Part shown: one piece after another, positions 1 through 51,825 of the stretch | Numbering within the stretch: position 1 is the first letter of the stretch | How the letters are laid out: the number at the start of each line of letters is the position of its first letter | Virus record (IMG/VR): IMGVR_UViG_3300025425_000029 | Coordinates: 1-51,825 of that record | Reading direction: 5' to 3' (one strand) | DNA from: a virus | Length of the DNA: 51,825 bases | Notes under the pieces: generated by a model | Seen by the model: only the letters and a program-made list of their open reading frames with translations | Database searches by the model: none | What the model was told of the DNA's origin: nothing | Translations under genes and position numbers: made by a program

Positions 1-920
1 TAGGCATTGATAACGGTATCGGAGGTGTAGAAGGTAATGTTCCAGATGGAGTTACTTATCATCAGGGAGATATCCTAAATACAGAATTATTAAAAGAGTA
101 TATGTACGGTTGCGACGTAGTTTTTCATGCAGCTGCCTTGCCCTATGAAGGGTTAAGTGTTTTCTCCCCTACAGTAACAGCAACTAGTATCGTATCTGGT
201 ACGTTATCTACTGCAATTGCGGCACTTCATAATAAAGTACATTTATTTATTAATTGTAGCTCTATGGCTAGATATGGGGATCAAGTCCCGCCATTTACTG
301 AGGATATGCCTACTAAACCTGTAGATCCTTATGGTCTAGCTAAAGTCCAAGCAGAAGAACATCTAGCTATGCTTTCTGATATACACGGGTTAAACTATGT
401 TACCTTAGTACCTCATAACGTAATTGGAGTAGGTCAGAGATATTTTGATCCGTTTAGAAACGTCGCAGGTATTATGATTAATAGAACTTTACAAGGTAAA
501 CGAATAATCGTATATGGTGATGGTACACAGAAGCGTTCTTTTTCAGACGTTACTGATTGTATCCGAGCAGTAGAGCAAATTATACTATCAGATAGAGACT
601 TATGTGGCGAAGTATTTAATATTGGCCCAGAAGACAACGAGCTATCAATTCTCGATCTAGCTAAGCTAGTAAGCTACAAATGCAAGAAAGACTTAAATTT
701 AGAGTTCTTTAAGGGAAGACCTAGAGAAGTTAAAAATGCCTATTGTTCTAGTGAGAAAATAACTAACCAGTTTAACTATAGCGCTGATACACCTATCACT
801 GATACTATTGAAAATATGGTACAATGGATTAAACCTCAAGTAAGGGCTTTTGAGTACCATTTACCTCTAGAATTAATTACAGAGGAAACTCCACGGACAT
901 GGGTAGAGCAAAAGATATGA
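1..920 (+). CDS. NAD-dependent sugar epimerase/dehydratase (5'-truncated)
   Basis: This is the C-terminal part of an extended short-chain dehydrogenase/reductase of the UDP-glucose 4-epimerase type, which would change the sugar of a nucleotide-sugar using bound NAD(P). The reading frame is open from position 3 to the window edge, so the true start and the N-terminal GxxGxxG motif lie outside. Seen: GDIL and the HAAALP segment after the Rossmann strands, a catalytic serine in INCSSMARYG, the YxxxK pair in YGLAK, and a late YGDGTQKRSFSDV segment typical of the family. It overlaps the next glycosyltransferase by 4 bases (ATGA), which suggests one operon making and transferring sugars. The exact substrate cannot be read. 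Confidence 0.85.
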   Translation, partial: GIDNGIGGVEGNVPDGVTYHQGDILNTELLKEYMYGCDVVFHAAALPYEGLSVFSPTVTATSIVSGTLSTAIAALHNKVHLFINCSSMARYGDQVPPFTEDMPTKPVDPYGLAKVQAEEHLAMLSDIHGLNYVTLVPHNVIGVGQRYFDPFRNVAGIMINRTLQGKRIIVYGDGTQKRSFSDVTDCIRAVEQIILSDRDLCGEVFNIGPEDNELSILDLAKLVSYKCKKDLNLEFFKGRPREVKNAYCSSEKITNQFNYSADTPITDTIENMVQWIKPQVRAFEYHLPLELITEETPRTWVEQKI

Positions 921-1660
921 CAGTACAAATAATAACCCCTTATGTAGATGATGCCGAAATACAGCAACATATGGATTTATATTGGGATCTAGACGTTTAT
1001 TATGAAAAAGATGAGGCAGGTATTGGCTCAGATCTAATGTTTCAAAAGATGTGGAATCGTTTTCCTGATAAGGATATTTTCATTCTACATGCAGATATGT
1101 ACCCCTATCAAGACAACTGGTTAGAAGATGTGAAAAAACATGTAGAAAAATACCCAGAAGCTGGTATGTTTGGTTGTTTACTTCTATATCCTGCAAAGAA
1201 TAAGGAAGAAAAACACTATATTCAGTGCGCTGGTGGTAAATTTACAGATAATAAGCCTGATCATTATGGTAGTGGTATTATAATTGAAACTGGACAAACA
1301 TTTAAAAAAGATTTAGAGGTTGATGAGGGTCAATATAACAACGTCAGAGAAGTAGCATGGACTACCTTTGGCGGATGCTATATTAGACGATCTTTTATTG
1401 ATATTGTGGGTAACTTTAGCGCTGACTATGAGTGGACTTATAATAGGGATGTAGATTACTGCTTAAAAGGCAGAGAGCAAGGACAGAAAATTTATCAAGT
1501 TCCTGTCAGACTTTTTCACCACGAATCTAAAGATAATAAGCGTATAAAAGCAAATAACCCTACTAAAGCTGCAATGGAAATGCGGAATCTACAAAGATTG
1601 CAGGCCAAATGGGCAAACACAAACTTTTATAAAAATCTGGACAAACAGATAAAATCTTAG
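917..1660 (+). CDS. Glycosyltransferase family 2-like protein
   Basis: Probable GT-A fold glycosyltransferase. The middle carries a DxD-like metal site in the LHADMY segment, and the C-terminal half has the GT2 pattern: a GGCYIRRS strand, then YNRDVDYCLKGREQG and a late LFHHES histidine segment. I prefer the start at 917 because its ATG overlaps the preceding stop codon as ATGA; an in-frame ATG at 899 would add six residues inside the upstream gene. No membrane segment or signal peptide is visible, so it should act in the cytoplasm, perhaps on phage structural proteins, on DNA, or on a host-surface precursor. Donor and acceptor are unknown. Confidence 0.75.
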   Translation: MTVQIITPYVDDAEIQQHMDLYWDLDVYYEKDEAGIGSDLMFQKMWNRFPDKDIFILHADMYPYQDNWLEDVKKHVEKYPEAGMFGCLLLYPAKNKEEKHYIQCAGGKFTDNKPDHYGSGIIIETGQTFKKDLEVDEGQYNNVREVAWTTFGGCYIRRSFIDIVGNFSADYEWTYNRDVDYCLKGREQGQKIYQVPVRLFHHESKDNKRIKANNPTKAAMEMRNLQRLQAKWANTNFYKNLDKQIKS

Positions 1661-1666
1661 TATAAT
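1638..1666 (+). promoter_or_regulatory. Sigma-70-like promoter before the methyltransferase-like gene
   Basis: TGGACA at 1638-1643 and TATAAT at 1661-1666 are separated by exactly 17 bases: five of six matches at -35 and a perfect -10. The expected transcription start is near 1673, only a few bases before the first possible ATG at 1678. That favours the second ATG at 1693 as the translation start. The promoter lies over the end of the upstream glycosyltransferase gene. Confidence 0.65.
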
Positions 1667-1692
1667 AATATATAGAAATGAAAGAAGAACAC

Positions 1693-2400
1693 ATGAAAAT
1701 TGATGACAAATTTGTAAAAGCTTGCTTAGAGCTTTCAGATAACGAACACTCTAAAGTAGGGGAGCACGAAAAAAGATTATTTGGTATGAGCTCTCTGCGC
1801 CAGCGGTGCTTACTTAATAACCTATGCTCCTTGCCTGACTCAAAATATTTAGAGATCGGCGCGTATAAGGGAGCTAGCTTAATTGCAGCTGTTTATAGGA
1901 ATAAACTAAAGAATGCATATGCTGTTGAGAATTATTCATATGATGAGCGAGAACCGCAAAAGAGAGCACCAAAAGGCTTTATCTGGGACAATATGAAAAG
2001 TCAGTTAGCAGATAATATTAGTAGATATGCTAACTCGGACTCAGGTATTAATACAAAAAGTATTGAGGTAATCGAAGAGGATTGGTTAAAAGTTGACTGG
2101 TCTAAATATGCAGATATAGATGTGTGTTTCTTTGACATTACCCCTCTTAGTACAAACAGCTATAATCAGTTTTTTGAGTTAGTATACCCAGCACTAAGCA
2201 AACAATCAGTAGTAGTATTTTCTAGCTACTCTGACGAGCAGCATTCGCAAGATTTAGATGAGGCTATACTAAAGAATAAAGATAAATTCTATACAACCTC
2301 TAGTAACCAGCGTATTTCTGGAAGTCTTAGTGACTCTACACAATACCATTCAGGCATACTAATTTTAACTTTACAGAAAAAGGTAACTAATGAAAAGTAA
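1693..2400 (+). CDS. Class I SAM-dependent methyltransferase-like protein
   Basis: The N-terminal third contains YLEIGAYKGASL, a good match to motif I of Rossmann-fold class I methyltransferases, followed by an acidic AVENYS strand end and later a DVCFFDIT strand resembling motif IV. It looks like the FkbM/TylF-type proteins often found in sugar cassettes, but no family assignment can be proven by eye. The start at 1693 is chosen because AAAGAAGAA sits just upstream and the promoter at 1638-1666 would leave almost no leader for the in-frame ATG at 1678. It overlaps the next gene by 11 bases. The substrate may be a sugar or a small molecule in the same cassette. Confidence 0.55.
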   Translation: MKIDDKFVKACLELSDNEHSKVGEHEKRLFGMSSLRQRCLLNNLCSLPDSKYLEIGAYKGASLIAAVYRNKLKNAYAVENYSYDEREPQKRAPKGFIWDNMKSQLADNISRYANSDSGINTKSIEVIEEDWLKVDWSKYADIDVCFFDITPLSTNSYNQFFELVYPALSKQSVVVFSSYSDEQHSQDLDEAILKNKDKFYTTSSNQRISGSLSDSTQYHSGILILTLQKKVTNEK

Positions 2401-3220
2401 AACAGCAATTAGCTTAATAAGCTACGATGCTAAGTACTTAGCTTCTAGTATTGCATGTTATTATAACTACGTAGACGAGATAGTTTTAGGTTTAGATAGC
2501 TCTAGAATTAGTTGGAGTAATAAACCGTTCTCGTTCGATGAAGATGCTTTGTGGAAAGAGCTACAAGTAATAGACGGTGATAATAAGATTAGTATAGTTG
2601 AAGGCAACTTTCATCAATCTGAAATAGCTATAGAGAACGATAACTACGAGAGAAATTTTCTTAAGGACCATGCAACTAACGACTGGATCATAAGTATTGA
2701 TGCAGATGAGCAATTACTTAATGCTAAAGAGTTTTTTGTAGATTTTTGCCCCTTAGCTGAAAAATACTACACTAAGGCCGACTTATGTATGACTTGGGCT
2801 ACGCCATATAAAGAAATAGGAGACACTACTCTTGTTATCGCAAATGACAATACAGGAGTGTTCTTAGGCGAAAACCAAGGAGTTATGACATCTAAAGATA
2901 GCGTCTATACATATGCTAGATGGACCAATAAAAGTGCAGCAGGAGCTAACCGACTTCGGTCTCCTTTAGTAGCCCTTCATTGGAGCCTATGTAGAAACAA
3001 GGATGACTTATATGAAAAAATTAATAATATAGGACATTCAGATCTTGTTGAGCAAGACCCTTTCTATCAGATATGGTCAGATACTACTTTAGATAATTAC
3101 CAGAATATGAGGAACTTTAAGTCCTCTGGCCTAGGTGAAGCACAATGGCCTCAACTAGTTGCTGTACCCTCTGTTGATGTAGAAGCCTATGTTAGAGAAA
3201 CTATGAAAGGTTTTTATTAA
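2390..3220 (+). CDS. Glycosyltransferase 2-like protein
   Basis: The N-terminus (TAISLISYDAKYLASSIACY) followed by a VDEIVLGLDSS strand is the start of a GT-A fold, and a clear DxD-type motif appears in WIISIDADEQLL near residue 103. The C-terminal part contains an ALHWSLCR segment that could supply the late histidine. This resembles the SPBc2-type and other short phage and bacterial GT2 enzymes that glycosylate cell-surface or virion components. It overlaps its neighbours (11 bases upstream, one base downstream), as expected for translational coupling. The sugar donor and acceptor cannot be deduced. Confidence 0.65.
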   Translation: MKSKTAISLISYDAKYLASSIACYYNYVDEIVLGLDSSRISWSNKPFSFDEDALWKELQVIDGDNKISIVEGNFHQSEIAIENDNYERNFLKDHATNDWIISIDADEQLLNAKEFFVDFCPLAEKYYTKADLCMTWATPYKEIGDTTLVIANDNTGVFLGENQGVMTSKDSVYTYARWTNKSAAGANRLRSPLVALHWSLCRNKDDLYEKINNIGHSDLVEQDPFYQIWSDTTLDNYQNMRNFKSSGLGEAQWPQLVAVPSVDVEAYVRETMKGFY

Positions 3221-4380
3221 TGAGAATTAACTTTATTGGTAAGTTTTACGATAACCACTCTCTAAGCATTGTTAATAGAAATTTAGTGCTAGAGCTAGCA
3301 AAGATAGCATCGGTTACTATTGTAGCTTTAGACAGTTTTAATCCAGATGCTAAGATACCTAAAGATACAGTAGCTATACTTAAAGAGTTAGAAAAAGTAG
3401 AGTATGAAGCAATTCCTGACGTTGAAATTAGGCATAGCTACCCTCCTATTTGGAAATGGCCGCAACATAAAGAAACTAAAGTTATATACATCCAACCTTG
3501 GGAATACCCTAAAGTACCTTTTGAATGGCAGTATAAATTTGAAACTTTTGCAGACGGCTTAATTGTACCAAGTAATTATATTAAAACCATTTTTGAAAAT
3601 GGAGGGTTAAATCCCTATAAAATAGAAGTAGCTCCAAACGGAATCAATACTAACATATTCAACAATAAAAAAGGCGGTGACGTTTCAAAATTTGGTATTG
3701 ATAAAGATAAATTCAACTTTGTGTATGTTGGTAACTCACAATGGAGAAAAGGTTTGGAGATACTATTAAATCAGTGGCCTAGATGTTTTAAAAAAGCAGA
3801 CAATGCTAGGTTAATTATCAAAGATAGCCCAAGCATCTACGGTAAAACTAATCTGCTAAGTGAACTATTAAAAATACAACATATTACAGGTTGTGCAGAA
3901 ATTATATATATTGATGATAATCTATCAGATATAGAAATGGCTGATATATATAAAGCTTCTAAAGTTGTAGTACATCCTTATAGAGCAGAAGGGTTTGGTA
4001 TGCATATACAAGAAGCAATGGCTTGTGGGAATGTACCTATCGTGTCTGCAAATGGCCCTACAGAAGACTTTATTCCTAAGGATGTAGGTTTGAGAATTAA
4101 CGTAACCCCACAAGCGGTAGACATTACAGATAGAGATATCTTTGCTACTAAAGCAGGGGATGCAATGTCTTTAATGAGCTCACATACCTTTATAAATGAG
4201 CCTGATGCGGGTCAGTTTGGTAATTTAATGGCTGCTTTATACCATGACCATAACTTTAAAAATAGTAGTGATAGGGTTAAGAGTATGGTATTTGGTAATA
4301 CTTGGGAGACTATAGCTACACAAATTCTTAGTTTTACTCAAAATATTAATAGTAGTGATAAAGTAGCGAGGAACGTATAA
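3220..4380 (+). CDS. Glycosyltransferase family 4/1-like protein
   Basis: GT-B fold transferase of about 386 residues. The C-terminal half has the family hallmarks: VAPNGINTNIFN at the domain linker, FVYVGNSQWRKGLEIL at the start of the nucleotide-sugar domain, and VVHPYRAEGFGMHIQEAMA, which holds the EGFG and E-x7-E donor-binding signature of GT4 enzymes. No signal peptide is seen. It follows the GT2-like gene with a one-base overlap and is the last gene of the sugar cassette. The reaction is transfer from an activated sugar, but neither sugar nor acceptor can be named. Confidence 0.8.
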   Translation: MRINFIGKFYDNHSLSIVNRNLVLELAKIASVTIVALDSFNPDAKIPKDTVAILKELEKVEYEAIPDVEIRHSYPPIWKWPQHKETKVIYIQPWEYPKVPFEWQYKFETFADGLIVPSNYIKTIFENGGLNPYKIEVAPNGINTNIFNNKKGGDVSKFGIDKDKFNFVYVGNSQWRKGLEILLNQWPRCFKKADNARLIIKDSPSIYGKTNLLSELLKIQHITGCAEIIYIDDNLSDIEMADIYKASKVVVHPYRAEGFGMHIQEAMACGNVPIVSANGPTEDFIPKDVGLRINVTPQAVDITDRDIFATKAGDAMSLMSSHTFINEPDAGQFGNLMAALYHDHNFKNSSDRVKSMVFGNTWETIATQILSFTQNINSSDKVARNV

Positions 4381-4445
4381 TGTTTACACCATCATCTTAT
4401 ATATCAGAAACAGAGGTCCGAGAGTGGGCTAAGATCAATGAATGA
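4380..4445 (+). CDS. Possible 21-residue coupled small ORF
   Basis: A 21-codon ORF starts at a TAATG overlap with the glycosyltransferase stop and ends by overlapping the start of the PC4-like gene. GAGGA lies about eight bases upstream of its ATG. Its peptide contains SETEVREWAKIN. No function is recognised; it may be a real micro-protein or only a leader that couples translation of the sugar cassette to the PC4-like gene. Support is limited to the ribosome-binding site and the two overlaps. Confidence 0.35.
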   Translation: MFTPSSYISETEVREWAKINE

Positions 4446-4710
4446 CGATATTGATTTTGGTTGCGCTTTCCATAAGAAAAATGGAAATGCAGTAAAAGTA
4501 ACAGTCAACACCTTTAGGGGTGTTGACTATTTGCATATTAGAGAGTATATGTTAGACGGAGATACAGGAAAATGGGTTCCGACAAAGTCGGGTTTCTCAA
4601 TGCCCCCTGATGAAGTCTCCTCTTTATTACCTCTGTTAGAAGATGTAGCTGAATACGCTGCTTTAAAGTATCAGTGGGATAATCAATTAGAATTGGATTT
4701 GGAAGAATAA
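4438..4710 (+). CDS. PC4/YdbC-like ssDNA-binding protein
   Basis: The 90-residue protein fits the transcriptional coactivator p15 (PC4) fold, a small beta-sheet plus helix that binds single-stranded DNA as a dimer. Seen: strand VKVTVNTFRG, the family core VDYLHIREYM, a KWVPTKSGFSM segment matching the usual PTkKGisL block, and a C-terminal amphipathic helix with LLPLLEDVAEYAAL. The acidic tail (LELDLEE) is also seen in several ssDNA-binding proteins. In phages such proteins may act in transcription switching, replication or recombination; which applies here is unknown. It has a one-base overlap with the following HTH gene. Confidence 0.7.
   Translation: MNDDIDFGCAFHKKNGNAVKVTVNTFRGVDYLHIREYMLDGDTGKWVPTKSGFSMPPDEVSSLLPLLEDVAEYAALKYQWDNQLELDLEE
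4503..4528 (+). other. Perfect 10-bp hairpin inside the PC4-like gene
   Basis: AGTCAACACC (4503-4512) pairs perfectly with GGTGTTGACT (4519-4528) around a six-base loop. It lies in the first third of the coding sequence and is not followed by a T-run, so it is not a simple terminator. It may be an mRNA processing or stability element. Confidence 0.55.
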
Positions 4711-5027
4711 TGAGTCAGAAGACATGGACAGAAGAGCAAGAACAAGATCTCATACGTATGTATAGAGCAGATGACGAAAAAGATGTTCACGCATTAGCTA
4801 AACATTTTGGTAAAGGGTATAGGAGTGTTATTAGTAAATTAGTACAATTACGAGTATACATTAAACCAGAAATAAATAAAGACGATAAGGGTATGACTGT
4901 TAAAGTTATGCTTAGAGAGCTAGAAACAACTCTAAAGATTGAGATAGAAGGTACTAATCTCAATAAAAAAGAAAATTTAACCAAAGTAGTATTAGCATTA
5001 AGGGAAACGTTAAAAAATGGAAGATAA
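4710..5027 (+). CDS. Small DNA-binding protein with one Myb/HTH-like repeat
   Basis: Residues about 5-52 form a Myb/SANT or GcrA-like helix-turn-helix: WTEEQEQDLIRMY, then LAKHFGKGYRSVISKLVQL and the trailing VYIKP. The same repeat pattern (Y/W-T-x-E...R-S-V-x-x-K-L-x-x-L) occurs four times in the protein at 8116-8808, so the two are probably related. The C-terminal half, with LRELETTLKIEIEG, is a short lysine-rich alpha/beta segment with no recognised match. It probably binds double-stranded DNA; target and role are unknown. It overlaps the next gene by 11 bases. Confidence 0.5.
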   Translation: MSQKTWTEEQEQDLIRMYRADDEKDVHALAKHFGKGYRSVISKLVQLRVYIKPEINKDDKGMTVKVMLRELETTLKIEIEGTNLNKKENLTKVVLALRETLKNGR

Positions 5028-5433
5028 GCCAGCTTCAAAAACAGGCGCTCGACGAGACGCTCTAAATATGCCTTATATGAAACAACTACCTCTAGAAGCG
5101 TTAGCTGCCGCAGCAGCATCTTTTGAGTATGGAGCACAGAAATACTCAGATAGAAACTGGGAAAAAGGATTACCTTGGCAGCAACAAATTGATTCATTAA
5201 AAAGACATATTGATGATTTTGAAAGACGGGAAGATATAGATGACGGAGCTGATGGTTCTGATCTTCCTCAAGTATGTATGATTATGGCTTCTGCAATGAT
5301 GCTTGCTACATCTTATATGCGTAATATTGGTGAAGATGATAGGTTGCCCGCCCCAGCTGGTGAATCTTTTTCTTCTAAGGATTGCTCTCGATGGATGAAA
5401 AAACATTTAGACGAGTGTAGGCTTAACAAGTAA
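5017..5433 (+). CDS. dATP/dGTP diphosphohydrolase-like (DUF5664) protein
   Basis: The N-terminal 100 residues fit the DUF5664 family, annotated as dATP/dGTP diphosphohydrolase N-terminal domain, an all-alpha relative of MazG: LPLEALAAAAASFEYGAQKY, then DRNWEKGLPWQQQ, a second helix with LKRHIDDFERRED, and an acidic turn with SDLPQVCMIMASAM. It would hydrolyse purine deoxynucleotides and so shape the dNTP pool. The usual E/D metal ligands of the helices can be seen but not assigned with certainty. A related fold occurs in phages with 2-aminoadenine DNA, but no PurZ partner is present in this window. Start chosen at the ATG overlapping the upstream gene. Confidence 0.65.
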   Translation: MEDKPASKTGARRDALNMPYMKQLPLEALAAAAASFEYGAQKYSDRNWEKGLPWQQQIDSLKRHIDDFERREDIDDGADGSDLPQVCMIMASAMMLATSYMRNIGEDDRLPAPAGESFSSKDCSRWMKKHLDECRLNK

Positions 5434-5441
5434 TATTTTAC

Positions 5442-5470
5442 TTTCCTAATGGTTAATTCTATAGTATTAT
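5442..5470 (+). promoter_or_regulatory. Promoter of the TT(G/T)CCTAATG family
   Basis: TTTCCT (5442-5447), 17 bases, TATTAT (5465-5470). The interior AATGGTTAAT and the downstream TAAAGATAGAAAAGG are almost repeated at the promoter upstream of the exonuclease gene (28366-28411), which suggests a conserved phage control element rather than chance. Confidence 0.5.
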
Positions 5471-5494
5471 TAAAGATAGAAAAGGATTATACAT

Positions 5495-5665
5495 ATGAGT
5501 ACTCAAGTAGACAAGCTATTTAAGCGTCTTAATGAAACGGGAGGTAAAATTAGTGTTACTCTAGCTCCTGGAGCAAAACCAACAGCAGAACAAGTAGCCG
5601 AACAGCTAAATAAATTTTTTGACGAAATGGAAAAAGGAACTCTTGAGGTAGTATATGATGACTGA
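5495..5665 (+). CDS. Unknown 56-residue protein
   Basis: A small ORF with a clear AAAGGA ribosome-binding site 8 bases before its ATG and a promoter just upstream. The peptide starts MSTQVDKLFKRL, has a central GGKISVTLAPGAKPT strand-turn, then an amphipathic helix with AEQVAEQLNKFFDEMEKG and an acidic end. It overlaps the start of the next gene by 11 bases, supporting real translation. It resembles no family I can name; it could be a small regulator or inhibitor made early. Confidence 0.6.
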   Translation: MSTQVDKLFKRLNETGGKISVTLAPGAKPTAEQVAEQLNKFFDEMEKGTLEVVYDD

Positions 5666-5903
5666 GCAGCTTAAAGAAGATGTAATAGTTGTGTGGGATA
5701 GTGAAGGAAAATATTTTCAGACTTGGACTAGTTCCTACACAGGCGATGGTATAGCACACGGTAAGCAGATAGCCGAAACAATAGGTGGAAGCTATCAAGT
5801 TGTTTTTGTTCCTAACTTAGCGTCACAAATTAAAGAAGTTCATGATACTATTAGTAATTTACCTATTGGTATGCAGAAACAGCTTGTCGAATATTTTAGT
5901 TAA
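5655..5903 (+). CDS. Unknown 82-residue protein
   Basis: Starts with two adjacent ATGs (5655 and 5658) preceded by GAGG. The protein begins MMTEQLKEDVIVVWDSEGKY and has a strand-rich N-terminal half (VVWD, KYFQTW) followed by helical segments with AHGKQIAETIGG and a C-terminal helix ending in QKQLVEYFS. No catalytic motif, signal peptide or membrane segment is visible. It sits in a tightly packed run of small early-type genes, each overlapping or abutting the next. Function not recognised. Confidence 0.6.
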   Translation: MMTEQLKEDVIVVWDSEGKYFQTWTSSYTGDGIAHGKQIAETIGGSYQVVFVPNLASQIKEVHDTISNLPIGMQKQLVEYFS

Positions 5904-5916
5904 AAGGAATACAATA

Positions 5917-6051
5917 ATGTTGACTTTAATTGTCGCTATGCTCTACGCTAAACTTGGGTATAATTCACATGCTGATGTGGGTGGGTGGCTATTTTTTGCT
6001 ATAGCAGGGGATGTATTAATTATGCAATCAGTGTTTGAGTTCTTATCGTAA
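5917..6051 (+). CDS. Small 44-residue membrane protein
   Basis: The ATG at 5917 has an AAAAGGAA ribosome-binding site and gives a 44-residue protein with two hydrophobic stretches (MLTLIVAMLYA and GGWLFFAIAGDVLIM) separated by a short polar loop (YNSHADV). It could form a helical hairpin in the inner membrane. A longer in-frame start at 5842 would run through the upstream gene and is unlikely. No family is recognised; possible roles include superinfection exclusion or an accessory lysis or membrane function, but this is guesswork from shape alone. Confidence 0.5.
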   Translation: MLTLIVAMLYAKLGYNSHADVGGWLFFAIAGDVLIMQSVFEFLS

Positions 6052-6052
6052 T

Positions 6053-6247
6053 ATGTTTAATTCCTCAAAGCAATCTATGTATACTATTGTAAAAGAGTTT
6101 GGGCCTATAGATCTACCTACCTTACTTAAAGTAATAGAGTGTAAATACGGAGCAGAAAAATCCGTATCAGCATATCTTGACTTAGTTGTAGAAAAAGAAC
6201 TTGATGTAAACCTTGATGGAAGAGTTGTCCTATATAATGACGTATAA
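6053..6247 (+). CDS. Unknown 64-residue protein, possibly winged-helix-like
   Basis: The ATG at 6053 follows the upstream stop by one base; an alternative TTG at 6035 lies inside that gene. The sequence has helix-rich segments (SMYTIVKEFGPIDLPTLLKV and EKSVSAYLDLVVEKELD) ending in a strand pair (VNLDGRVVLYNDV), an arrangement resembling a small winged helix. It overlaps the DNA ligase start by 11 bases, so the two are probably co-translated. No function can be named. Confidence 0.5.
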   Translation: MFNSSKQSMYTIVKEFGPIDLPTLLKVIECKYGAEKSVSAYLDLVVEKELDVNLDGRVVLYNDV

Positions 6248-7979
6248 CGAATTAAAAGATTTAGTTAAACAGCATAGTCATTCGTACTATGATCTCTCAG
6301 CCCCAGTAATTACTGATGCAGAGTTTGACGGTCTGTACGAAGATTTAGAAGCTGTAGAAAAAGCTCAAGGATGGTCTACTAACGATTCTCCTACTAGTAA
6401 AGTAGGTGGAAAAGCAGGTAAAGTTACTCACGCTTTTCAGCTTTATTCTCTGAAAAAAGTGTATGATGTTGAAGAAGTAGACAAACGCTTTACCGTAGAG
6501 ACTCCAAAAATTGACGGTTCTTGCTTAACAATTACCTATGTTAGAGGTAAGATGCGTGTTGCTCTTACTCGTGGGAATGGTGAGATGGGTGATAATGTAA
6601 CTCATCTAGCAGTTAATATTAAGAACATTCCAATTAAGTTTACCACTGATCTTGATGAGCTTGTAGTTACAGGCGAATGCGTAACTGATAACAACGTAGA
6701 AAATTTTAGAAACTATGTTGCAGGAGCTATGGGTTTAAAGTCAGCAGAAGAATTTAAAAGCCGTAATATTAAGTTTATTGTACATGACGTGCTAAATCTT
6801 GCTATTGATTATACAAAGCGTATGAAAATTGCAGAAGCTTACGGCTTTACTACCGTACTAAGTAAAGAAGCTACAGAGTATCCAAAAGACGGCTTAGTAT
6901 ACCGCATGGACAGCTACAAGGAAAGCCATAGACTAGGATATACTTCTAAACATCCTAGATTTGCTATTGCTCTTAAGCCTAGAGGTGCTAACACTACTAT
7001 CACAACTCTGCAAGATGTTTTATGGGTTGTAGGACGTACAGGTACTGTTAACCCTACTGCTGTTATTGATCCTGTCGTTCTGGAAGATGCGACTATTTCT
7101 AGGGTTACTCTACATAATATGGACTTTATCGAAAGTCATAATCTCGGTCTAGGCGATACTATTGTTATTGAACGTGCTGGCGGCGTAATTCCTAAGTTCA
7201 TTAGGGTTGAAGAGCACGCTTTGCATAACTTAAAGATTACAGCTAAAGATGCTGAGAAAGCAATTGGCCAAGCTGTTGTAAGAAACGGCCCAAAGCTATT
7301 TGTAGCAGATAAGGCAAATGTTAACTATACTAAGATTGTAGAAAACTTCATTAAACTTATGGAAATCAAAGGTCTTGGCCCTGCTAATGTAAAAAAGATG
7401 GGTATCACTAATATTAGTGATCTATACAAAGATCAAGACTGGGACTCATTAGGTGCTGTTGGAGCAAAAATTAAAGAAGAGATTGAAAGATCAAAACTTA
7501 GACCTTACCAAACAGTGCTTAGTGCCCTTGGTATTCCTTCAGTAGGAAGAAACACTTCAAAACTGATCGTTCCTATTATTCCAAAATTTAGCAGACTTAG
7601 CGAAGTTGAATATACAGATATTCATGGAGTAGGCCCTGCTACTATCGAAGCCATCCTATTCTGGTTAGAAGACAATAAAGAATGGGTAGAAGAGTTACCT
7701 CTAAACTTGGAGCAGAAGATCGAGGTTGCAACTTTGATTAAGCCTTCTGGTAAAGGTAAAGTCTGTATTACGGGAAAACTCGATATGACCCGTAATCAAC
7801 TAGCAGACATTTTAGAAGGTCATGGTTACAAAGTTACGACAACGGTAACTAATGACTGCTACGCTTTAATAAATGGCGGTGATAACTCATCATCTAAATG
7901 TGTTAAAGCTAGCAAACTAGGTATTAACGTTGTAGATTACTGGGCAAGCAAAAAGTTGGTAATAGATGGAAACTTTTAA
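6237..7979 (+). CDS. ligA: NAD+-dependent DNA ligase without zinc finger
   Basis: Seals nicks in DNA with NAD+ as cofactor. The N-terminal Ia-like region (YYDLSAPVITDAEFDGLY) contacts NMN; the adenylation domain has the nucleophile lysine in KIDG (residues 91-94) and TRGNGEMGDNVTHL; the OB fold has VGRTGTVNPTAV, then VTLHNMDFIE and GDTIVIERAGGVIPK. Helix-hairpin-helix repeats follow (IKGLGPANVKKMG, LGIPSVGRNTSKLI, IHGVGPATIEAIL) and a BRCT-like domain ends the protein (GKVCITGKLDMTRNQLADIL). The four-cysteine zinc finger normally between OB fold and HhH repeats is missing, and at 580 residues it is shorter than bacterial LigA (about 670). The start at 6237 is taken as the ATG overlapping the upstream stop; upstream TTG starts lie inside that gene. 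Confidence 0.93.
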   Translation: MTYNELKDLVKQHSHSYYDLSAPVITDAEFDGLYEDLEAVEKAQGWSTNDSPTSKVGGKAGKVTHAFQLYSLKKVYDVEEVDKRFTVETPKIDGSCLTITYVRGKMRVALTRGNGEMGDNVTHLAVNIKNIPIKFTTDLDELVVTGECVTDNNVENFRNYVAGAMGLKSAEEFKSRNIKFIVHDVLNLAIDYTKRMKIAEAYGFTTVLSKEATEYPKDGLVYRMDSYKESHRLGYTSKHPRFAIALKPRGANTTITTLQDVLWVVGRTGTVNPTAVIDPVVLEDATISRVTLHNMDFIESHNLGLGDTIVIERAGGVIPKFIRVEEHALHNLKITAKDAEKAIGQAVVRNGPKLFVADKANVNYTKIVENFIKLMEIKGLGPANVKKMGITNISDLYKDQDWDSLGAVGAKIKEEIERSKLRPYQTVLSALGIPSVGRNTSKLIVPIIPKFSRLSEVEYTDIHGVGPATIEAILFWLEDNKEWVEELPLNLEQKIEVATLIKPSGKGKVCITGKLDMTRNQLADILEGHGYKVTTTVTNDCYALINGGDNSSSKCVKASKLGINVVDYWASKKLVIDGNF

Positions 7980-8022
7980 AGATTTAAATGCAAGCAAACT
8001 GGCAAAATACTAGAGTTTGCAT

Positions 8023-8049
8023 TTGCCTATTGATCGTTTTTATTATAAT
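8023..8049 (+). promoter_or_regulatory. Promoter of the Myb-repeat gene
   Basis: TTGCCT at 8023-8028 and a perfect TATAAT at 8044-8049 with 15-base spacing; an alternative reading is TTGATC at 8030-8035 with TATATA at 8053-8058 and 17-base spacing. The interval 7980-8115 otherwise holds two short hairpins (GCAAACT/AGTTTGC near 7993-8020 and ACAAGA/TCTTGT around 8060-8083) and an AAGGA ribosome-binding site. The gene downstream also ends in its own terminator, so it forms an isolated transcription unit. Confidence 0.5.
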
Positions 8050-8115
8050 ATCTATATAGACAAGAGAGAAGAACTTTCTTGTATTTCTTAACAAACAACC
8101 TAAGGACAATAATAA

Positions 8116-8808
8116 ATGTCAAAATTTGAATATACCGACGAGATGGTCGCACGCATGAGTGAAGTAGCCGAAACTGGTCTAGATGAAGCTAAGATTGAAG
8201 CTCTAGTAGCAGAATTTGAGTTTCCACGGCGCTCCGTAACAGCTAAGCTACGTAAGCTTAACTTTGATGTTCCTAAAAAGCCAGGTGCTGCTCCAGTATT
8301 CTCAGCTACAGAAACAGATGCGCTTTCTGGTTATCTGTCTGCTAATGAAGGAAACTTCACAGCAGAAGAAATTGCAGAGCATTTTGCCGCAGACTGGGGC
8401 CGTGAAGTAACTGCTCGTCAGATCAACGGAAAAGCACTTTCCATGGAAATGACTGGTAGCATCAAAGCTGCTGAGAAAAAAGTAACTCCACGTACTTACA
8501 CTGAGGCAGAAGAAGCAACTATCGCTAATATGGTAGAAGCTGGTAAGTTCCTAGAAGAAATCGCAGAATCAGTTGGCAAACCAGTTAACTCTGTTCGTGG
8601 TAAGCTTCTTTCCATGCAACTTAAAGCGCCGCAGCGTGACAAAAAAGCCGCTAAGTCGGATGCTTACGAAGGCATTGAAGAAATGCTGGAAAATACTGTT
8701 GAAGAGCTGGCAGCACACTTCGATAAAACCCCTCGTGGCGTAAAAACTGTTCTTACCCGTCGTGGCCTTGCTTGCAAAGACCACACACCTAAGGCAGCAG
8801 CAGCTTAA
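8116..8808 (+). CDS. DNA-binding protein with four Myb/HTH-like repeats
   Basis: The 230-residue protein is made of about four repeats of a Myb/SANT or GcrA-like helix-turn-helix. Approximate limits are residues 5-54 (FEYTDEM...RRSVTAKLRKLNF), 61-114 (VFSATETDAL...RQINGKALSM), 127-172 (TYTEAEEATI...NSVRGKLLSM) and 184-222 (YEGIEEMLEN...RGVKTVLTRR). Linkers are alanine- and lysine-rich and it ends in PKAAAA. The same repeat occurs singly at 4710-5027. The gene has its own promoter and terminator and uses more GC-rich codons (CGT, GGC, GCC, CTG) than its neighbours, suggesting strong expression. It may coat or organise phage DNA, or act as a regulator; neither role is proven. Confidence 0.6.
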   Translation: MSKFEYTDEMVARMSEVAETGLDEAKIEALVAEFEFPRRSVTAKLRKLNFDVPKKPGAAPVFSATETDALSGYLSANEGNFTAEEIAEHFAADWGREVTARQINGKALSMEMTGSIKAAEKKVTPRTYTEAEEATIANMVEAGKFLEEIAESVGKPVNSVRGKLLSMQLKAPQRDKKAAKSDAYEGIEEMLENTVEELAAHFDKTPRGVKTVLTRRGLACKDHTPKAAAA

Positions 8809-8835
8809 TCAATAGCTCGCTAAGTAACTAAATAC

Positions 8836-8869
8836 AAGGGTAACGTGTTTTTCACGTTACCCTTTTTTT
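8836..8869 (+). terminator. Rho-independent terminator
   Basis: AAGGGTAACGTG (8836-8847) pairs with CACGTTACCCTT (8853-8864) around a TTTTT loop and runs straight into a T-tract. It ends the transcript of the Myb-repeat gene. The 5' A-tract is short, so the main direction is plus. Confidence 0.9.
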
Positions 8870-8883
8870 ATTAGGAAAAACAC

Positions 8884-9192
8884 ATGAGCAAAGGCTTTAC
8901 TTTAGCAGAACTACCAGATGATTCGTTAGATGCAATCCTAGCGCTTCCACTAACTAAGAGATCTTTATATTTTGAGGAAATGATGGTGGTATATTACCCA
9001 GAGCTAGACTCAGAAGAAGATGAATATCTAGACATATTAGAGTTGTATATTAGTAGTTTTTACTTAGAGAAAATTTATAGAAGTAATAGGTTTCTTAATG
9101 AAAAATATGTTGTAGTCTATACTAAAACAGGACTTATTAGAAACTTGACAGCGGATATCTACCATAATACCAAAGACCTCCAAGTGCATTAA
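8884..9192 (+). CDS. Unknown acidic 102-residue protein
   Basis: Starts MSKGFTLAELPDDSLDAILA right after the upstream terminator, with AGGAAAA before the ATG. The N-terminal half is acidic and helical (a central LDSEEDEYLDILELYISS segment), and the C-terminal part is mixed (KYVVVYTKTGLIRNL, then YHNTKDLQVH). No known motif, membrane segment or signal peptide was seen. No strong promoter is visible between the terminator and this gene, so expression may rely on read-through. Function not recognised. Confidence 0.55.
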   Translation: MSKGFTLAELPDDSLDAILALPLTKRSLYFEEMMVVYYPELDSEEDEYLDILELYISSFYLEKIYRSNRFLNEKYVVVYTKTGLIRNLTADIYHNTKDLQVH

Positions 9193-9200
9193 TATTTCAT

Positions 9201-9229
9201 TTGCCAACTGCCTAAAAAGTTGATATTAT
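9201..9229 (+). promoter_or_regulatory. Promoter before the replication operon
   Basis: TTGCCA (9201-9206), 17 bases, TATTAT (9224-9229), followed by AAGTATAATAAAGG. The CCTAA and TATTATTAAGTATA portions resemble the promoters at 5442 and 28366. It would start the transcript for the HTH protein, helicase, primase and polymerase. Confidence 0.5.
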
Positions 9230-9251
9230 TAAGTATAATAAAGGTTTAAAC

Positions 9252-10028
9252 ATGGCAAAAGCATCACAAGTGACTATACCCGAAGCAAAAATTCGTCAAG
9301 TAATATGGATGTTAAAAACAAGCAAAACTAAGAAAGCTTGTTGCGAACATTTAGGCATTGCATATAATACAAAACGATTAGATAAAATTATTACAGACTT
9401 TCACGATGGTATCGAGCGTGAAAAGCAGCTTAAAGATAAAGCAAAAAACCGTATCTTCACAGATAAGGAAAAAATGCTTATTGCTAGAGAGTACTTAAAT
9501 GGGGAAGCTCAAAGCAATATCGCAAAACGATACTTTATATCTCCTCAACGAATAAAGAAAATCTTAATCGACACTAATACCCCTATCAGAGCTAGGGGTA
9601 AGAATAAAGTTGCGACTGTAGATCACATTGTTCAAGACTTAGAGACTAAGTTTGCAGAAGGTGATAAAGTATTTATCGCCAAAAATAACTGTTTTGCAAT
9701 CGTTGATAAAGTATTTGATGAAGTCTATTTAGATAATTTAGAAGATGGCAGACAAAGATATATAGAGATATACCCCTTCAAACCTAATAAAGATGGCGTA
9801 ACTTCTGGAGGCTTTATTGAACCTCAAGAAGGTATCCACTATGAGATATACTGGACTTATGAAGACGGCTCAAGTACAAAACTTAAGGCTATGCAGCACA
9901 TGCGAGACAAAGTTATGAGAGTCATAGAAGAGACTGGTAGAGAATCATATAGAGTTTGGCGAGATGACGATCAAAAGTGTTTTCTATATGTTAATAGAGA
10001 TGATTTGTTCCCAGTAAAGGCGGCTTAA
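9252..10028 (+). CDS. HTH DNA-binding protein upstream of helicase
   Basis: A 258-residue protein with two helix-turn-helix-like segments in the first half: KTKKACCEHLGIAYNTKRLD (about residues 26-45) and EYLNGEAQSNIAKRYFISPQ, where the second helix is followed by RIKKILIDTNTP. The C-terminal half is a beta-rich domain (AEGDKVFIAKNNCFAIVDKV, later HYEIYWTYEDGS) of unknown type. A perfect 8-bp hairpin (TACCCCTA/TAGGGGTA, 9578-9600) lies in its coding sequence. It heads the helicase-primase-polymerase operon and overlaps the helicase start by one base, so an origin-binding, helicase-loading or operon-control role is reasonable but unproven. Confidence 0.5.
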   Translation: MAKASQVTIPEAKIRQVIWMLKTSKTKKACCEHLGIAYNTKRLDKIITDFHDGIEREKQLKDKAKNRIFTDKEKMLIAREYLNGEAQSNIAKRYFISPQRIKKILIDTNTPIRARGKNKVATVDHIVQDLETKFAEGDKVFIAKNNCFAIVDKVFDEVYLDNLEDGRQRYIEIYPFKPNKDGVTSGGFIEPQEGIHYEIYWTYEDGSSTKLKAMQHMRDKVMRVIEETGRESYRVWRDDDQKCFLYVNRDDLFPVKAA

Positions 10029-11434
10029 TGGCAATTGACTTACAAAAACTAGCTCTGCGTCGAGTATTAGAGACGCAGGATAACGACTTATATTCCAAAT
10101 ACATAGATGATTATTTTTCTGGCATTAATGCTGCACTATATCAAAAGATTAAGTCTTTCTATAAAGCTAATACTAAACTTCCTACTATGTCTGAAATCAT
10201 AATTATTAGGAAAGATCCAGGATTACAAGAATACTTAGAAAACCAGATATGTGCAGAAGATAATGTATGTGAAGAGCTAACTAATAATTTTTTAGTAGAG
10301 CAGCTACAAGATTATTATGTTAGAAATGAGACTATTGGCTTTATGGATAAGCTGATTGATAACTTAGAAGACCTAAGTAAAGAAGAAGTTTTAGCTAACT
10401 TTGAGACTCATATGACTAATATGAATCAAGCTATACCTTATGATGATGAGTTATTTGATGTAGCTGAGTTAGAGTTCTTCCCAGACGATGACTCCTTTAA
10501 AATCTACTCCTCAGGTCTTTCTGCTGAGCACGATGCAGTTAATGGTGGCTTTGCTACACAAGAACTTATCCTCCTTGGTGGGCGTAGAGGATCAGGTAAA
10601 TCTATTATTAGTCTTAACTTAGCATTAAGACGATTCTTAGATGGAGATACTGTACCCTTCTTTAGTATTGAAATGCGCTACAAAGAAGTATATTCTAGAC
10701 TTATCTCTATGATTTCTGATGTTCCTTTTCTAGATATTTTTAAGAATAATGTATCTCCAGATCAAAAGCTTAAGATCGCTAAAGCACGTTTTGATACCTT
10801 CTATAAACCTTCCGACACAGTAGCAAATCTATTAGCAGACTTAGACGAAAAAAGAAATTTCGCTGAGTTTGAAAAGCGTGTAAAGATCGAAAAGCCAGAG
10901 TTTTTAGATAATAGACTATTCTTAGTCGATGATCCAAGTTTATCTATTAACAGAATCGATCACTATTGTAATATGTTTAAAAACAAGTATCCTCAGTTTA
11001 GTATGGCAGCAGTAGACTACCTAAACATCATTAAACATGAAGATCAAAAAAACTGGCAAACACAGATTGTATTAGCTGATATGTTAAAAAACCTTGCAAG
11101 AAAGCATGACATTACTATGTTATCTCCTTATCAGATTGACGCAAGCGGAGAAGCACGTTTTGCTAAAGGTATTCTTGACGCTGCGGATAGAAGCTTTAAC
11201 TTCTTCCCGCCCCCTGAGACAGAAGAAAGAACTCTTGAGAACAAGATTACAGTACATACTACTAAAGTACGTAATGGTAGACACATGAGTTTTGATGTAA
11301 TGATGGATTGGGAGCATGTAAGAATTGACCCAAACACAAGTAACATGATTAATGAGAAACCTCATAATGCTGCTAAGTTTGGTGCTGATGACCCTAAAAA
11401 GGGTAACAAATATGAAAACTCTAGGGACATTTAA
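10028..11434 (+). CDS. dnaB: DnaB-like replicative DNA helicase
   Basis: RecA-fold hexameric helicase of the DnaB/gp4 class, unwinding DNA 5'-3' ahead of the fork using ATP. The N-terminal part (to about residue 150) is helical. The ATPase domain holds the Walker A GGRRGSGKS (184-192, lysine 191), the SIEMRYKEVYSRL H1a-type segment, the hydrophobic Walker B strand in MAAVDYLNII, and the H3 glutamine in LSPYQIDASGEARFAKG. At 468 residues it matches the family. The ATG overlaps the upstream stop as TAATG, and the primase begins at the last base of this gene, so helicase and primase should be made in step. Confidence 0.9.
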   Translation: MAIDLQKLALRRVLETQDNDLYSKYIDDYFSGINAALYQKIKSFYKANTKLPTMSEIIIIRKDPGLQEYLENQICAEDNVCEELTNNFLVEQLQDYYVRNETIGFMDKLIDNLEDLSKEEVLANFETHMTNMNQAIPYDDELFDVAELEFFPDDDSFKIYSSGLSAEHDAVNGGFATQELILLGGRRGSGKSIISLNLALRRFLDGDTVPFFSIEMRYKEVYSRLISMISDVPFLDIFKNNVSPDQKLKIAKARFDTFYKPSDTVANLLADLDEKRNFAEFEKRVKIEKPEFLDNRLFLVDDPSLSINRIDHYCNMFKNKYPQFSMAAVDYLNIIKHEDQKNWQTQIVLADMLKNLARKHDITMLSPYQIDASGEARFAKGILDAADRSFNFFPPPETEERTLENKITVHTTKVRNGRHMSFDVMMDWEHVRIDPNTSNMINEKPHNAAKFGADDPKKGNKYENSRDI

Positions 11435-12294
11435 TGGAATTAGAAGAGCTACTAGATAAGCGCGGTGTAGAGTACAGAAAAACTAATAATCCTAATGAGA
11501 TTTTAGTAAGCTGCACCAGTGGAGAGCATCAAGATAAAAGTCCAAGCCTATCCATTAATTTGGAAAAGGGCTTGTTCAACTGTTGGAGCTGCGGTTTTAG
11601 GGGAGGAATGACTAAGTTCCTACAATCTATTGGCGAAGCGCCTAGCGTAAATATCGAAAGCAAACAGCCTTACAAACTTATGAAGCTAAAAGCTAAACTA
11701 AGAGATAAGCTTGAGATTTCTTATGTTAAACTACCAGAAGATCGTAGAGTTTACAAAGATACTTTCAGAGGTATTACAGGAGAGACTTTACAGCAATTTG
11801 GCGCGTTTACCACTGATTCTATGAATTTAGAAGATTACATATGTATACCAGTATACCAGTACGGCAAGTTGAAGTTTATTGAAGGAAGGTTAAATAAAGA
11901 TTTAGATAACCAGCCTAAGTATTTTAGACGACCAGATAAAGCATCTGTTAAAGACGTACTATTTCCTTTGGATAAGATCAAGAATATTAACTATGTAATA
12001 CTTGTTGAAGGTATCTACGATGCCATTAATATGTGGCAGTTAGGGTATCATAATACGTTATGTACCTTCGGAAGTACTAACTTTAATAAGACTAAGCTAG
12101 ATATGTTAGATAATCGCGGTGTTACAAGGGTAGATATACTTATGGATTCTGATGCATCTGGTAAGAGAGCAGCAGAAAAAATAGCAAAGTTGTTGGATAC
12201 ACGTAACATTTATGCTAGAATTGTACCACTACCTCCCGGAATTGACCCAGGAGAGTTAACCCCCGAATTAGCTGGTAAGCTATTAAAATTATAA
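11434..12294 (+). CDS. dnaG: DnaG-type DNA primase
   Basis: Makes RNA primers for lagging-strand synthesis. The N-terminal zinc-binding domain has Cys27, His32, Cys50 and Cys53 (CTSGEHQDKS and FNCWSCGFRGG). A central region is followed by a TOPRIM fold with VILVEGIYDAINM (the glutamate) and DILMDSDASGKRAA (the DxD) and a PGIDPGEL segment. At 286 residues it is a compact phage form without a C-terminal helicase-interaction domain like that of bacterial DnaG. It sits directly between helicase and polymerase and is expressed from the same operon. Confidence 0.88.
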   Translation: MELEELLDKRGVEYRKTNNPNEILVSCTSGEHQDKSPSLSINLEKGLFNCWSCGFRGGMTKFLQSIGEAPSVNIESKQPYKLMKLKAKLRDKLEISYVKLPEDRRVYKDTFRGITGETLQQFGAFTTDSMNLEDYICIPVYQYGKLKFIEGRLNKDLDNQPKYFRRPDKASVKDVLFPLDKIKNINYVILVEGIYDAINMWQLGYHNTLCTFGSTNFNKTKLDMLDNRGVTRVDILMDSDASGKRAAEKIAKLLDTRNIYARIVPLPPGIDPGELTPELAGKLLKL

Positions 12295-12303
12295 GGAAAC
12301 TAC

Positions 12304-15300
12304 ATGGCAGAAGTATGTTTTGTATTTGCTAGCGCATTAGAATCTAGACCACAGAGAATAATTGACAAATATCTTAAGGATGTACCTTATGATGTTAAAT
12401 ACTTGTGTTCTGGAGAAAAAGAGAAAATCCTAAAGAAAGATGTAGATCTTGACTTAGATGAGCTAGTAGGTTATAGAATTGTTGCACCTATAGGTGGAGA
12501 AGCATTAAAGTACGCAACGGGTATTACGGGTATTCAAAAGTATAATGGTATTTATGTTGAGAAGAAGTACCTTCCAATTATGCACCCTAATATTGTACTT
12601 ATTAAACCACAATTAGAAGACGATATTAAAAGAGCGTTTAATCAGATTCCCCGTATTCTAAGCGGCGAAGAGATGAATAAATCTCATGAAAAAGATTACT
12701 GCTTTATTGAGACACAAGTAGACTTCGAGAAATACCGTGTAGAAGTTGAAATGGCTTCAGTTATTGTTGCTGATATTGAGACAACAAGTGTGTCTCCCTA
12801 TACAGGTACCATTCTAGGTATTGCTGTATCAACCAAGCCTCACCAAGGTATTTATTATAGTATTGATGTAGTTCTAGCCAATAAAGAGTGGTTTCATAGA
12901 ATGTTCAAGACTAAGAAAGTAGTATTTCACAACGCTAAATTCGATATTTCATATATGATGTATGAGTTAGATTTCGAGTTCCCAGACTTTGAAGATACTA
13001 TGTTACTGCACTACTGCTTAGAGGAGTCTGTAGGTACTCACGGTCTTAAGCCTCTAGCTATGCGTTTTACTGATCTAGGTGACTATGAAAAAGACCTAGG
13101 TGACTATAAGAAAACATGGGCCAGAACTAATAAAGTCAAGCTTGCTGACTTTAATTACGGAATGCTGCCTAGCGATATCCTAGCACCTTATGCTTGCTTA
13201 ACTCATGATAGTAAAGTTATTATGGCTGACGGTAGTAAAAAAACTTTAGGGCAACTAGTTAGAAGTAAATCTACAGAGCTAGTACGTAGCTATAATCATA
13301 AACTAGATAAATGGGAGAATAAACCTATTAATGGGTGGTATTCAATAAGAGATAAAAATGTTGAATGGTTTAAAGTAGCTACCACAACTACCTCTAAAAA
13401 TAGCAGATGGGGTACGTATAATGGACCTGTGTTTACTAATGATCATAGAGTATCTACTAATAACGGATACAAACAAATACAAAATTTAGATAAAAAAAGC
13501 GATAGAATCCAAGTTAATGATTATACGTTTACTTACGATCAAAAACAAATTTTATTAGGCTCTTTATTAGGGGATGGAACTTTATCAAGTAGAAACTCTG
13601 TAGGTGCCGGTTTTGTATTCTCACAAGCAGATAAAAGATCTTTGTATTTTAGTCTGAAAGAAAAAGCTTTCGCAAATTATATAAATAATGTCGTATACGA
13701 TGCAGATAAAGAGTTACATACTTTTTATACTAAATACACAGAACAGTTTACTGACTTAAACAAATCAATAACTTGGAGACCTACATCGACTGATAAAAAA
13801 CCTTTTTTATCCGATAAATTCTTACATACTATTGATTGGTTAGCCTTAGCTGTGTGGTATTTTGATGATGGTAACAATGCCGATAATGCTTCATATAATA
13901 TGGGCAAACGTATCAGAATATGGTCTACGACAGTGTCGGTAGAAGAACAGAACAATCTTATAAAGTATTTACAAGAACGTTTTTCTATTAAAGCTCATTA
14001 TTTTGATGATGGAAACAACCAGTTCTTTGTAATTGAGAACTATGATCTATTTTTCAGAAATATAGCACAATACGCAACACCAGACTTGATGTATAAAATA
14101 CCTAGTAAGTATCATAAGCTAGTAAACTCTTATAAGTATGATTATTTACAGGCTGAACCTTATTTTGCTGAAATAGTTGAGGTAGTTGAATGGTCAACTA
14201 CTAGTAGAAAAGGTTATAAAACTAAATGGTGTATTGATGTAGAAAATAATCATAACTTTTTAACAGATGTAGGATTAGTACACAACTGTAAAGACGGCGA
14301 TGCTACTTTTCAGCTATTCAGTAAGTTTATGCCTTTAGTAGAGCGTAGTCCTGAATTTAGTAAGCTATACAGCACACTACTAAAGCCTGGTTCCTATGCT
14401 CTTCGCGCTCTTGAGCGTAATGGAGGACCAATTAACCGTGAGCAAGTAGAATGGTTATCAGAGCAGTACCGTATTGATATCGAAGAGTGTCTTGCAGAAA
14501 TTAGTCTTAATCCGCATGTTCAGCGTTTTGAGCGTATACATGGTAAGTCTTTTAATCCTAACTCTACAATGCAACTTAGAGAAGTATTCTTTACAATTAT
14601 GGGCTTGAAGCCTTCAAAAAAGACTGAGACAGGTGCTTGGTCTGTTGATAAAGAAGTTCTTAAAGCTTTAGAGAACCCTTTGTCAGAGGCAGTATTAGAC
14701 CTACGAGAAAAGTCAAAGATGTCTGGTACTTATATTAGTAACATCTTAAAAGGTTTAGACAATGATGGACGTCTTCGTAGTGGTTTTAACATTCACGGAA
14801 CTACTTCTGGTCGTCTAAGCTCTAGTGGTAATCTTAACTATCAGAATATCCCAAGAGATAATAAAGATATTAAGAAACTATTTAAAGCTCGTCCAGGGTA
14901 TAAGATTGTACAATGTGACCTTGGTACAGCGGAGGTATATTATGCTGCTGTACTAAGTGAAGATAAATTCCTACAACAAGCGTTTGTTGATAGGCTAGAC
15001 TTCCACTCATACGTCGCAAAACAGATGTTTAATCTAGACTGCGAAGTACACGAAGTTAAAAAACTATACCCTAATCAGAGACAATGGGCAAAAGCTATTA
15101 CCTTTGGTATTATGTATCAAGCTGGTCCTGCTAAGATTGCAGAAACAGTAAATAAAGATGCTAAACCTGGTGAAGGTATTACAGCAGCGCAGGCTAAGCA
15201 GTTTATTGCTAAGTACTTTAAAGAAGCTAATATGCTTAAAAAGTATATTGATAAGTCTAACTCACAAATCGAAAACTATGCTTATATCTATGCGTTCTTT

Positions 15301-15666
15301 GGTAGAAAGCGTAGACTCCCAGAAGCTAAAGCTCCTAATCCAGGTGTTGCAAAGCATGCTATTCGATCAGGAGTTAACTTCTTAGTTCAATCAGTAGCTT
15401 CTGATGTTAACATCTTTGGTTTAATTGATCTAGTAGATTGGATTGAGGAAAACAACCTAGAGAATGACATTCTACCTTTCACAGTAGTTCATGACTCAAT
15501 TGTATCAGAAGTAAGAGAAGACTTAGTGCCTATGTACATCAAAAATACTAAGGCAATGATCCAAAAAGATAGAGGTTTATCTATTCCAGGGTGCCCTATC
15601 AACGTAGATTTTGAGATTGGTGATAGTTGGGGCGACCTAACAGACGAAAGCGATTACTTTGCGTAA
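12304..15666 (+). CDS. polA: Family A DNA polymerase (Pol I) with intein
   Basis: Replicative polymerase with 3'-5' proofreading. The exonuclease domain has Exo I VADIETT (Asp157, Glu159), Exo II VVFHNAKFDISY and an Exo III motif split by an intein: Tyr296 lies before it and Asp664 after it, giving YACKD when joined. The polymerase domain shows motif A QCDLGTAE (Asp872), motif B KAITFGIMYQ (Lys930, Phe934) and motif C VVHDSIVSE (Asp1064). The precursor is 1120 residues; removing residues 298-661 leaves 756, normal for phage Pol I without a 5'-3' exonuclease, which is encoded separately at 28419. Ribosome site AAGGAA, start ATG at 12304. It overlaps the next gene by 8 bases. Confidence 0.95.
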   Translation: MAEVCFVFASALESRPQRIIDKYLKDVPYDVKYLCSGEKEKILKKDVDLDLDELVGYRIVAPIGGEALKYATGITGIQKYNGIYVEKKYLPIMHPNIVLIKPQLEDDIKRAFNQIPRILSGEEMNKSHEKDYCFIETQVDFEKYRVEVEMASVIVADIETTSVSPYTGTILGIAVSTKPHQGIYYSIDVVLANKEWFHRMFKTKKVVFHNAKFDISYMMYELDFEFPDFEDTMLLHYCLEESVGTHGLKPLAMRFTDLGDYEKDLGDYKKTWARTNKVKLADFNYGMLPSDILAPYACLTHDSKVIMADGSKKTLGQLVRSKSTELVRSYNHKLDKWENKPINGWYSIRDKNVEWFKVATTTTSKNSRWGTYNGPVFTNDHRVSTNNGYKQIQNLDKKSDRIQVNDYTFTYDQKQILLGSLLGDGTLSSRNSVGAGFVFSQADKRSLYFSLKEKAFANYINNVVYDADKELHTFYTKYTEQFTDLNKSITWRPTSTDKKPFLSDKFLHTIDWLALAVWYFDDGNNADNASYNMGKRIRIWSTTVSVEEQNNLIKYLQERFSIKAHYFDDGNNQFFVIENYDLFFRNIAQYATPDLMYKIPSKYHKLVNSYKYDYLQAEPYFAEIVEVVEWSTTSRKGYKTKWCIDVENNHNFLTDVGLVHNCKDGDATFQLFSKFMPLVERSPEFSKLYSTLLKPGSYALRALERNGGPINREQVEWLSEQYRIDIEECLAEISLNPHVQRFERIHGKSFNPNSTMQLREVFFTIMGLKPSKKTETGAWSVDKEVLKALENPLSEAVLDLREKSKMSGTYISNILKGLDNDGRLRSGFNIHGTTSGRLSSSGNLNYQNIPRDNKDIKKLFKARPGYKIVQCDLGTAEVYYAAVLSEDKFLQQAFVDRLDFHSYVAKQMFNLDCEVHEVKKLYPNQRQWAKAITFGIMYQAGPAKIAETVNKDAKPGEGITAAQAKQFIAKYFKEANMLKKYIDKSNSQIENYAYIYAFFGRKRRLPEAKAPNPGVAKHAIRSGVNFLVQSVASDVNIFGLIDLVDWIEENNLENDILPFTVVHDSIVSEVREDLVPMYIKNTKAMIQKDRGLSIPGCPINVDFEIGDSWGDLTDESDYFA
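13195..14286 (+). mobile_element. Intein with LAGLIDADG homing endonuclease in Pol I
   Basis: A 364-residue self-splicing insert in the polymerase. It begins with Cys1 (CLTHDSKVIMADGSKK, block A), has the block B pattern in VFTNDHRVSTNNGYKQ, two LAGLIDADG motifs (LLGSLLGDGTL and LALAVWYFDDGN), block F with WCIDVENNHNFL, and ends VHN followed by Cys662 as the +1 residue. All four splice-site residues (Cys1, block B histidine, terminal His-Asn, +1 Cys) are present, so it should splice. Its arginine codons are mostly AGA, while the flanking polymerase prefers CGT or CGN, a sign of later arrival. The two LAGLIDADG acidic residues look intact, so endonuclease activity is plausible. Confidence 0.93.
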
Positions 15667-16153
15667 ATTCGTTGGTATAACGTATCCTATATTTGGTTTA
15701 AAAAAGAAACCTTTTAGTATACGTTATACTGTTAGTACTATATCTATAATCAAGTCTCCTGATAACAGTATCATAACTATTGACGATAAGAGGTTATCAG
15801 GAGACTATTATGCTAGGTTATTCCAACTCAGTGACGAGAGCAAGTTTGATTATACTTGTAGAAATTTAGCTGCTGTTATACAAGCTAAGATAAAATGGGG
15901 AATAGATGCTAAAGCTGTTATACACGATTTATCAGTTAGAGCTTATGCACCAGTAGAGATTAGAAAAGTAAAACGTATAGAAAATAGTCTTGTATGGTTA
16001 GATAAAATATCCTACCCTTTTGACATAAATACTAATGAAAACTATAGCTTAGATGATAAATTTTATGCTAAAATAGTTAAAGTAAACAATGAATGGTTTA
16101 TTCGCGAATTTTCATATGATAACGATCTGACACAGCCATTCATGTTAGTATAG
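15659..16153 (+). CDS. Unknown protein between polymerase and SF2 helicase
   Basis: A 164-residue ORF starting with TTG at 15659, overlapping the polymerase stop; the frame has no ATG until its last residues, so a non-ATG start is required. It is basic, strand-rich (KKKPFSIRYTVSTISIIKS, then IITIDDKRLSGDYYARLF), with a central helix AAVIQAKIKWGIDAKAVIHD and a C-terminal KIVKVNNEWFIREFSYDND pair of strands. No motif of a known enzyme is recognised. Position suggests a replication accessory protein. A 14-bp inverted repeat lies within its early codons. Confidence 0.55.
   Translation: MRKFVGITYPIFGLKKKPFSIRYTVSTISIIKSPDNSIITIDDKRLSGDYYARLFQLSDESKFDYTCRNLAAVIQAKIKWGIDAKAVIHDLSVRAYAPVEIRKVKRIENSLVWLDKISYPFDINTNENYSLDDKFYAKIVKVNNEWFIREFSYDNDLTQPFMLV
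15753..15806 (+). other. 14-bp perfect inverted repeat in the gene after polymerase
   Basis: AGTCTCCTGATAAC (15753-15766) pairs perfectly with GTTATCAGGAGACT (15793-15806) around a 26-base loop that itself can form TATC/GATA. It lies about 90 bases past the polymerase stop and has no T-run after it. Possible RNase III processing site, structure that limits read-through, or protein-binding palindrome. Confidence 0.65.
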
Positions 16154-16164
16154 GAAATCATAAG

Positions 16165-17445
16165 ATGATTCATGTAGATCATATACAGATTGCAGAAAAG
16201 ATTATAATCGCTAAACATGCGGTTACAGACGCACCAGCTCTAGCAGCCGCATATACGTACTTTAATGGTGATGAATTCTTATCTACAATAGAAGAGGACG
16301 AAGATAACTTCTATGTACCTTCAAACTCGTACCATAAGTTAAAATGGAATACTATTGAGGATAATAGACAGTTTGAACACTTACCCTATCAGCTTGTTCA
16401 TAATGCTACACTAAGACCAGAACAGCAAGATGTAATCGACGCTTTTATGAGTCGTGGAAGAGCAAGAAGTGGTCTAATTGTAGCCGGGTGCGGCTGGGGA
16501 AAAACTTTTACAGGATGTAACCTAATAGCTGCTAATAACACTAAGACATTAATTTTAGTACATACTCGATTACTTTTTAATCAATGGGTTGATGAATTAG
16601 AGAGTCAATTTCCGAATATGAAAGTAGGCAAGATTGGTTCAGGGCACGAAGATTTACAAGATATAACAGTAGCTATTTATAAAAGTGCTGTTAATAGAAT
16701 GTCCATGATACAAGATTATTTTTCAACAGTAATTGTAGATGAAGCGCATTTATGCCCTGCTAATATGTTTTCTACTGTGCTTAATAATATGAATTGTAAG
16801 ATTAAAATAGGTCTTACTGCTACTCCTAAAAGAAAAGACGGTAAACATGTATTCTTATCCGATTACTTTACTGAATATTTAGTAAAGGCTAAAGAAGGTA
16901 GAATAATGGCTACGCCATCTGTAAGACGGATACAAACAGATTTTAAGTTTACTGTTATTGACCCAAAAGCTGAATGGGCCAAAGCTATAAATAAGCTATG
17001 TGCTAACCAAGACTATATTAAGTTTATAGCTAAGTTAGCGAACGATGCTATAGCTGTAAATAGAGTACCCTTAATACTATCTGATAGAGTTCAGATGCTC
17101 AAAGATTTAGAAGAATTAATCCCTGATAGTATTTGTTTAATAGGTGAAACTCTAGACGCAGAACGAGAAGAAATTCTTAATAACGTAGGATCAAAATACA
17201 AAGCTGTACTAACAACAAAGATTTTTGATGAAGGTATCAGCTGTCACAGACTTGACACTCTAATCACTACATGTCCTTCCAATAATCCTATGAAAATGGA
17301 ACAAAGAATTGGTAGGATTATTAGAGAGCATGAGAAAAAAGAGCTTCCCTTAGTTATTGAAGCTTTATTAAATGGGGCTATTGTTAATAGACAGCAACAA
17401 AAAAGGTTATTATGGTATGGTCAACAAGGGTATAACATACTTTAA
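16165..17445 (+). CDS. SF2 DNA helicase (UvsW/RecG-like DEAH)
   Basis: ATP-driven superfamily 2 helicase. Seen in order: Q-like region ATLRPEQQDVIDAF, Walker A AGCGWGKT (residues 107-114), motif Ia LVHTRLLFNQW, Walker B DEAH (192-195), motif III GLTATPKRKDG, motif V-like VLTTKIFDEGI and motif VI MEQRIGRIIREHEKK. The order and spacing resemble phage T4 UvsW and XPB-like enzymes that migrate branched DNA and start recombination-dependent replication. About 426 residues, with an N-terminal extension of about 80 residues. Its role here fits recombination or replication restart next to the polymerase. The following gene overlaps it by 29 bases. Confidence 0.85.
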   Translation: MIHVDHIQIAEKIIIAKHAVTDAPALAAAYTYFNGDEFLSTIEEDEDNFYVPSNSYHKLKWNTIEDNRQFEHLPYQLVHNATLRPEQQDVIDAFMSRGRARSGLIVAGCGWGKTFTGCNLIAANNTKTLILVHTRLLFNQWVDELESQFPNMKVGKIGSGHEDLQDITVAIYKSAVNRMSMIQDYFSTVIVDEAHLCPANMFSTVLNNMNCKIKIGLTATPKRKDGKHVFLSDYFTEYLVKAKEGRIMATPSVRRIQTDFKFTVIDPKAEWAKAINKLCANQDYIKFIAKLANDAIAVNRVPLILSDRVQMLKDLEELIPDSICLIGETLDAEREEILNNVGSKYKAVLTTKIFDEGISCHRLDTLITTCPSNNPMKMEQRIGRIIREHEKKELPLVIEALLNGAIVNRQQQKRLLWYGQQGYNIL

Positions 17446-17851
17446 TTGGGATGAGCTCCGCGTTGCAGGGAGAAAGGATATTGCTGCAATAATTTGTTTG
17501 GCATATGGTATAACATTAAGATATAATGAATTATCAGCTAAAACATTAAGAACAACTTTAACTCTTAATAGAATTCCCCCCTTCTTATTTCACTCACAGT
17601 ACTTCATTCAGCATAAACATATGTTACAGTGTACTTATAATACTAAGGAACCTCAATCTTATATAAGAAATCCTAATTTCTTATGGATGGGAGTACCTCT
17701 AAGAGATAAGATAGTGTATTTACGAGCACTATCACTAAGAAGAATATCGGAAGATGTTAACTATATACCTAGAAGGTATTACACAAAAGTTACCCATAAT
17801 ATATTTATGGATATACAAGAAGACAGAATCTATTTTCCATATGAGAAATAG
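17417..17851 (+). CDS. Unknown protein downstream of SF2 helicase
   Basis: The ORF begins inside the helicase end; the ATG at 17417 follows an AAAAAAGG ribosome-binding site, while a start at 17372 would be deeper inside the helicase. The 144-residue product is basic and helix-rich (ELRVAGRKDIAAIICLAYG, LSAKTLRTTLTLNRIPPF, LRDKIVYLRALSLRRISED) with several tyrosines near the C-terminus (PRRYYTKVTHN). No membrane segment or catalytic signature was found. Translation coupled to the helicase suggests a partner or accessory role in DNA processing, not demonstrated. Confidence 0.5.
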   Translation: MVNKGITYFNWDELRVAGRKDIAAIICLAYGITLRYNELSAKTLRTTLTLNRIPPFLFHSQYFIQHKHMLQCTYNTKEPQSYIRNPNFLWMGVPLRDKIVYLRALSLRRISEDVNYIPRRYYTKVTHNIFMDIQEDRIYFPYEK

Positions 17852-17896
17852 ATACATTGCAGAACTAATGTTCTAAAAACACTAAGGAGAGACACT

Positions 17897-18550
17897 ATGG
17901 TAGCCTGGGCTGACGCAAAAGGTAAAAAGAATTCTGGTAATTCAGAACGAAGAGAAATTGAAAGACTAAAACTAGGGAATGAGACACGTATCCGATTAAT
18001 CGGTACACTCCTTCCTCGATATTGTTACTGGATCGTAACTAAAGAAGGTCGTAAAATGCCTGTTGAATGTCTAGAGTTTGACAGAGAAACAGAAACTTTT
18101 AATAATAAAGCAGACAACCCTTTTAAAGAGATTGATGAAGATGTATATAGCGAGAAGCCAGGCTTTGCGTATGTATGTAATGTAATTGATAGAGCAGATG
18201 GTAAAGTTAAACTATTTGATCTACGTTCTACGATTTACAGTCAGATTGTTGATCTAGCTAGTAATCCAGAATATGGCTCTCCTGCGGATGATCTTACTGG
18301 TTATGACATTACTATTAAGCGTGAAAAAACAGGACCGCTGCCACAGAATGTTAAGTATTCTGTAATTCCCGGCCGCGCAATTAAGGCACTAACAGACGAA
18401 GAAAAGAGTCTTGAGTTGTTTGATATGGATAAGATCTTTAAGCGCCAAACATATGACGAACAAAAAACTTGGTTACTTGAGAATACCACTTTCTTTGCAG
18501 GTGATGTGTCTGATGAGTTTAAAGCAGAGGATGTAGACGACTTAGCATGA
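17897..18550 (+). CDS. Putative single-stranded DNA-binding protein
   Basis: 217 residues with an OB-fold-like order: an N-terminal basic linker (MVAWADAKGKKNSGN), strand ETRIRLIGTLLPRYCYWIV, strands FAYVCNVIDRADGKVKLFDL, and GYDITIKREKTGPLPQNV, ending with an acidic tail (SDEFKAEDVDDLA) of the kind that recruits partners in SSB and T4 gp32. It has AAGGAG before the ATG and GC-richer codons than neighbours, consistent with abundant protein. It sits between helicase and downstream replication genes. A terminator-like hairpin lies 50 bases after its stop. Identity as SSB is inferred from fold order, tail and context, with no diagnostic catalytic residue. Confidence 0.6.
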   Translation: MVAWADAKGKKNSGNSERREIERLKLGNETRIRLIGTLLPRYCYWIVTKEGRKMPVECLEFDRETETFNNKADNPFKEIDEDVYSEKPGFAYVCNVIDRADGKVKLFDLRSTIYSQIVDLASNPEYGSPADDLTGYDITIKREKTGPLPQNVKYSVIPGRAIKALTDEEKSLELFDMDKIFKRQTYDEQKTWLLENTTFFAGDVSDEFKAEDVDDLA

Positions 18551-19374
18551 AAAAATCATTAGCAGATATGAAAACTAATTCTTCTTCTGCTAACACAAAA
18601 GTAAAAGCACCGGAGCAAAAACGCTTCGGTGCTTTTACTAGTGTAGAAGAAGGTAAAGCGACTATAGACATGGATATGCTTAGAAAGCATAATGTTTTCT
18701 TTGCTACACCTTGTTACGGAGGTATGCTAACAGATCAGTTCTTTCTAAGTATGTTACGAACTTCTCAAACAATGATGAATCAAGGAATTAACTTTAGAGT
18801 AACAACATTACGTAACGAAAGTTTAATCACTAGAGCTAGAAATATTATGGTTGCTATGTTTTTAAATAGTGACTGCACGCATTTAATGTTTATTGATGCA
18901 GATATTGAGTTCCAACCTGACGATATTATAAGAGCCTTAGCATATGATAAGCCTATTTTAGCGGGTGCTTACCCTAAAAAAGCTCTTCCAGTACAGTACG
19001 CAATTAACTTTAAATTTGCAGATAAAGAGAAACGACAGGTTAGATCAGAAAATGGTATTGTAGAAGTACTAGATGCTTCTACTGGTTTCTTCTTAATTAA
19101 ACGAGAAGTTATTGAGAAAATGGTTCAACACTTTCCAGAGCTTCATTATAAGAATGATTCAAATATTGATGAAAACTTAAATAAGTATTGCTATGCGTTA
19201 TTTGATACAATCCTTGACCCTGTTGATAACAGATACTTATCAGAGGATTATACTTTCTGTAGACGCTGGCAACAAATGGGTGGGGAAATCTGGTTAGACC
19301 CTAATACAAAACTAAATCACATAGGTTCTTACACCTTTGAAGGTGATGTTGGTAAGATTATAGGACAGAATTAA
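18547..19374 (+). CDS. Glycosyltransferase-like protein in the replication operon
   Basis: GT-A fold transferase of about 275 residues. The conserved part starts near residue 41 (HNVFFATPCYGGMLTDQFF), with LITRARNIMVAMFL, a DxD motif in MFIDADIEF, an ILAGAYPKK strand and a late YLSEDYTFCRRWQQMGG segment holding the ED pair of GT2-like enzymes. The first 40 residues are low-complexity and are encoded across a strong terminator-like hairpin. The ATG at 18547 overlaps the SSB stop as ATGA; an ATG at 18670-18680 (MDML) would give a protein starting just before the fold. Being next to SSB and not in the sugar cassette, it might glycosylate DNA or a replication-stage protein, but this is inference. 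Confidence 0.65.
   Translation: MKKSLADMKTNSSSANTKVKAPEQKRFGAFTSVEEGKATIDMDMLRKHNVFFATPCYGGMLTDQFFLSMLRTSQTMMNQGINFRVTTLRNESLITRARNIMVAMFLNSDCTHLMFIDADIEFQPDDIIRALAYDKPILAGAYPKKALPVQYAINFKFADKEKRQVRSENGIVEVLDASTGFFLIKREVIEKMVQHFPELHYKNDSNIDENLNKYCYALFDTILDPVDNRYLSEDYTFCRRWQQMGGEIWLDPNTKLNHIGSYTFEGDVGKIIGQN
18601..18641 (+). terminator. Terminator-like hairpin after SSB, inside the glycosyltransferase gene
   Basis: GTAAAAGCACCGGAGC (18601-18616) pairs with GCTTCGGTGCTTTTAC (18623-18638): 16 pairs, one G-T wobble, loop AAAAAC. The GC-rich core is flanked by A-tract and T-tract like a bidirectional rho-independent terminator, though the T-run is only four bases. It lies 50 bases past the SSB stop and within codons 19-31 of the next ORF. 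Confidence 0.6.
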
Positions 19375-19943
19375 TGACAGTAATTATCGCATATAAAGAA
19401 CATGGTAAAGTATACATGGGAGGTGATGCAGGTGCAACTTCTGGGTCAAGCACTAGAGCTTCAAAACTAGAAAAGGTATTCACTATTGGAGATGAGTTTC
19501 TAATTGGATATACTTCTTCTTTTAGGATGGGACAAATTATTGAGCACTGTTTTAAGCCCCCAAATTATAAAGAAGGTGCATCTATTCAGAAATACTTAGT
19601 GTCTTCATTTGTACCTAAACTTACAGCAGTTCTAGAAAAACATAACTTTCTAGTATTCAAAGACAATGAAGCTATTGGTGGTACTTTTCTTCTGGGTTTT
19701 AAAGGCAAGATCTTTGAAATTGGTTCAGATATGCAAGTAAACGAGTTTAAAGAAAACTACCATGCGGTAGGTTCAGGAGAAAGATACGCTCTTGGTGCTC
19801 TACATGCAATGTCTCATGACTCTAAAATCGTCCCAAAAGAAAGGCTTACAGCAGCGTTTGAGGCTTCTGCACACTTTACAAACTCCGTTTGTGGTCCTTT
19901 TACTATCAAATCAGTAGATGCAGGTGTGACCACTAAGAAATAA
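19374..19943 (+). CDS. Proteasome beta/HslV-like Ntn-hydrolase
   Basis: A phage protein with the fold signature of the proteasome beta/HslV family. After Met1 the sequence begins Thr-Val-Ile-Ile-Ala-Tyr; Thr2 would be the N-terminal nucleophile once Met is removed. With Thr as residue 1, GGDAGAT places Asp at 17 and KLEKVF places Lys at 33, the catalytic Asp17/Lys33 of the family. A GSG-containing loop (YHAVGSGERYALGAL) matches the Ser129/Gly region. 189 residues, close to HslV. No HslU or unfoldase is seen nearby; it may work alone or with a host ATPase. One-base overlap with the upstream glycosyltransferase. Substrate unknown. Confidence 0.75.
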   Translation: MTVIIAYKEHGKVYMGGDAGATSGSSTRASKLEKVFTIGDEFLIGYTSSFRMGQIIEHCFKPPNYKEGASIQKYLVSSFVPKLTAVLEKHNFLVFKDNEAIGGTFLLGFKGKIFEIGSDMQVNEFKENYHAVGSGERYALGALHAMSHDSKIVPKERLTAAFEASAHFTNSVCGPFTIKSVDAGVTTKK

Positions 19944-20133
19944 GCAACTCCGTTGCTTACCTAACTCAGCTTCGCTGAAGGCGCTATAAAAGACTTAACA
20001 ACTCCGTTGTAGCGCTTTCCGCAAGCTGTTGAAACATTGTGCAACACTTTTCGGTAGGTTATTTTACGTACCTAATATTAATAGCACGAAATTGCAGCAC
20101 TGTGCAAGATATAAAATATGCAAGGAACAGTAA
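19941..20133 (+). ncRNA. Hairpin-rich non-coding stretch (possible structured RNA)
   Basis: The 190-base gap is filled by inverted repeats. TAAGCAAC (19941-19948) pairs perfectly with GTTGCTTA (19952-19959), loop TCC; TCAGC/GCTGA flanks TTC at 19966-19978; an outer stem GAAGGCGCTA (19977-19986) with TAGCGCTTTC (20010-20019) encloses ACAAC/GTTGT (19998-20010), again with loop TCC. Further: TGTTG/CAACA (20027-20046), TAGGT/ACCTA (20056-20074) and TTGCA/TGCAA near 20092-20107. CAACTCCGTTG occurs twice. There is no convincing terminator T-run and no long ORF. A ribosome site (CAAGGAA) precedes MazG. Confidence 0.45.
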
Positions 20134-20475
20134 ATGAAAGAAATTACATGGAATTATTTAAATGCTAAGAATGCAGAACGTCAGTTATATTGGGTAGGTT
20201 CTGATAAAATTGATCTAGCCTTCTTAGGTTTAGAGATTGGTGAAGAAGCAGGTGAAGTACAGGGCGCTCTTAAAAAACTTATTCGTCATAGAGATAAGAT
20301 TGATGGAAATTCAGCTTCTCATGAAGAACTACGAGCAAAACTAAATTCAGAAATTGGTGATCTAATTATCAATATTTCAAGACTTGCTAATGCGCTAGAT
20401 CTAGATGTAGATCAATGTATTCGTACAGCTTTTGATAATAAGAGTATTAAACTTAGTATTAATGTAAACCTATGA
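20134..20475 (+). CDS. mazG: MazG-like nucleotide pyrophosphohydrolase
   Basis: An all-alpha NTP pyrophosphatase, about 113 residues, with the two metal-binding helices of the family: LGLEIGEEAGEVQGALKK (E-x2-E-E pattern) and LNSEIGDLIINISRLANALD (E-x2-D), then a C-terminal FDNKSIKLS segment. It would hydrolyse NTPs or dNTPs, perhaps (p)ppGpp, and fits the nucleotide-metabolism genes of this phage. It follows the structured non-coding stretch and overlaps the SbcD-like gene by 4 bases (ATGA). Confidence 0.85.
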   Translation: MKEITWNYLNAKNAERQLYWVGSDKIDLAFLGLEIGEEAGEVQGALKKLIRHRDKIDGNSASHEELRAKLNSEIGDLIINISRLANALDLDVDQCIRTAFDNKSIKLSINVNL

Positions 20476-21440
20476 AAATACTAAGTAGCGCTGATTGGCA
20501 TATCAATCTACATAAAAAGAAAATCCCTGCTAGCTGGCAGATGAATCGTTATCAGTTGATGTATGACAAGTTATATGCTCTTGAAAAAGAGTGTGATGTT
20601 CATGTTATTGCAGGAGATCTATTTGATGAAATCCCTAAGACAGATGATGTAAGCCTGCTATTATCCTTCTTAAACTCAGTCTCTATTCCTACTCTTGTAA
20701 TTCCTGGTAATCATGAAGCTACTCGTAAAGGAAAGAGCTTCTGGGAACACTTTAAGCTGCATAATACAATTAAGAACCCTCTAGTATCTATATCAGTAGA
20801 AAATGAACGTATTTTCCTCGGTGGTGGAACGTTTAGTACATTTCCTTATGGCAGTGTTCAGACCGATAATCTTCCTAAACATCATAAAAACGACATTTTA
20901 GTCACACACATTAGAGGTGAAGTGCCTCCGCATATTACCGCAGAGTATGATTTCGAACGTCTTCGCCCTTGGGAGCTAGTTTTACTGGGTGATCTACATT
21001 TTAATCATAAGTATAAAGACTATAGCATTTATTACCCTGGGTCTCCTGTTAATACTACTTTCGATAGAAACCCAAAACATCGCTATGGTGTAGATATTAT
21101 TACTGTTGATCCTGATAATGTTGCTGACCATTCAGTTAGTTTTGTTGACCTTGAGTTACCAAAGTTGCTTAGACGTACTGTTTCTGTTGGCGAAGAACTA
21201 ATCGCTGACCCAGTTCATCACGCAATTTATGAGGTTACAGGCTCTATTGATGAGATTGCTAGTGTTCAAAAGTCTCCGTTGCTGGATAAGAAGATGGTAA
21301 TTAATAAGAGTACAGAATCTACACTTAATTTAAAAGATAAGAGCATAGTAGAAGAGCTACAAATATGGATGAACCATATAGGTATAAAGAACCAAGAGCA
21401 AGTGCTTTCGAGGTTCAATGAGTTAGGAATTAGAGAATGA
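20472..21440 (+). CDS. SbcD/gp47-like recombination nuclease subunit
   Basis: Metallophosphoesterase-type nuclease of the Mre11/SbcD/T4 gp47 family. Motifs: SADWHINLH (Asp8, His10), IAGDLFDE (Asp49), PGNHEATRKG (Asn80, His81), and later VTHIRGE, LLGDLHFNH and YYPGSPVNTTFD, covering the phosphoesterase motifs. About 322 residues. With SbcC-like ATPase it would process DNA ends for recombination or replication. The start overlaps MazG, and its end overlaps the SbcC-like gene as in other phage and bacterial pairs, so the two should be co-translated. Confidence 0.9.
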   Translation: MKILSSADWHINLHKKKIPASWQMNRYQLMYDKLYALEKECDVHVIAGDLFDEIPKTDDVSLLLSFLNSVSIPTLVIPGNHEATRKGKSFWEHFKLHNTIKNPLVSISVENERIFLGGGTFSTFPYGSVQTDNLPKHHKNDILVTHIRGEVPPHITAEYDFERLRPWELVLLGDLHFNHKYKDYSIYYPGSPVNTTFDRNPKHRYGVDIITVDPDNVADHSVSFVDLELPKLLRRTVSVGEELIADPVHHAIYEVTGSIDEIASVQKSPLLDKKMVINKSTESTLNLKDKSIVEELQIWMNHIGIKNQEQVLSRFNELGIRE

Positions 21441-23266
21441 GTGATATTCTAATTAAACGGTTAACATTCGATAATATGTATTCTTATGGTGCTGCTAATG
21501 AGATGATTCTAGATGCTAGCACAATAACTCAGCTTCGTGCTATTAATGGTTATGGTAAGACCTCTATTGCTCTTATCTTACAAGAAATTCTATTTAATAA
21601 AAACTTTCGTAATGTAAAGAAAGGTGATATTCTTAATAGGGTTAATGGTTCTAAAACATGGAGCGGTAAACTAGAGTTCTTAGTTAGAGGTGTAGAATAC
21701 TCAATTGCTGTAACTAGAACAGGTGCTGCTACTAAAGTTAAATTGATAGAAGCTGGTAAAGATATATCTGAGCATAAAGTAATTGATACTTACAAGAAAG
21801 TTCACGACATTCTAGGTATGAACTTTGATACTTTCTCCCAGCTTACTTACCAATCGTCAACTGATTTACTAGACTTCCTAAAAGCGACTGACGCAAATCG
21901 TAAGAAGTTTTTAATTAAGCTGTTTAATCTAGAAAAGTACACTGATATCGGTGATCGTATTAAGCTAATTGCAAGTGCGACTGATAAAGAAATGGGCGTC
22001 TTACAAACAGAAGCTAATACTGTTGCTTCTTTTTTAAATTCAGTAAGTATCACAGATATGCAATTTGAGGTTGTAGAACCTGAGGTAGACGCAGAATTAA
22101 GTGTTAGACGTGCTCAATTATTATCAGAACTTAAAAATATTAACGATACTTGCTTACGTATTGATAAAAACAACATGGCTATGCAAGAAAGAGACGACCT
22201 TCGTTTCGACCCAGGAATGACTAAGCCTACTCCTTTTGAGTTTATGGAACAGATGCAAGCTCTGCGTTTTAACCTAACAAGTCTAGCAGGTAACGTTAAT
22301 AAGTATAAAACCGAAAAGGTTAGTATAAAAATTAGAGATACTTGCTCTTCTTGCGGACAAGCTATTGATAATACACATCTCAGTAAAATGCGAGATGAGT
22401 TAGATACTAAGATCTTTGATACAGAAGAGCTTATTAATACAGAAGCAGAAAGATACAAAGTATGGGAGCAGCAATTTAACGAGATAAAGATAGAAGAAAA
22501 AGCATATAATATAAACGATACTGCTATAAAGCGTTTTGAACAATTATCTCAAGTTATTGATGAGTCAATACCAACTGATTATCCTAACGCTACAGAGATA
22601 GAAGCAGAATCAAAACAGCTTGCTGCACAGATTAAAACACAAAACGAACTTAGAAAATCAGCAGTTACGTTTAATAAGGATGTAAGTGCTCATAACTCAA
22701 AACGCGAAGCACTAATTGAGCAAAAAAGTGAATTTACAATTAGACAAAATAGTATAGCAAATGATATACTTATTAAATCGGGTCTAATAAATTCTGACAA
22801 TACTCTGAAAAAAGCATTCAGTGCTTCTGGTATCGTAGCCTTTAAATTAGAGAATTTGACGAAAGAGCTTGAAACTACTATTAATTACTATTTGGCAATC
22901 ATGTCAGACGGTCAATTTCAAGTTGAGTTCACGCTAACTAACGAAAAACTCAACATCTTCATTATCAACAATGGTTACAAAAGCCCTGTTGAAACAGTTT
23001 CTGGCGGAGAATTTAGCCGAATCCAAATTTCCATTCTTTTAGCGATACGTAAATTGCTCTCTAAACTAGGGGGCAGTAGTATAAATCTGTTGTTCTTAGA
23101 CGAAATAACAGGTGTGCTAGATGCGGAAGGAAAAGAAAAGTTAATTGAAGTATTGCTTCAAGAGACGGATCTTAACGTGTTTTTAATCACTCACGAATTT
23201 AATCATCCTCTAGTTGATAAGATAGAGATAATTAAAGAAAATAACATCAGCAGTATTGCCCGCTGA
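21437..23266 (+). CDS. SbcC/gp46-like SMC-type ATPase
   Basis: Partner of the SbcD-like nuclease. The N-terminal ATPase half has a Walker A variant in RAINGYGKTSIAL, the centre is coiled coil with a zinc-hook CxxC (Cys303, Cys306 in RDTCSSCGQAI), and the C-terminal half has the ABC signature TVSGGEFSRIQISIL, Walker B LLFLDEITGVLDAEG and the switch segment FLITHEFNHP. At 609 residues it is short like T4 gp46 and unlike long bacterial SbcC, so the coiled coil is short. Acts in double-strand end processing. Confidence 0.9.
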   Translation: MSDILIKRLTFDNMYSYGAANEMILDASTITQLRAINGYGKTSIALILQEILFNKNFRNVKKGDILNRVNGSKTWSGKLEFLVRGVEYSIAVTRTGAATKVKLIEAGKDISEHKVIDTYKKVHDILGMNFDTFSQLTYQSSTDLLDFLKATDANRKKFLIKLFNLEKYTDIGDRIKLIASATDKEMGVLQTEANTVASFLNSVSITDMQFEVVEPEVDAELSVRRAQLLSELKNINDTCLRIDKNNMAMQERDDLRFDPGMTKPTPFEFMEQMQALRFNLTSLAGNVNKYKTEKVSIKIRDTCSSCGQAIDNTHLSKMRDELDTKIFDTEELINTEAERYKVWEQQFNEIKIEEKAYNINDTAIKRFEQLSQVIDESIPTDYPNATEIEAESKQLAAQIKTQNELRKSAVTFNKDVSAHNSKREALIEQKSEFTIRQNSIANDILIKSGLINSDNTLKKAFSASGIVAFKLENLTKELETTINYYLAIMSDGQFQVEFTLTNEKLNIFIINNGYKSPVETVSGGEFSRIQISILLAIRKLLSKLGGSSINLLFLDEITGVLDAEGKEKLIEVLLQETDLNVFLITHEFNHPLVDKIEIIKENNISSIAR

Positions 23267-23305
23267 GGCCGGTAATACTTCATTTTATGCGTAAAGGAGC
23301 TATAT

Positions 23306-25432
23306 ATGCTAACAATTGGAAAAAGTCCAATTCATTTTAAGTTCAAAAAGGACTTTAAGAGTTCATTTTTGAAACAAGAAGTACACTGGGGGTTCGGTGG
23401 TCTTTCTGCGTTTACTTATTACAGAACCTATTCCCGTAAAAAAGAAAATGGTAAGATGGAAAACTGGAACGATACTGTCGTTCGAGTTGTAGAAGGTATG
23501 TTTTCTATTCTAAAAACTCATGCTATTACATCTGAACATACATGGGATGAAAAACGTGCACACAAACTTGCAGAAGAGTGTGCTCAGCGGCTATTTGAAT
23601 TCAAATGGACACCTCCGGGTCGTGGTCTATGGATGATGGGAACTCCGTTTGTTCACGAAAAGGGTGGAGCGGCTCTAAATAACTGCGGATTCGTATCTAC
23701 CGAAGATATTGATGCAGAAATGTCTAAACCATTCGCGTTTCTCATGGATATGAGTATGGTGGGTGTAGGCGTAGGTTTCGACACTAAAGGTGCAGGTAAG
23801 ATTGCTTCTTGTATCCCAGAAGGCGATATCGAAGTTATCACTGTTGAAGATTCTCGTGAAGGTTGGGTAGAGCTAATTTCTTGCCTAATTGATTCGTATT
23901 TAGAAGAAGGTTCTAACCCTGTTGGACACGATACTTCTTTAGTACGTGGTTATGGTGAGCCTATTGTAGGTTTTGGTGGCGTAGCTTCTGGTCCCGAACC
24001 TCTAATTCAGGGTTTTAATGGTATTAAAGCTATCCTAGAGATTCGTGCTCTATCAGCTAGTCCATTACTTACTTCCGTAGATATTACAGATATTATGAAT
24101 ATCATCGGTAAAGTAGTAGTTGCAGGTAATGTTCGTCGTACCGCAGAGATCGCATTTGGGGAACCAGATGATTACGAATTTGCTAATATGAAGAACTGGA
24201 AAGACTTTGGTGTAGAAACTGGTAGTGCCGCACCACCTGAGCTTGCAGCAATTAATAAACAAGACTTCGACGATTATAACGCCTTTAAGCGTCAGTCTGA
24301 AATCGCTAAAAAGTATGCTGATTATGATTGGTCTTACAAGTTTGGTGGATGGCGCTGGGCTAGTAACAATAGTATCTTTGCTAAGTTAGGTATGGATTAT
24401 ACTAAAGTATCTGAAAGTGTAGCTACTAACGGTGAACCAGGTTTTGCATGGTTAGAAAATATGCAAGCTTATAGTCGTATGAAAGACCCACCAGACCATA
24501 AAGACTATCGTGTTCGTGGAGGTAATCCATGTTTAGAACAGTCTCTTGAGCCTTATGAGCTATGCTGCCTTGTAGAGACTTTCCCAGCAGTACACGATGA
24601 TTACTGGGACTACCAGAGAACTCTAAAATTTGCCTATCTCTATGCAAAAACTGTCACTCTTATGCCTACGCATTGGAGAGATACGAATGATGTTATTAAA
24701 CGTAATCGTAGAATTGGTACATCGCAAAGCGGTATCCAGGACGCTATGCTAAAGTTTGGTCGTAGACGTTATCTTACTGAGTTCTGTGATAGAGCCTATA
24801 GCTATATCTCATACCTAGACCAAAAGTACTCGGAATGGATGGGAGTACCTCTATCAATCAAAAGAACTAGTGTAAAACCTTCAGGAACAGTATCTCTAGT
24901 AGCTGGCTCTTTACCAGGTATTCACTATGCTGAATCTGAGTCTTACTATAGATTAGTCAGAGTAGCAAGTAATAGTGCTCTAATACCTATCCTACAAGAA
25001 TCAGGATACCGTATTGAGGAAGCTGCAAGTGATCCTATTAGAACGGCAGTTATTTACTTCCCAGTACTTCACCCGGTAGGTACAATCTCTAAGAAAGATG
25101 TGTCTATTTGGGAACAGTTTGCTAACGCAGCTGATATGCAGTACTATTGGGCAGATAACCAAGTATCTATTACTATCACTTTCAACGAGCATGAAAAAAG
25201 CCAAATTGCAAGAGCACTTAGCTGTTACGATACTAGGCTAAAAGGTGTATCACTACTTCCTATTAGTGAGCATGGATACGTTCAAGCACCTTATACGCCT
25301 GCACCAAGAGAAGAAATTGAAGCCTATGCAGCAACTCTATCTCCTCTTAACTTTGCAGCGTTAAGTGATCTAGAAGAAGGTGAAGATGCAGACGCTAATA
25401 AGTTCTGTGACTCTGATGGATGCGTAATATAA
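23306..25432 (+). CDS. Class II (adenosylcobalamin) ribonucleotide reductase, monomeric type
   Basis: Reduces ribonucleotides to deoxyribonucleotides using coenzyme B12. The length (708 residues) and the order match the monomeric RTPR class: WTPPGRGLWMMGTP, the first redox cysteine in NNCGFVST, a VAGNVRRTAE strand, the radical-site NPCLEQSLEP (Asn407, Cys409, Glu411), KPSGTVSLVAGSLPGIHYAE, and a C-terminal redox CDSDGC pair. It needs no small subunit or oxygen. AAGGAG precedes ATG at 23306. It starts the nucleotide-metabolism block and its end overlaps the DUF1289 gene by 13 bases. B12 must come from the host, which suggests a host able to make or import it. Confidence 0.95.
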   Translation: MLTIGKSPIHFKFKKDFKSSFLKQEVHWGFGGLSAFTYYRTYSRKKENGKMENWNDTVVRVVEGMFSILKTHAITSEHTWDEKRAHKLAEECAQRLFEFKWTPPGRGLWMMGTPFVHEKGGAALNNCGFVSTEDIDAEMSKPFAFLMDMSMVGVGVGFDTKGAGKIASCIPEGDIEVITVEDSREGWVELISCLIDSYLEEGSNPVGHDTSLVRGYGEPIVGFGGVASGPEPLIQGFNGIKAILEIRALSASPLLTSVDITDIMNIIGKVVVAGNVRRTAEIAFGEPDDYEFANMKNWKDFGVETGSAAPPELAAINKQDFDDYNAFKRQSEIAKKYADYDWSYKFGGWRWASNNSIFAKLGMDYTKVSESVATNGEPGFAWLENMQAYSRMKDPPDHKDYRVRGGNPCLEQSLEPYELCCLVETFPAVHDDYWDYQRTLKFAYLYAKTVTLMPTHWRDTNDVIKRNRRIGTSQSGIQDAMLKFGRRRYLTEFCDRAYSYISYLDQKYSEWMGVPLSIKRTSVKPSGTVSLVAGSLPGIHYAESESYYRLVRVASNSALIPILQESGYRIEEAASDPIRTAVIYFPVLHPVGTISKKDVSIWEQFANAADMQYYWADNQVSITITFNEHEKSQIARALSCYDTRLKGVSLLPISEHGYVQAPYTPAPREEIEAYAATLSPLNFAALSDLEEGEDADANKFCDSDGCVI

Positions 25433-25599
25433 AGTCTCCATGTATACAACAATGCACACTCCTTAAGGGGGTGTGCATTGGCTGTTATAGAACACAAGAT
25501 GAAATTAGAGAGTGGTTTATAGCAGATGATGATAGAAAAACTCAAATCTTAAAGGATATAGAATGCCGAAAATACTGGTTAACCTATGCTAATAACTAA
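25420..25599 (+). CDS. DUF1289-family cysteine protein
   Basis: A 59-residue ORF overlapping both neighbours. It starts MRNIKSPCIQQCTLLKGVCI and continues GCYRTQDEIREWF, the exact DUF1289 pattern (SPC-x3-C...CxGC-x-RT-x-x-EI-x-x-W), a small protein predicted to bind an iron-sulfur cluster through four cysteines (Cys8, Cys12, Cys19, Cys22). In bacteria it accompanies diverse genes; its role is unknown. A stable hairpin lies in its early codons. Next to RNR and glutaredoxin it might have a redox or cluster-related role. Confidence 0.8.
   Translation: MRNIKSPCIQQCTLLKGVCIGCYRTQDEIREWFIADDDRKTQILKDIECRKYWLTYANN
25450..25480 (+). other. 13-bp hairpin after the RNR gene
   Basis: CAATGCACACTCC (25450-25462) pairs with GGGGTGTGCATTG (25468-25480), one G-T wobble, five-base loop TTAAG. 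It sits in the DUF1289 coding sequence 18 bases after the RNR stop, with no following T-run. It might set the 3' end or stability of RNR mRNA. Confidence 0.6.
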
Positions 25600-26520
25600 A
25601 AACGTATTATCGAATAACAATAGAAGATTTGCTTATTATAAATCTCTGAACAAGATTAAAACAGAAGGAGGCTACGTAGTTAATCCTGAAGATTTAGGGG
25701 ATGGTAGCCATCAAAAAGTTATTATAACATGTGATTCACAAAAATCAGAAAAATGTTTAAATATAGTAGAAAGGGAATGGAGACAAGTAAGTAAACAAAG
25801 AGATAGAACGAACGGTAAAGATTACTGTATGTTTTGTCAAAAAACGGAAGAATTTTCTGGGAGAAATAATCCTAACAGCAAATATATTTTTGATGATTCT
25901 TTTTTCTGTAATATAGATTCACCTGAAAAAGCTTATCTATTAGGTTGGATAGCGAGCGACGGCACTATAGCAAAAAGTAGTATAACTATTGCAATAAGAG
26001 ATTACGACGTCAGTACTCTGATCGATTTACGTAATATTATATGCAACGAATTACCTATCAGAGATAAAAGTAATTTAAAATCTCTTACCATAAGCTCTAC
26101 AGAAATAGTTAAAGATGTGTTGCGTCATCTTGGTTTGAAAACCTACGGAAAAAAAGATACTGCTATACAATTTCCTACAATAAAAAAAGAATTAGAAGTT
26201 TATTTTATTAGAGGTTTTTTCGATGGTGACGGTTCTGTAAATAAACACGATAGAAGACCAAGAGTATCTATAAGTTCTAACTCAGTGAGTATCTTAAATA
26301 GCTTAAAAAGTATTATAGGGTGTGGTAATGTGTATACAAGCAATAATCAATCAGTATGGGAGGTTAACCAAGCTAAAAAAGCTTTAGAATTTTTAGCTTG
26401 GTTATACGAAGATAAGAATGTTCCTTACTTACGTAGAAAGTATGAGATTTATTTAGACCTATCTTCGTGGGTTCCTTCATTATCAGGTGCAGATTCCTAT
26501 AGAAATTTTAATTTAGGTCC
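25586..26520 (+). mobile_element. LAGLIDADG homing endonuclease inserted at the dUTPase start
   Basis: The endonuclease part is a mobile homing gene joined in frame to dUTPase. It lacks Cys1 at the start and His-Asn plus Cys/Ser/Thr at the junction, so it is not a classical intein; nor is there room for a group I intron core outside coding sequence. AGGAG at 26521-26525 with an ATA codon eight bases later (26534, where ATG would encode MNKSRKDAILPK) looks like the old dUTPase start. A second candidate is ATG at 25563 with AAAGGA before it, giving a nine-codon ORF starting MPKILVN. Confidence 0.6.
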
Positions 26521-26941
26521 AGGAGTAATTAAAATAAACAAAAGTAGGAAAGATGCAATTTTACCTAAAATATCTGATATTCACGCGTCTGGTATTGATT
26601 TACATTTAATTGATAAAGTAAAAGACTTTGGGCCAAATACTGTATTGTATACAACAGGATTAAAAGTACAACCACCTATGGGTTATTATTTTGATTTAGT
26701 TCCGAGAAGCAGTATTAGTAAAACGTCTTTTATGCTGGCTAATAGTGTAGGTATAATTGACGAAAACTACATTGGGGAAGTTATGGTAGCTTTGTATAAT
26801 TACGGTAAAGATGAAATAGATTTCCCTTCTAGGCTTGTTCAATTAGTTTTACGGAAAAAATATGCCTTTGAAGTAGTAGAGGTTGAAGACCTAGAAGAAA
26901 CAGCTCGTGGTGAGTTAGGTTTCGGTTCTACAGGAGTATAA
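25586..26941 (+). CDS. Homing endonuclease-dUTPase fusion
   Basis: One 451-codon frame holds two proteins. Residues 1-305 form a LAGLIDADG homing endonuclease: a four-cysteine finger (Cys49, Cys57, Cys81, Cys84), a NUMOD3-like SGRNNPNSKY, LAGLIDADG motif 1 (YLLGWIASDGT, 117-127) and motif 2 (YFIRGFFDGDGSV, 206-218). Residues 314-451 form a complete trimeric-type dUTPase: motif 1 ASGIDL (334-339), motif 2 PRSSISK, motif 3 NSVGIIDENYIGE with catalytic Asp392, motif 4-like SRLVQLVL and motif 5 RGELGFGSTG (441-450). dUTPase makes dUMP for ThyA and keeps dUTP out of DNA. No intein splice residues are visible. The whole frame starts in the DUF1289 gene; a free dUTPase could also start inside it. 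Confidence 0.85.
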   Translation: MLITKNVLSNNNRRFAYYKSLNKIKTEGGYVVNPEDLGDGSHQKVIITCDSQKSEKCLNIVEREWRQVSKQRDRTNGKDYCMFCQKTEEFSGRNNPNSKYIFDDSFFCNIDSPEKAYLLGWIASDGTIAKSSITIAIRDYDVSTLIDLRNIICNELPIRDKSNLKSLTISSTEIVKDVLRHLGLKTYGKKDTAIQFPTIKKELEVYFIRGFFDGDGSVNKHDRRPRVSISSNSVSILNSLKSIIGCGNVYTSNNQSVWEVNQAKKALEFLAWLYEDKNVPYLRRKYEIYLDLSSWVPSLSGADSYRNFNLGPGVIKINKSRKDAILPKISDIHASGIDLHLIDKVKDFGPNTVLYTTGLKVQPPMGYYFDLVPRSSISKTSFMLANSVGIIDENYIGEVMVALYNYGKDEIDFPSRLVQLVLRKKYAFEVVEVEDLEETARGELGFGSTGV

Positions 26942-27166
26942 ATGACAGTTATATGGAGTATGGATAACTGTACCTATTGTACTTTAGCTAAGAAGCTGAT
27001 GGTAATTAAGGGTATGCAGTTTGAAGAACGTAATATTAATAAGAAGTGGTCAAAACATGACTTGTTAAAAGAGGTACCTAATGCTAAGAAATTACCACAA
27101 ATAGTTATTGATAATATTTGTATTGGAGGTTATAATGAGTTAGTGGAGTATTTTAACTCCCATTAA
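26942..27166 (+). CDS. Glutaredoxin
   Basis: A 74-residue thioredoxin-fold protein starting on the base after the dUTPase stop. It has the CxxC active site in NCTYC (Cys10, Cys13), the cis-proline KLPQIVIDN segment and a C-terminal GGYNELVEY matching the GSH/GG motif. It would supply electrons for reduction of the RNR disulfide and so links with the class II reductase upstream. It ends 16 bases before PhoH. Confidence 0.93.
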   Translation: MTVIWSMDNCTYCTLAKKLMVIKGMQFEERNINKKWSKHDLLKEVPNAKKLPQIVIDNICIGGYNELVEYFNSH

Positions 27167-27182
27167 TTCTGAAAGGCAGTTC

Positions 27183-27920
27183 ATGTCAAGAAAAAAGCAA
27201 AATAACTATAGTAATCAAAAGCAATCAAGTACTAAAGAAGTTAAAGAGGTTAAGCTAAGAAGAGTAAGAATCGACGACCTAAACACTTTTGAACCACTTA
27301 CTGAAAACCAAAAAAGAGCTTACAGTGAGTATGATACTGATACAAATATTGTATTAGATGGTAGTGCAGGTACAGGTAAAACTTTTCTTAGTTTATACCT
27401 AGCTTTAGAAGAGGTTTTAGACCCTTCGTATAGTTATAAAAAAGTTGCAATCTTTAGATCTGCTGTTGCTACTAGAAACATTGGTTTTCTAAAAGGCGAC
27501 GACAATGAAAAAATTGCAGTCTATGAAGCTCCTTATCAGGGTATCTGTGAGGAGCTTTTTGGTATGAAAGACGCATACGAAAGTCTTAAAGAACAGGGCA
27601 ATATCGAGTTTCGTAGCACGTCGTTTAATAGAGGTATTAGCTTAGATAATACAATCTTCTATGTAGATGAGATGCAAAACCTAAGTTTCCACGAGCTAGA
27701 TACTATTCAAACAAGAATAGGTAAAAACTCTAAAATTATTTACTCAGGTGATTACACACAGACTGACTTAGAAAAACGTGATAGTGGTGGTATACTTGAA
27801 TTTCTCAAAATCATTAAAGAGATGGGTCGTTTTAGTTATACAACCTTTACTACAGATGATATTGTAAGAAGCGAGCTTGTTAAAGAGTATCTAGTTACAA
27901 AAGCTAAGCTAGGTATGTAA
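27183..27920 (+). CDS. phoH: PhoH-like ATPase
   Basis: P-loop ATPase of the PhoH family, about 245 residues. Walker A is LDGSAGTGKTFLSL near residue 59, then KVAIFRSAVATRNIGFLKGD, the Walker B FYVDEMQNLSFHELDTIQTR, and IYSGDYTQTDL as sensor. The first 40 residues are basic and polar. PhoH is common in phages, where it has been linked to phosphate stress, RNA or nucleotide metabolism; its phage role is not settled. AAAGGC precedes the ATG. It abuts the next gene with no spacing. Confidence 0.93.
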   Translation: MSRKKQNNYSNQKQSSTKEVKEVKLRRVRIDDLNTFEPLTENQKRAYSEYDTDTNIVLDGSAGTGKTFLSLYLALEEVLDPSYSYKKVAIFRSAVATRNIGFLKGDDNEKIAVYEAPYQGICEELFGMKDAYESLKEQGNIEFRSTSFNRGISLDNTIFYVDEMQNLSFHELDTIQTRIGKNSKIIYSGDYTQTDLEKRDSGGILEFLKIIKEMGRFSYTTFTTDDIVRSELVKEYLVTKAKLGM

Positions 27921-28373
27921 ATGAGTTCTGCAAGTAAACTTAAAGGCTCTGCCTATGAAGCTAAGCTTAAGGACATTCTCAACAAAGAGTTTCCCTCTAT
28001 ACAGTTTGAGCGTGTCCCTCTAAGTGGGGCAATATCGTACCTAAAAGGAGATTTATGGACTCCTCATGACACTGCTGCTTGGCCTTGGTGTATAGAGGCT
28101 AAGCACTATAAAGAAGTCAAATGGGACAATTTACTTACAGCTAAGTCATCTGATCTACATAGCTTCTGGGCCCAGACTATAAGAGAAGCAGAAGTTATGA
28201 AGAAAAGACCTTTACTTATGTTTAGGTGGAACCGTTCTAAAGATTTCGTTGCCTTTGACGATCATATACAGGTTGATTCTTATGTAGAGATTAACTCTTT
28301 TGGTAATAAATTTAAAATCGCGCTACTAGACGATTGGTTAAAGGCAGTTAAAAGTCAAACTAATCTTGCCTAA
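27921..28373 (+). CDS. PD-(D/E)XK nuclease, possible Holliday junction resolvase
   Basis: A 150-residue protein with SKLKGSAYEAKLKDILN at the start (Glu in the first helix), FERVPLSGA, then LKGDLWTP and a CIEAKHY segment, giving the D...E-x-K active site of PD-(D/E)XK nucleases such as archaeal-type resolvases. Further conserved-looking parts are SFWAQTIREAEV and RPLLMFRWN. It would cut branched DNA made during recombination and replication, matching the SbcCD and UvsW-like genes. The exact substrate is inferred from family resemblance. Confidence 0.65.
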   Translation: MSSASKLKGSAYEAKLKDILNKEFPSIQFERVPLSGAISYLKGDLWTPHDTAAWPWCIEAKHYKEVKWDNLLTAKSSDLHSFWAQTIREAEVMKKRPLLMFRWNRSKDFVAFDDHIQVDSYVEINSFGNKFKIALLDDWLKAVKSQTNLA

Positions 28374-28394
28374 TGCTTAATATTATGCTAATAT
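28366..28394 (+). promoter_or_regulatory. Promoter before the exonuclease gene
   Basis: TTGCCT (28366-28371), 17 bases, TAATAT (28389-28394), overlapping the upstream stop codon. The stretch CCTAATGCTTAAT and downstream ATTAAGTATAGAAACAAGG closely repeat the element at 5442-5485. The repeated body between and after the hexamers suggests a shared regulator or a recent duplication. Confidence 0.55.
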
Positions 28395-28418
28395 TAAGTA
28401 TAGAAACAAGGAATAACA

Positions 28419-29264
28419 ATGTCAAAAGAGTGGAATGATTTAGCAGACTTGGAACAAGCTGTTAATGACTATGCAGATTTTAATAATCTACTATTAATCG
28501 ATTCAAATAACGTAGCATATCGTTATTTACATCGTAAAAACTATGACTCTTACCAAGAGGATTATCAAAGAACATTATCTTCTTTAGCTAAATCATATAA
28601 AGCTAAAAGAACTATTGCTTGCTTTGACTTTGGTAAGAGTTACTACCGTCTAGCTATGTTAGAGGATTATAAAGGCACTCGTAAAAAGCCAGATACTCAA
28701 GAAGAGATTGATAGAGCAGAAGCTTTCTTCACTGTTTTAAATGAGCTTCCAGATACATTATACGAGGAAACTCTTAAACATAGGGGTGTAGAAGCAGACG
28801 ATTTAATTGCTTATCTAGCGATTAATCTAAAAGAAGAATACGATCATGTATGGATTGTTTCTTCTGATAAAGACTTAATTCAACTAGTTGATGATAATGT
28901 GTCTATCTTTTCTATTTTTAGCCGTAAAGAGATTACTGCTGATAGTCTATATAATGATCTAGGATTGAGTCCTTCGCAGTTTATGCTTTCTAGAATTATT
29001 GAAGGCGATAAAGGCGATAACATTATTGGTATTGAGGGTATCGGCCCTAAACGTGCCCAAGCTTTAGCTAAAGAGTATGGAACTTTTGAGAATCTAATGA
29101 GGGCTTTACCAATTCCTGGTAAGTCTAAATTTATTCAAAATCTAAATGCAGGTGTAGATAAGCTTATTGAGAACGAGAAGCTAATCAATTTACATAGCTA
29201 CCACGAGCAAGCTATTGAGGCTGGTAAGGACGAAGACGTCCTAGATATTCTGGCTGAGCTGTAA
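28419..29264 (+). CDS. 5'-3' exonuclease (FEN/T5 type)
   Basis: Flap endonuclease/5'-3' exonuclease of 281 residues. Motifs: LLLIDSNNVAYRY at the N-terminus, IACFDFGKSYYR, LKHRGVEADDLIAYLA with the metal-binding acids, WIVSSDKDLIQL, then GDKGDNIIGIEGIGPKRAQA, the helix-hairpin-helix segment that binds DNA. It removes RNA primers and flaps, the activity missing from the phage Pol I. It has its own promoter and an AAGGAATAACA site. The gap to DHFR is 131-158 bases and holds a hairpin. Confidence 0.92.
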   Translation: MSKEWNDLADLEQAVNDYADFNNLLLIDSNNVAYRYLHRKNYDSYQEDYQRTLSSLAKSYKAKRTIACFDFGKSYYRLAMLEDYKGTRKKPDTQEEIDRAEAFFTVLNELPDTLYEETLKHRGVEADDLIAYLAINLKEEYDHVWIVSSDKDLIQLVDDNVSIFSIFSRKEITADSLYNDLGLSPSQFMLSRIIEGDKGDNIIGIEGIGPKRAQALAKEYGTFENLMRALPIPGKSKFIQNLNAGVDKLIENEKLINLHSYHEQAIEAGKDEDVLDILAEL

Positions 29265-29319
29265 ATATCATAAAGATAATTTTATAAGGGTGTCACTATA
29301 GCCACCTAATTCTACAAAC

Positions 29320-29372
29320 GGCAATCAACATAAATCAATATGCATTAGTAGTGTATTACTATGTTGGTTGCC
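29320..29372 (+). other. 13-bp hairpin upstream of DHFR
   Basis: GGCAATCAACATA (29320-29332) pairs with TATGTTGGTTGCC (29360-29372), one G-T wobble, with an inner AGTA/TACT stem in the 27-base loop. There is no T-run, so it is not a typical terminator. It may regulate DHFR/ThyA expression. A weak promoter-like pair TTGGTT/TAATAA overlaps its right arm at 29364-29391. Confidence 0.5.
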
Positions 29373-29422
29373 TAGAAAATTAAGATAATAAATCTATGTT
29401 TTCAAACTTTTTGGAAAATCTA

Positions 29423-29893
29423 ATGATAAGAGCAATAGTTGCTGCTGATGAAGCCTGGGGTATAGGCAGAAAAGGAACAATACCTTGGAATAACCCTGCC
29501 GACATGCAGTGGTTTAAGACTACCACGACAAACTCTGTAGTTGTAATGGGTAGGAATACTTGGGACGATCCTAAAATGCCTAAGCCTCTACCTAATAGAT
29601 TTAACATTGTTGTAACGAGCAAACGTTTATCTGAAGGCCCTCAGATGATTGTAGATAGTAAAAAAGACTTAGGTAACTTACTTCGTATGTTTACACAGGA
29701 TGTATGGATAATCGGAGGCGCAACAGTAATATCTGCTAATATGCATATTTGTGAAGAGCTGTGGGTTAGTCGTATTCCAGGAGACTACAGTTGCGATACA
29801 GTACTAGCATTAAGTACTAACTTTAAGCTTGACAGTAGAGATACTATAGATCGAGCACTAGGAACAATTAACTTAGAAATATGGAAACAATGA
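29423..29893 (+). CDS. folA: Dihydrofolate reductase
   Basis: NADPH-dependent reductase that regenerates tetrahydrofolate for thymidylate synthesis. Motifs: IRAIVAADEAWGIGRKG at the N-terminus, IPWNNPADMQWFK, VVMGRNTWDD, FNIVVTSKR and the NADPH-binding WIIGGATVI. I prefer the ATG at 29423 because the family normally starts at that strand and TTGGAAAA lies upstream; an in-frame ATG at 29396 would add nine residues. It overlaps ThyA by 13 bases, a common phage pairing. Confidence 0.93.
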   Translation: MIRAIVAADEAWGIGRKGTIPWNNPADMQWFKTTTTNSVVVMGRNTWDDPKMPKPLPNRFNIVVTSKRLSEGPQMIVDSKKDLGNLLRMFTQDVWIIGGATVISANMHICEELWVSRIPGDYSCDTVLALSTNFKLDSRDTIDRALGTINLEIWKQ

Positions 29894-30786
29894 TTCAATA
29901 CCATGAAGCACTACAACACGTTTTAAATAACGGTGATGACGTAGATGATAGAACAGGCGTAGGGACAAGAAGTGTTTTTGGTTATGAGATGCGTTTTGAT
30001 TTAAGCGAGGGTTTTCCAGCTGTGACCACAAAGAGACTAGCTTGGAAGTCAGTAGTATCAGAACTACTATGGTTTCTAGAAGGTAGTACAGATGAGCGCA
30101 GACTAGTTGAAATTCTACACGATAAGCCTAGAAGTGATCTTACAGATAAAAGTACTATTTGGACAGCTAATGCAGATGCGCAAGGAGTTGCGCTAGGGTA
30201 CTATAACGACGAATATCGTAAAGAGCTAGGACCAGTATATGGTTATCAATGGCGTAACGCAGGTAAAAGCTATCAACGCTCTATGTTTTATGCTGATGTA
30301 AATGCAGGTTTTGACCAAATCGCTTGGCTAATAAAAGAGATTAAAGAAAACCCAGATTCTCGTAGATTGATAGTTGATGCTTGGGATCCTAAAGCAATTA
30401 GCCAGATGGCCTTACCACCCTGTCACTTACTAGCACAGTTTAGAGTAATTAAAGGTAAACTTAGCTGTAAAATGTACCAAAGATCAGCAGATATGTTTTT
30501 AGGAGTTCCTTTTAATATAGCGTCATACGCCTTATTAACTCATATGCTAGCTAGTATATGTGACCTAGAAGTTGGTGATTTTATATGGTCTGGAGGCGAT
30601 TGTCATATATATAACAATCACTTTGATCAAGTAGCCGAACAGCTAAATAGAGTTCCTATGGCACTACCTACTCTCGCAATGCCCACCATTAAGTCATTAG
30701 ATGCCTTATTAAAGTCTAAAACTAATGACTATAAGTTAAAAAACTATGACCCTATGCCTACTATTAAGGCTTCAATGGCAGTATAA
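29881..30786 (+). CDS. thyA: Thymidylate synthase (ThyA type)
   Basis: Methylates dUMP to dTMP using methylene-tetrahydrofolate. About 301 residues, with TTKRLAWKSVVSELLWFL, GPVYGYQWRNAG, the catalytic Cys181 in PPCHLLAQF, YQRSADMFLGVPFNIASYAL with Asn212 kept (dUMP specificity; dCMP hydroxymethylases usually have Asp), and SGGDCHIYNNH. It works with dUTPase and DHFR next to it. The nucleophile and Asn argue against a dCMP hydroxymethylase. It is the last gene of the rightward block, ending before the bidirectional terminator. Confidence 0.95.
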   Translation: METMIQYHEALQHVLNNGDDVDDRTGVGTRSVFGYEMRFDLSEGFPAVTTKRLAWKSVVSELLWFLEGSTDERRLVEILHDKPRSDLTDKSTIWTANADAQGVALGYYNDEYRKELGPVYGYQWRNAGKSYQRSMFYADVNAGFDQIAWLIKEIKENPDSRRLIVDAWDPKAISQMALPPCHLLAQFRVIKGKLSCKMYQRSADMFLGVPFNIASYALLTHMLASICDLEVGDFIWSGGDCHIYNNHFDQVAEQLNRVPMALPTLAMPTIKSLDALLKSKTNDYKLKNYDPMPTIKASMAV

Positions 30787-30789
30787 CAA

Positions 30790-30819
30790 AAAAAGGGGAA
30801 GCTAACGCTTCCCCTTTTT
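30790..30819. terminator. Bidirectional rho-independent terminator
   Basis: AAAAGGGGAAGC (30791-30802), loop TAAC, GCTTCCCCTTTT (30807-30818), with A-tract on the left and T-run on the right, so it can end transcripts from both strands. It separates the rightward replication block from the convergent tail block. Confidence 0.95.
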
Positions 30820-30900
30820 CTTTACAACCTTTTTTGGTTTCTTTTTATATGGTTTTTTAGCTTTAGTAAAGTTTTGCGTAAACGCCTTATCAGCAATCAA
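30802..30900 (-). other. Lysine-rich reading frame adjoining the 57-residue protein
   Basis: A 32-codon frame (TTG start possible at 30900, stop in the terminator stem at 30802) encodes a very basic peptide with FTQNFTKAKKPYKKKPKK. It is most easily read as the C-terminus of the preceding protein after a -1 shift, since the frames join as SNGK-EFKVLIADKAF. A separate peptide starting with TTG is the alternative. Confidence 0.35.
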
Positions 30901-31070
30901 AACTTTAAACTCTTACCATTGCTTAAAACAATAGTGTGGGCTGTTTTGTACTGTTCTAGTAGTTTTTTATCAACAGCAGGGTCATACAGGCCATTAAGCT
31001 TATATTCGCTATCCCCGATAGTATTTACGGTTCCAGCTCTAAGCGTAACGCCTGCTAATGACTTAGCCAT
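30897..31070 (-). CDS. Unknown 57-residue protein, possibly frameshifted
   Basis: The ATG at 31070 gives MAKSLAGVTLRAGTVNTIGD then a strand-rich small domain (SEYKLNGLYD, TAHTIVLSNGK) and ends KSLKF. It lies one base after the neighbouring stop. In the -1 frame the sequence continues smoothly as EFKVLIADKAF and then a lysine-rich tail to 30802, giving 89 residues, so this gene may be frameshifted. No function is recognised; it is the last gene of the late transcript. Confidence 0.5.
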   Translation of the reverse strand: MAKSLAGVTLRAGTVNTIGDSEYKLNGLYDPAVDKKLLEQYKTAHTIVLSNGKSLKF

Positions 31071-31071
31071 A

Positions 31072-31347
31072 CTAGATAGTACCTTTTTTAAACTTGCCGC
31101 CCATACCAGATGTTACAGACTCTTTAGCTACAGTTACAGCACCTTTAGTACCACCTTGCTTACCAGGTTTAACAAACTTATTTGCAAAGCTTGTATCACC
31201 AGTGTTAATAGGTGCTTCAAACATATAACCTTTAGCAGGTTTAAGAGTTTTGTTAGCAGTTGCTTGGCCTAGTGGAGTTTTAGGCGCTTTTAAGCCGTTA
31301 TCTACTAGTTTAAGTGCAGCTGCATTACCAGTTACTTCTTTTTTCAT
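31072..31347 (-). CDS. Unknown small structural-region protein
   Basis: A 91-residue basic protein starting MKKEVTGNAAALKLVDNG with an AAAGGAG ribosome-binding site. It is rich in Lys, Gly, Thr and Ala (TPLGQATANKTLKPAKGY, GKQGGTKGAVTVAKES) and has no clear helix or membrane segment, so it may be partly disordered. It follows a beta-helix-like tail protein and may be a small virion or head-tail decoration protein; this is inferred only from position. No family recognised. Confidence 0.55.
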   Translation of the reverse strand: MKKEVTGNAAALKLVDNGLKAPKTPLGQATANKTLKPAKGYMFEAPINTGDTSFANKFVKPGKQGGTKGAVTVAKESVTSGMGGKFKKGTI

Positions 31348-31370
31348 TGTGTTATCTCCTTTGTATTATC

Positions 31371-32003
31371 TTACGAAATTAGTGCAAGCACTGTTTCTGT
31401 ATTGTTACCTACGTTTGCACCACCACAAGTAGAAGCTCGTACAGTTACTGTGATTGTAGGGCTTGCTACACCAGAACGGAAGTAAGCATTAGAAGCAAGA
31501 CTTAACATACTAAAGTTAATTCCTACATTAGCATTAGATACAATTGCTTGATCGATAGCTGTTAGGTCAGAATTATCAAGGATAATTTGCTGGTTAGTTG
31601 TCGCAAAAGCCATTTCACCACTATGAAGAACACCGTGTTCGGCATTAGACATTTTTACTCTTTTAAAGTGGATAGGTAGAGAAGCAGCACCATTTTTAGT
31701 TACGCAAGCTTTATCTCCTGTAGTACTACCGTTTGAGCCTACAAAAGATACATTCTCAAAAGTAACCATTCCTGTTGAAGTGTTTGCAATAGTTACGTCA
31801 CCGTTAATAACGATTTCATCCCTATCACCAACTCCGACAATTGCTAAATCTTTCCATACTGCATCAGTAGGTGCGTCGTATGTTCCAGGGTATAAAAGAA
31901 TGGTGTTATCACCTTGTGCTGTGATATACGCAGGAATCTCAGTAAGAGTAGCGTAGTTGGCATTACCATCAGTTCCAACTCTGTATGTGTTTTTACTAGA
32001 CAT
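31371..32003 (-). CDS. Putative beta-helix tail decoration or fibre protein
   Basis: A 210-residue protein with the repeating short-strand pattern of pectin-lyase/beta-helix folds: NTILLYPGTYDAP, LAIVGVGDRDEIVINGDV, MVTFENVSFVGSNG, then HFKRVKMSNAEHGVLHSG and QQIILDNSDLTAID. The start MSSKNTYRVGTDGNANYATL resembles the beginning of many phage tail-associated beta-helices. It has its own strong promoter and AAGGAG site, so it may be highly expressed. Probably sits on the tail tip and contacts the host surface; receptor and enzymatic activity are unknown. Confidence 0.6.
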   Translation of the reverse strand: MSSKNTYRVGTDGNANYATLTEIPAYITAQGDNTILLYPGTYDAPTDAVWKDLAIVGVGDRDEIVINGDVTIANTSTGMVTFENVSFVGSNGSTTGDKACVTKNGAASLPIHFKRVKMSNAEHGVLHSGEMAFATTNQQIILDNSDLTAIDQAIVSNANVGINFSMLSLASNAYFRSGVASPTITVTVRASTCGGANVGNNTETVLALIS

Positions 32004-32072
32004 ATAATATCTCCTTATATTTTTTAGAAAAGACTTAATAACTACTCAGCTTTGAGTCTCTTACTTGATTTA

Positions 32073-32101
32073 AGTATAGCTCACAAAAAAATAGAAGTCA
32101 A
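32073..32101 (-). promoter_or_regulatory. Strong sigma-70-type promoter on the minus strand
   Basis: Read on the minus strand: TTGACT (32101-32096), 17 bases, TATACT (32078-32073). Both hexamers match the consensus at five of six positions with ideal spacing. It would start transcription about 60 bases before the beta-helix-like gene. The leader can form ACTCA/TGAGT around 32044-32057. Confidence 0.75.
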
Positions 32102-32143
32102 ATTCTGTATTTGAATATTACGAAGTAGCTCCATAATTATACT

Positions 32144-33259
32144 TTAAGCAATTCTTCTGTATAAAGTAAGATAATAGATGTACTCAGAACTAAAATATGT
32201 TTGTCCGTGAGAGCTCACACCTATTGATTCCCATGTAGTGCCTGCAGCTTGATTAATTGTTGCCCCATCGACTGTTGAGCCCATAGCAGTACTTATACCA
32301 TACATAGTGATTTGGCCGATCTCAGTTCTTGCTACAAGTCCATAAGCTTGGCTAATTGCTACGTTAGCTAATTGATTATTGTCTACATATGCCTTAACGG
32401 ATTGTTGAGAAGGAACCCTGCCCGCCGAATCAGAAGACATATCATCTTCGTCAATAATCGTGGTAGTGGCGACATTTCCTAGCCCTAAGGCAGTACGTTG
32501 CTCTGATTCACTAGTAGCTACTAAAAGATTAGCACCAGGTAATGTAACACCGTCTAAAGCATTTAGCTCTGTTGCCGTTGCTGTTAATGTAGTAGACCCA
32601 ATTATAATATTAGCTACTGTTATGTCCGCTGCTGTAAGTTTTCTATTAAAAGTAACATCTTCTGTAACTATACCAGTACCTACAATATGTAAAGCGTGAG
32701 AAGGAGAATTAGTACCAACAGCAACATTTGTAGTTGCTAAAGTTCTGATAGACCTAATACTCTGTCCGGAAAAGGTTACGTTATCGTTTGTACCTACTGA
32801 ATATCCTTGAGGCGCACCAACGTCCAGTACACTGGACATATCAGCAGCATTTGAAGTAATAAGATAAAGTCTAGCGTTATCTTTTATACCAGCTGCCTCA
32901 GATACTGTTGCTACTAGCTCTCCTATCTCATAAGAAGCAATATTAGCAGCTAGAGCTACTATACCATTTTCTACTCTATTTCCAACACCAATTCTTGTAA
33001 AGTTTCCACCTACAGGAGAAGACTTTACATGTATACTATCAGATATATAAAGAGCGTTTGTAGTTGCACTTCGGTATAGCATCCCGTCCACTTCTCCAAG
33101 ATTATCACCAGCTGCGATAATATTAACAGTAGTTGGCGCACCAGCTGACTTAAAGTTTCCTAGCAAAGCTCTTAGAGAGTTATTATACTGAGCTCTTGAG
33201 CTGTTAATAGCACTAGCGCTAGTAGGTTCGATATATGTGTTTGCTTGAGTTAAAGCCAT
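32144..33259 (-). CDS. Tail fibre-like protein
   Basis: A 371-residue fibre protein following J. It has an N-terminal helical anchor-like segment (SSRAQYNNSLRALLGNFKS), beta-rich middle (MLYRSATTNALYISDSI), repeat-like TLTATATELNALDGVTLPG and the common fibre motif SAGRVPSQQSVKAYVDNNQL, and ends in a beta tip (HGQTYFSSEYIYYLTLYRR). It would attach to the J-containing tail tip and contact the host. No chaperone or peptidase domain was seen. It stops one base before J begins in its transcript. Confidence 0.7.
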   Translation of the reverse strand: MALTQANTYIEPTSASAINSSRAQYNNSLRALLGNFKSAGAPTTVNIIAAGDNLGEVDGMLYRSATTNALYISDSIHVKSSPVGGNFTRIGVGNRVENGIVALAANIASYEIGELVATVSEAAGIKDNARLYLITSNAADMSSVLDVGAPQGYSVGTNDNVTFSGQSIRSIRTLATTNVAVGTNSPSHALHIVGTGIVTEDVTFNRKLTAADITVANIIIGSTTLTATATELNALDGVTLPGANLLVATSESEQRTALGLGNVATTTIIDEDDMSSDSAGRVPSQQSVKAYVDNNQLANVAISQAYGLVARTEIGQITMYGISTAMGSTVDGATINQAAGTTWESIGVSSHGQTYFSSEYIYYLTLYRRIA

Positions 33260-33260
33260 T

Positions 33261-36200
33261 TTATACTCCTACAACAGTAACCATAACGTTAGCAGAGCTG
33301 TTAGCTGCATATTCGCCAGAACCGTTGATATGAATTAATTTAAAAGATACTTCAGTATTAGAAGCAGCTGTAGTAACAGCAATAGTTGTATTTGTTTCAG
33401 AATCTATTTGATCTAGAACTGTATACGATATAGTAGGTCTATACAAGAATCCAGATTCTTCGTAGTCTAGTGTAGTCGGAGACGACGAGTATGCAATGGT
33501 ATTACCGTAAACAGTCTGTGTCTTTTCTACTGTGTATCTAAACTTATTTATTATATAATCAAGCTCATTTGGTCTAATGTTAGTTACATTATGCTTGATC
33601 TGGAAATGTCTAAAGGTTTTTGTACCAACTTCATAAGGGATATAACCTTGACTACTTTCAGTAAAGTTAGAAAAAGCAGAAACATTAACGTTACCATTAG
33701 CATAATTAATATTAGGTACAGTAGAAGTCCTAATAAAGGTTTGAGTAGTTACACCCACTAAGTCGCCTTGATAAGTCAGAAGACCTGTATCATTATATTG
33801 AGTAAAGTTTACTAGAGTATAAGAGTTACCAGACACGGTAATATTAGCTAAGTTATTAGAACTAGTAGGCTCTCCATTTGCATAAAAAGTATGACCTAAA
33901 GCTATAGCAGTTGCATTTATTGGGCCGGCTATTAATGCGTATGTATTTGCATTTGCTACGTCTCCTGTAAATTGTCCATCGTTCCATATACCCCACACAT
34001 TACCTGAAGTAGACCCTGTCATCCATGTTTTGTTATTAGAATCGTATCTACCAGTGGTATTATAAGTATTCTCAAAACCTAACACATGACCGATACCTCC
34101 AAAGTCAGTGTCTACTAAAACACCTCCCTGAGTAGATACTTCAGTAACGCCTTCTAACACTTTATTGTGCTGATCGTTATAAGAAGACTGAAGTGCTTGA
34201 GTACCTGTTATATCCAATGCGATAGAACCAGTAACAGTTTGTCCAAAATCTCTAATCTGAGTTATATAAACACCTTCTCTATCTGCTAGTAAACTTGTTG
34301 TATCTCCTGCTACAGAGCTAAAACCAGAGGAATAAGCGTTTGCATTATCTACAATAGATGTGAATGCATAAGATAAACCATTAGTATTGGAGTTAGCAAA
34401 AGAAGGGAAGTTAAGTTCCTCAGTATTACTATTAGTAATCGAAGTAAAGTCACTAGAAGGGTTATCTTCCGAGTAAGCTGCAACAACAGTAGATCTTTTA
34501 GGTCTAGTAGTAGTTAAACCGATACTAGCAACGGTTTCACTAAAGTTCCCGCTTGTATCTCTAACTCTTACTAGATAGGTAAACGAACCAAAAGTATCTA
34601 TTGGTATAGACTTTCTAGCGGTAGGAGCAGATACAGTAACTAAAGGAGCGCCTGCTGAAAAGTTTTCTAGGCTTGCATCAACTAGTCCAGGAACTCTTCT
34701 AATAACTACTTCTTTTACATCGATATCTTGTAACTGATCATTAATACGAGGATAGGTCCAAAATAAAGTTATCTGATCATCTTGCTGACCTCCAGTAAAG
34801 TTTTGTACGTTAGTAGGAGCGGCAGTTTTACCTACAATTGTTATAGATTTAGTAGCTGTAATTCCCCGTATTTTCTTATTAATGGCTGTGACTTTTGCAG
34901 TTAGTGTAGTAGAATCAATTAATAACCCTCTATTTACATTATTAATAGTATAACGTATTTTATTATCATCTCCTACCGCCTCAGAAGATACCTTAATAGT
35001 ATTATACTGTGTTAAACCTACTCCTGCATCATTAGTTCCTATATCTTCAACCTCGCTAATTCTATAGGATATTTCATAGTCGGTAACTTCTTGACCTACT
35101 ATAGATGTAAATTCAATAGTAGCTCTAACAGATATACCGCCTGTCTGTTCTCTGTATAATGATTCAAGAATATCTAAATCATCTACTTTTTGAATAGGCA
35201 TCGCGCTAATATCAATACTTCTAGTAACTGTAGGGCTAGATCTACCTAGTCTATTTTTATTTTTAACACGTACAGTAGTAGTACCTAGAGGTAGCTCAGG
35301 GATAGTTAGATCATCAGCAGTGTATAGTCTATCAAAAGATGAAGATAGCTGAACACTATAGATTCTAGAATTAGCTAGATTCATAGTGCCTGGATAGGTT
35401 GTTTTATTATAGTCAAACGTAAAAGTATTTGAACTAAGATTACCGATTGAGCCTTCAGGGTTAGCGGTTATATTTAGAAAGTGATAGCTAGATAGATCAA
35501 AAGTCGGGGCTCTATCTAAAGTAACTCTATATATACTATTAGCAGTTAAAGCAGTATTATAGCTAGCACTCGTAGGATCATAACTCGATCCTACAACGCT
35601 GAAAGTATTATTATAAGAGACTTCTACGTTATCACCTAGCTCAATAGCAGGAACAGTATAATGATCTAGTTCTATTCTATAGCGCGCATCTAAGTAGTTG
35701 GTGCTATACTGAATATTAGCCTCATTAGCTATATTAGTATTTTTATTTAAAATATACTGACCTGAAGACTTAACTACTCCATCTACGTAAAATCTAATAA
35801 AGTCAGAGCTGCTAGGACATACAGGTATGTCATAATAGTTAATATTAAGAGATTTATCTACATCACCTTCTTGTATATTAGTAAACTCACTCCCCTTAAC
35901 GTAAAAACTGTTATTAGAGTAGTTATCAGATTCTAATATCTGATTTATAGTAATATAAAAAGGTGCTGGCGGTAGCTTAGTTACAAGAGTAGCTAAACCA
36001 GAAACTTTATTTGCTATGGTTATCTTATTAGAAACCTTATCAAAACCTAGTATCTCTTCCGATGTTGCTGATAGTGCAGATCTGTATGCTACAAAGTTAA
36101 TAGAGCTATTTTCTGCGCTTTTTTGTGTTACAGGAATAGTTATCTTGTTTACGCTTTTTAAGCTTTGTAAACTCTCACTTTCAAGAACATCTAAGACATG

Positions 36201-38924
36201 ATTTTGAAAATTCTCATCATAACAATCATTAAGCCCAGATACTTGAAAAGATACGTTAACTAAGTTTTCGACTACATAACTAGTACATAAAAGTTTAATA
36301 TCACCAATAGGGGTAGAATAACCATTCTTACCTGTGATATATGTAAAACTAGCATTACTTGTAAGTCCGGAAGCCGAATTAGCAAATATAGTCATAGGGT
36401 CAGAACCCGAACTATTACTAATCATTTTAACAACTCGAGGATACGAAACATGATATTCAGGCTCTATAGACTGTCCATAATTAAGTAGCTCAGTCTGTCT
36501 AGTCATAACACCGTCAACTACGACACTACCATCAATCTTAGTTCTAAGTCTAGAAGTAAGTTTAAAATCAGGAGTAGGTGGTGTAGAAAAGGCAGAGGTT
36601 ACATCTGTATAAGCTGTAGGCTCATAGTTAATATAACTATCTGAGTCTTCATATACATTAGAGATATACTCAATACCAGATACCATTACTTCTTCAGTCT
36701 TAGTGTCTCTGTCTATATTAGTTACTTTAAATAGTTTTGCAGATTTATCTGTATAGTAATTGTTAGGGTTATTGATCTCACCAATACTCCATAAGTCACC
36801 TGTCATAGGTACGTTATTAGCATCAAAACTTGTTAAATTATTGATAGACCTATTAATAGGGTCAAAGCGGCTTATAGCAGCTACTCTAACTACATCGGCT
36901 CCAAAGCTTGTATTACCAGTAGTGTAAGTATTAAAGTCAGTATTACTTAATAGATAAAGATCAATTCTATCGCTATCCTGCTTTATAACTCTCAATGCCA
37001 TAGGATTAGTATTAGCCGTAAAAGTGATATCACTAATAGGGGGATCTGTAAAATGTTCTAGCATAACATTAGCAGTTATAGTATTAGAATCAGACGTGAC
37101 TCTTCCCCCATAACCATAAGATACACCAGAGCTAGTAGTAGCTACCCCAACTAAATCACCAGGAGATAAATGCATTGCATCTGAACCTGTCGTAAAAGTT
37201 ATACTTCTGCGTAGATACTCAGATGCAGCAATTTGATAGCGTGCTGCTCTAATGGCTTGACTCCTACGAGTTACTCCAGGCAAATCAAGCTCTAATACGT
37301 TATCAATCTTAGTAAAGTCTTCACCTCTATTGGCGTCTTGACTATCAATACGGACTACTTCGCGCTTAAAGTGGTTAGTTGGCTCAATATAACTTACATC
37401 AACAGCAGTTACTATATCGCTTTCTTTACCTCCAGCAATTTCAACAGTTCCTTGTTTTATATTAACATCGTTAAATAACATAACAGGGTATTCTTCAGGC
37501 ATGTCAGAGGCAAGACTTATTTTACCGCCGGAGTAGATTAATATAGATCTAAATGTACCAGCAATTTTATTTAGTACATCTAATCCTTCTTCAATATCTA
37601 CAAGAGAGATATCGCATATAAATCTGCGTTCTGCTATTATGTTACCTTTAGGTAATCCAATTTGATTCTCTCTAACAGATGTATATTGGTTTCTAGGCTT
37701 ATAACGATATGAGCCGTCAGAAACACCTAGTACACCTTTAAATCTACCTGTAGTAGAATCGCAATCATCACAGTACTGAGCTACTTGATAAAATTTATAC
37801 TTATCAATATTCTGTTCAGGTATACCAAGACCATAAGTACTATTAGTTAGTATATCATAAAGAACCCATACAGGGTTTTGTGACCAAGAATAAACAAATG
37901 TTCCATCCCAGTTACCTTTATATATTTCTGGATTTTCAGATGTTAGTACTGTATCTGTACCAGACTGTTGTAACCTGTAACCGTGAGTTGTATAAGGAAA
38001 ATCCTCTTTTCCTACTTCTAGTTCGCGCCAGTCGATCTGTCCATCAGCTAGTATAGGTTGGTTATAGTTAGAAGGAACCTTAATTAATAAACCCTTTAGC
38101 ATACTAGTAAAGTTAGGTACACCACCAGTATGTTCGTCAACAGCTTTAAGTGCATAGCCTATAATAGCTGTACGCGGATATGCTTGAGGAGTATTTTTAA
38201 TCTCATCCCAACCAATTATCTTAATATTATCTTGTATCTTTGCGTCTTCTGAATCAGCAGAAGTCTTATCTATACTAAATCTATAACCTTCTAAGGATTT
38301 ATCGTCTACAGGTATGTTTATAATAAAGCTAACTTTATAAGGTGTATCACTTTTACCAGATATCGTAGTATTAAAAGTAGTAATAACTGTACTACCTATA
38401 GAATTATATATAGTAATTCGTAAGCTAATACTATTTCCATTAACACCACCTTCATCATTACTTGTAAAAAGTGAATCAACGACAAAGTTAAAACGTATTG
38501 AATCCCAATCGTTATCACTAGTCTCTTGTAGGGTGATTGAGGATTCAGGTATACCCGATATATTACCATTCTTAAGAACGGTAGCAGAGGTAAACACTTG
38601 TGGTGTAGTAATAGACTCACCGAAGTAAGGCAGTGGGTCTTGGTTAATAGTACCAAAAACTGTAGAAGTTATAAACTTCTCATTATCCTCTAAGCCGTCA
38701 CTGTCTATATTAATTAAGTCATCAATAGCGGAGTCTTGAATTTGTATATCTTGAGGGCCATTAGGATTAATACGATATATCGGACCTTCGCCAAAAGCGT
38801 TTGTCACAAATAAAATATCAGTAGAGTATAGAGAATTAGGCGCCTGGACTCCTCCGCCGCCTTTACCACCTTTAGCTCCTCGTATTTCTGGTACTGTTAT
38901 ACCTTCGTATTGTACATACTTCAT
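33261..38924 (-). CDS. Tail tip/host specificity protein (lambda J-like)
   Basis: An 1887-residue central tail-tip protein. The N-terminus holds the J-type segment (GGGVQAPNSLYSTDILFVTNAFGEGPI limited to GAKGGKGGGG and VQAPNSLYSTDIL), then the tail-hub domain with WRELEVGKEDFPY, AIIGYALKAVD, GLPKGNIIAERRFICDISL and IAGTFRSILIYSGG, matching gp27/J hub domains. The rest is made of fibronectin-type III-like beta sandwiches (for example TAAPTNVQNFTG) and a variable C-terminal region likely to bind the receptor. It overlaps the I gene (TAATG) and is followed by the fibre gene. Confidence 0.88.
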   Translation of the reverse strand: MKYVQYEGITVPEIRGAKGGKGGGGVQAPNSLYSTDILFVTNAFGEGPIYRINPNGPQDIQIQDSAIDDLINIDSDGLEDNEKFITSTVFGTINQDPLPYFGESITTPQVFTSATVLKNGNISGIPESSITLQETSDNDWDSIRFNFVVDSLFTSNDEGGVNGNSISLRITIYNSIGSTVITTFNTTISGKSDTPYKVSFIINIPVDDKSLEGYRFSIDKTSADSEDAKIQDNIKIIGWDEIKNTPQAYPRTAIIGYALKAVDEHTGGVPNFTSMLKGLLIKVPSNYNQPILADGQIDWRELEVGKEDFPYTTHGYRLQQSGTDTVLTSENPEIYKGNWDGTFVYSWSQNPVWVLYDILTNSTYGLGIPEQNIDKYKFYQVAQYCDDCDSTTGRFKGVLGVSDGSYRYKPRNQYTSVRENQIGLPKGNIIAERRFICDISLVDIEEGLDVLNKIAGTFRSILIYSGGKISLASDMPEEYPVMLFNDVNIKQGTVEIAGGKESDIVTAVDVSYIEPTNHFKREVVRIDSQDANRGEDFTKIDNVLELDLPGVTRRSQAIRAARYQIAASEYLRRSITFTTGSDAMHLSPGDLVGVATTSSGVSYGYGGRVTSDSNTITANVMLEHFTDPPISDITFTANTNPMALRVIKQDSDRIDLYLLSNTDFNTYTTGNTSFGADVVRVAAISRFDPINRSINNLTSFDANNVPMTGDLWSIGEINNPNNYYTDKSAKLFKVTNIDRDTKTEEVMVSGIEYISNVYEDSDSYINYEPTAYTDVTSAFSTPPTPDFKLTSRLRTKIDGSVVVDGVMTRQTELLNYGQSIEPEYHVSYPRVVKMISNSSGSDPMTIFANSASGLTSNASFTYITGKNGYSTPIGDIKLLCTSYVVENLVNVSFQVSGLNDCYDENFQNHVLDVLESESLQSLKSVNKITIPVTQKSAENSSINFVAYRSALSATSEEILGFDKVSNKITIANKVSGLATLVTKLPPAPFYITINQILESDNYSNNSFYVKGSEFTNIQEGDVDKSLNINYYDIPVCPSSSDFIRFYVDGVVKSSGQYILNKNTNIANEANIQYSTNYLDARYRIELDHYTVPAIELGDNVEVSYNNTFSVVGSSYDPTSASYNTALTANSIYRVTLDRAPTFDLSSYHFLNITANPEGSIGNLSSNTFTFDYNKTTYPGTMNLANSRIYSVQLSSSFDRLYTADDLTIPELPLGTTTVRVKNKNRLGRSSPTVTRSIDISAMPIQKVDDLDILESLYREQTGGISVRATIEFTSIVGQEVTDYEISYRISEVEDIGTNDAGVGLTQYNTIKVSSEAVGDDNKIRYTINNVNRGLLIDSTTLTAKVTAINKKIRGITATKSITIVGKTAAPTNVQNFTGGQQDDQITLFWTYPRINDQLQDIDVKEVVIRRVPGLVDASLENFSAGAPLVTVSAPTARKSIPIDTFGSFTYLVRVRDTSGNFSETVASIGLTTTRPKRSTVVAAYSEDNPSSDFTSITNSNTEELNFPSFANSNTNGLSYAFTSIVDNANAYSSGFSSVAGDTTSLLADREGVYITQIRDFGQTVTGSIALDITGTQALQSSYNDQHNKVLEGVTEVSTQGGVLVDTDFGGIGHVLGFENTYNTTGRYDSNNKTWMTGSTSGNVWGIWNDGQFTGDVANANTYALIAGPINATAIALGHTFYANGEPTSSNNLANITVSGNSYTLVNFTQYNDTGLLTYQGDLVGVTTQTFIRTSTVPNINYANGNVNVSAFSNFTESSQGYIPYEVGTKTFRHFQIKHNVTNIRPNELDYIINKFRYTVEKTQTVYGNTIAYSSSPTTLDYEESGFLYRPTISYTVLDQIDSETNTTIAVTTAASNTEVSFKLIHINGSGEYAANSSANVMVTVVGV

Positions 38925-39625
38925 TATGTCTGCATTACCTCGTCTACTCTAATAGTAGAATTTCTAGAATGATTTACTGTCTTAATATAACCACTTACCA
39001 TTTGACCTGCTGCTCTAACATTACCGTAATGTAAAGCGACAGGTGTGTCACTAGAAGTAGTATTCTTTAATGACCCAAACATATCATTGTTTCTACTAGC
39101 TTTATCTGTAGTATCTGGTCTCTTATTAAATAAAGAAGATAATAGGGCAAGACCTATATTAACTACTAAGTTCTTAAGGAATGCCCCACTTAGTAAACCT
39201 GTACCAGCAGCCTGAGTGACAGCGCCAGTAGCGACAGTACCAGCACCGACAGCAGCACCGGTACTACCCATAGCTAATAAAATAGCAGGTCCAAAAGCTA
39301 TTGCTGCAAACAGTCCTACAACTGCAAGTAGTCCACCGCGCTTACCTCCACCACCTATGATAGCTGGAACTATATGTATAGTATCGCCGTCCCGAACCCT
39401 TTTAATTAACATCTGCTCATACGTCAACTCATTAAGATTAGAATCTAGTAATACGTAACCTTCTTCTATATCGTTTTGCTTTTGTTGCCTAACATAATTA
39501 ATAAAAGCTGGTTGCATTGCAGTAAGATAATTAATAACATCAAAAAATGAATCTAGCTCTACGGCTATATCAGTAGTTCTAAAGAATTTAGATAACGAGG
39601 AGTGAGGTTTAATATTAACTAACAA
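38924..39625 (-). CDS. Tail assembly protein I-like
   Basis: A 233-residue protein of the lambda I type: a ubiquitin-like N-terminal half (NIKPHSSLSKFF, LLDSNLNELTYEQMLIKRV, GDTIHIVPAIIGGGGKRGG), then a hydrophobic segment (LLAVVGLFAAIAFGPAILLA and a GA-rich stretch) that is typical, and a polar C-terminal part. It assembles the tail tip with J, K and L. It overlaps the JAMM gene by 11 bases and the J start by one base. Confidence 0.8.
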   Translation of the reverse strand: MLVNIKPHSSLSKFFRTTDIAVELDSFFDVINYLTAMQPAFINYVRQQKQNDIEEGYVLLDSNLNELTYEQMLIKRVRDGDTIHIVPAIIGGGGKRGGLLAVVGLFAAIAFGPAILLAMGSTGAAVGAGTVATGAVTQAAGTGLLSGAFLKNLVVNIGLALLSSLFNKRPDTTDKASRNNDMFGSLKNTTSSDTPVALHYGNVRAAGQMVSGYIKTVNHSRNSTIRVDEVMQT

Positions 39626-39986
39626 TATGTTTTTCCTTTAACGGCTCATATTTCAGAGCATCAACGTTCTTATCATACCAATAAATGTAAAACTTATTGT
39701 CAAAGCCTACTAAAAACTTATAACTATTAAATGCGGCACTTATCTTATCTTCTTTACTAGGAATAGGATTATCGTCGCCAGGGTGTGAGTGAAAAATGCC
39801 CCAAATATTACCGTCGTTCCTTACTAAGTCAGCAGGATCAAGATAAAAAGTAAGCTTAGGGATATCACTAATATTCTTACAAGGAATATACTTAAAATCT
39901 TTGGTTATAATACCTACACACTCTCTAGGGTAGTCTCTAGTAGCATGACTATTCATATCTTGTTTTAGTTGTTCGAAGGATTCCAT
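39615..39986 (-). CDS. JAMM/Mov34 peptidase (lambda K N-terminal part)
   Basis: A 123-residue metallopeptidase of the JAMM/MPN+ fold with RECVGIITKD (Glu22), then FHSHPG and PIPSKED holding the HxH-x8-S-x2-D zinc site (His66, His68, Ser77, Asp80). In lambda, K carries a Mov34 domain fused to an NlpC/P60 domain; here they are separate genes. The protein likely processes tail proteins or peptidoglycan peptides during entry. It overlaps neighbours by 11-22 bases. Confidence 0.85.
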   Translation of the reverse strand: MESFEQLKQDMNSHATRDYPRECVGIITKDFKYIPCKNISDIPKLTFYLDPADLVRNDGNIWGIFHSHPGDDNPIPSKEDKISAAFNSYKFLVGFDNKFYIYWYDKNVDALKYEPLKEKHIVS

Positions 39987-40405
39987 CTGTATATTCCTGT
40001 AGTATATTGTTTATAGTAGTTACCATAAATAGTTATATAGCTAGGTCTTGCGATGGTAACCTGTATTATCTTATTATCACCCACATACATTGCGCAATGA
40101 TTAGTTATGTTAGTAGATCCTATACTCATAGTTAGTATATCAAAAGGCTTTGGTTGGCGTACTTTGAGCCAGCCAAAGCCTTTTTCTGATATGTTTACAC
40201 TTTTTTCAAATAGTTGCTCAGTAGTTTTTTGATACCAATCATCGTCTACTATATTACAAAAATGAGAAGTACTGTATACAACATTTATAGAACATTCTTG
40301 TCTTAATATATACTTGCATAAGTTAAAACAGTCTATGCCTTCTACAGTATCTTCTCCTAAGTGTTTATAAGGAAAGCCAACGTAGTTATTATACCATTTT
40401 GTCAT
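39965..40405 (-). CDS. NlpC/P60 peptidase 2 (lambda K C-terminal-type)
   Basis: A 146-residue NlpC/P60 cysteine peptidase. Seen: GIDCFNLCKY with Cys26 as nucleophile, and ITNHCAMYVGD with His103, then a final IYRWNPSNN. It would cut peptidoglycan peptide links during DNA entry or help tail-tip assembly. It overlaps the first NlpC-like gene by 17 bases and the JAMM gene by 22 bases. A terminator-like hairpin for the opposite strand lies in its coding sequence around SEKGFGWLKVRQPK. Confidence 0.75.
   Translation of the reverse strand: MTKWYNNYVGFPYKHLGEDTVEGIDCFNLCKYILRQECSINVVYSTSHFCNIVDDDWYQKTTEQLFEKSVNISEKGFGWLKVRQPKPFDILTMSIGSTNITNHCAMYVGDNKIIQVTIARPSYITIYGNYYKQYTTGIYRWNPSNN
40143..40185 (+). 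terminator. Terminator-like hairpin, plus-strand oriented, inside the NlpC gene
   Basis: AAAGGCTTTGGTTGGC (40143-40158) pairs with GCCAGCCAAAGCCTTT (40168-40183), one G-T wobble, nine-base loop, followed by TTTTT to 40185 on the plus strand. It lies within a minus-strand gene, so it may stop antisense transcripts; on the minus strand the stem has one A-C mismatch and a four-T run. Confidence 0.5.
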
Positions 40406-40784
40406 GTCTGTACGTAGCGTATAAGCGGTCTAACCAGTAATCTGATAGTAATTCTATACACGAAGTTTTTCCTTCTTCTACGTGAAACATTTTGTTTCTT
40501 TCTAAATACATAGCAAAATGAGTTAAATGATTACTAGTTTTAGACTTGAACACCATTAAATCATAATTTTTTGCATCTGTCAATGAGACTTTTATAGCAC
40601 GTGTTGCTGCCCAGTCTTCAACAATATTGGTTGTAAAATTACGCATCCATAATCTAGAACTAGGGTAGCTAGGTATTTCTAACGAATAACCAAAAGAGTC
40701 TATATAAAAGTTATCTAAAGCCTTAATACAATCATAGTGACCGTAGGCATGTTTATGAAATAAGTAAGGAGTTAGATCTATCAT
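40389..40784 (-). CDS. NlpC/P60 peptidase 1
   Basis: A 131-residue NlpC/P60-like protein with GHYDCIKALDNFY (Cys19), NYDLMVFKSK and HLTHFAMYLERNK (His89) followed by FHVEEG (His101). It is related in pattern to the next gene but only distantly in sequence, suggesting an old duplication or two separate peptidases replacing the C-terminal domain of lambda K. Overlaps NlpC 2 by 17 bases and stands 14 bases after the L-like gene. Confidence 0.65.
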   Translation of the reverse strand: MIDLTPYLFHKHAYGHYDCIKALDNFYIDSFGYSLEIPSYPSSRLWMRNFTTNIVEDWAATRAIKVSLTDAKNYDLMVFKSKTSNHLTHFAMYLERNKMFHVEEGKTSCIELLSDYWLDRLYATYRHDKMV

Positions 40785-40798
40785 TTGTTACCTTATTA

Positions 40799-42442
40799 TT
40801 ATGCTCGTGGTACAGTTCTACCAGTAGCAGGAAAAGCACCGAAATGTACTTGGTTATTTCGTAGCTCACAAGCTTTAAAAGAGTGAGAACAGACATCACC
40901 TCCTGCAGAGCTTGCTACTGCATTATTAGCAGCGATAGGGTTTACGTTAGAAGTTAGAGATGTTCCTGGAATAGCTAAACCGCCTGGGCCAGGGTATTGA
41001 CACTCAGGCCCTTTATATTCCCATTGACAAGTGTTTTTATAATATTTTCGCTTAGGAGTTTTGTTTTTAAAATGCTGTAACCAAGAGACTAGGCTAAAAC
41101 TAGCTACATACTCATTTAGACCCTCAAGTTGATCAATTTTATAAGTATCTTCTAAGTAACTGTCTGAGTCAGCATCTGTGTTAATAATATATAAAGGCTC
41201 TCCAACGGATAGCGTAGTATCCCCAATACCTCTTATTAATAAGGATAGACCGTCTTGAGTCGTTATTTGTAGAGGTTCTTCATCAGATAGTATTAAGTTG
41301 TCATAGTAGATACGATCATTACCTTCTACAGCAACGATAAGTACTGTGTCACCGCCTTTAGTATATAGCTGGTCTCCAACCCTATAGGGAGCTGCGTTTT
41401 TTACACGTACCATACTGTTATTAGGGTCTAACTCTGCAATAATGCTATACTCAGGCCAGTAGTCTAAGAAGTTTGCGAAGGTAGTTTTAATTTGTATAAT
41501 ACCACCAAGCAAGTCGCGAGTATCAGATTTATCTCGCTGCCAAATTCCTTTTACCGCCTCAGTACTACTTTTAGTAAAAGTAGCGTTTGCAGTACCATAA
41601 GAAGCTACTATAGCAGAGCTATAAGCTAAACCGTTTGCACGAGCTCTAGTTAATGAATCAAATGATTCATCGCCTACAGAACCTACATCAGCGGGGGTTG
41701 CGTTAACAGTCCTAGGATCAATACCGTGAACTGGCTCTGTATTAACTATAGCTACTACAGAGTTAGAAGAATTATTACCTACTAGATAAGGGTCTTCTAC
41801 AAGTACTGAGATAATATTATCAACATTATATATAGATATAGACAATTCACTTATCTTACCATCGGATCCTTGCTCCATAGAACTTAGGTTAACAGGGAAA
41901 GGAATATAAGTTTTAGCGTCGTATACAACATTATATGATAAATCCTGAGCTGCATCACCTACTATCTCCGCAAAGTTAATAGGGAAAGTATTAGGCCATG
42001 CTCTACCAGCACCTTTACCTTGTGGGTTTCCCGCCTCGTTAGGAGGAAACCATTCTCCAGGGTAATAAATAGAGTATAAACGCACTATAGGGTTCTGAGT
42101 AAAAGCATTCTTCTCAGCAATAAAAGTGCTAGCAGTTACTGAGCTTATAGTAGCAGAAGCTGTAGTAGCCTGAGACGCTTGTGCGTTTGATACAAAAGGT
42201 AAAGAGGAATTTAGCGTTCCGTAGGCTGTACCATTCATCACCGATGCATTAGACAGTACAGTCTCTGAAACTGAGAATTCTTGTAAAGTATTTGCTTGCC
42301 TAATCTTAATTACGTTATTTGCAGAATCGATACTAGTTATGATACCAGTAGTAAGGCTACTAGCTCCTATTACTGTATTAGATACTTTAAAAGCACTAGC
42401 ATCATTTACTATAAGTTTTACATCATAAGTTCTTGCAGTCAT
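40799..42442 (-). CDS. Minor tail protein L-like with C-terminal Fe-S-type cysteines
   Basis: A 547-residue protein with an extra beta-rich N-terminal region (about 100 residues: TGIITSIDSANNVIKIRQAN) before the L-like core (TYIPFPVNLSSMEQGSDG and SIYNVDN). The C-terminal domain holds four cysteines, Cys472, Cys481, Cys518 and Cys525 (NTCQWEYKGPEC, DVCSHSFKAC), the pattern that binds a [4Fe-4S] cluster in lambda L, followed by HFGAFPATGR. It joins the M protein and the tail-tip peptidases. One base overlap with the M-like gene. Confidence 0.8.
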   Translation of the reverse strand: MTARTYDVKLIVNDASAFKVSNTVIGASSLTTGIITSIDSANNVIKIRQANTLQEFSVSETVLSNASVMNGTAYGTLNSSLPFVSNAQASQATTASATISSVTASTFIAEKNAFTQNPIVRLYSIYYPGEWFPPNEAGNPQGKGAGRAWPNTFPINFAEIVGDAAQDLSYNVVYDAKTYIPFPVNLSSMEQGSDGKISELSISIYNVDNIISVLVEDPYLVGNNSSNSVVAIVNTEPVHGIDPRTVNATPADVGSVGDESFDSLTRARANGLAYSSAIVASYGTANATFTKSSTEAVKGIWQRDKSDTRDLLGGIIQIKTTFANFLDYWPEYSIIAELDPNNSMVRVKNAAPYRVGDQLYTKGGDTVLIVAVEGNDRIYYDNLILSDEEPLQITTQDGLSLLIRGIGDTTLSVGEPLYIINTDADSDSYLEDTYKIDQLEGLNEYVASFSLVSWLQHFKNKTPKRKYYKNTCQWEYKGPECQYPGPGGLAIPGTSLTSNVNPIAANNAVASSAGGDVCSHSFKACELRNNQVHFGAFPATGRTVPRA

Positions 42443-42858
42443 TACGTAAAGGTCTCTTTTAATTTAAAGCTAACAGAATAGTAACTGTTTAGTAGATTTG
42501 CGCCTGTTGATAGTACTTGGTTTATGCTTAATGCTCCATCAAATCTAACGGTAATATTACCCTGCTCGTTAATATGGGCTAAGTCTAGCGTAAAAGATTC
42601 ATACTCCCCAGAACGCGCAAAATAAAAGTTTTCAATAGCAGATTTTTCTAATCCACTAATCTTAGTGTACGATAGATTATAGTCTCTAATAGGACGTCTA
42701 GTTCTTAATCTACGCTTTTCATAACCAGCTTCACTAACAAAAATCACTGTTGAGTGCTGTCTATTTTCAGTATAACCTCTATCAGGCTTTCGGTCAATCA
42801 TAGAAGAAAAACCAGCAGTGTCAAATTGCCCTGTCGCATCATCTGGATATGTAACCAT
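42442..42858 (-). CDS. Minor tail protein M-like
   Basis: A 138-residue protein between tape measure and L. It has TVIFVSEAGYEKRRLRTRR followed by DYNLSYTKISGLEKSAIENF and FYFARSGEYESFTLDL, the usual pattern of tail-tip M/DUF2460-type proteins that cap the tube. It is strand-rich, without a signal peptide. It stops one base before L and follows the tape measure by two bases. A role in tail-tip initiation is inferred from order and pattern. Confidence 0.72.
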   Translation of the reverse strand: MVTYPDDATGQFDTAGFSSMIDRKPDRGYTENRQHSTVIFVSEAGYEKRRLRTRRPIRDYNLSYTKISGLEKSAIENFYFARSGEYESFTLDLAHINEQGNITVRFDGALSINQVLSTGANLLNSYYSVSFKLKETFT

Positions 42859-42860
42859 TC

Positions 42861-45800
42861 TTATTTACCTCTTAATGTTCTACGTAGTGTTCCATTATTT
42901 CTAATGTCACGAGCTACTACGTCAATAATATATTTTTCACCGTCGAAACGTGGCTCAGCACTTTCAACTTCTTTAGGAGATCCTTGATTAACGAAGTTAA
43001 TTGTAGGAGCTCCACCACCAACTCGTCCAGTAGCATTCATATTTTGTAGAGCAGGAGCACCTATAGCACGAGCCATCTGTTTTCTAATTACAAATTCTCC
43101 AGGTTCTAGCATAGTAGGAACTCGGTCACGCATAACAGCTGGGGTCATACCCCCTTGTGCCATATGAATCATACCACCTTGCGCTGCACCACTGCCAAAC
43201 ATACCAAAGATGCCTTTAAATATACTGCTAAAGAAACCTCCGCCACCTTCGCCACCGCTAAACATACTTCCAAGGTTTTTAAAGATACTTGAGAATAGCC
43301 CGTCGCTTCCAAAGATTTTATCAAATATACCAGTAACTTGGGTTGTAACTTTATTAACTACAGAATCTTCACCTGTCTCAGGAGCACCCCCTAAACTATC
43401 TGAGAAAAGCCCTTCAGGGCCTCCTATAATACTAACTAGTAATGCTCCACTAGAATTATAGGTCATACCATCAACACCTTTTTTAGCGTTAGTAACACCA
43501 AACATGCTAAATACAGAATCTGTTAGAAATCCTGAAAGAGGATCGGCTACAGTTTGTTTAAAGAAGTCTTGTTGCATAGACTTAAACATACCCCCCATTA
43601 TCTCTCCGAAATCACCTTCTCCATAAAAGATTAGATCATTTAAACTCATAAGTGCAGATTCTACATGACCTTTCATAGCGTCAAATAACTCTTTAATACG
43701 TTCTTTCAGCTTATCTGTTTCAGCTTTACCACCAGCGTCACTAGCTCTAGTTTGAGCATTTTGTGCTTCTATCTGCCTATCGAGAGCTAAATTACTTAAT
43801 CTATTTTCTAGATTTATTTTTGATGCATCTATCTCTAGCTGATTTAATGTTAGCTGTTCACTAACTCTCGCTGTCTCAGCCTTTATCTGCGCCTCTGAGC
43901 GTTCGTCTATTTTATTCATAGCCTCAAGCCCTGCCAAACCTACACTAGAAGCTAGGTCAGAAAAAGCAGTCTCTATAGGGTCTATTGCTACACGTTCTGT
44001 TGTACCAGCAACTACAGGACTAGCATAAGGGTTTCGTTCAAACCCAGCTATAATAGCTTGGTTTAAAGTGCTTGCTGCACTACTAAATGTTTGCGCAAAC
44101 GAGGTATTCATAGATACGCTAGCATCTAGCATACCATTTACTAGAGACTGATTTATTTGACCTTGAGAGGTTATATACTCTGAGTATAGATTACTTAAGT
44201 TAGTTATATTTTCAATATCAGAAGCAATCTTAATTTTAAGTTGTAGTGCATCGGCTTCAATTTTAGCGTTATTAATACGCATATCTTCAACAAGAAGTTG
44301 ATTTCTTGCCTCAATAGCCCTAACCTCGTTTTCAAACTCTAGATAAGCTATAGTTACGCGTTTATCTAATAGCTGTTGTTGGAGCGCCGTTTCTTGTTTA
44401 GCCGCTTCAATCGCAGTTATATTCTCTGCACCCTCTGTAGCTTGTACTAAATCTATTTGAAGCTTAATATTATCTAATTCAAATTCTTGAACAGCTAGTT
44501 GTATATCTCTAGTTATTTGAGAGCTATCTAATTCAAATTTAATAGTAGCAATAGCACTTTTTGTTTCAATAGCTGCTATTTCTAGGTCTATATCTTTTAT
44601 TGTAGTAGCATATTCTCTTAACAATTTATCAGCTTCTTTTATAGCTTCAGATGCTAATTGACCCATAAACTTATCTATAGATTCCCCTGCTTGATCAGCA
44701 GCAGTTTTAAGTTGTTGCATTGATTCAGTAACAGCTAAAGATTGTATATCTGCAAACTGTTCAGCACTCATACCAGCTTCTAATAGCTGCTGCTTATAAT
44801 CACCTATTTCTGCTGACGTAGCACCTAGTACACTAGCTACTAAGTCGTTACTTAGACTACCATCACCAAACCTATTTAACATTCCTGCCATTTCATCAAA
44901 CTGATGAGTAGCCTGTTCCCCTGCGCTAACTATATTATTAAGATAGTCGATTTGCGCTAGTAATTCATTATCTACTCCTACAGTAGAAATCTGTAGTTCT
45001 AAATCGAAGTCTGTTACTCCTTTAGGAGTTATACTAGTTACAAAATCAGCTATATCTTTTCTGTTTGAATAAGCTTCAAGCTGGTCAGTTAGTACATCTA
45101 CTAATCTTACCTGCGCTGTTAAGCTACTAGTAGCTTCGCCCAAGGCGTTGCGTAGACTTTGAATCCTATTTTCTATAGAGTTTACTACTCCATCTGGTAA
45201 CTCTGTAGTATTCATATTAGTAAGTATACCAAGCTCGGTAACTAGTTCAGCGTAGGAGCCCTTCATAGTATCTATACTAGAAGAAGCGTTACCTATATTT
45301 TGAGACAATTGCTCAACTGTTATAGCATTATTACTTATACCCTCATCTGATGCTCGTAATACTTCAGCAGTTCTTAGTAAGCCACCATTAAGAGAGTTAG
45401 AATCTCTACTAAGTACGTTTATAATATCTACATAATCTTTAGTACTTGTATAAGCCTTAATAGCTTCTTCTCCTACATCTAAAAACGCAGCATTCAAATG
45501 AGGAGACAAATCTAGATTTGCTAAAATATCTCTAAAAGATTTAGCACTAGTTTCCAACTCTACCATTATACTTTTTACAGCATTTGAGCCTTCTAAGTCT
45601 ACGGTAAGTTTATTTAAGCTACGTAAATTAGGATCTATGCTAGCAGCGTCAAGTACCTCAGTGAGGTTTATAGGATTAACGTTCATAACTGAAAAATCAA
45701 TACCAGCTATAGTTGTTGCTATTTTTCTAGCTTCGTCAAGCTGGTTTATAAACGTAAAGTTTTTAGTTATATTATCTGCTGTTTGTCCTGTAGCTTGCAT

Positions 45801-47978
45801 AACATCGTATATAGAATCAGAATACTCTAACCACTTAGATGATTCAATAGCTAAACCAGTAATAGTATCTAACATTAAACGTACTTGAGGATCTATTTTA
45901 GCTAACTCCTCGTACTGTTCTCTATAGGATGTGATCAGTTTTGCAGCTGTATCTTTGGCAAAACCGTCTAGCTCATCTAATGCACCCCCTAATTGATCAT
46001 TTAAAGCAGACATGTCTGATTCACTTAAATCTATTGATATAGCAGATCTTATATTATAAGTAGCTCCTAAGCCAGCCCCAACAAGAGCTCCTGCTATAGC
46101 ACCTGGAAGAGCTAACGTAAGAGCTCCTGCCGCAGCGCCTGCTAGTGCACCAGCATAAATTTTACCCATATCACTACCAGCCGTTTGCAGCATAGTATTA
46201 CCACGGTTATTCGTAATAGATACAACAGCTTCATTAACTTCATTAGCTAATTGTTCTTTGGTTTTTTCTATCTCTATATCTATAAGCATAAACTTAGATT
46301 CAAACTTAAAACTATCAAGCTCTCTAAGCTCTTTATTAGTGCTTTCTATTTCAGAAATAGCTCTTGATGAAACTCCTTGTAGGACAGATATGTCTCTTCC
46401 CTTATCTGCATCGTTAAATAAGTTTTTAAGGGCTTTTCCCCCTTTTTTAAGTGTAGCTTCGTATTCCTCAGATTTACCAATTAGGTTAAAGAAAGTACTA
46501 CCTAGAATACCACCAATAGCAACAGCACTAAGAGCTACAGCCCCAAAAGAAACTATCCCTAAAGCCATACTACCAATCCCAGCTAAAGCTTTACCTATGT
46601 TTAATACTCCAGCGGCTGCAAACTTAGCTAGACCAACTGTAGCGCCTTTTGAAGCGGTATTAACAGCGTTAAGCTGAGTTTTAGTCTGTGCTAGTAAACC
46701 GTTTTGAGTCTCAATAGACTTATTTATACTATTTCTTTGTTCTAAGTTGGCATCCATAGCTTTAGAAGATAATTTACTAGATTTTGTTTGTGCTTCTAGA
46801 GCAGCAACATTAGCTTTCATTTTAGTAATATTAGTATCAAGATTGGTAGCTCTTATTCCTAAAAGTCTTCCACTCTCTTTTAGTTCTATATTAGAAAGGT
46901 TTCTTTGACGAGATACGTCAACTAAGCCTTTTAGCTCAGGCCCAATACCTGATAGTCCAGAAGCGCTTTTATTAATTCCTGATACCGCTTTATTAGCTTC
47001 AGCAACTCGTGCTACAGCACCTTTGTTAAGACCTAAAATAGCGTTATTTACGCTGGCAGCTTTTTTCTCAGCAGCAGCTTGGAAGTTATCTAATTGACCT
47101 TTTAGTACAGATATACCTTTTCCTAAAACTAAAGAACCGAGTAGTGCTACAGTACCTAGAGTAGCAGAAAGGTTATTAGTTAGAAAACTAGCTAAAGGAG
47201 CTAAACCATCAGCAATAAGCATACCCATATTAGTAGTTAAATTTAGAATTGTCTTACTAAATGCTTCAATTTTCTGTGAACTAGTAGGTATCGTAGTATT
47301 GATAGATGAGAACTTCTTCTCACCTTCTGTAATAACAGCGTTAACAAAACCTTGACGTCTTTCATATTCTGTTAGTTCTCCAACAGTTTTTCCAATAGCA
47401 GCAGCATAAGCGCGCGTAGCTGGATCAATCTTAGTATATATACCTAATTCGTCTAGTAGTTCTGCTTCCATTTTAGCAGAACCACGAACAACACGTGTCA
47501 TCGCGTCACTTAAATCTCTACCAAGTGCACGAGAAGCTTTAATAGCTACCCCAGCTAAACCTTCGATTTGTTCAGCGCCGAAACCAGCACTTAGAGAAAG
47601 GTTAATTTGCTCCGCAGATTCAACAAAAGTTAGCTGTCCTTTAGTAATTTTATTAACACTAGCAAGCAAAGCATCTCCAGCAACTGCGGAGTTTGCCGCA
47701 ATAGCTGTTAATCCTTCAAGAGTTTGAGAAGCTCTAGCACTTCGTGCTAAAGCGTCATACGCAGCAGATACCGCAAAGATGGTAGCAGCAGCACCCGCAT
47801 AAGCACCAACTAAACCACCTAAACCATCAGACTGCGCAGCAAACTGCCTACCACTAGCTGCACTAGCCTGGCCTAAACGAGTCTGAGCACGCCCCACACG
47901 TTGTGTTGCCTGCTCAGTACGTTTTGCACCTTCTGTAGTAAACTTAGTCTTAATTAGGTTAGTAATTACTCCGGCCAT
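42861..47978 (-). CDS. Tape measure protein
   Basis: A 1705-residue protein that sets tail length. The N-terminal part is helical and Ala/Gly-rich (GGLVGAYAGAAATIFAVSAA), then AIKASRALGRDLSDAMTRVV and the typical coil-rich core, hydrophobic segments around residues 470-500 and 620-660, and a long coiled coil. The C-terminal end has the usual GGMIHMAQGG, VPTMLEPGEFVIRKQMAR and a final TLRRTLRGK. If the usual relation of about 1.5 angstrom per residue holds, the tail would be about 250 nm. It follows the chaperone genes directly. Confidence 0.95.
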   Translation of the reverse strand: MAGVITNLIKTKFTTEGAKRTEQATQRVGRAQTRLGQASAASGRQFAAQSDGLGGLVGAYAGAAATIFAVSAAYDALARSARASQTLEGLTAIAANSAVAGDALLASVNKITKGQLTFVESAEQINLSLSAGFGAEQIEGLAGVAIKASRALGRDLSDAMTRVVRGSAKMEAELLDELGIYTKIDPATRAYAAAIGKTVGELTEYERRQGFVNAVITEGEKKFSSINTTIPTSSQKIEAFSKTILNLTTNMGMLIADGLAPLASFLTNNLSATLGTVALLGSLVLGKGISVLKGQLDNFQAAAEKKAASVNNAILGLNKGAVARVAEANKAVSGINKSASGLSGIGPELKGLVDVSRQRNLSNIELKESGRLLGIRATNLDTNITKMKANVAALEAQTKSSKLSSKAMDANLEQRNSINKSIETQNGLLAQTKTQLNAVNTASKGATVGLAKFAAAGVLNIGKALAGIGSMALGIVSFGAVALSAVAIGGILGSTFFNLIGKSEEYEATLKKGGKALKNLFNDADKGRDISVLQGVSSRAISEIESTNKELRELDSFKFESKFMLIDIEIEKTKEQLANEVNEAVVSITNNRGNTMLQTAGSDMGKIYAGALAGAAAGALTLALPGAIAGALVGAGLGATYNIRSAISIDLSESDMSALNDQLGGALDELDGFAKDTAAKLITSYREQYEELAKIDPQVRLMLDTITGLAIESSKWLEYSDSIYDVMQATGQTADNITKNFTFINQLDEARKIATTIAGIDFSVMNVNPINLTEVLDAASIDPNLRSLNKLTVDLEGSNAVKSIMVELETSAKSFRDILANLDLSPHLNAAFLDVGEEAIKAYTSTKDYVDIINVLSRDSNSLNGGLLRTAEVLRASDEGISNNAITVEQLSQNIGNASSSIDTMKGSYAELVTELGILTNMNTTELPDGVVNSIENRIQSLRNALGEATSSLTAQVRLVDVLTDQLEAYSNRKDIADFVTSITPKGVTDFDLELQISTVGVDNELLAQIDYLNNIVSAGEQATHQFDEMAGMLNRFGDGSLSNDLVASVLGATSAEIGDYKQQLLEAGMSAEQFADIQSLAVTESMQQLKTAADQAGESIDKFMGQLASEAIKEADKLLREYATTIKDIDLEIAAIETKSAIATIKFELDSSQITRDIQLAVQEFELDNIKLQIDLVQATEGAENITAIEAAKQETALQQQLLDKRVTIAYLEFENEVRAIEARNQLLVEDMRINNAKIEADALQLKIKIASDIENITNLSNLYSEYITSQGQINQSLVNGMLDASVSMNTSFAQTFSSAASTLNQAIIAGFERNPYASPVVAGTTERVAIDPIETAFSDLASSVGLAGLEAMNKIDERSEAQIKAETARVSEQLTLNQLEIDASKINLENRLSNLALDRQIEAQNAQTRASDAGGKAETDKLKERIKELFDAMKGHVESALMSLNDLIFYGEGDFGEIMGGMFKSMQQDFFKQTVADPLSGFLTDSVFSMFGVTNAKKGVDGMTYNSSGALLVSIIGGPEGLFSDSLGGAPETGEDSVVNKVTTQVTGIFDKIFGSDGLFSSIFKNLGSMFSGGEGGGGFFSSIFKGIFGMFGSGAAQGGMIHMAQGGMTPAVMRDRVPTMLEPGEFVIRKQMARAIGAPALQNMNATGRVGGGAPTINFVNQGSPKEVESAEPRFDGEKYIIDVVARDIRNNGTLRRTLRGK

Positions 47979-48347
47979 TTATCTCGCCTTCTTACTCTTA
48001 TTAAGAGATTCTTGTTCTTTTGATTTCTGCTTGTAATACTTAGATAATTCATTTTCAGCTACTTTTAGTAATTCAAAAACAGCTTTTTTATCATCCATTT
48101 CGTAAATATCCATTATAGCAGCTAATCCACTATAATCCTTGCCAAACCAAGTACCACTCATACCGTCCCACATATCAGGTAGATAGTTGAGAAGAATTAG
48201 TGCGTACTGAATGTCTAAACTGAGTTCAGAAGGGTCTGTAGGTATTTCTTTTTCGTCTACTTCCCAACCCATCTGTTCACACATTTGTAGATATTGATCT
48301 GAGTTAATACCTCCACCGTGCAGAGAACGCTGGAGGTATTCTGTTAG
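47979..48347 (-). CDS. Frameshifted C-terminal part of tail assembly chaperone GT
   Basis: This frame is read after a -1 shift at 48353-48347 and starts with CTA ACA GAA. It gives 122 extra residues including NSDQYLQMCEQMGWEVDEKE, LSLDIQYALILLNYLPDMWD and a basic end (QESLNKSKKAR). Joined to G, GT is about 265 residues. Its T part binds tail tube subunits in lambda. An internal ATG at 48284 could start a shorter product, but the slippery site makes the shift far more likely. Confidence 0.85.
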   Translation of the reverse strand, partial: LTEYLQRSLHGGGINSDQYLQMCEQMGWEVDEKEIPTDPSELSLDIQYALILLNYLPDMWDGMSGTWFGKDYSGLAAIMDIYEMDDKKAVFELLKVAENELSKYYKQKSKEQESLNKSKKAR

Positions 48348-48353
48348 TTTTTT
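48306..48353 (-). promoter_or_regulatory. Programmed -1 frameshift site with stem-loop
   Basis: On the minus strand GTA AAA AAC TAA contains the slippery heptamer A AAA AAC (48353-48347), directly before the G stop codon. After a 6-base spacer, AATACCTCCA (48340-48331) pairs perfectly with TGGAGGTATT (48315-48306) around a 15-base loop, a ten-base stem in the expected stimulatory place. Confidence 0.93.
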
Positions 48354-48775
48354 ACGTCTTCCTCAGCTTTTTTGTTGGTAAAAAGTTGAAAGTCGTTTAG
48401 AGTCTCAGTAACAAACTCATCAAACTCTGTAGAGTTTTTAAGTAGTTCAACAGCTTCGTCACTATCATATACAACCTCAGTGTTACCATTCATCCCTGTA
48501 ACATCCATAGGTAGTAAGTCTGGTAGATTTTTAATTTTAAGTCCACGCCAGCCAAGAATAGTAGCTTCTGCATAGTTAGCAATAAATCTATTATTATCTA
48601 CAACTTCTTCTTTAGCACGTGTCTTTTTATTAAGTTTTAAAACAGTACTTTTGTTACGGATTTTTAGCAGATCTTCTCTCGATAGAAATTTGAAATGAAC
48701 TTCAAAACCATCAATTTCTGGATATTCAACCCAGTTGGTAGTCTCTTTACTCATTGCGTTTTTAATAATACTCAT
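48344..48775 (-). CDS. Tail assembly chaperone G
   Basis: A 143-residue chaperone between major tail protein and tape measure, in the place of lambda gpG. It has EVHFKFLSREDLLKIRNKST, EEVVDNNRFIANYAEATILG and a helical C-terminal half with STEFDEFVTETLNDFQLF and ends KKAEEDVKN over the slippery site. Most ribosomes stop here; a fraction shift to make GT. AAGGACTAAC precedes the ATG at 48775. It should hold tape measure ready for tail assembly. Confidence 0.9.
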   Translation of the reverse strand: MSIIKNAMSKETTNWVEYPEIDGFEVHFKFLSREDLLKIRNKSTVLKLNKKTRAKEEVVDNNRFIANYAEATILGWRGLKIKNLPDLLPMDVTGMNGNTEVVYDSDEAVELLKNSTEFDEFVTETLNDFQLFTNKKAEEDVKN

Positions 48776-48789
48776 TTGTTAGTCCTTAT

Positions 48790-48897
48790 ATAAAAATAAA
48801 CGCCCATCAACATATCTGCTTATCTTAGGTGAGGGATACCTAGAATCGCAAGTTGATGGACGTTCTCTGGTTAATTTTGTTCTCCCTCAAGAACAAA
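48790..48897 (-). terminator. Two hairpins between major tail protein and chaperone G
   Basis: On the minus strand: AACGTCCATCAAC (48864-48852) pairs with GTTGATGGGCGTT (48811-48799, one G-T wobble), followed by TATTTTTAT, a terminator-like arrangement with a long loop that holds an inner TAGGT/ACCTA stem. Just before it, TTTGTTCT/AGAACAAA (48897-48876) flanks a six-base loop. They may reduce expression of genes after the abundant tail protein. Confidence 0.6.
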
Positions 48898-50163
48898 TTA
48901 TTTAGCGGCTATAATAGTAACTTCGCCGCCGGTTCCGCGTGTTGCATCAGGCTCTTGTCCTACAAAATTAACACTAAGGGATAGAACATCCTCAATTGCG
49001 ATTGTAGGGAATTCGAACTGTGCTGCATCCATCTGAAATGCTACATATGGTGCAGTAGTTCCACCAATAATTAAGTTAGCTTTAGATGTTTGAGAAGATG
49101 ATGTTTTTCCTTCTTCGGAAATGTGACGAAGGAATGCAGCACTTTCAGTATCACCAGCTCTAAGATACATAGTTGAGGAACCTGTTACAGCACGTGTTCC
49201 AAGGAACTGAGCTACAGGCTCATTAAGGCTAGAAAGTTCTTCTGGAGTTAGGTAAGTAATGTTATTGTTATAGCTAAAGCTAAGAGCAGTAACAGGAAAT
49301 ACATAAGTAAGTACAGAAGCACCAGCAGGTGTGTGTTTAAATTCGATGGAACTTAAACGGTTCTTAATGAAGGAGTTAGTAGATACAGCACCAGCTACGT
49401 TCATTTTGTTATATGGGTGGTAGCTAGATGCGGCAGATAAGGTTGCAGCATTAGCGTTAGCCGACGCAGCAGAACCATCATTTAGAAGACCTCCAAAAAC
49501 AGATACCGCGTTGTTACGAGGTAAGCCAGTAAGTTCTTTTATAGTAGACCCAAAACCTGTCCAACTAACTGTTGCAATTTCTTCTATACCCGCATCTACA
49601 GTAGATTCATTTACAGCTGCGTTGCTAACTTGATAAAACATGTTATCTAGTTTAAAGTACAAGTGGTTTTCAACAGCTTCTGCATAGTTAGAACGTGTAG
49701 AGTGACTTCCTACCCCTGCTGCAACATTAAGACTTTTTAACTTACCAGCTGCCCATACAGACTGCTCACCAGTAGCACCTACTGAAGGAGTAGTATTAGA
49801 CATTAGTGCCTGCCACATAAACCAATCAGCTGTAGGCTTAGCATTACCACTCGCGTTAGTAGCAGCAGTAGTAGAGGCTGCTGCCGAACCTGTGACAGCG
49901 CCTGTAGGTCGTAAGTACACCTGGAAATTCCAGTCAACAGGGTTTATTGCTGTGTTAAATCTTTGTTGGGATCTATCAGGATTAAATCCTGATTCCATAC
50001 TTGTAATATCTTGAGTAGCAGCAGAAGCAGATGCTGCAAAACCTGCTAAAACTTCTAATTTCCACGTGTTAGAGGGGGTCATTGACGCAACTGTTGCTCC
50101 GTTGATAAGATCAACAGTTGAGTAAAATACCTCGGAATTTCTTTGTAGGTTAAGAGATGCCAT
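48898..50163 (-). CDS. Major tail (tube) protein
   Basis: A 421-residue protein that would build the tail tube. It starts MASLNLQRNSEVFYSTVDLI after AAGGAGAATTAAAT, has many beta strands (WNFQVYLRPTGAV, VWAAGKLKSLNVAA, ALSFSYNNNITYL), and the C-terminal FPTIAIEDVLSLSVNFVGQE segment of tail tube folds. GC-richer codons than neighbours and a downstream partial terminator fit high-level expression. Its place between tail terminator and chaperones supports the call strongly. Confidence 0.88.
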   Translation of the reverse strand: MASLNLQRNSEVFYSTVDLINGATVASMTPSNTWKLEVLAGFAASASAATQDITSMESGFNPDRSQQRFNTAINPVDWNFQVYLRPTGAVTGSAAASTTAATNASGNAKPTADWFMWQALMSNTTPSVGATGEQSVWAAGKLKSLNVAAGVGSHSTRSNYAEAVENHLYFKLDNMFYQVSNAAVNESTVDAGIEEIATVSWTGFGSTIKELTGLPRNNAVSVFGGLLNDGSAASANANAATLSAASSYHPYNKMNVAGAVSTNSFIKNRLSSIEFKHTPAGASVLTYVFPVTALSFSYNNNITYLTPEELSSLNEPVAQFLGTRAVTGSSTMYLRAGDTESAAFLRHISEEGKTSSSQTSKANLIIGGTTAPYVAFQMDAAQFEFPTIAIEDVLSLSVNFVGQEPDATRGTGGEVTIIAAK

Positions 50164-50176
50164 TATTTAATTCTCC

Positions 50177-50626
50177 TTAATTTTCTAATCTATAAGTTAT
50201 AGATAATTCAACTTCTGCCATACCGTAAGGAGCACCAACCCCATCATCAATAGTTATATTTTCTATAGTTATATCCAATATACCTTTGTCAGGGTTGTCT
50301 CCAATTGAGTATATAAGTTTCTCAATATCGTCGATCAATTCGTTTGACTGATCTTGTGAATTATCTTCTCCATATACATATATTCTTATAGTAACGCTTA
50401 AATTTGCTTCCGTCAAATTTTCTGTGTGAAAATTTCTAATTTCGGTACCAGCAGATACGTATATAGCTGGAAAGTCATTAATTTGGTCAATAAACTTTAG
50501 CCGTCTATATACATTATTAAATAAGTTAGTAGTAAATACTATTCCATTAATATAGTCTGCCCCATTAATAAGTTTGAGCTGAGTTACAAGATAATCACAA
50601 ATTTCTGTTCTTCTATTAAATATCAT
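50177..50626 (-). CDS. Tail terminator protein (lambda U/gp-like)
   Basis: A 149-residue alpha/beta protein starting MIFNRRTEICDYLVTQLKLI, with IVFTTNLFNNVYRRLKFIDQ, FPAIYVSAGTEIR and LTEANLSVTIRIYVYGED, then helix and final VELSITYRLEN strands. The order of helix, strands and a central YVYG is typical of tail terminators that cap the tube and join it to the head. It lies 3 bases after the tail-completion-like gene and 13 bases before the major tail gene. Confidence 0.75.
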   Translation of the reverse strand: MIFNRRTEICDYLVTQLKLINGADYINGIVFTTNLFNNVYRRLKFIDQINDFPAIYVSAGTEIRNFHTENLTEANLSVTIRIYVYGEDNSQDQSNELIDDIEKLIYSIGDNPDKGILDITIENITIDDGVGAPYGMAEVELSITYRLEN

Positions 50627-50629
50627 TAA

Positions 50630-51825
50630 TTAAGCCTTTACAATATTAAATGCTTTAGCATAAAGTCTCATAGCTACTTCGCTAATAGCTGTTTCTATTT
50701 GTTGATCAGGGTTATACCCATAAGAAGCCAAATGACTATACATAGGCATATAATAATAAGCTATAGTTCTAGCTCTATAATTAGGAAACACCCTAATAGA
50801 AGTTCTAAATCTACCACTTCTCTCTTTTAAGTTAGGAGCTTCTGGTGGTCCTACTTTTTCCATAGTACGTCCTAGCCTAGTTTGAACTAAAGCAGTCCAT
50901 TGAAGGCTTGAGATAAAGCGTTGATTTCTACCGCTTTTTTTAATATTCTTTTTTCTAGTTGCAGTTATCTTAATAGAACCTGTAGATACTAGTACAGATC
51001 CTTTTATATATTTAGTAGTAAAGTTAAAGTCTTGAGACTCTAAGTAACGTACCACCTCTGGGCTAAGACCTGCAAACATTTGCCCAAGCTCTTTACCAAC
51101 TCTATCTACAGCTCTATGTAAAACAATATCTGTCTGTTTATTAGCTTTATTAAGGGCAGCTCTAACTAACGCTTCTGGAAACTTAATATTAAACTTAATA
51201 GAGCCATCTTCTTGTAGCTTAATATCTATTTTAGCTTTCGGATTTCTCATTATAGAGGACCAAGACCATCCAATAGCTTTAACAATATGTTGGTCTCCAG
51301 ACTTAATAGTAACACGAATATCCGAAGACTTAATAGCAAAGTTTTTTCTTATTGCTATAGCTGCTTTAGACTGGCCGCTTAGTATCTTTTTAAGATTTTT
51401 TTGATTACCTTTAGCATTTACTAACTCTTGTATAAAGGCAGGACGTATATCAACATCTTCCATCCCAAAAATATTAGATAAGTTATCCATAGAGTTAGAT
51501 AGTTTTATATCATCATCTAGTATAGTTTGTAAACCAGTACCCGGTTTAGGGGTATTAACACTAGTAATAAACGTTTTTTTACCCGGCCTAAGAGTAATAC
51601 CATCCCCTCCTGCTACAGAGATAGGTCTTGCTCTAGATACGTTTCCCGAGCTATTAGATTGCGTAGTAATTGACTTAGTTTCTGATATTTCATAAGCATC
51701 ATCAGTAACACGAACGTTATCAGGTATAACACCTAAGCCTCCTCGACCGGGTATTACCTTAGCTCCCATAGACTGAGCAATAGCTATCTCATATATATCG
51801 CCAGTTTTACCGTATAACGCTTTTA
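50630..51825 (-). CDS. Tail-completion/head-tail connector-like protein (cut by window edge)
   Basis: The frame is open to the right window edge, so the gene begins outside. Within it, an ATG at 51769 starts the stretch MGAKVIPGRGGLGVIPDN but upstream codons (KTGDIYEIAIAQS) stay open. The N-terminal region is polar, and the C-terminal 180 residues (FNFTTKYIKGSVLVSTGSI, RSGRFRTSIRVFPNYRA, MPMYSHLASYGYNPDQQIE) resemble HK97 gp10-type or lambda Z-like tail-completion proteins. Its place before the tail terminator supports this. The total length is unknown. Confidence 0.55.
   Translation of the reverse strand, partial: KALYGKTGDIYEIAIAQSMGAKVIPGRGGLGVIPDNVRVTDDAYEISETKSITTQSNSSGNVSRARPISVAGGDGITLRPGKKTFITSVNTPKPGTGLQTILDDDIKLSNSMDNLSNIFGMEDVDIRPAFIQELVNAKGNQKNLKKILSGQSKAAIAIRKNFAIKSSDIRVTIKSGDQHIVKAIGWSWSSIMRNPKAKIDIKLQEDGSIKFNIKFPEALVRAALNKANKQTDIVLHRAVDRVGKELGQMFAGLSPEVVRYLESQDFNFTTKYIKGSVLVSTGSIKITATRKKNIKKSGRNQRFISSLQWTALVQTRLGRTMEKVGPPEAPNLKERSGRFRTSIRVFPNYRARTIAYYYMPMYSHLASYGYNPDQQIETAISEVAMRLYAKAFNIVKA

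Follow-up and report, generated by a model that had tools for sequence, protein, structure and literature searches.

Background

To our knowledge, functional DNA hairpins driven by supercoiling have been proven in few systems, with phage N4 as the textbook case. At the complementary-strand origin of phage G4 and at the ssi site of RSF1010, hairpins at set distances are read by primase. T4 origins are built from a promoter and an R-loop, and we know of no tandem hairpins among their features. The put sites of HK022 are a pair of adjacent stem-loops in front of an operon and act as RNA in the sense orientation. One study describes the C-GNA-G loop as an extraordinarily stable DNA mini-hairpin (PMC4686876). 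According to a second study, the N4 early promoters use the same GNA fold, which is extruded by gyrase-made supercoiling and tolerates changes in the stem if pairing is kept (PMC4496689). T4 UvsW and origins are treated in PMC5180179.

Here we describe a hairpin module in a 51,825-base IMG/VR virus record, analysed over its whole length and called the window below. Like the G4 and RSF1010 sites, the module holds a few small hairpins at set distances; unlike them, it occurs in large double-stranded DNA siphovirus-like contigs, and the likeness is one of description, with priming hypothetical. Like T4 origins, it has a promoter-like box next to A+T-rich DNA; unlike them, it has tandem hairpins, and easy strand opening at the module is weakly indicated. 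Compared by description, HK022 put also resembles the module in having two adjacent stem-loops ahead of an operon, but works as sense RNA, whereas the module is antisense to the flanking genes in three elements. Extruded GNA hairpins are of a known kind; the arrangement and the phage group are new.

The locus and its genes

The window derives from an uncultured, T5-like bacterial virus. An HslV-like (proteasome-type) gene (19374-19943, + strand), whose 3' end overlaps the module, is separated by a gap (19944-20133) from a MazG-like gene downstream (20134-20475, + strand). Next come an SbcD-like nuclease gene (T5 D12; 20472-21440, + strand), which in relatives is the usual gene downstream of the module, and an SbcC-like gene. 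Gene order was T5-like and conserved throughout the relatives compared, and judged by this order the phage has a D10/UvsW-like helicase. Homologues of the HslV-like and MazG-like genes were absent from the nine large relative contigs compared. Among SbcD relatives in viral contigs (best 80 of 109), none was found in the available stretches, one near-identical contig aside. This near-twin differs at a single base over 5 kb and is therefore uninformative on selection. Control of MazG translation by the hairpins had initially been suggested as something to test. Such control is unlikely because six of the nine large relatives carry the module and have no MazG or HslV-like homologue, and it was rejected as the main reading.

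The family A DNA polymerase ORF of the window (12304-15666, 1120 aa) contains a LAGLIDADG domain (residues 414-577) between its exonuclease and polymerase parts, which is probably an intein. A dUTPase ORF (25586-26941) is fused to LAGLIDADG-type domains, probably as an intein or homing endonuclease insertion. The class II (B12-dependent) ribonucleotide reductase (23306-25432) is 79% identical to that of the large relative G013 while the SbcD proteins are 58% alike, so the reductase was likely transferred separately. Long perfect hairpins at 30790-30819 (13 bp) and 8836-8864 (12 bp) are terminator-like.

Hairpins of the window

The conserved element starts near 19878, within the HslV-like ORF, and ends near 20107; 19941-20133 forms its core. 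The preliminary description had placed a dense hairpin region at 19941-20133. Its hairpins were present, but these limits proved too narrow, since the module hairpin ACAAACTCCGTTTGT (19878-19892, + strand) lies within the 3' end of the HslV-like ORF. In the closest relatives (L104, L005 and L007) its match is the first hairpin. Still within this ORF, GATGCAGGTGTGACC (19917-19931, + strand) is the counterpart of the GACRCA-N4-TGACG box at the family's 5' edge. Hairpin H1, TAAGCAACTCCGTTGCTTA (19941-19959, + strand), has 8 bp and a C-TCC-G core and, as first noted, begins on the TAA stop of ORF 19374-19943. The second hairpin of the tandem pair, TCAGCTTCGCTGA (19966-19978, + strand), has a C-TTC-G core, its loop lying 22 nt past that of H1. 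Further on, the hairpin ACAACTCCGTTGT followed by AGCGC (19998-20015, with the hairpin at 19998-20010, + strand) is the counterpart of CAACTACGTTGTAGCGC in L104. The outer stem of the earlier account corresponds to a long imperfect stem (19967-20028, + strand) that includes G-U pairs and could compete with the small hairpins. The sequence TAATAGCAC (20079-20087, + strand) is the counterpart of the TAGCAT/TAGCAC box at the family's 3' edge, and a small inverted repeat, TTGCAGCACTGTGCAA (20092-20107, + strand), has A+T-rich DNA after it.

Perfect inverted repeats in the gap numbered six against 1.8 expected, and as many were found in 20 of 500 shuffles. Exact matches to CAACTCCGTTG occurred at 19945-19955 and 19999-20009, with no others in the window even at one mismatch; because two matches were reached in 5 of 100 shuffles, this repeat is by itself only mildly unusual. 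The shorter core AACTCCGTT had four matches against 0.18 expected, a number reached in none of 100 shuffles. One tandem C(TNC)G pair was found in the window and none in 100 window shuffles. Folding of the + strand over 19930-20150 gave -55.4 kcal/mol (z -3.47), equalled in 0 of 200 shuffles, while the - strand fold of the same stretch was not exceptional (z -1.20; as good in 25 of 200). On the - strand at 28340-28500, the 3' part of the module may recur as a partial second copy (TTAATATTAGCATA; weak profile match, E 0.0028).

The module in relatives

Dozens of IMG/VR contigs, from viruses many of which are only distantly related, share the module, with two hairpins (H1 and H2) about 20-23 nt apart and a third beyond them. 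In the main group it is about 170-200 nt long and begins with the GACRCA-N4-TGACG box, H1, about 7 nt, H2 and a short RCGYTA-like box, the H1 and H2 loops being separated by 20-22 nt in most cases. TGTTCA-containing repeats around the third hairpin, CACCTGCGGTG, come next, and then the TAGCAT box, often with a small inverted repeat and A+T-rich DNA after it. Some boxes outside the stems are conserved too. Stems vary (for H1, they include GGCAAC, GGAAC, GCGAAC, GCGCAC, GAGCAC, ATGCGC, GGGAAC and GGAGAC; for H2, GTCTC, CGGCAC, GGGCGC, TGTCAC and TGCCAC) while the loop frame C-TNC-G is near-invariant, with C-TNT-G in a few of the closest relatives. A C-TNC-G frame on one strand means C-GNA-G on the other.

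A profile built from five relatives (L104, L005, L007, L003 and L004; window excluded) matched the window at 19878-20092 with E 6.8e-16. The window copy was also reached from single relatives (L007, E 2.1e-12; L104, E 4.6e-9), and L004 as sole query gave no match at the site. With the window excluded, the main-group profile had its best window match at the same place, at a marginal E of 0.039, and the window was not among the matches of a 3'-half profile. The window's link to the family passes via its closer relatives L003, L005, L007 and L104. Judged by these matches, the window is a member of a more distant subgroup that comprises it and those four.

CTCCG or CTACG cores were present in 44 of 45 H1 and 45 of 45 H2 hairpins, in sequences mostly chosen for such cores. 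We also counted hairpins at loci selected by SbcD protein only (from the best 80 of 109 relatives). Many of them had hairpins of the C-TNC-G kind upstream of sbcD. Among triloop hairpins of at least 6 bp in 78 such loci, CTCCG ranked first (34), followed by AAAAT (17) and CTACG (15). On the sbcD strand, 79 loci held 55 C(TNC)G hairpins of at least 6 bp versus four C(GNA)G, and 44 of the 79 had at least one C(TNC)G hairpin. Inspection of 22 loci that lacked the pair found no noncoding gap of at least 60 nt upstream of sbcD in the available stretch, which was short in several.

Pairing is kept by compensating changes

Alignment A1 kept 36 of 51 distinct elements, leaving out L119 (cut off), L004 and L067 (other spacing) and near-duplicates. 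In these 36 elements 98.4% of cells were paired, against at most 41.4% when partners were slid, and 31 cells showed two-sided changes against 4.0 in shuffles. The elements of A1, and most of a 45-element set, were picked for perfect 5-bp H1 and H2 stems, and the near lack of G-U pairs in both sets is therefore partly by construction. Helix 3 and contigs chosen by a flank are thus the fairer tests. Helix 3, which was not used in choosing sequences, had 95.8% of cells paired and two-sided changes in four of four pairs, and RNAalifold, run unguided, recovered helices 2 and 3.

In a fresh scan, contigs were chosen solely by a 26-base flank, TGTTCAACAGCTNTTCACCTNCGGTG, from the third-hairpin region. 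All 28 contigs so chosen carried the H1 and H2 tandem pair, in 23 distinct upstream stretches that included several unrelated perfect stems. H1 loops lay 54-58 nt and H2 loops 34-36 nt upstream, and the stems were pure Watson-Crick. By contig names about nine of the 28 were new, the rest overlapping contigs already in the set. Conservation, compensated stems, near-fixed spacing, the conserved core and the strand bias were all computed directly. On these sequence comparisons, the hairpins belong to a conserved module with compensating stems. A lack of conserved pairing in relatives, which the preliminary description had named as half of the grounds for abandoning its proposal, was not what we found, because relatives keep the pairing through such changes.

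Copy number, position and orientation

Six of the nine large relatives (G001-G006), like the window, carry one tandem pair per contig; it was not found in the other three (G011, G012 and G013). In most large relatives the module lies ahead of sbcD and within the replication gene block. In G002 and G003 the pair lies elsewhere, amid oppositely directed genes, with gene order kept. A further copy in G002, a partial one, lies at 78 kb and precedes a small regulator gene. Among 51 elements, 40 had the same sense as both neighbours and eight the same sense as the one visible neighbour; three (L184, L187 and L152) were opposite to both flanking genes. The single tandem pair in six large relatives and the window, and the indifference to gene direction in these three elements, are likewise direct computations.

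Other hairpin arrays were observed in a few relatives. In L003 (2326-2404), three head-to-tail 32-nt units each hold a CTAAACTTCGTTTAG hairpin in an iteron-like arrangement. L121, L128 and L147 have up to five TGTCTCTCCGAGACA-type hairpins at a spacing of about 40-60 nt, outside the module context.

No match to the module was found in the databases searched for known elements. The window had no Rfam 15 match at the gathering threshold and its hairpin region none to E 5. Six relatives searched to E 1 gave only two weak CsrC matches, away from the element. No tRNA or tmRNA was found either. Cultured phages had no DNA match to window positions 19374-20480 or to the element of L012, and the three pattern matches in bacterial genomes did not fit the family profile (best E 0.2). 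T5 has no module between D11 and D12, just a terminator, and a single stray hairpin in 28 kb. We found no description of such a module in the open-licence PMC literature.

Comparison with N4 promoters

Applied to the first 8 kb of N4, the same scan found just three hairpins, all of them + strand (at 90, 557 and 4546); we take them to be the early promoters P1-P3. Promoters for the N4 vRNAP (Schitoviridae) and the module have in common a short C-GNA-G triloop hairpin on one strand, and in both the stem bases can change if they remain paired. As at N4 promoters, it is the strand serving as template for the downstream gene that carries the triloop, in 28 of 28 flank-chosen contigs. However, the N4 hairpin is single whereas those of the module are tandem. 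The second stem pair is G-C in N4 (-8G) and A-T, T-A or C-G in the module, where G-C was found in only 1 of 45 H1 and 2 of 45 H2 hairpins. The loop centre (-11) is a purine in N4 and often not in the module; it was T in 15 of 45 H1 and 13 of 45 H2 hairpins, and H3 loops of TGC or TAC give C or T at this position. The N4 mini-vRNAP domain was detected in 0 of 10 virus records and a T7-like RNA polymerase (PF00940) in 0 of 14 relatives, records that may be fragments; the N4 control matched in the first search and T7 and N4 in the second. Membership of the N4 promoter class was thus rejected on the base requirements and the absence of the polymerase from the records searched.

Function of the module

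We consider it likely that the module acts as folded DNA of some kind. The C-GNA-G core, the N4 control, the Watson-Crick stems and the three antisense elements all favour this, and we infer that DNA rather than RNA is the folded strand. The module is probably not a small RNA but a folded-DNA switch from which the viral genome begins to be copied or read. We rank a replication origin as the most likely function, with a hairpin-controlled promoter as a close rival and an RNA element third.

Our tentative preference, held with rather less than even confidence, is a cis-acting folded-DNA site of origin type that would initiate DNA replication. Under negative supercoiling or strand opening, the - strand would fold into a row of two to four short C-GNA-G mini-hairpins. 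Their shape and spacing, along with the GACRCA/TGACG, TGTTCA and TAGCAT boxes on the flanks, would be recognised by a phage protein (a primase, helicase loader, SSB or D5-like DNA-binding protein). Reading of the module by this putative protein would start replication rather than transcription there, at a site usually found at an operon boundary ahead of the SbcCD genes. Origins are expected to be noncoding repeat sites, few or unique, near replication genes; the tandem pair occurs once in each of six of nine large contigs and in the window, within the replication gene block in most. A relocatable initiation site would also suit G002 and G003, because the module lies elsewhere in them while gene order is kept. 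The iteron-like units of L003 count in its favour as well. G-C skew tracks gene direction and did not shift where the element lies, either in G001, G002, G004 and G005 or in the window, and this measure may not fit the replication mode. In duplex stability, the weakest 60 bp near the element ranked in the lowest 1.5-4% of each contig and was not the minimum. Neither measure lends support to an origin. If the module is an origin, G011-G013 must use another, because they have no tandem pair. No initiator protein was identified. An origin-only view is further opposed by most copies lying directly upstream of a same-strand gene, which suits a promoter too.

Such a promoter, which we regard as somewhat unlikely, would have host RNA polymerase start at TTCAC-N16/17-TAGCAT (-35/-10-like), with extruded hairpins and upstream boxes binding an activator from the phage, or an SSB, which would set the timing of the SbcCD operon as N4 SSBs do. 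Most of the 45 elements have TTCAC 16-17 nt from TAGCA[T/C], and the downstream start codon often follows TAGCAT by about 20 nt, which would give a short untranslated leader. G001, G005 and G006 each have this pattern a single time, at the element, and the searched part of G004 has none. However, the window copy lacks it, the one match in the window being at 32507, and TAGCAC loses the last -10 base. L184 and L187, which face both flanking genes, keep the hairpins and a TAACAC box without a -35-like box at promoter distance. The rho-independent terminator that T5 has at the corresponding boundary between operons is in favour of a promoter here, and also of the module being the intrinsic terminator of the upstream operon. 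The latter is the least probable reading we weighed and was rejected. In agreement with the preliminary description, which saw no simple terminator here, the gap at 19944-20133 has no terminator-like site with a G+C-rich hairpin and T-run, and preservation of a tandem C(TNC)G pair and of boxes on its flanks is not what one expects of a terminator.

The initial proposal of a phage RNA, in the form of a + strand leader or small RNA that a protein of the phage or the host would bind at the hairpins, is not the best reading and appears unlikely. It is favoured by the window's + strand RNA fold (z -3.47 vs -1.20 for the - strand) and by the mostly sense orientation (48 of 51 elements relative to the visible neighbour gene or genes), and paired helices with two-sided changes would suit it also. 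Yet the C-GNA-G core is a DNA mini-hairpin loop, the scan that found it recovers N4's DNA promoter hairpins, and stems in the least biased set, the 28 flank-chosen contigs, are pure Watson-Crick. Three elements run antisense to their flanking genes, which argues against a plain mRNA leader. Conserved boxes outside the stems and the lack of an Rfam family match also count against RNA. Instead of initiating anything, the module might serve recombination, mobility or packaging, in the manner of oriT-like or REP-like palindromes, which we judge highly unlikely. The different placement of the tandem pair in G002 and G003 is compatible with mobility, as is a similar pair just before a relaxase-like gene (by translation) in a small Deefgea salmonis contig (L233:1684-1713). 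The Deefgea pair, possibly an oriT feature and possibly chance, is nevertheless outside the family profile, whose match on that contig (E 1.7) lies elsewhere, and no transposase or relaxase was found beside the module in the window.

We think it close to an even question whether the module represents a class of folded-DNA initiation site that has not been described before, is common among uncultured siphoviruses of the T5-like type and acts as a replication origin or master promoter. In such a class, GNA mini-hairpins extruded by supercoiling would stand in a row at fixed spacing, and the physical principle of N4 promoters would be combined with a different, putative phage reader protein. If true, this would show regulation by folded DNA in another branch of phages, a large uncultured group. 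It would also help in learning where and how T5-like phages begin replication or set the timing of their nuclease genes, and the natural stem variants could be used for testing shape-only recognition of DNA.

Follow-up and report, generated by a model that had tools for sequence, protein, structure and literature searches.

A family of phage genes joins a LAGLIDADG homing endonuclease in frame to a complete dUTPase, the enzyme that keeps uracil out of DNA. We hold with high confidence that the fusion family is real, that it has a single origin and that the fused gene has been transferred between phage lineages. Its best explanation, and in our judgement a probable one, is that a homing nuclease aimed at the dUTPase gene (dut) carries its own diverged dUTPase as a rescue.

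A LAGLIDADG endonuclease and a dUTPase in one open reading frame

We analyzed a 51,825-nucleotide stretch of DNA from an uncultivated virus (IMG/VR record IMGVR_UViG_3300025425_000029, positions 1 to 51,825), referred to here as the window. The open reading frame at 25586-26941 (+) runs from ATG to TAA and encodes 451 aa in a single frame. From N- to C-terminus its product consists of a zinc finger, a two-motif LAGLIDADG nuclease, a linker of about 20 aa and a complete dUTPase. Pfam detects LAGLIDADG_3 (9.5e-11) followed by dUTPase (5.5e-17, residues 324-450), and PHROGs detects an endonuclease family at residues 93-292 and a dUTPase family at the C-terminus. The initial annotation, made from the letters of the sequence, had described this in-frame fusion with its zinc finger, NUMOD3-like motif, two LAGLIDADG motifs and complete dUTPase; the reading frame proved exact, both Pfam domains lie in the expected order, and all the named elements were recovered, including a NUMOD3-like GRNNPNSKY and all five dUTPase motifs. 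The start of the gene overlaps the stop of a DUF1289 gene by 14 nt, and the ATG of a glutaredoxin gene directly abuts its stop. Full-length homologues rule out a private assembly artefact, and the fusion is a genuine gene. The features are as follows.

23306..25432 (+), class II ribonucleotide reductase, context (Pfam)
25420..25599 (+), DUF1289 gene, upstream edge of the dUTPase slot (Pfam)
25586..26941 (+), homing endonuclease-dUTPase fusion gene, 451 aa, with 16 further full-length homologues
25730..25837 (+), four-cysteine zinc-finger-like segment (C49, C57, C81, C84; sequence)
25910..26461 (+), LAGLIDADG endonuclease core, residues 109-292, single-chain two-motif form (Pfam, PHROGs, AlphaFold2 model)
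25931..25963 (+), LAGLIDADG motif 1, AYLLGWIASDG (116-126), catalytic Asp125, the Asp present in 17/17 fusions
26201..26233 (+), LAGLIDADG motif 2, YFIRGFFDGDG (206-216), catalytic Asp215, the Asp present in 17/17 fusions
26462..26524 (+), linker, residues 293-313, with a W.PS-like motif found in most fusions
26521..26536 (+), AGGAG...ATA string, formerly read as a lost start; a chance-level match within coding sequence
26525..26938 (+), complete trimeric-type dUTPase domain, residues 314-451 (PF00692, TIGR00576, structure 8qky at Z 15.1)
26585..26602 (+), dUTPase motif 1, ASGIDL, with G336 and D338 in 17/17 fusions
26702..26719 (+), dUTPase motif 2, PRSSIS, with RSS in 17/17 fusions
26747..26779 (+), dUTPase motif 3, VGIIDENYIGE, catalytic Asp392; the equivalent site of a plain dut is the insertion point in contig L317
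26906..26938 (+), dUTPase motif 5, RGELGFGSTGV, with R441 in 17/17 fusions
26942..27166 (+), glutaredoxin gene, downstream edge of the slot (Pfam)
28419..29264 (+), T5 D15-like flap endonuclease, used as phylogenetic yardstick (flap-endonuclease tree)

The four-cysteine finger is present in the nearest homologues and variable or absent in more distant ones, and free-standing relatives of the nuclease terminate near residue 292 in fusion numbering.

Given 38 rows of aligned relatives, AlphaFold2 modelled the fusion monomer as two confident domains (mean pLDDT 87) separated by a disordered linker (residues 301-312, pLDDT <50); the first three fusions alone had yielded a pLDDT of 38. The nuclease domain of the model matches PI-PfuI, I-Tsp061I, I-DmoI and E-DreI (Z 16-19, rmsd 2.2-3.0 over 163-177 residues), a pseudo-symmetric fold like that of I-DmoI and E-DreI, and structures of WhiA are also among its fold matches (Z about 15). 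The dUTPase domain matches dUTPases including that of phage T5 (8qky, Z 15.1). BFVD lists two further structural matches, both in large DNA viruses of eukaryotes: N267L of chlorovirus FR483 (A7J6X1, 282 aa, 38% identical over 275 columns) and a Clandestinovirus 'dUTP diphosphatase' (A0A8F8KKJ2, 386 aa, aligned over 408 columns).

The junction lacks a start codon and splicing signals

The initial annotation had pointed to AGGAG followed, eight bases on, by ATA as a lost dUTPase start. The string exists, but the pattern AGGAG-N5-9-ATA has 14 matches in the window where chance predicts 13.35, and a stronger AGGAGG stands at 25666, inside the nuclease part. Initiation at this ATA (codon 317) would yield 135 residues and not the 138-residue form that had been suggested; the Met1 of a T5-type dUTPase aligns by eye with V314 (GTA), and the ATA comes three codons later. 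There is no in-frame ATG, GTG or TTG between codons 249 and 354 of the window gene, and 9 of the 17 fusions described below have none between the end of the nuclease and dUTPase motif 1. Because start codons are absent from the junction, a separate dUTPase made from a normal start is unlikely. A single polypeptide is the simplest reading, and of the two options that had been left side by side, an enzyme that works as a fusion or one made from a non-ATG start, the codon content of the junctions favours the former over an ATA start.

The absence of intein splice residues and of intron space, also claimed at the outset, was borne out. A scan of three fusions with an intein splicing model gave no match, and the same scan found the intein of the window's polymerase. 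No extein precedes the nuclease, no C-terminal His-Asn stands at the fusion junctions, and no Rfam family scored above threshold in 23000-28500. The polymerase intein, of the LAGLIDADG type, lies in DNA polymerase A (12304-15666) and extends from about C298 to N661 (...GLVHN), with Cys as the +1 residue.

Seventeen fusions with a single origin

With a nuclease-only profile scan and a fusion-profile scan of uncultivated phage contigs, the number of distinct full-length fusions reached 17, all in such contigs (window, L006, L007, L219, L221, L222, L227, L228, L302, L303, L305, L306, L308, L310, L313, L314 and L315); near-copies of L306 (L307) and of L310 (L311, L312) were not counted separately. 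The carrier contigs span 17-201 kb, their gene neighbourhoods differ, and several fusions lie apart from recognisable nucleotide-metabolism genes. Compared in pairs, the fusions are 28-69% identical over the nuclease and 40-92% over the dUTPase, the more conserved half. Both nuclease aspartates and G336, D338, R374, S375, S376, G389, D392, Y395, G397, Q419 and R441 are invariant in 17/17. For the computable pairs, NG86 dN/dS is 0.24-0.32 in the nuclease and 0.05-0.19 in the dUTPase, rough values with synonymous change near saturation, and purifying selection appears to act on both halves.

A search of 50,697 phage records with four diverse fusions as queries gave no match that extended over 80% of a query, and the best matches in bacterial genomes were to the nuclease only, with a dUTPase in none of the flanks examined (0/80). 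Two sets of candidates were set aside. The length of phrog_135 (463 columns) hinted at earlier fused dUTPases, but a 549-aa protein of Erwinia phage PhiEaH1 has other N- and C-terminal extensions and no recognisable LAGLIDADG motifs. In some phages (Escherichia phage C130_2, Vibrio phages, KurtStettler) tblastn matches extended upstream of the dUTPase, but into separate genes of an ordinary kind. Other homing-type nucleases were seen by eye near two of the fusions (L006:587-1990 and L007:4313-5014), their types being zinc-ribbon repeats with a nuclease end and GIY-YIG-like.

The 17 fused dUTPases form one clade (support 100/99), whose sister (99/96) is the pair of unfused dUTPases of L225 and L231, each with the same kind of nuclease directly downstream as a separate gene. 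As the fused dUTPases are monophyletic, the fusion happened once, and it appears from these comparisons to be old.

In the window and 13 other carrier records, all of them contigs and not complete genomes, the fusion is the only dUTPase detected with PF00692; in the record of L313 this model missed even the fused domain itself. L222 has a second, divergent dUTPase (L222:3-395) 2.5 kb upstream of its fusion, with altered motifs 2 and 3 (SRPKL, GIIEPDY), and this copy is perhaps inactive.

The fused gene occupies dUTPase slots of two phage lineages

The window phage belongs to a large uncultivated T5-like group (SbcD, SbcC, D14-like, flap endonuclease), and the best isolate matches to its SbcC are mostly T5-like. 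We collected relatives of the window through their ribonucleotide reductase (66-81% identical). Between reductase/DUF1289 and glutaredoxin these relatives have a plain dUTPase, a MazG-like gene, other genes or nothing, and the slot is a replacement hotspot. At least three dUTPase lineages, as well as MazG-like proteins, were seen in the slots of L008, L010, L011, L016, L018, L040, L043 and others, and the L016 slot holds an HNH-like gene plus a dUTPase. DUF1289 and dUTPase form a single open frame of 190-195 aa in L011:7426-8013, L013:3036-3608, L015:8112-8699, L019:8112-8684 and L021:8112-8684; an internal ATG is present, and this frame may be a further case, in this slot, of a dUTPase fused at its N-terminus.

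A comparison with the uninterrupted dUTPases of related phages had been proposed as a way of finding the exact insertion of a nuclease upstream of the phage's own dUTPase, an insertion thought to have erased its ATG. The comparison speaks against that event: the plain dUTPases in the same slot of the relatives are only 28-35% identical to the window dUTPase, whereas the fusions of L006 and L007, from a different T5-like lineage, are 60-65% identical to it. The window dUTPase is not the resident one, and the fused gene arrived whole.

L006 and L007 also share about 53% of nuclease residues with the window, against 35-42% identity in the housekeeping proteins SbcD, SbcC, D14 and flap endonuclease. 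Their fusions, and that of L219, sit behind the flap endonuclease, which is the dut position of T5-like phages, and relatives of L006/L007 (L143, L144, L145-L149 and others) have plain dUTPases there. The plain dUTPases of the window's relatives and of the L006/L007 relatives are at most about 40% identical to the fused ones; between L007 and its relative L139, for instance, housekeeping proteins are 61-76% identical and the dUTPases 40%. Across 39 loci, fusion pairs are 19-24 points more alike in dUTPase than in flap endonuclease, and in no other pair is this excess larger than 12.8. The flap-endonuclease tree rejects a clade of the window, L006 and L007 (AU p 4e-7), whereas the dUTPase tree joins the three with full support. 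It is well supported by these trees and identities that the fused gene has moved whole between lineages, and it stands in the dUTPase slot of two T5-like lineages.

A nuclease clade associated with dut

Every fused nuclease, including that of a partial fusion in L317, falls into a single clade of the nuclease tree (24 rows, 100/99), together with the dut-adjacent nucleases of L220, L223, L225 and L231 and two without a detected dUTPase. A position fused to dut or within 80 bp of it was found for 22 of the 24 clade rows versus 0 of 39 rows outside, the rows coming in part from a search with a fusion query. A nuclease-only search agreed with this: dut linkage was seen in 10 of its 13 best contigs, and none of the 67 others has dut within 80 bp. 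Association with dut is a property of the nuclease clade, which keeps it also with unrelated dUTPases (L220, L223). Fused and dut-adjacent forms intermingle within the clade, so nuclease and dUTPase have reassorted. The dut-adjacent nuclease of L231 (2998-5190) is interrupted by a TnpB-like gene (3436-4599).

L317 has a plain dUTPase gene at 2540-2776 that includes motifs 1 and 2 and runs to '...AAEFDIEKGAG', with a stop two codons on; at this break point relatives go on with motif 3, 'VID..Y.GE'. The ATG of the L317 fusion frame (2773) overlaps the stop codon of the plain dut, and the contig ends within the dUTPase half of the fusion, placing the 3' part of the interrupted gene beyond it. The natural reading of this arrangement is that a fusion cassette has been inserted at the catalytic-aspartate codons of a plain dut, although the single contig end could also be a chimera. 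Homing endonucleases tend to target functionally critical codons (PMC2988022), and the L317 site matches this tendency.

A search for dut remnants beside the other fusions turned up only a weak match in L221 and the additional dUTPase of L222. As no interrupted dut remains in those carriers, one-for-one replacement there is deduced from their relatives. The L221 match (L221:2384-2974) is a 196-aa protein that overlaps the fusion start and has by eye the look of a decayed dUTPase; it has no Pfam match and a weak profile match (E 0.008).

Discussion

We propose that the nuclease half of the fusion would cut dut, or its close surroundings, in co-infecting phages that have an ordinary dUTPase, and that repair from the carrier would copy the fused gene into the cut phage. 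The dUTPase of the fusion, which its divergence would protect from cutting, would take over the enzymatic job and keep cellular dUTP low, making the invasion harmless to the phage. Recombination could not part the nuclease from its rescue, and loss of the nuclease would mean loss of the dUTPase. Nuclease and dUTPase activity, the target site, homing and the resistance of the carried copy are all features that we infer. The most specific version, a natural home-and-rescue gene drive in one protein, in which a nuclease aimed at the codons of the dUTPase catalytic site is joined to a cleavage-resistant dUTPase that replaces the destroyed gene and so spreads among unrelated phages, we rate at even chances. 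A point contrary to the rescue explanation is that simple homing alone would not carry the gene between distant lineages, whose flanking homology is weak; the crossing may have gone through intermediate relatives or through co-conversion where dut sequence is shared. Also contrary to it are the second dUTPase that L222 has kept and the several fusions that lie apart from nucleotide-metabolism genes.

The strongest competitor, to which we give perhaps one chance in a handful or slightly better, is passive hitch-hiking. An ordinary dut-adjacent homing endonuclease gene would have fused once and would gain from the expression and necessity of the dUTPase; its real target would lie elsewhere and the dUTPase would be no rescue copy. 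Free-standing homing endonuclease genes do often shelter near essential phage genes (PMC2988022), and some of the fusions lie outside dUTPase slots. Hitch-hiking fits less well with a nuclease clade linked to dut of different lineages whether fused or unfused, with replacement of the resident dut by the fused gene in two backgrounds, and with the L317 fusion that interrupts a plain dut.

WhiA is a LAGLIDADG-derived regulator, and its place among the fold matches, together with the stronger conservation of the dUTPase half, would suit a nuclease domain that now serves the dUTPase for DNA binding or localisation, for example by tethering it to replication sites or by regulating its own operon. 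We consider this improbable: both catalytic aspartates persist in 17/17 fusions at nuclease identities down to 28% (range 28-69%), and patchy distribution with horizontal transfer suits a selfish element better.

It is very unlikely that, as first supposed, a homing gene inserted upstream of the phage's own dUTPase and removed its ATG, leaving the enzyme to be made as a fusion or from the ATA. The fusion and the AGGAG...ATA string both exist, but the dUTPase of the resident lineage is a different one (28-35% identical), the fusion is common to 17 loci with one origin, the string is at chance level, and the junctions of 9 members are free of ATG, GTG and TTG. An unrecognised intein or intron, from which splicing would release a plain dUTPase, has almost nothing to recommend it beyond the intein in the window's DNA polymerase, which establishes that inteins occur in this phage: there is no N-extein, no C-terminal His-Asn, no match to a splicing model or intron family, and no start codon at the dUTPase boundary.

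The rescue explanation places the fusion between several known systems. Free-standing phage homing endonuclease genes (T4 seg/mob, intronless homing) resemble it in lying near nucleotide-metabolism genes, in their patchy distribution and in replacing flanking sequence locally (PMC2988022). Unlike seg and mob, the nuclease here is covalently joined to the enzyme and comes with its own diverged copy of the gene replaced. The arrangement as separate genes is seen only in L220, L223, L225 and L231, against in-frame fusion at 17 loci. LAGLIDADG inteins (PI-PfuI, the window polymerase intein) have the same nuclease fold (1dq3, Z 18.6) and likewise form one polypeptide with an essential enzyme, but the fusion has no splicing domain and undergoes no protein splicing, so that the nuclease remains N-terminal. 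The rps3-LAGLIDADG genes of fungal mitochondria are also in-frame fusions of a nuclease to a gene, according to passages of PMC7902536 that cite Gibb and Hausner 2005; as described there, rps3 encodes a mitochondrial ribosomal protein within a group I intron, an unrelated gene in an unrelated setting. The dUTPase of T5 (8qky) and those of T5-like phages have the same fold and motifs as the fused dUTPase half, but the T5 enzyme has no nuclease domain and is about 38% identical to the window dUTPase half.

In engineered Cleave-and-Rescue elements, a nuclease disrupts an essential gene and is tightly linked to a recoded, resistant copy (PMC7951863), and home-and-rescue drives, in the passages of PMC7968924 that describe them, use the same principle of nuclease plus recoded copy. 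These are engineered, with Cas9 and separate parts, whereas what we propose would be a natural protein fusion encoded by a single gene. Of the marks of a rescue element, those observed here are linkage, divergence, slot occupation and one insertion into dut. Synthetic biologists have built rescue drives, and we found no natural protein-fusion example described in the literature searched. Consistent with the initial annotation, that literature, which included few subscription journals, held no description of a homing endonuclease-dUTPase fusion; the main text of a survey of phage nuclease genes (PMC10448857) does not mention dUTPase.

The home-and-rescue reading predicts the cut site clearly. 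To spare the gene that they invade, homing endonucleases as a rule rely on an intron or intein, or else they sit beside it. If our reading is true, a nuclease joined to a complete substitute for its target gene would be a third solution beside intron or intein and adjacency, and it would go some way to account for the frequent replacement of phage dUTPase genes by unrelated versions.
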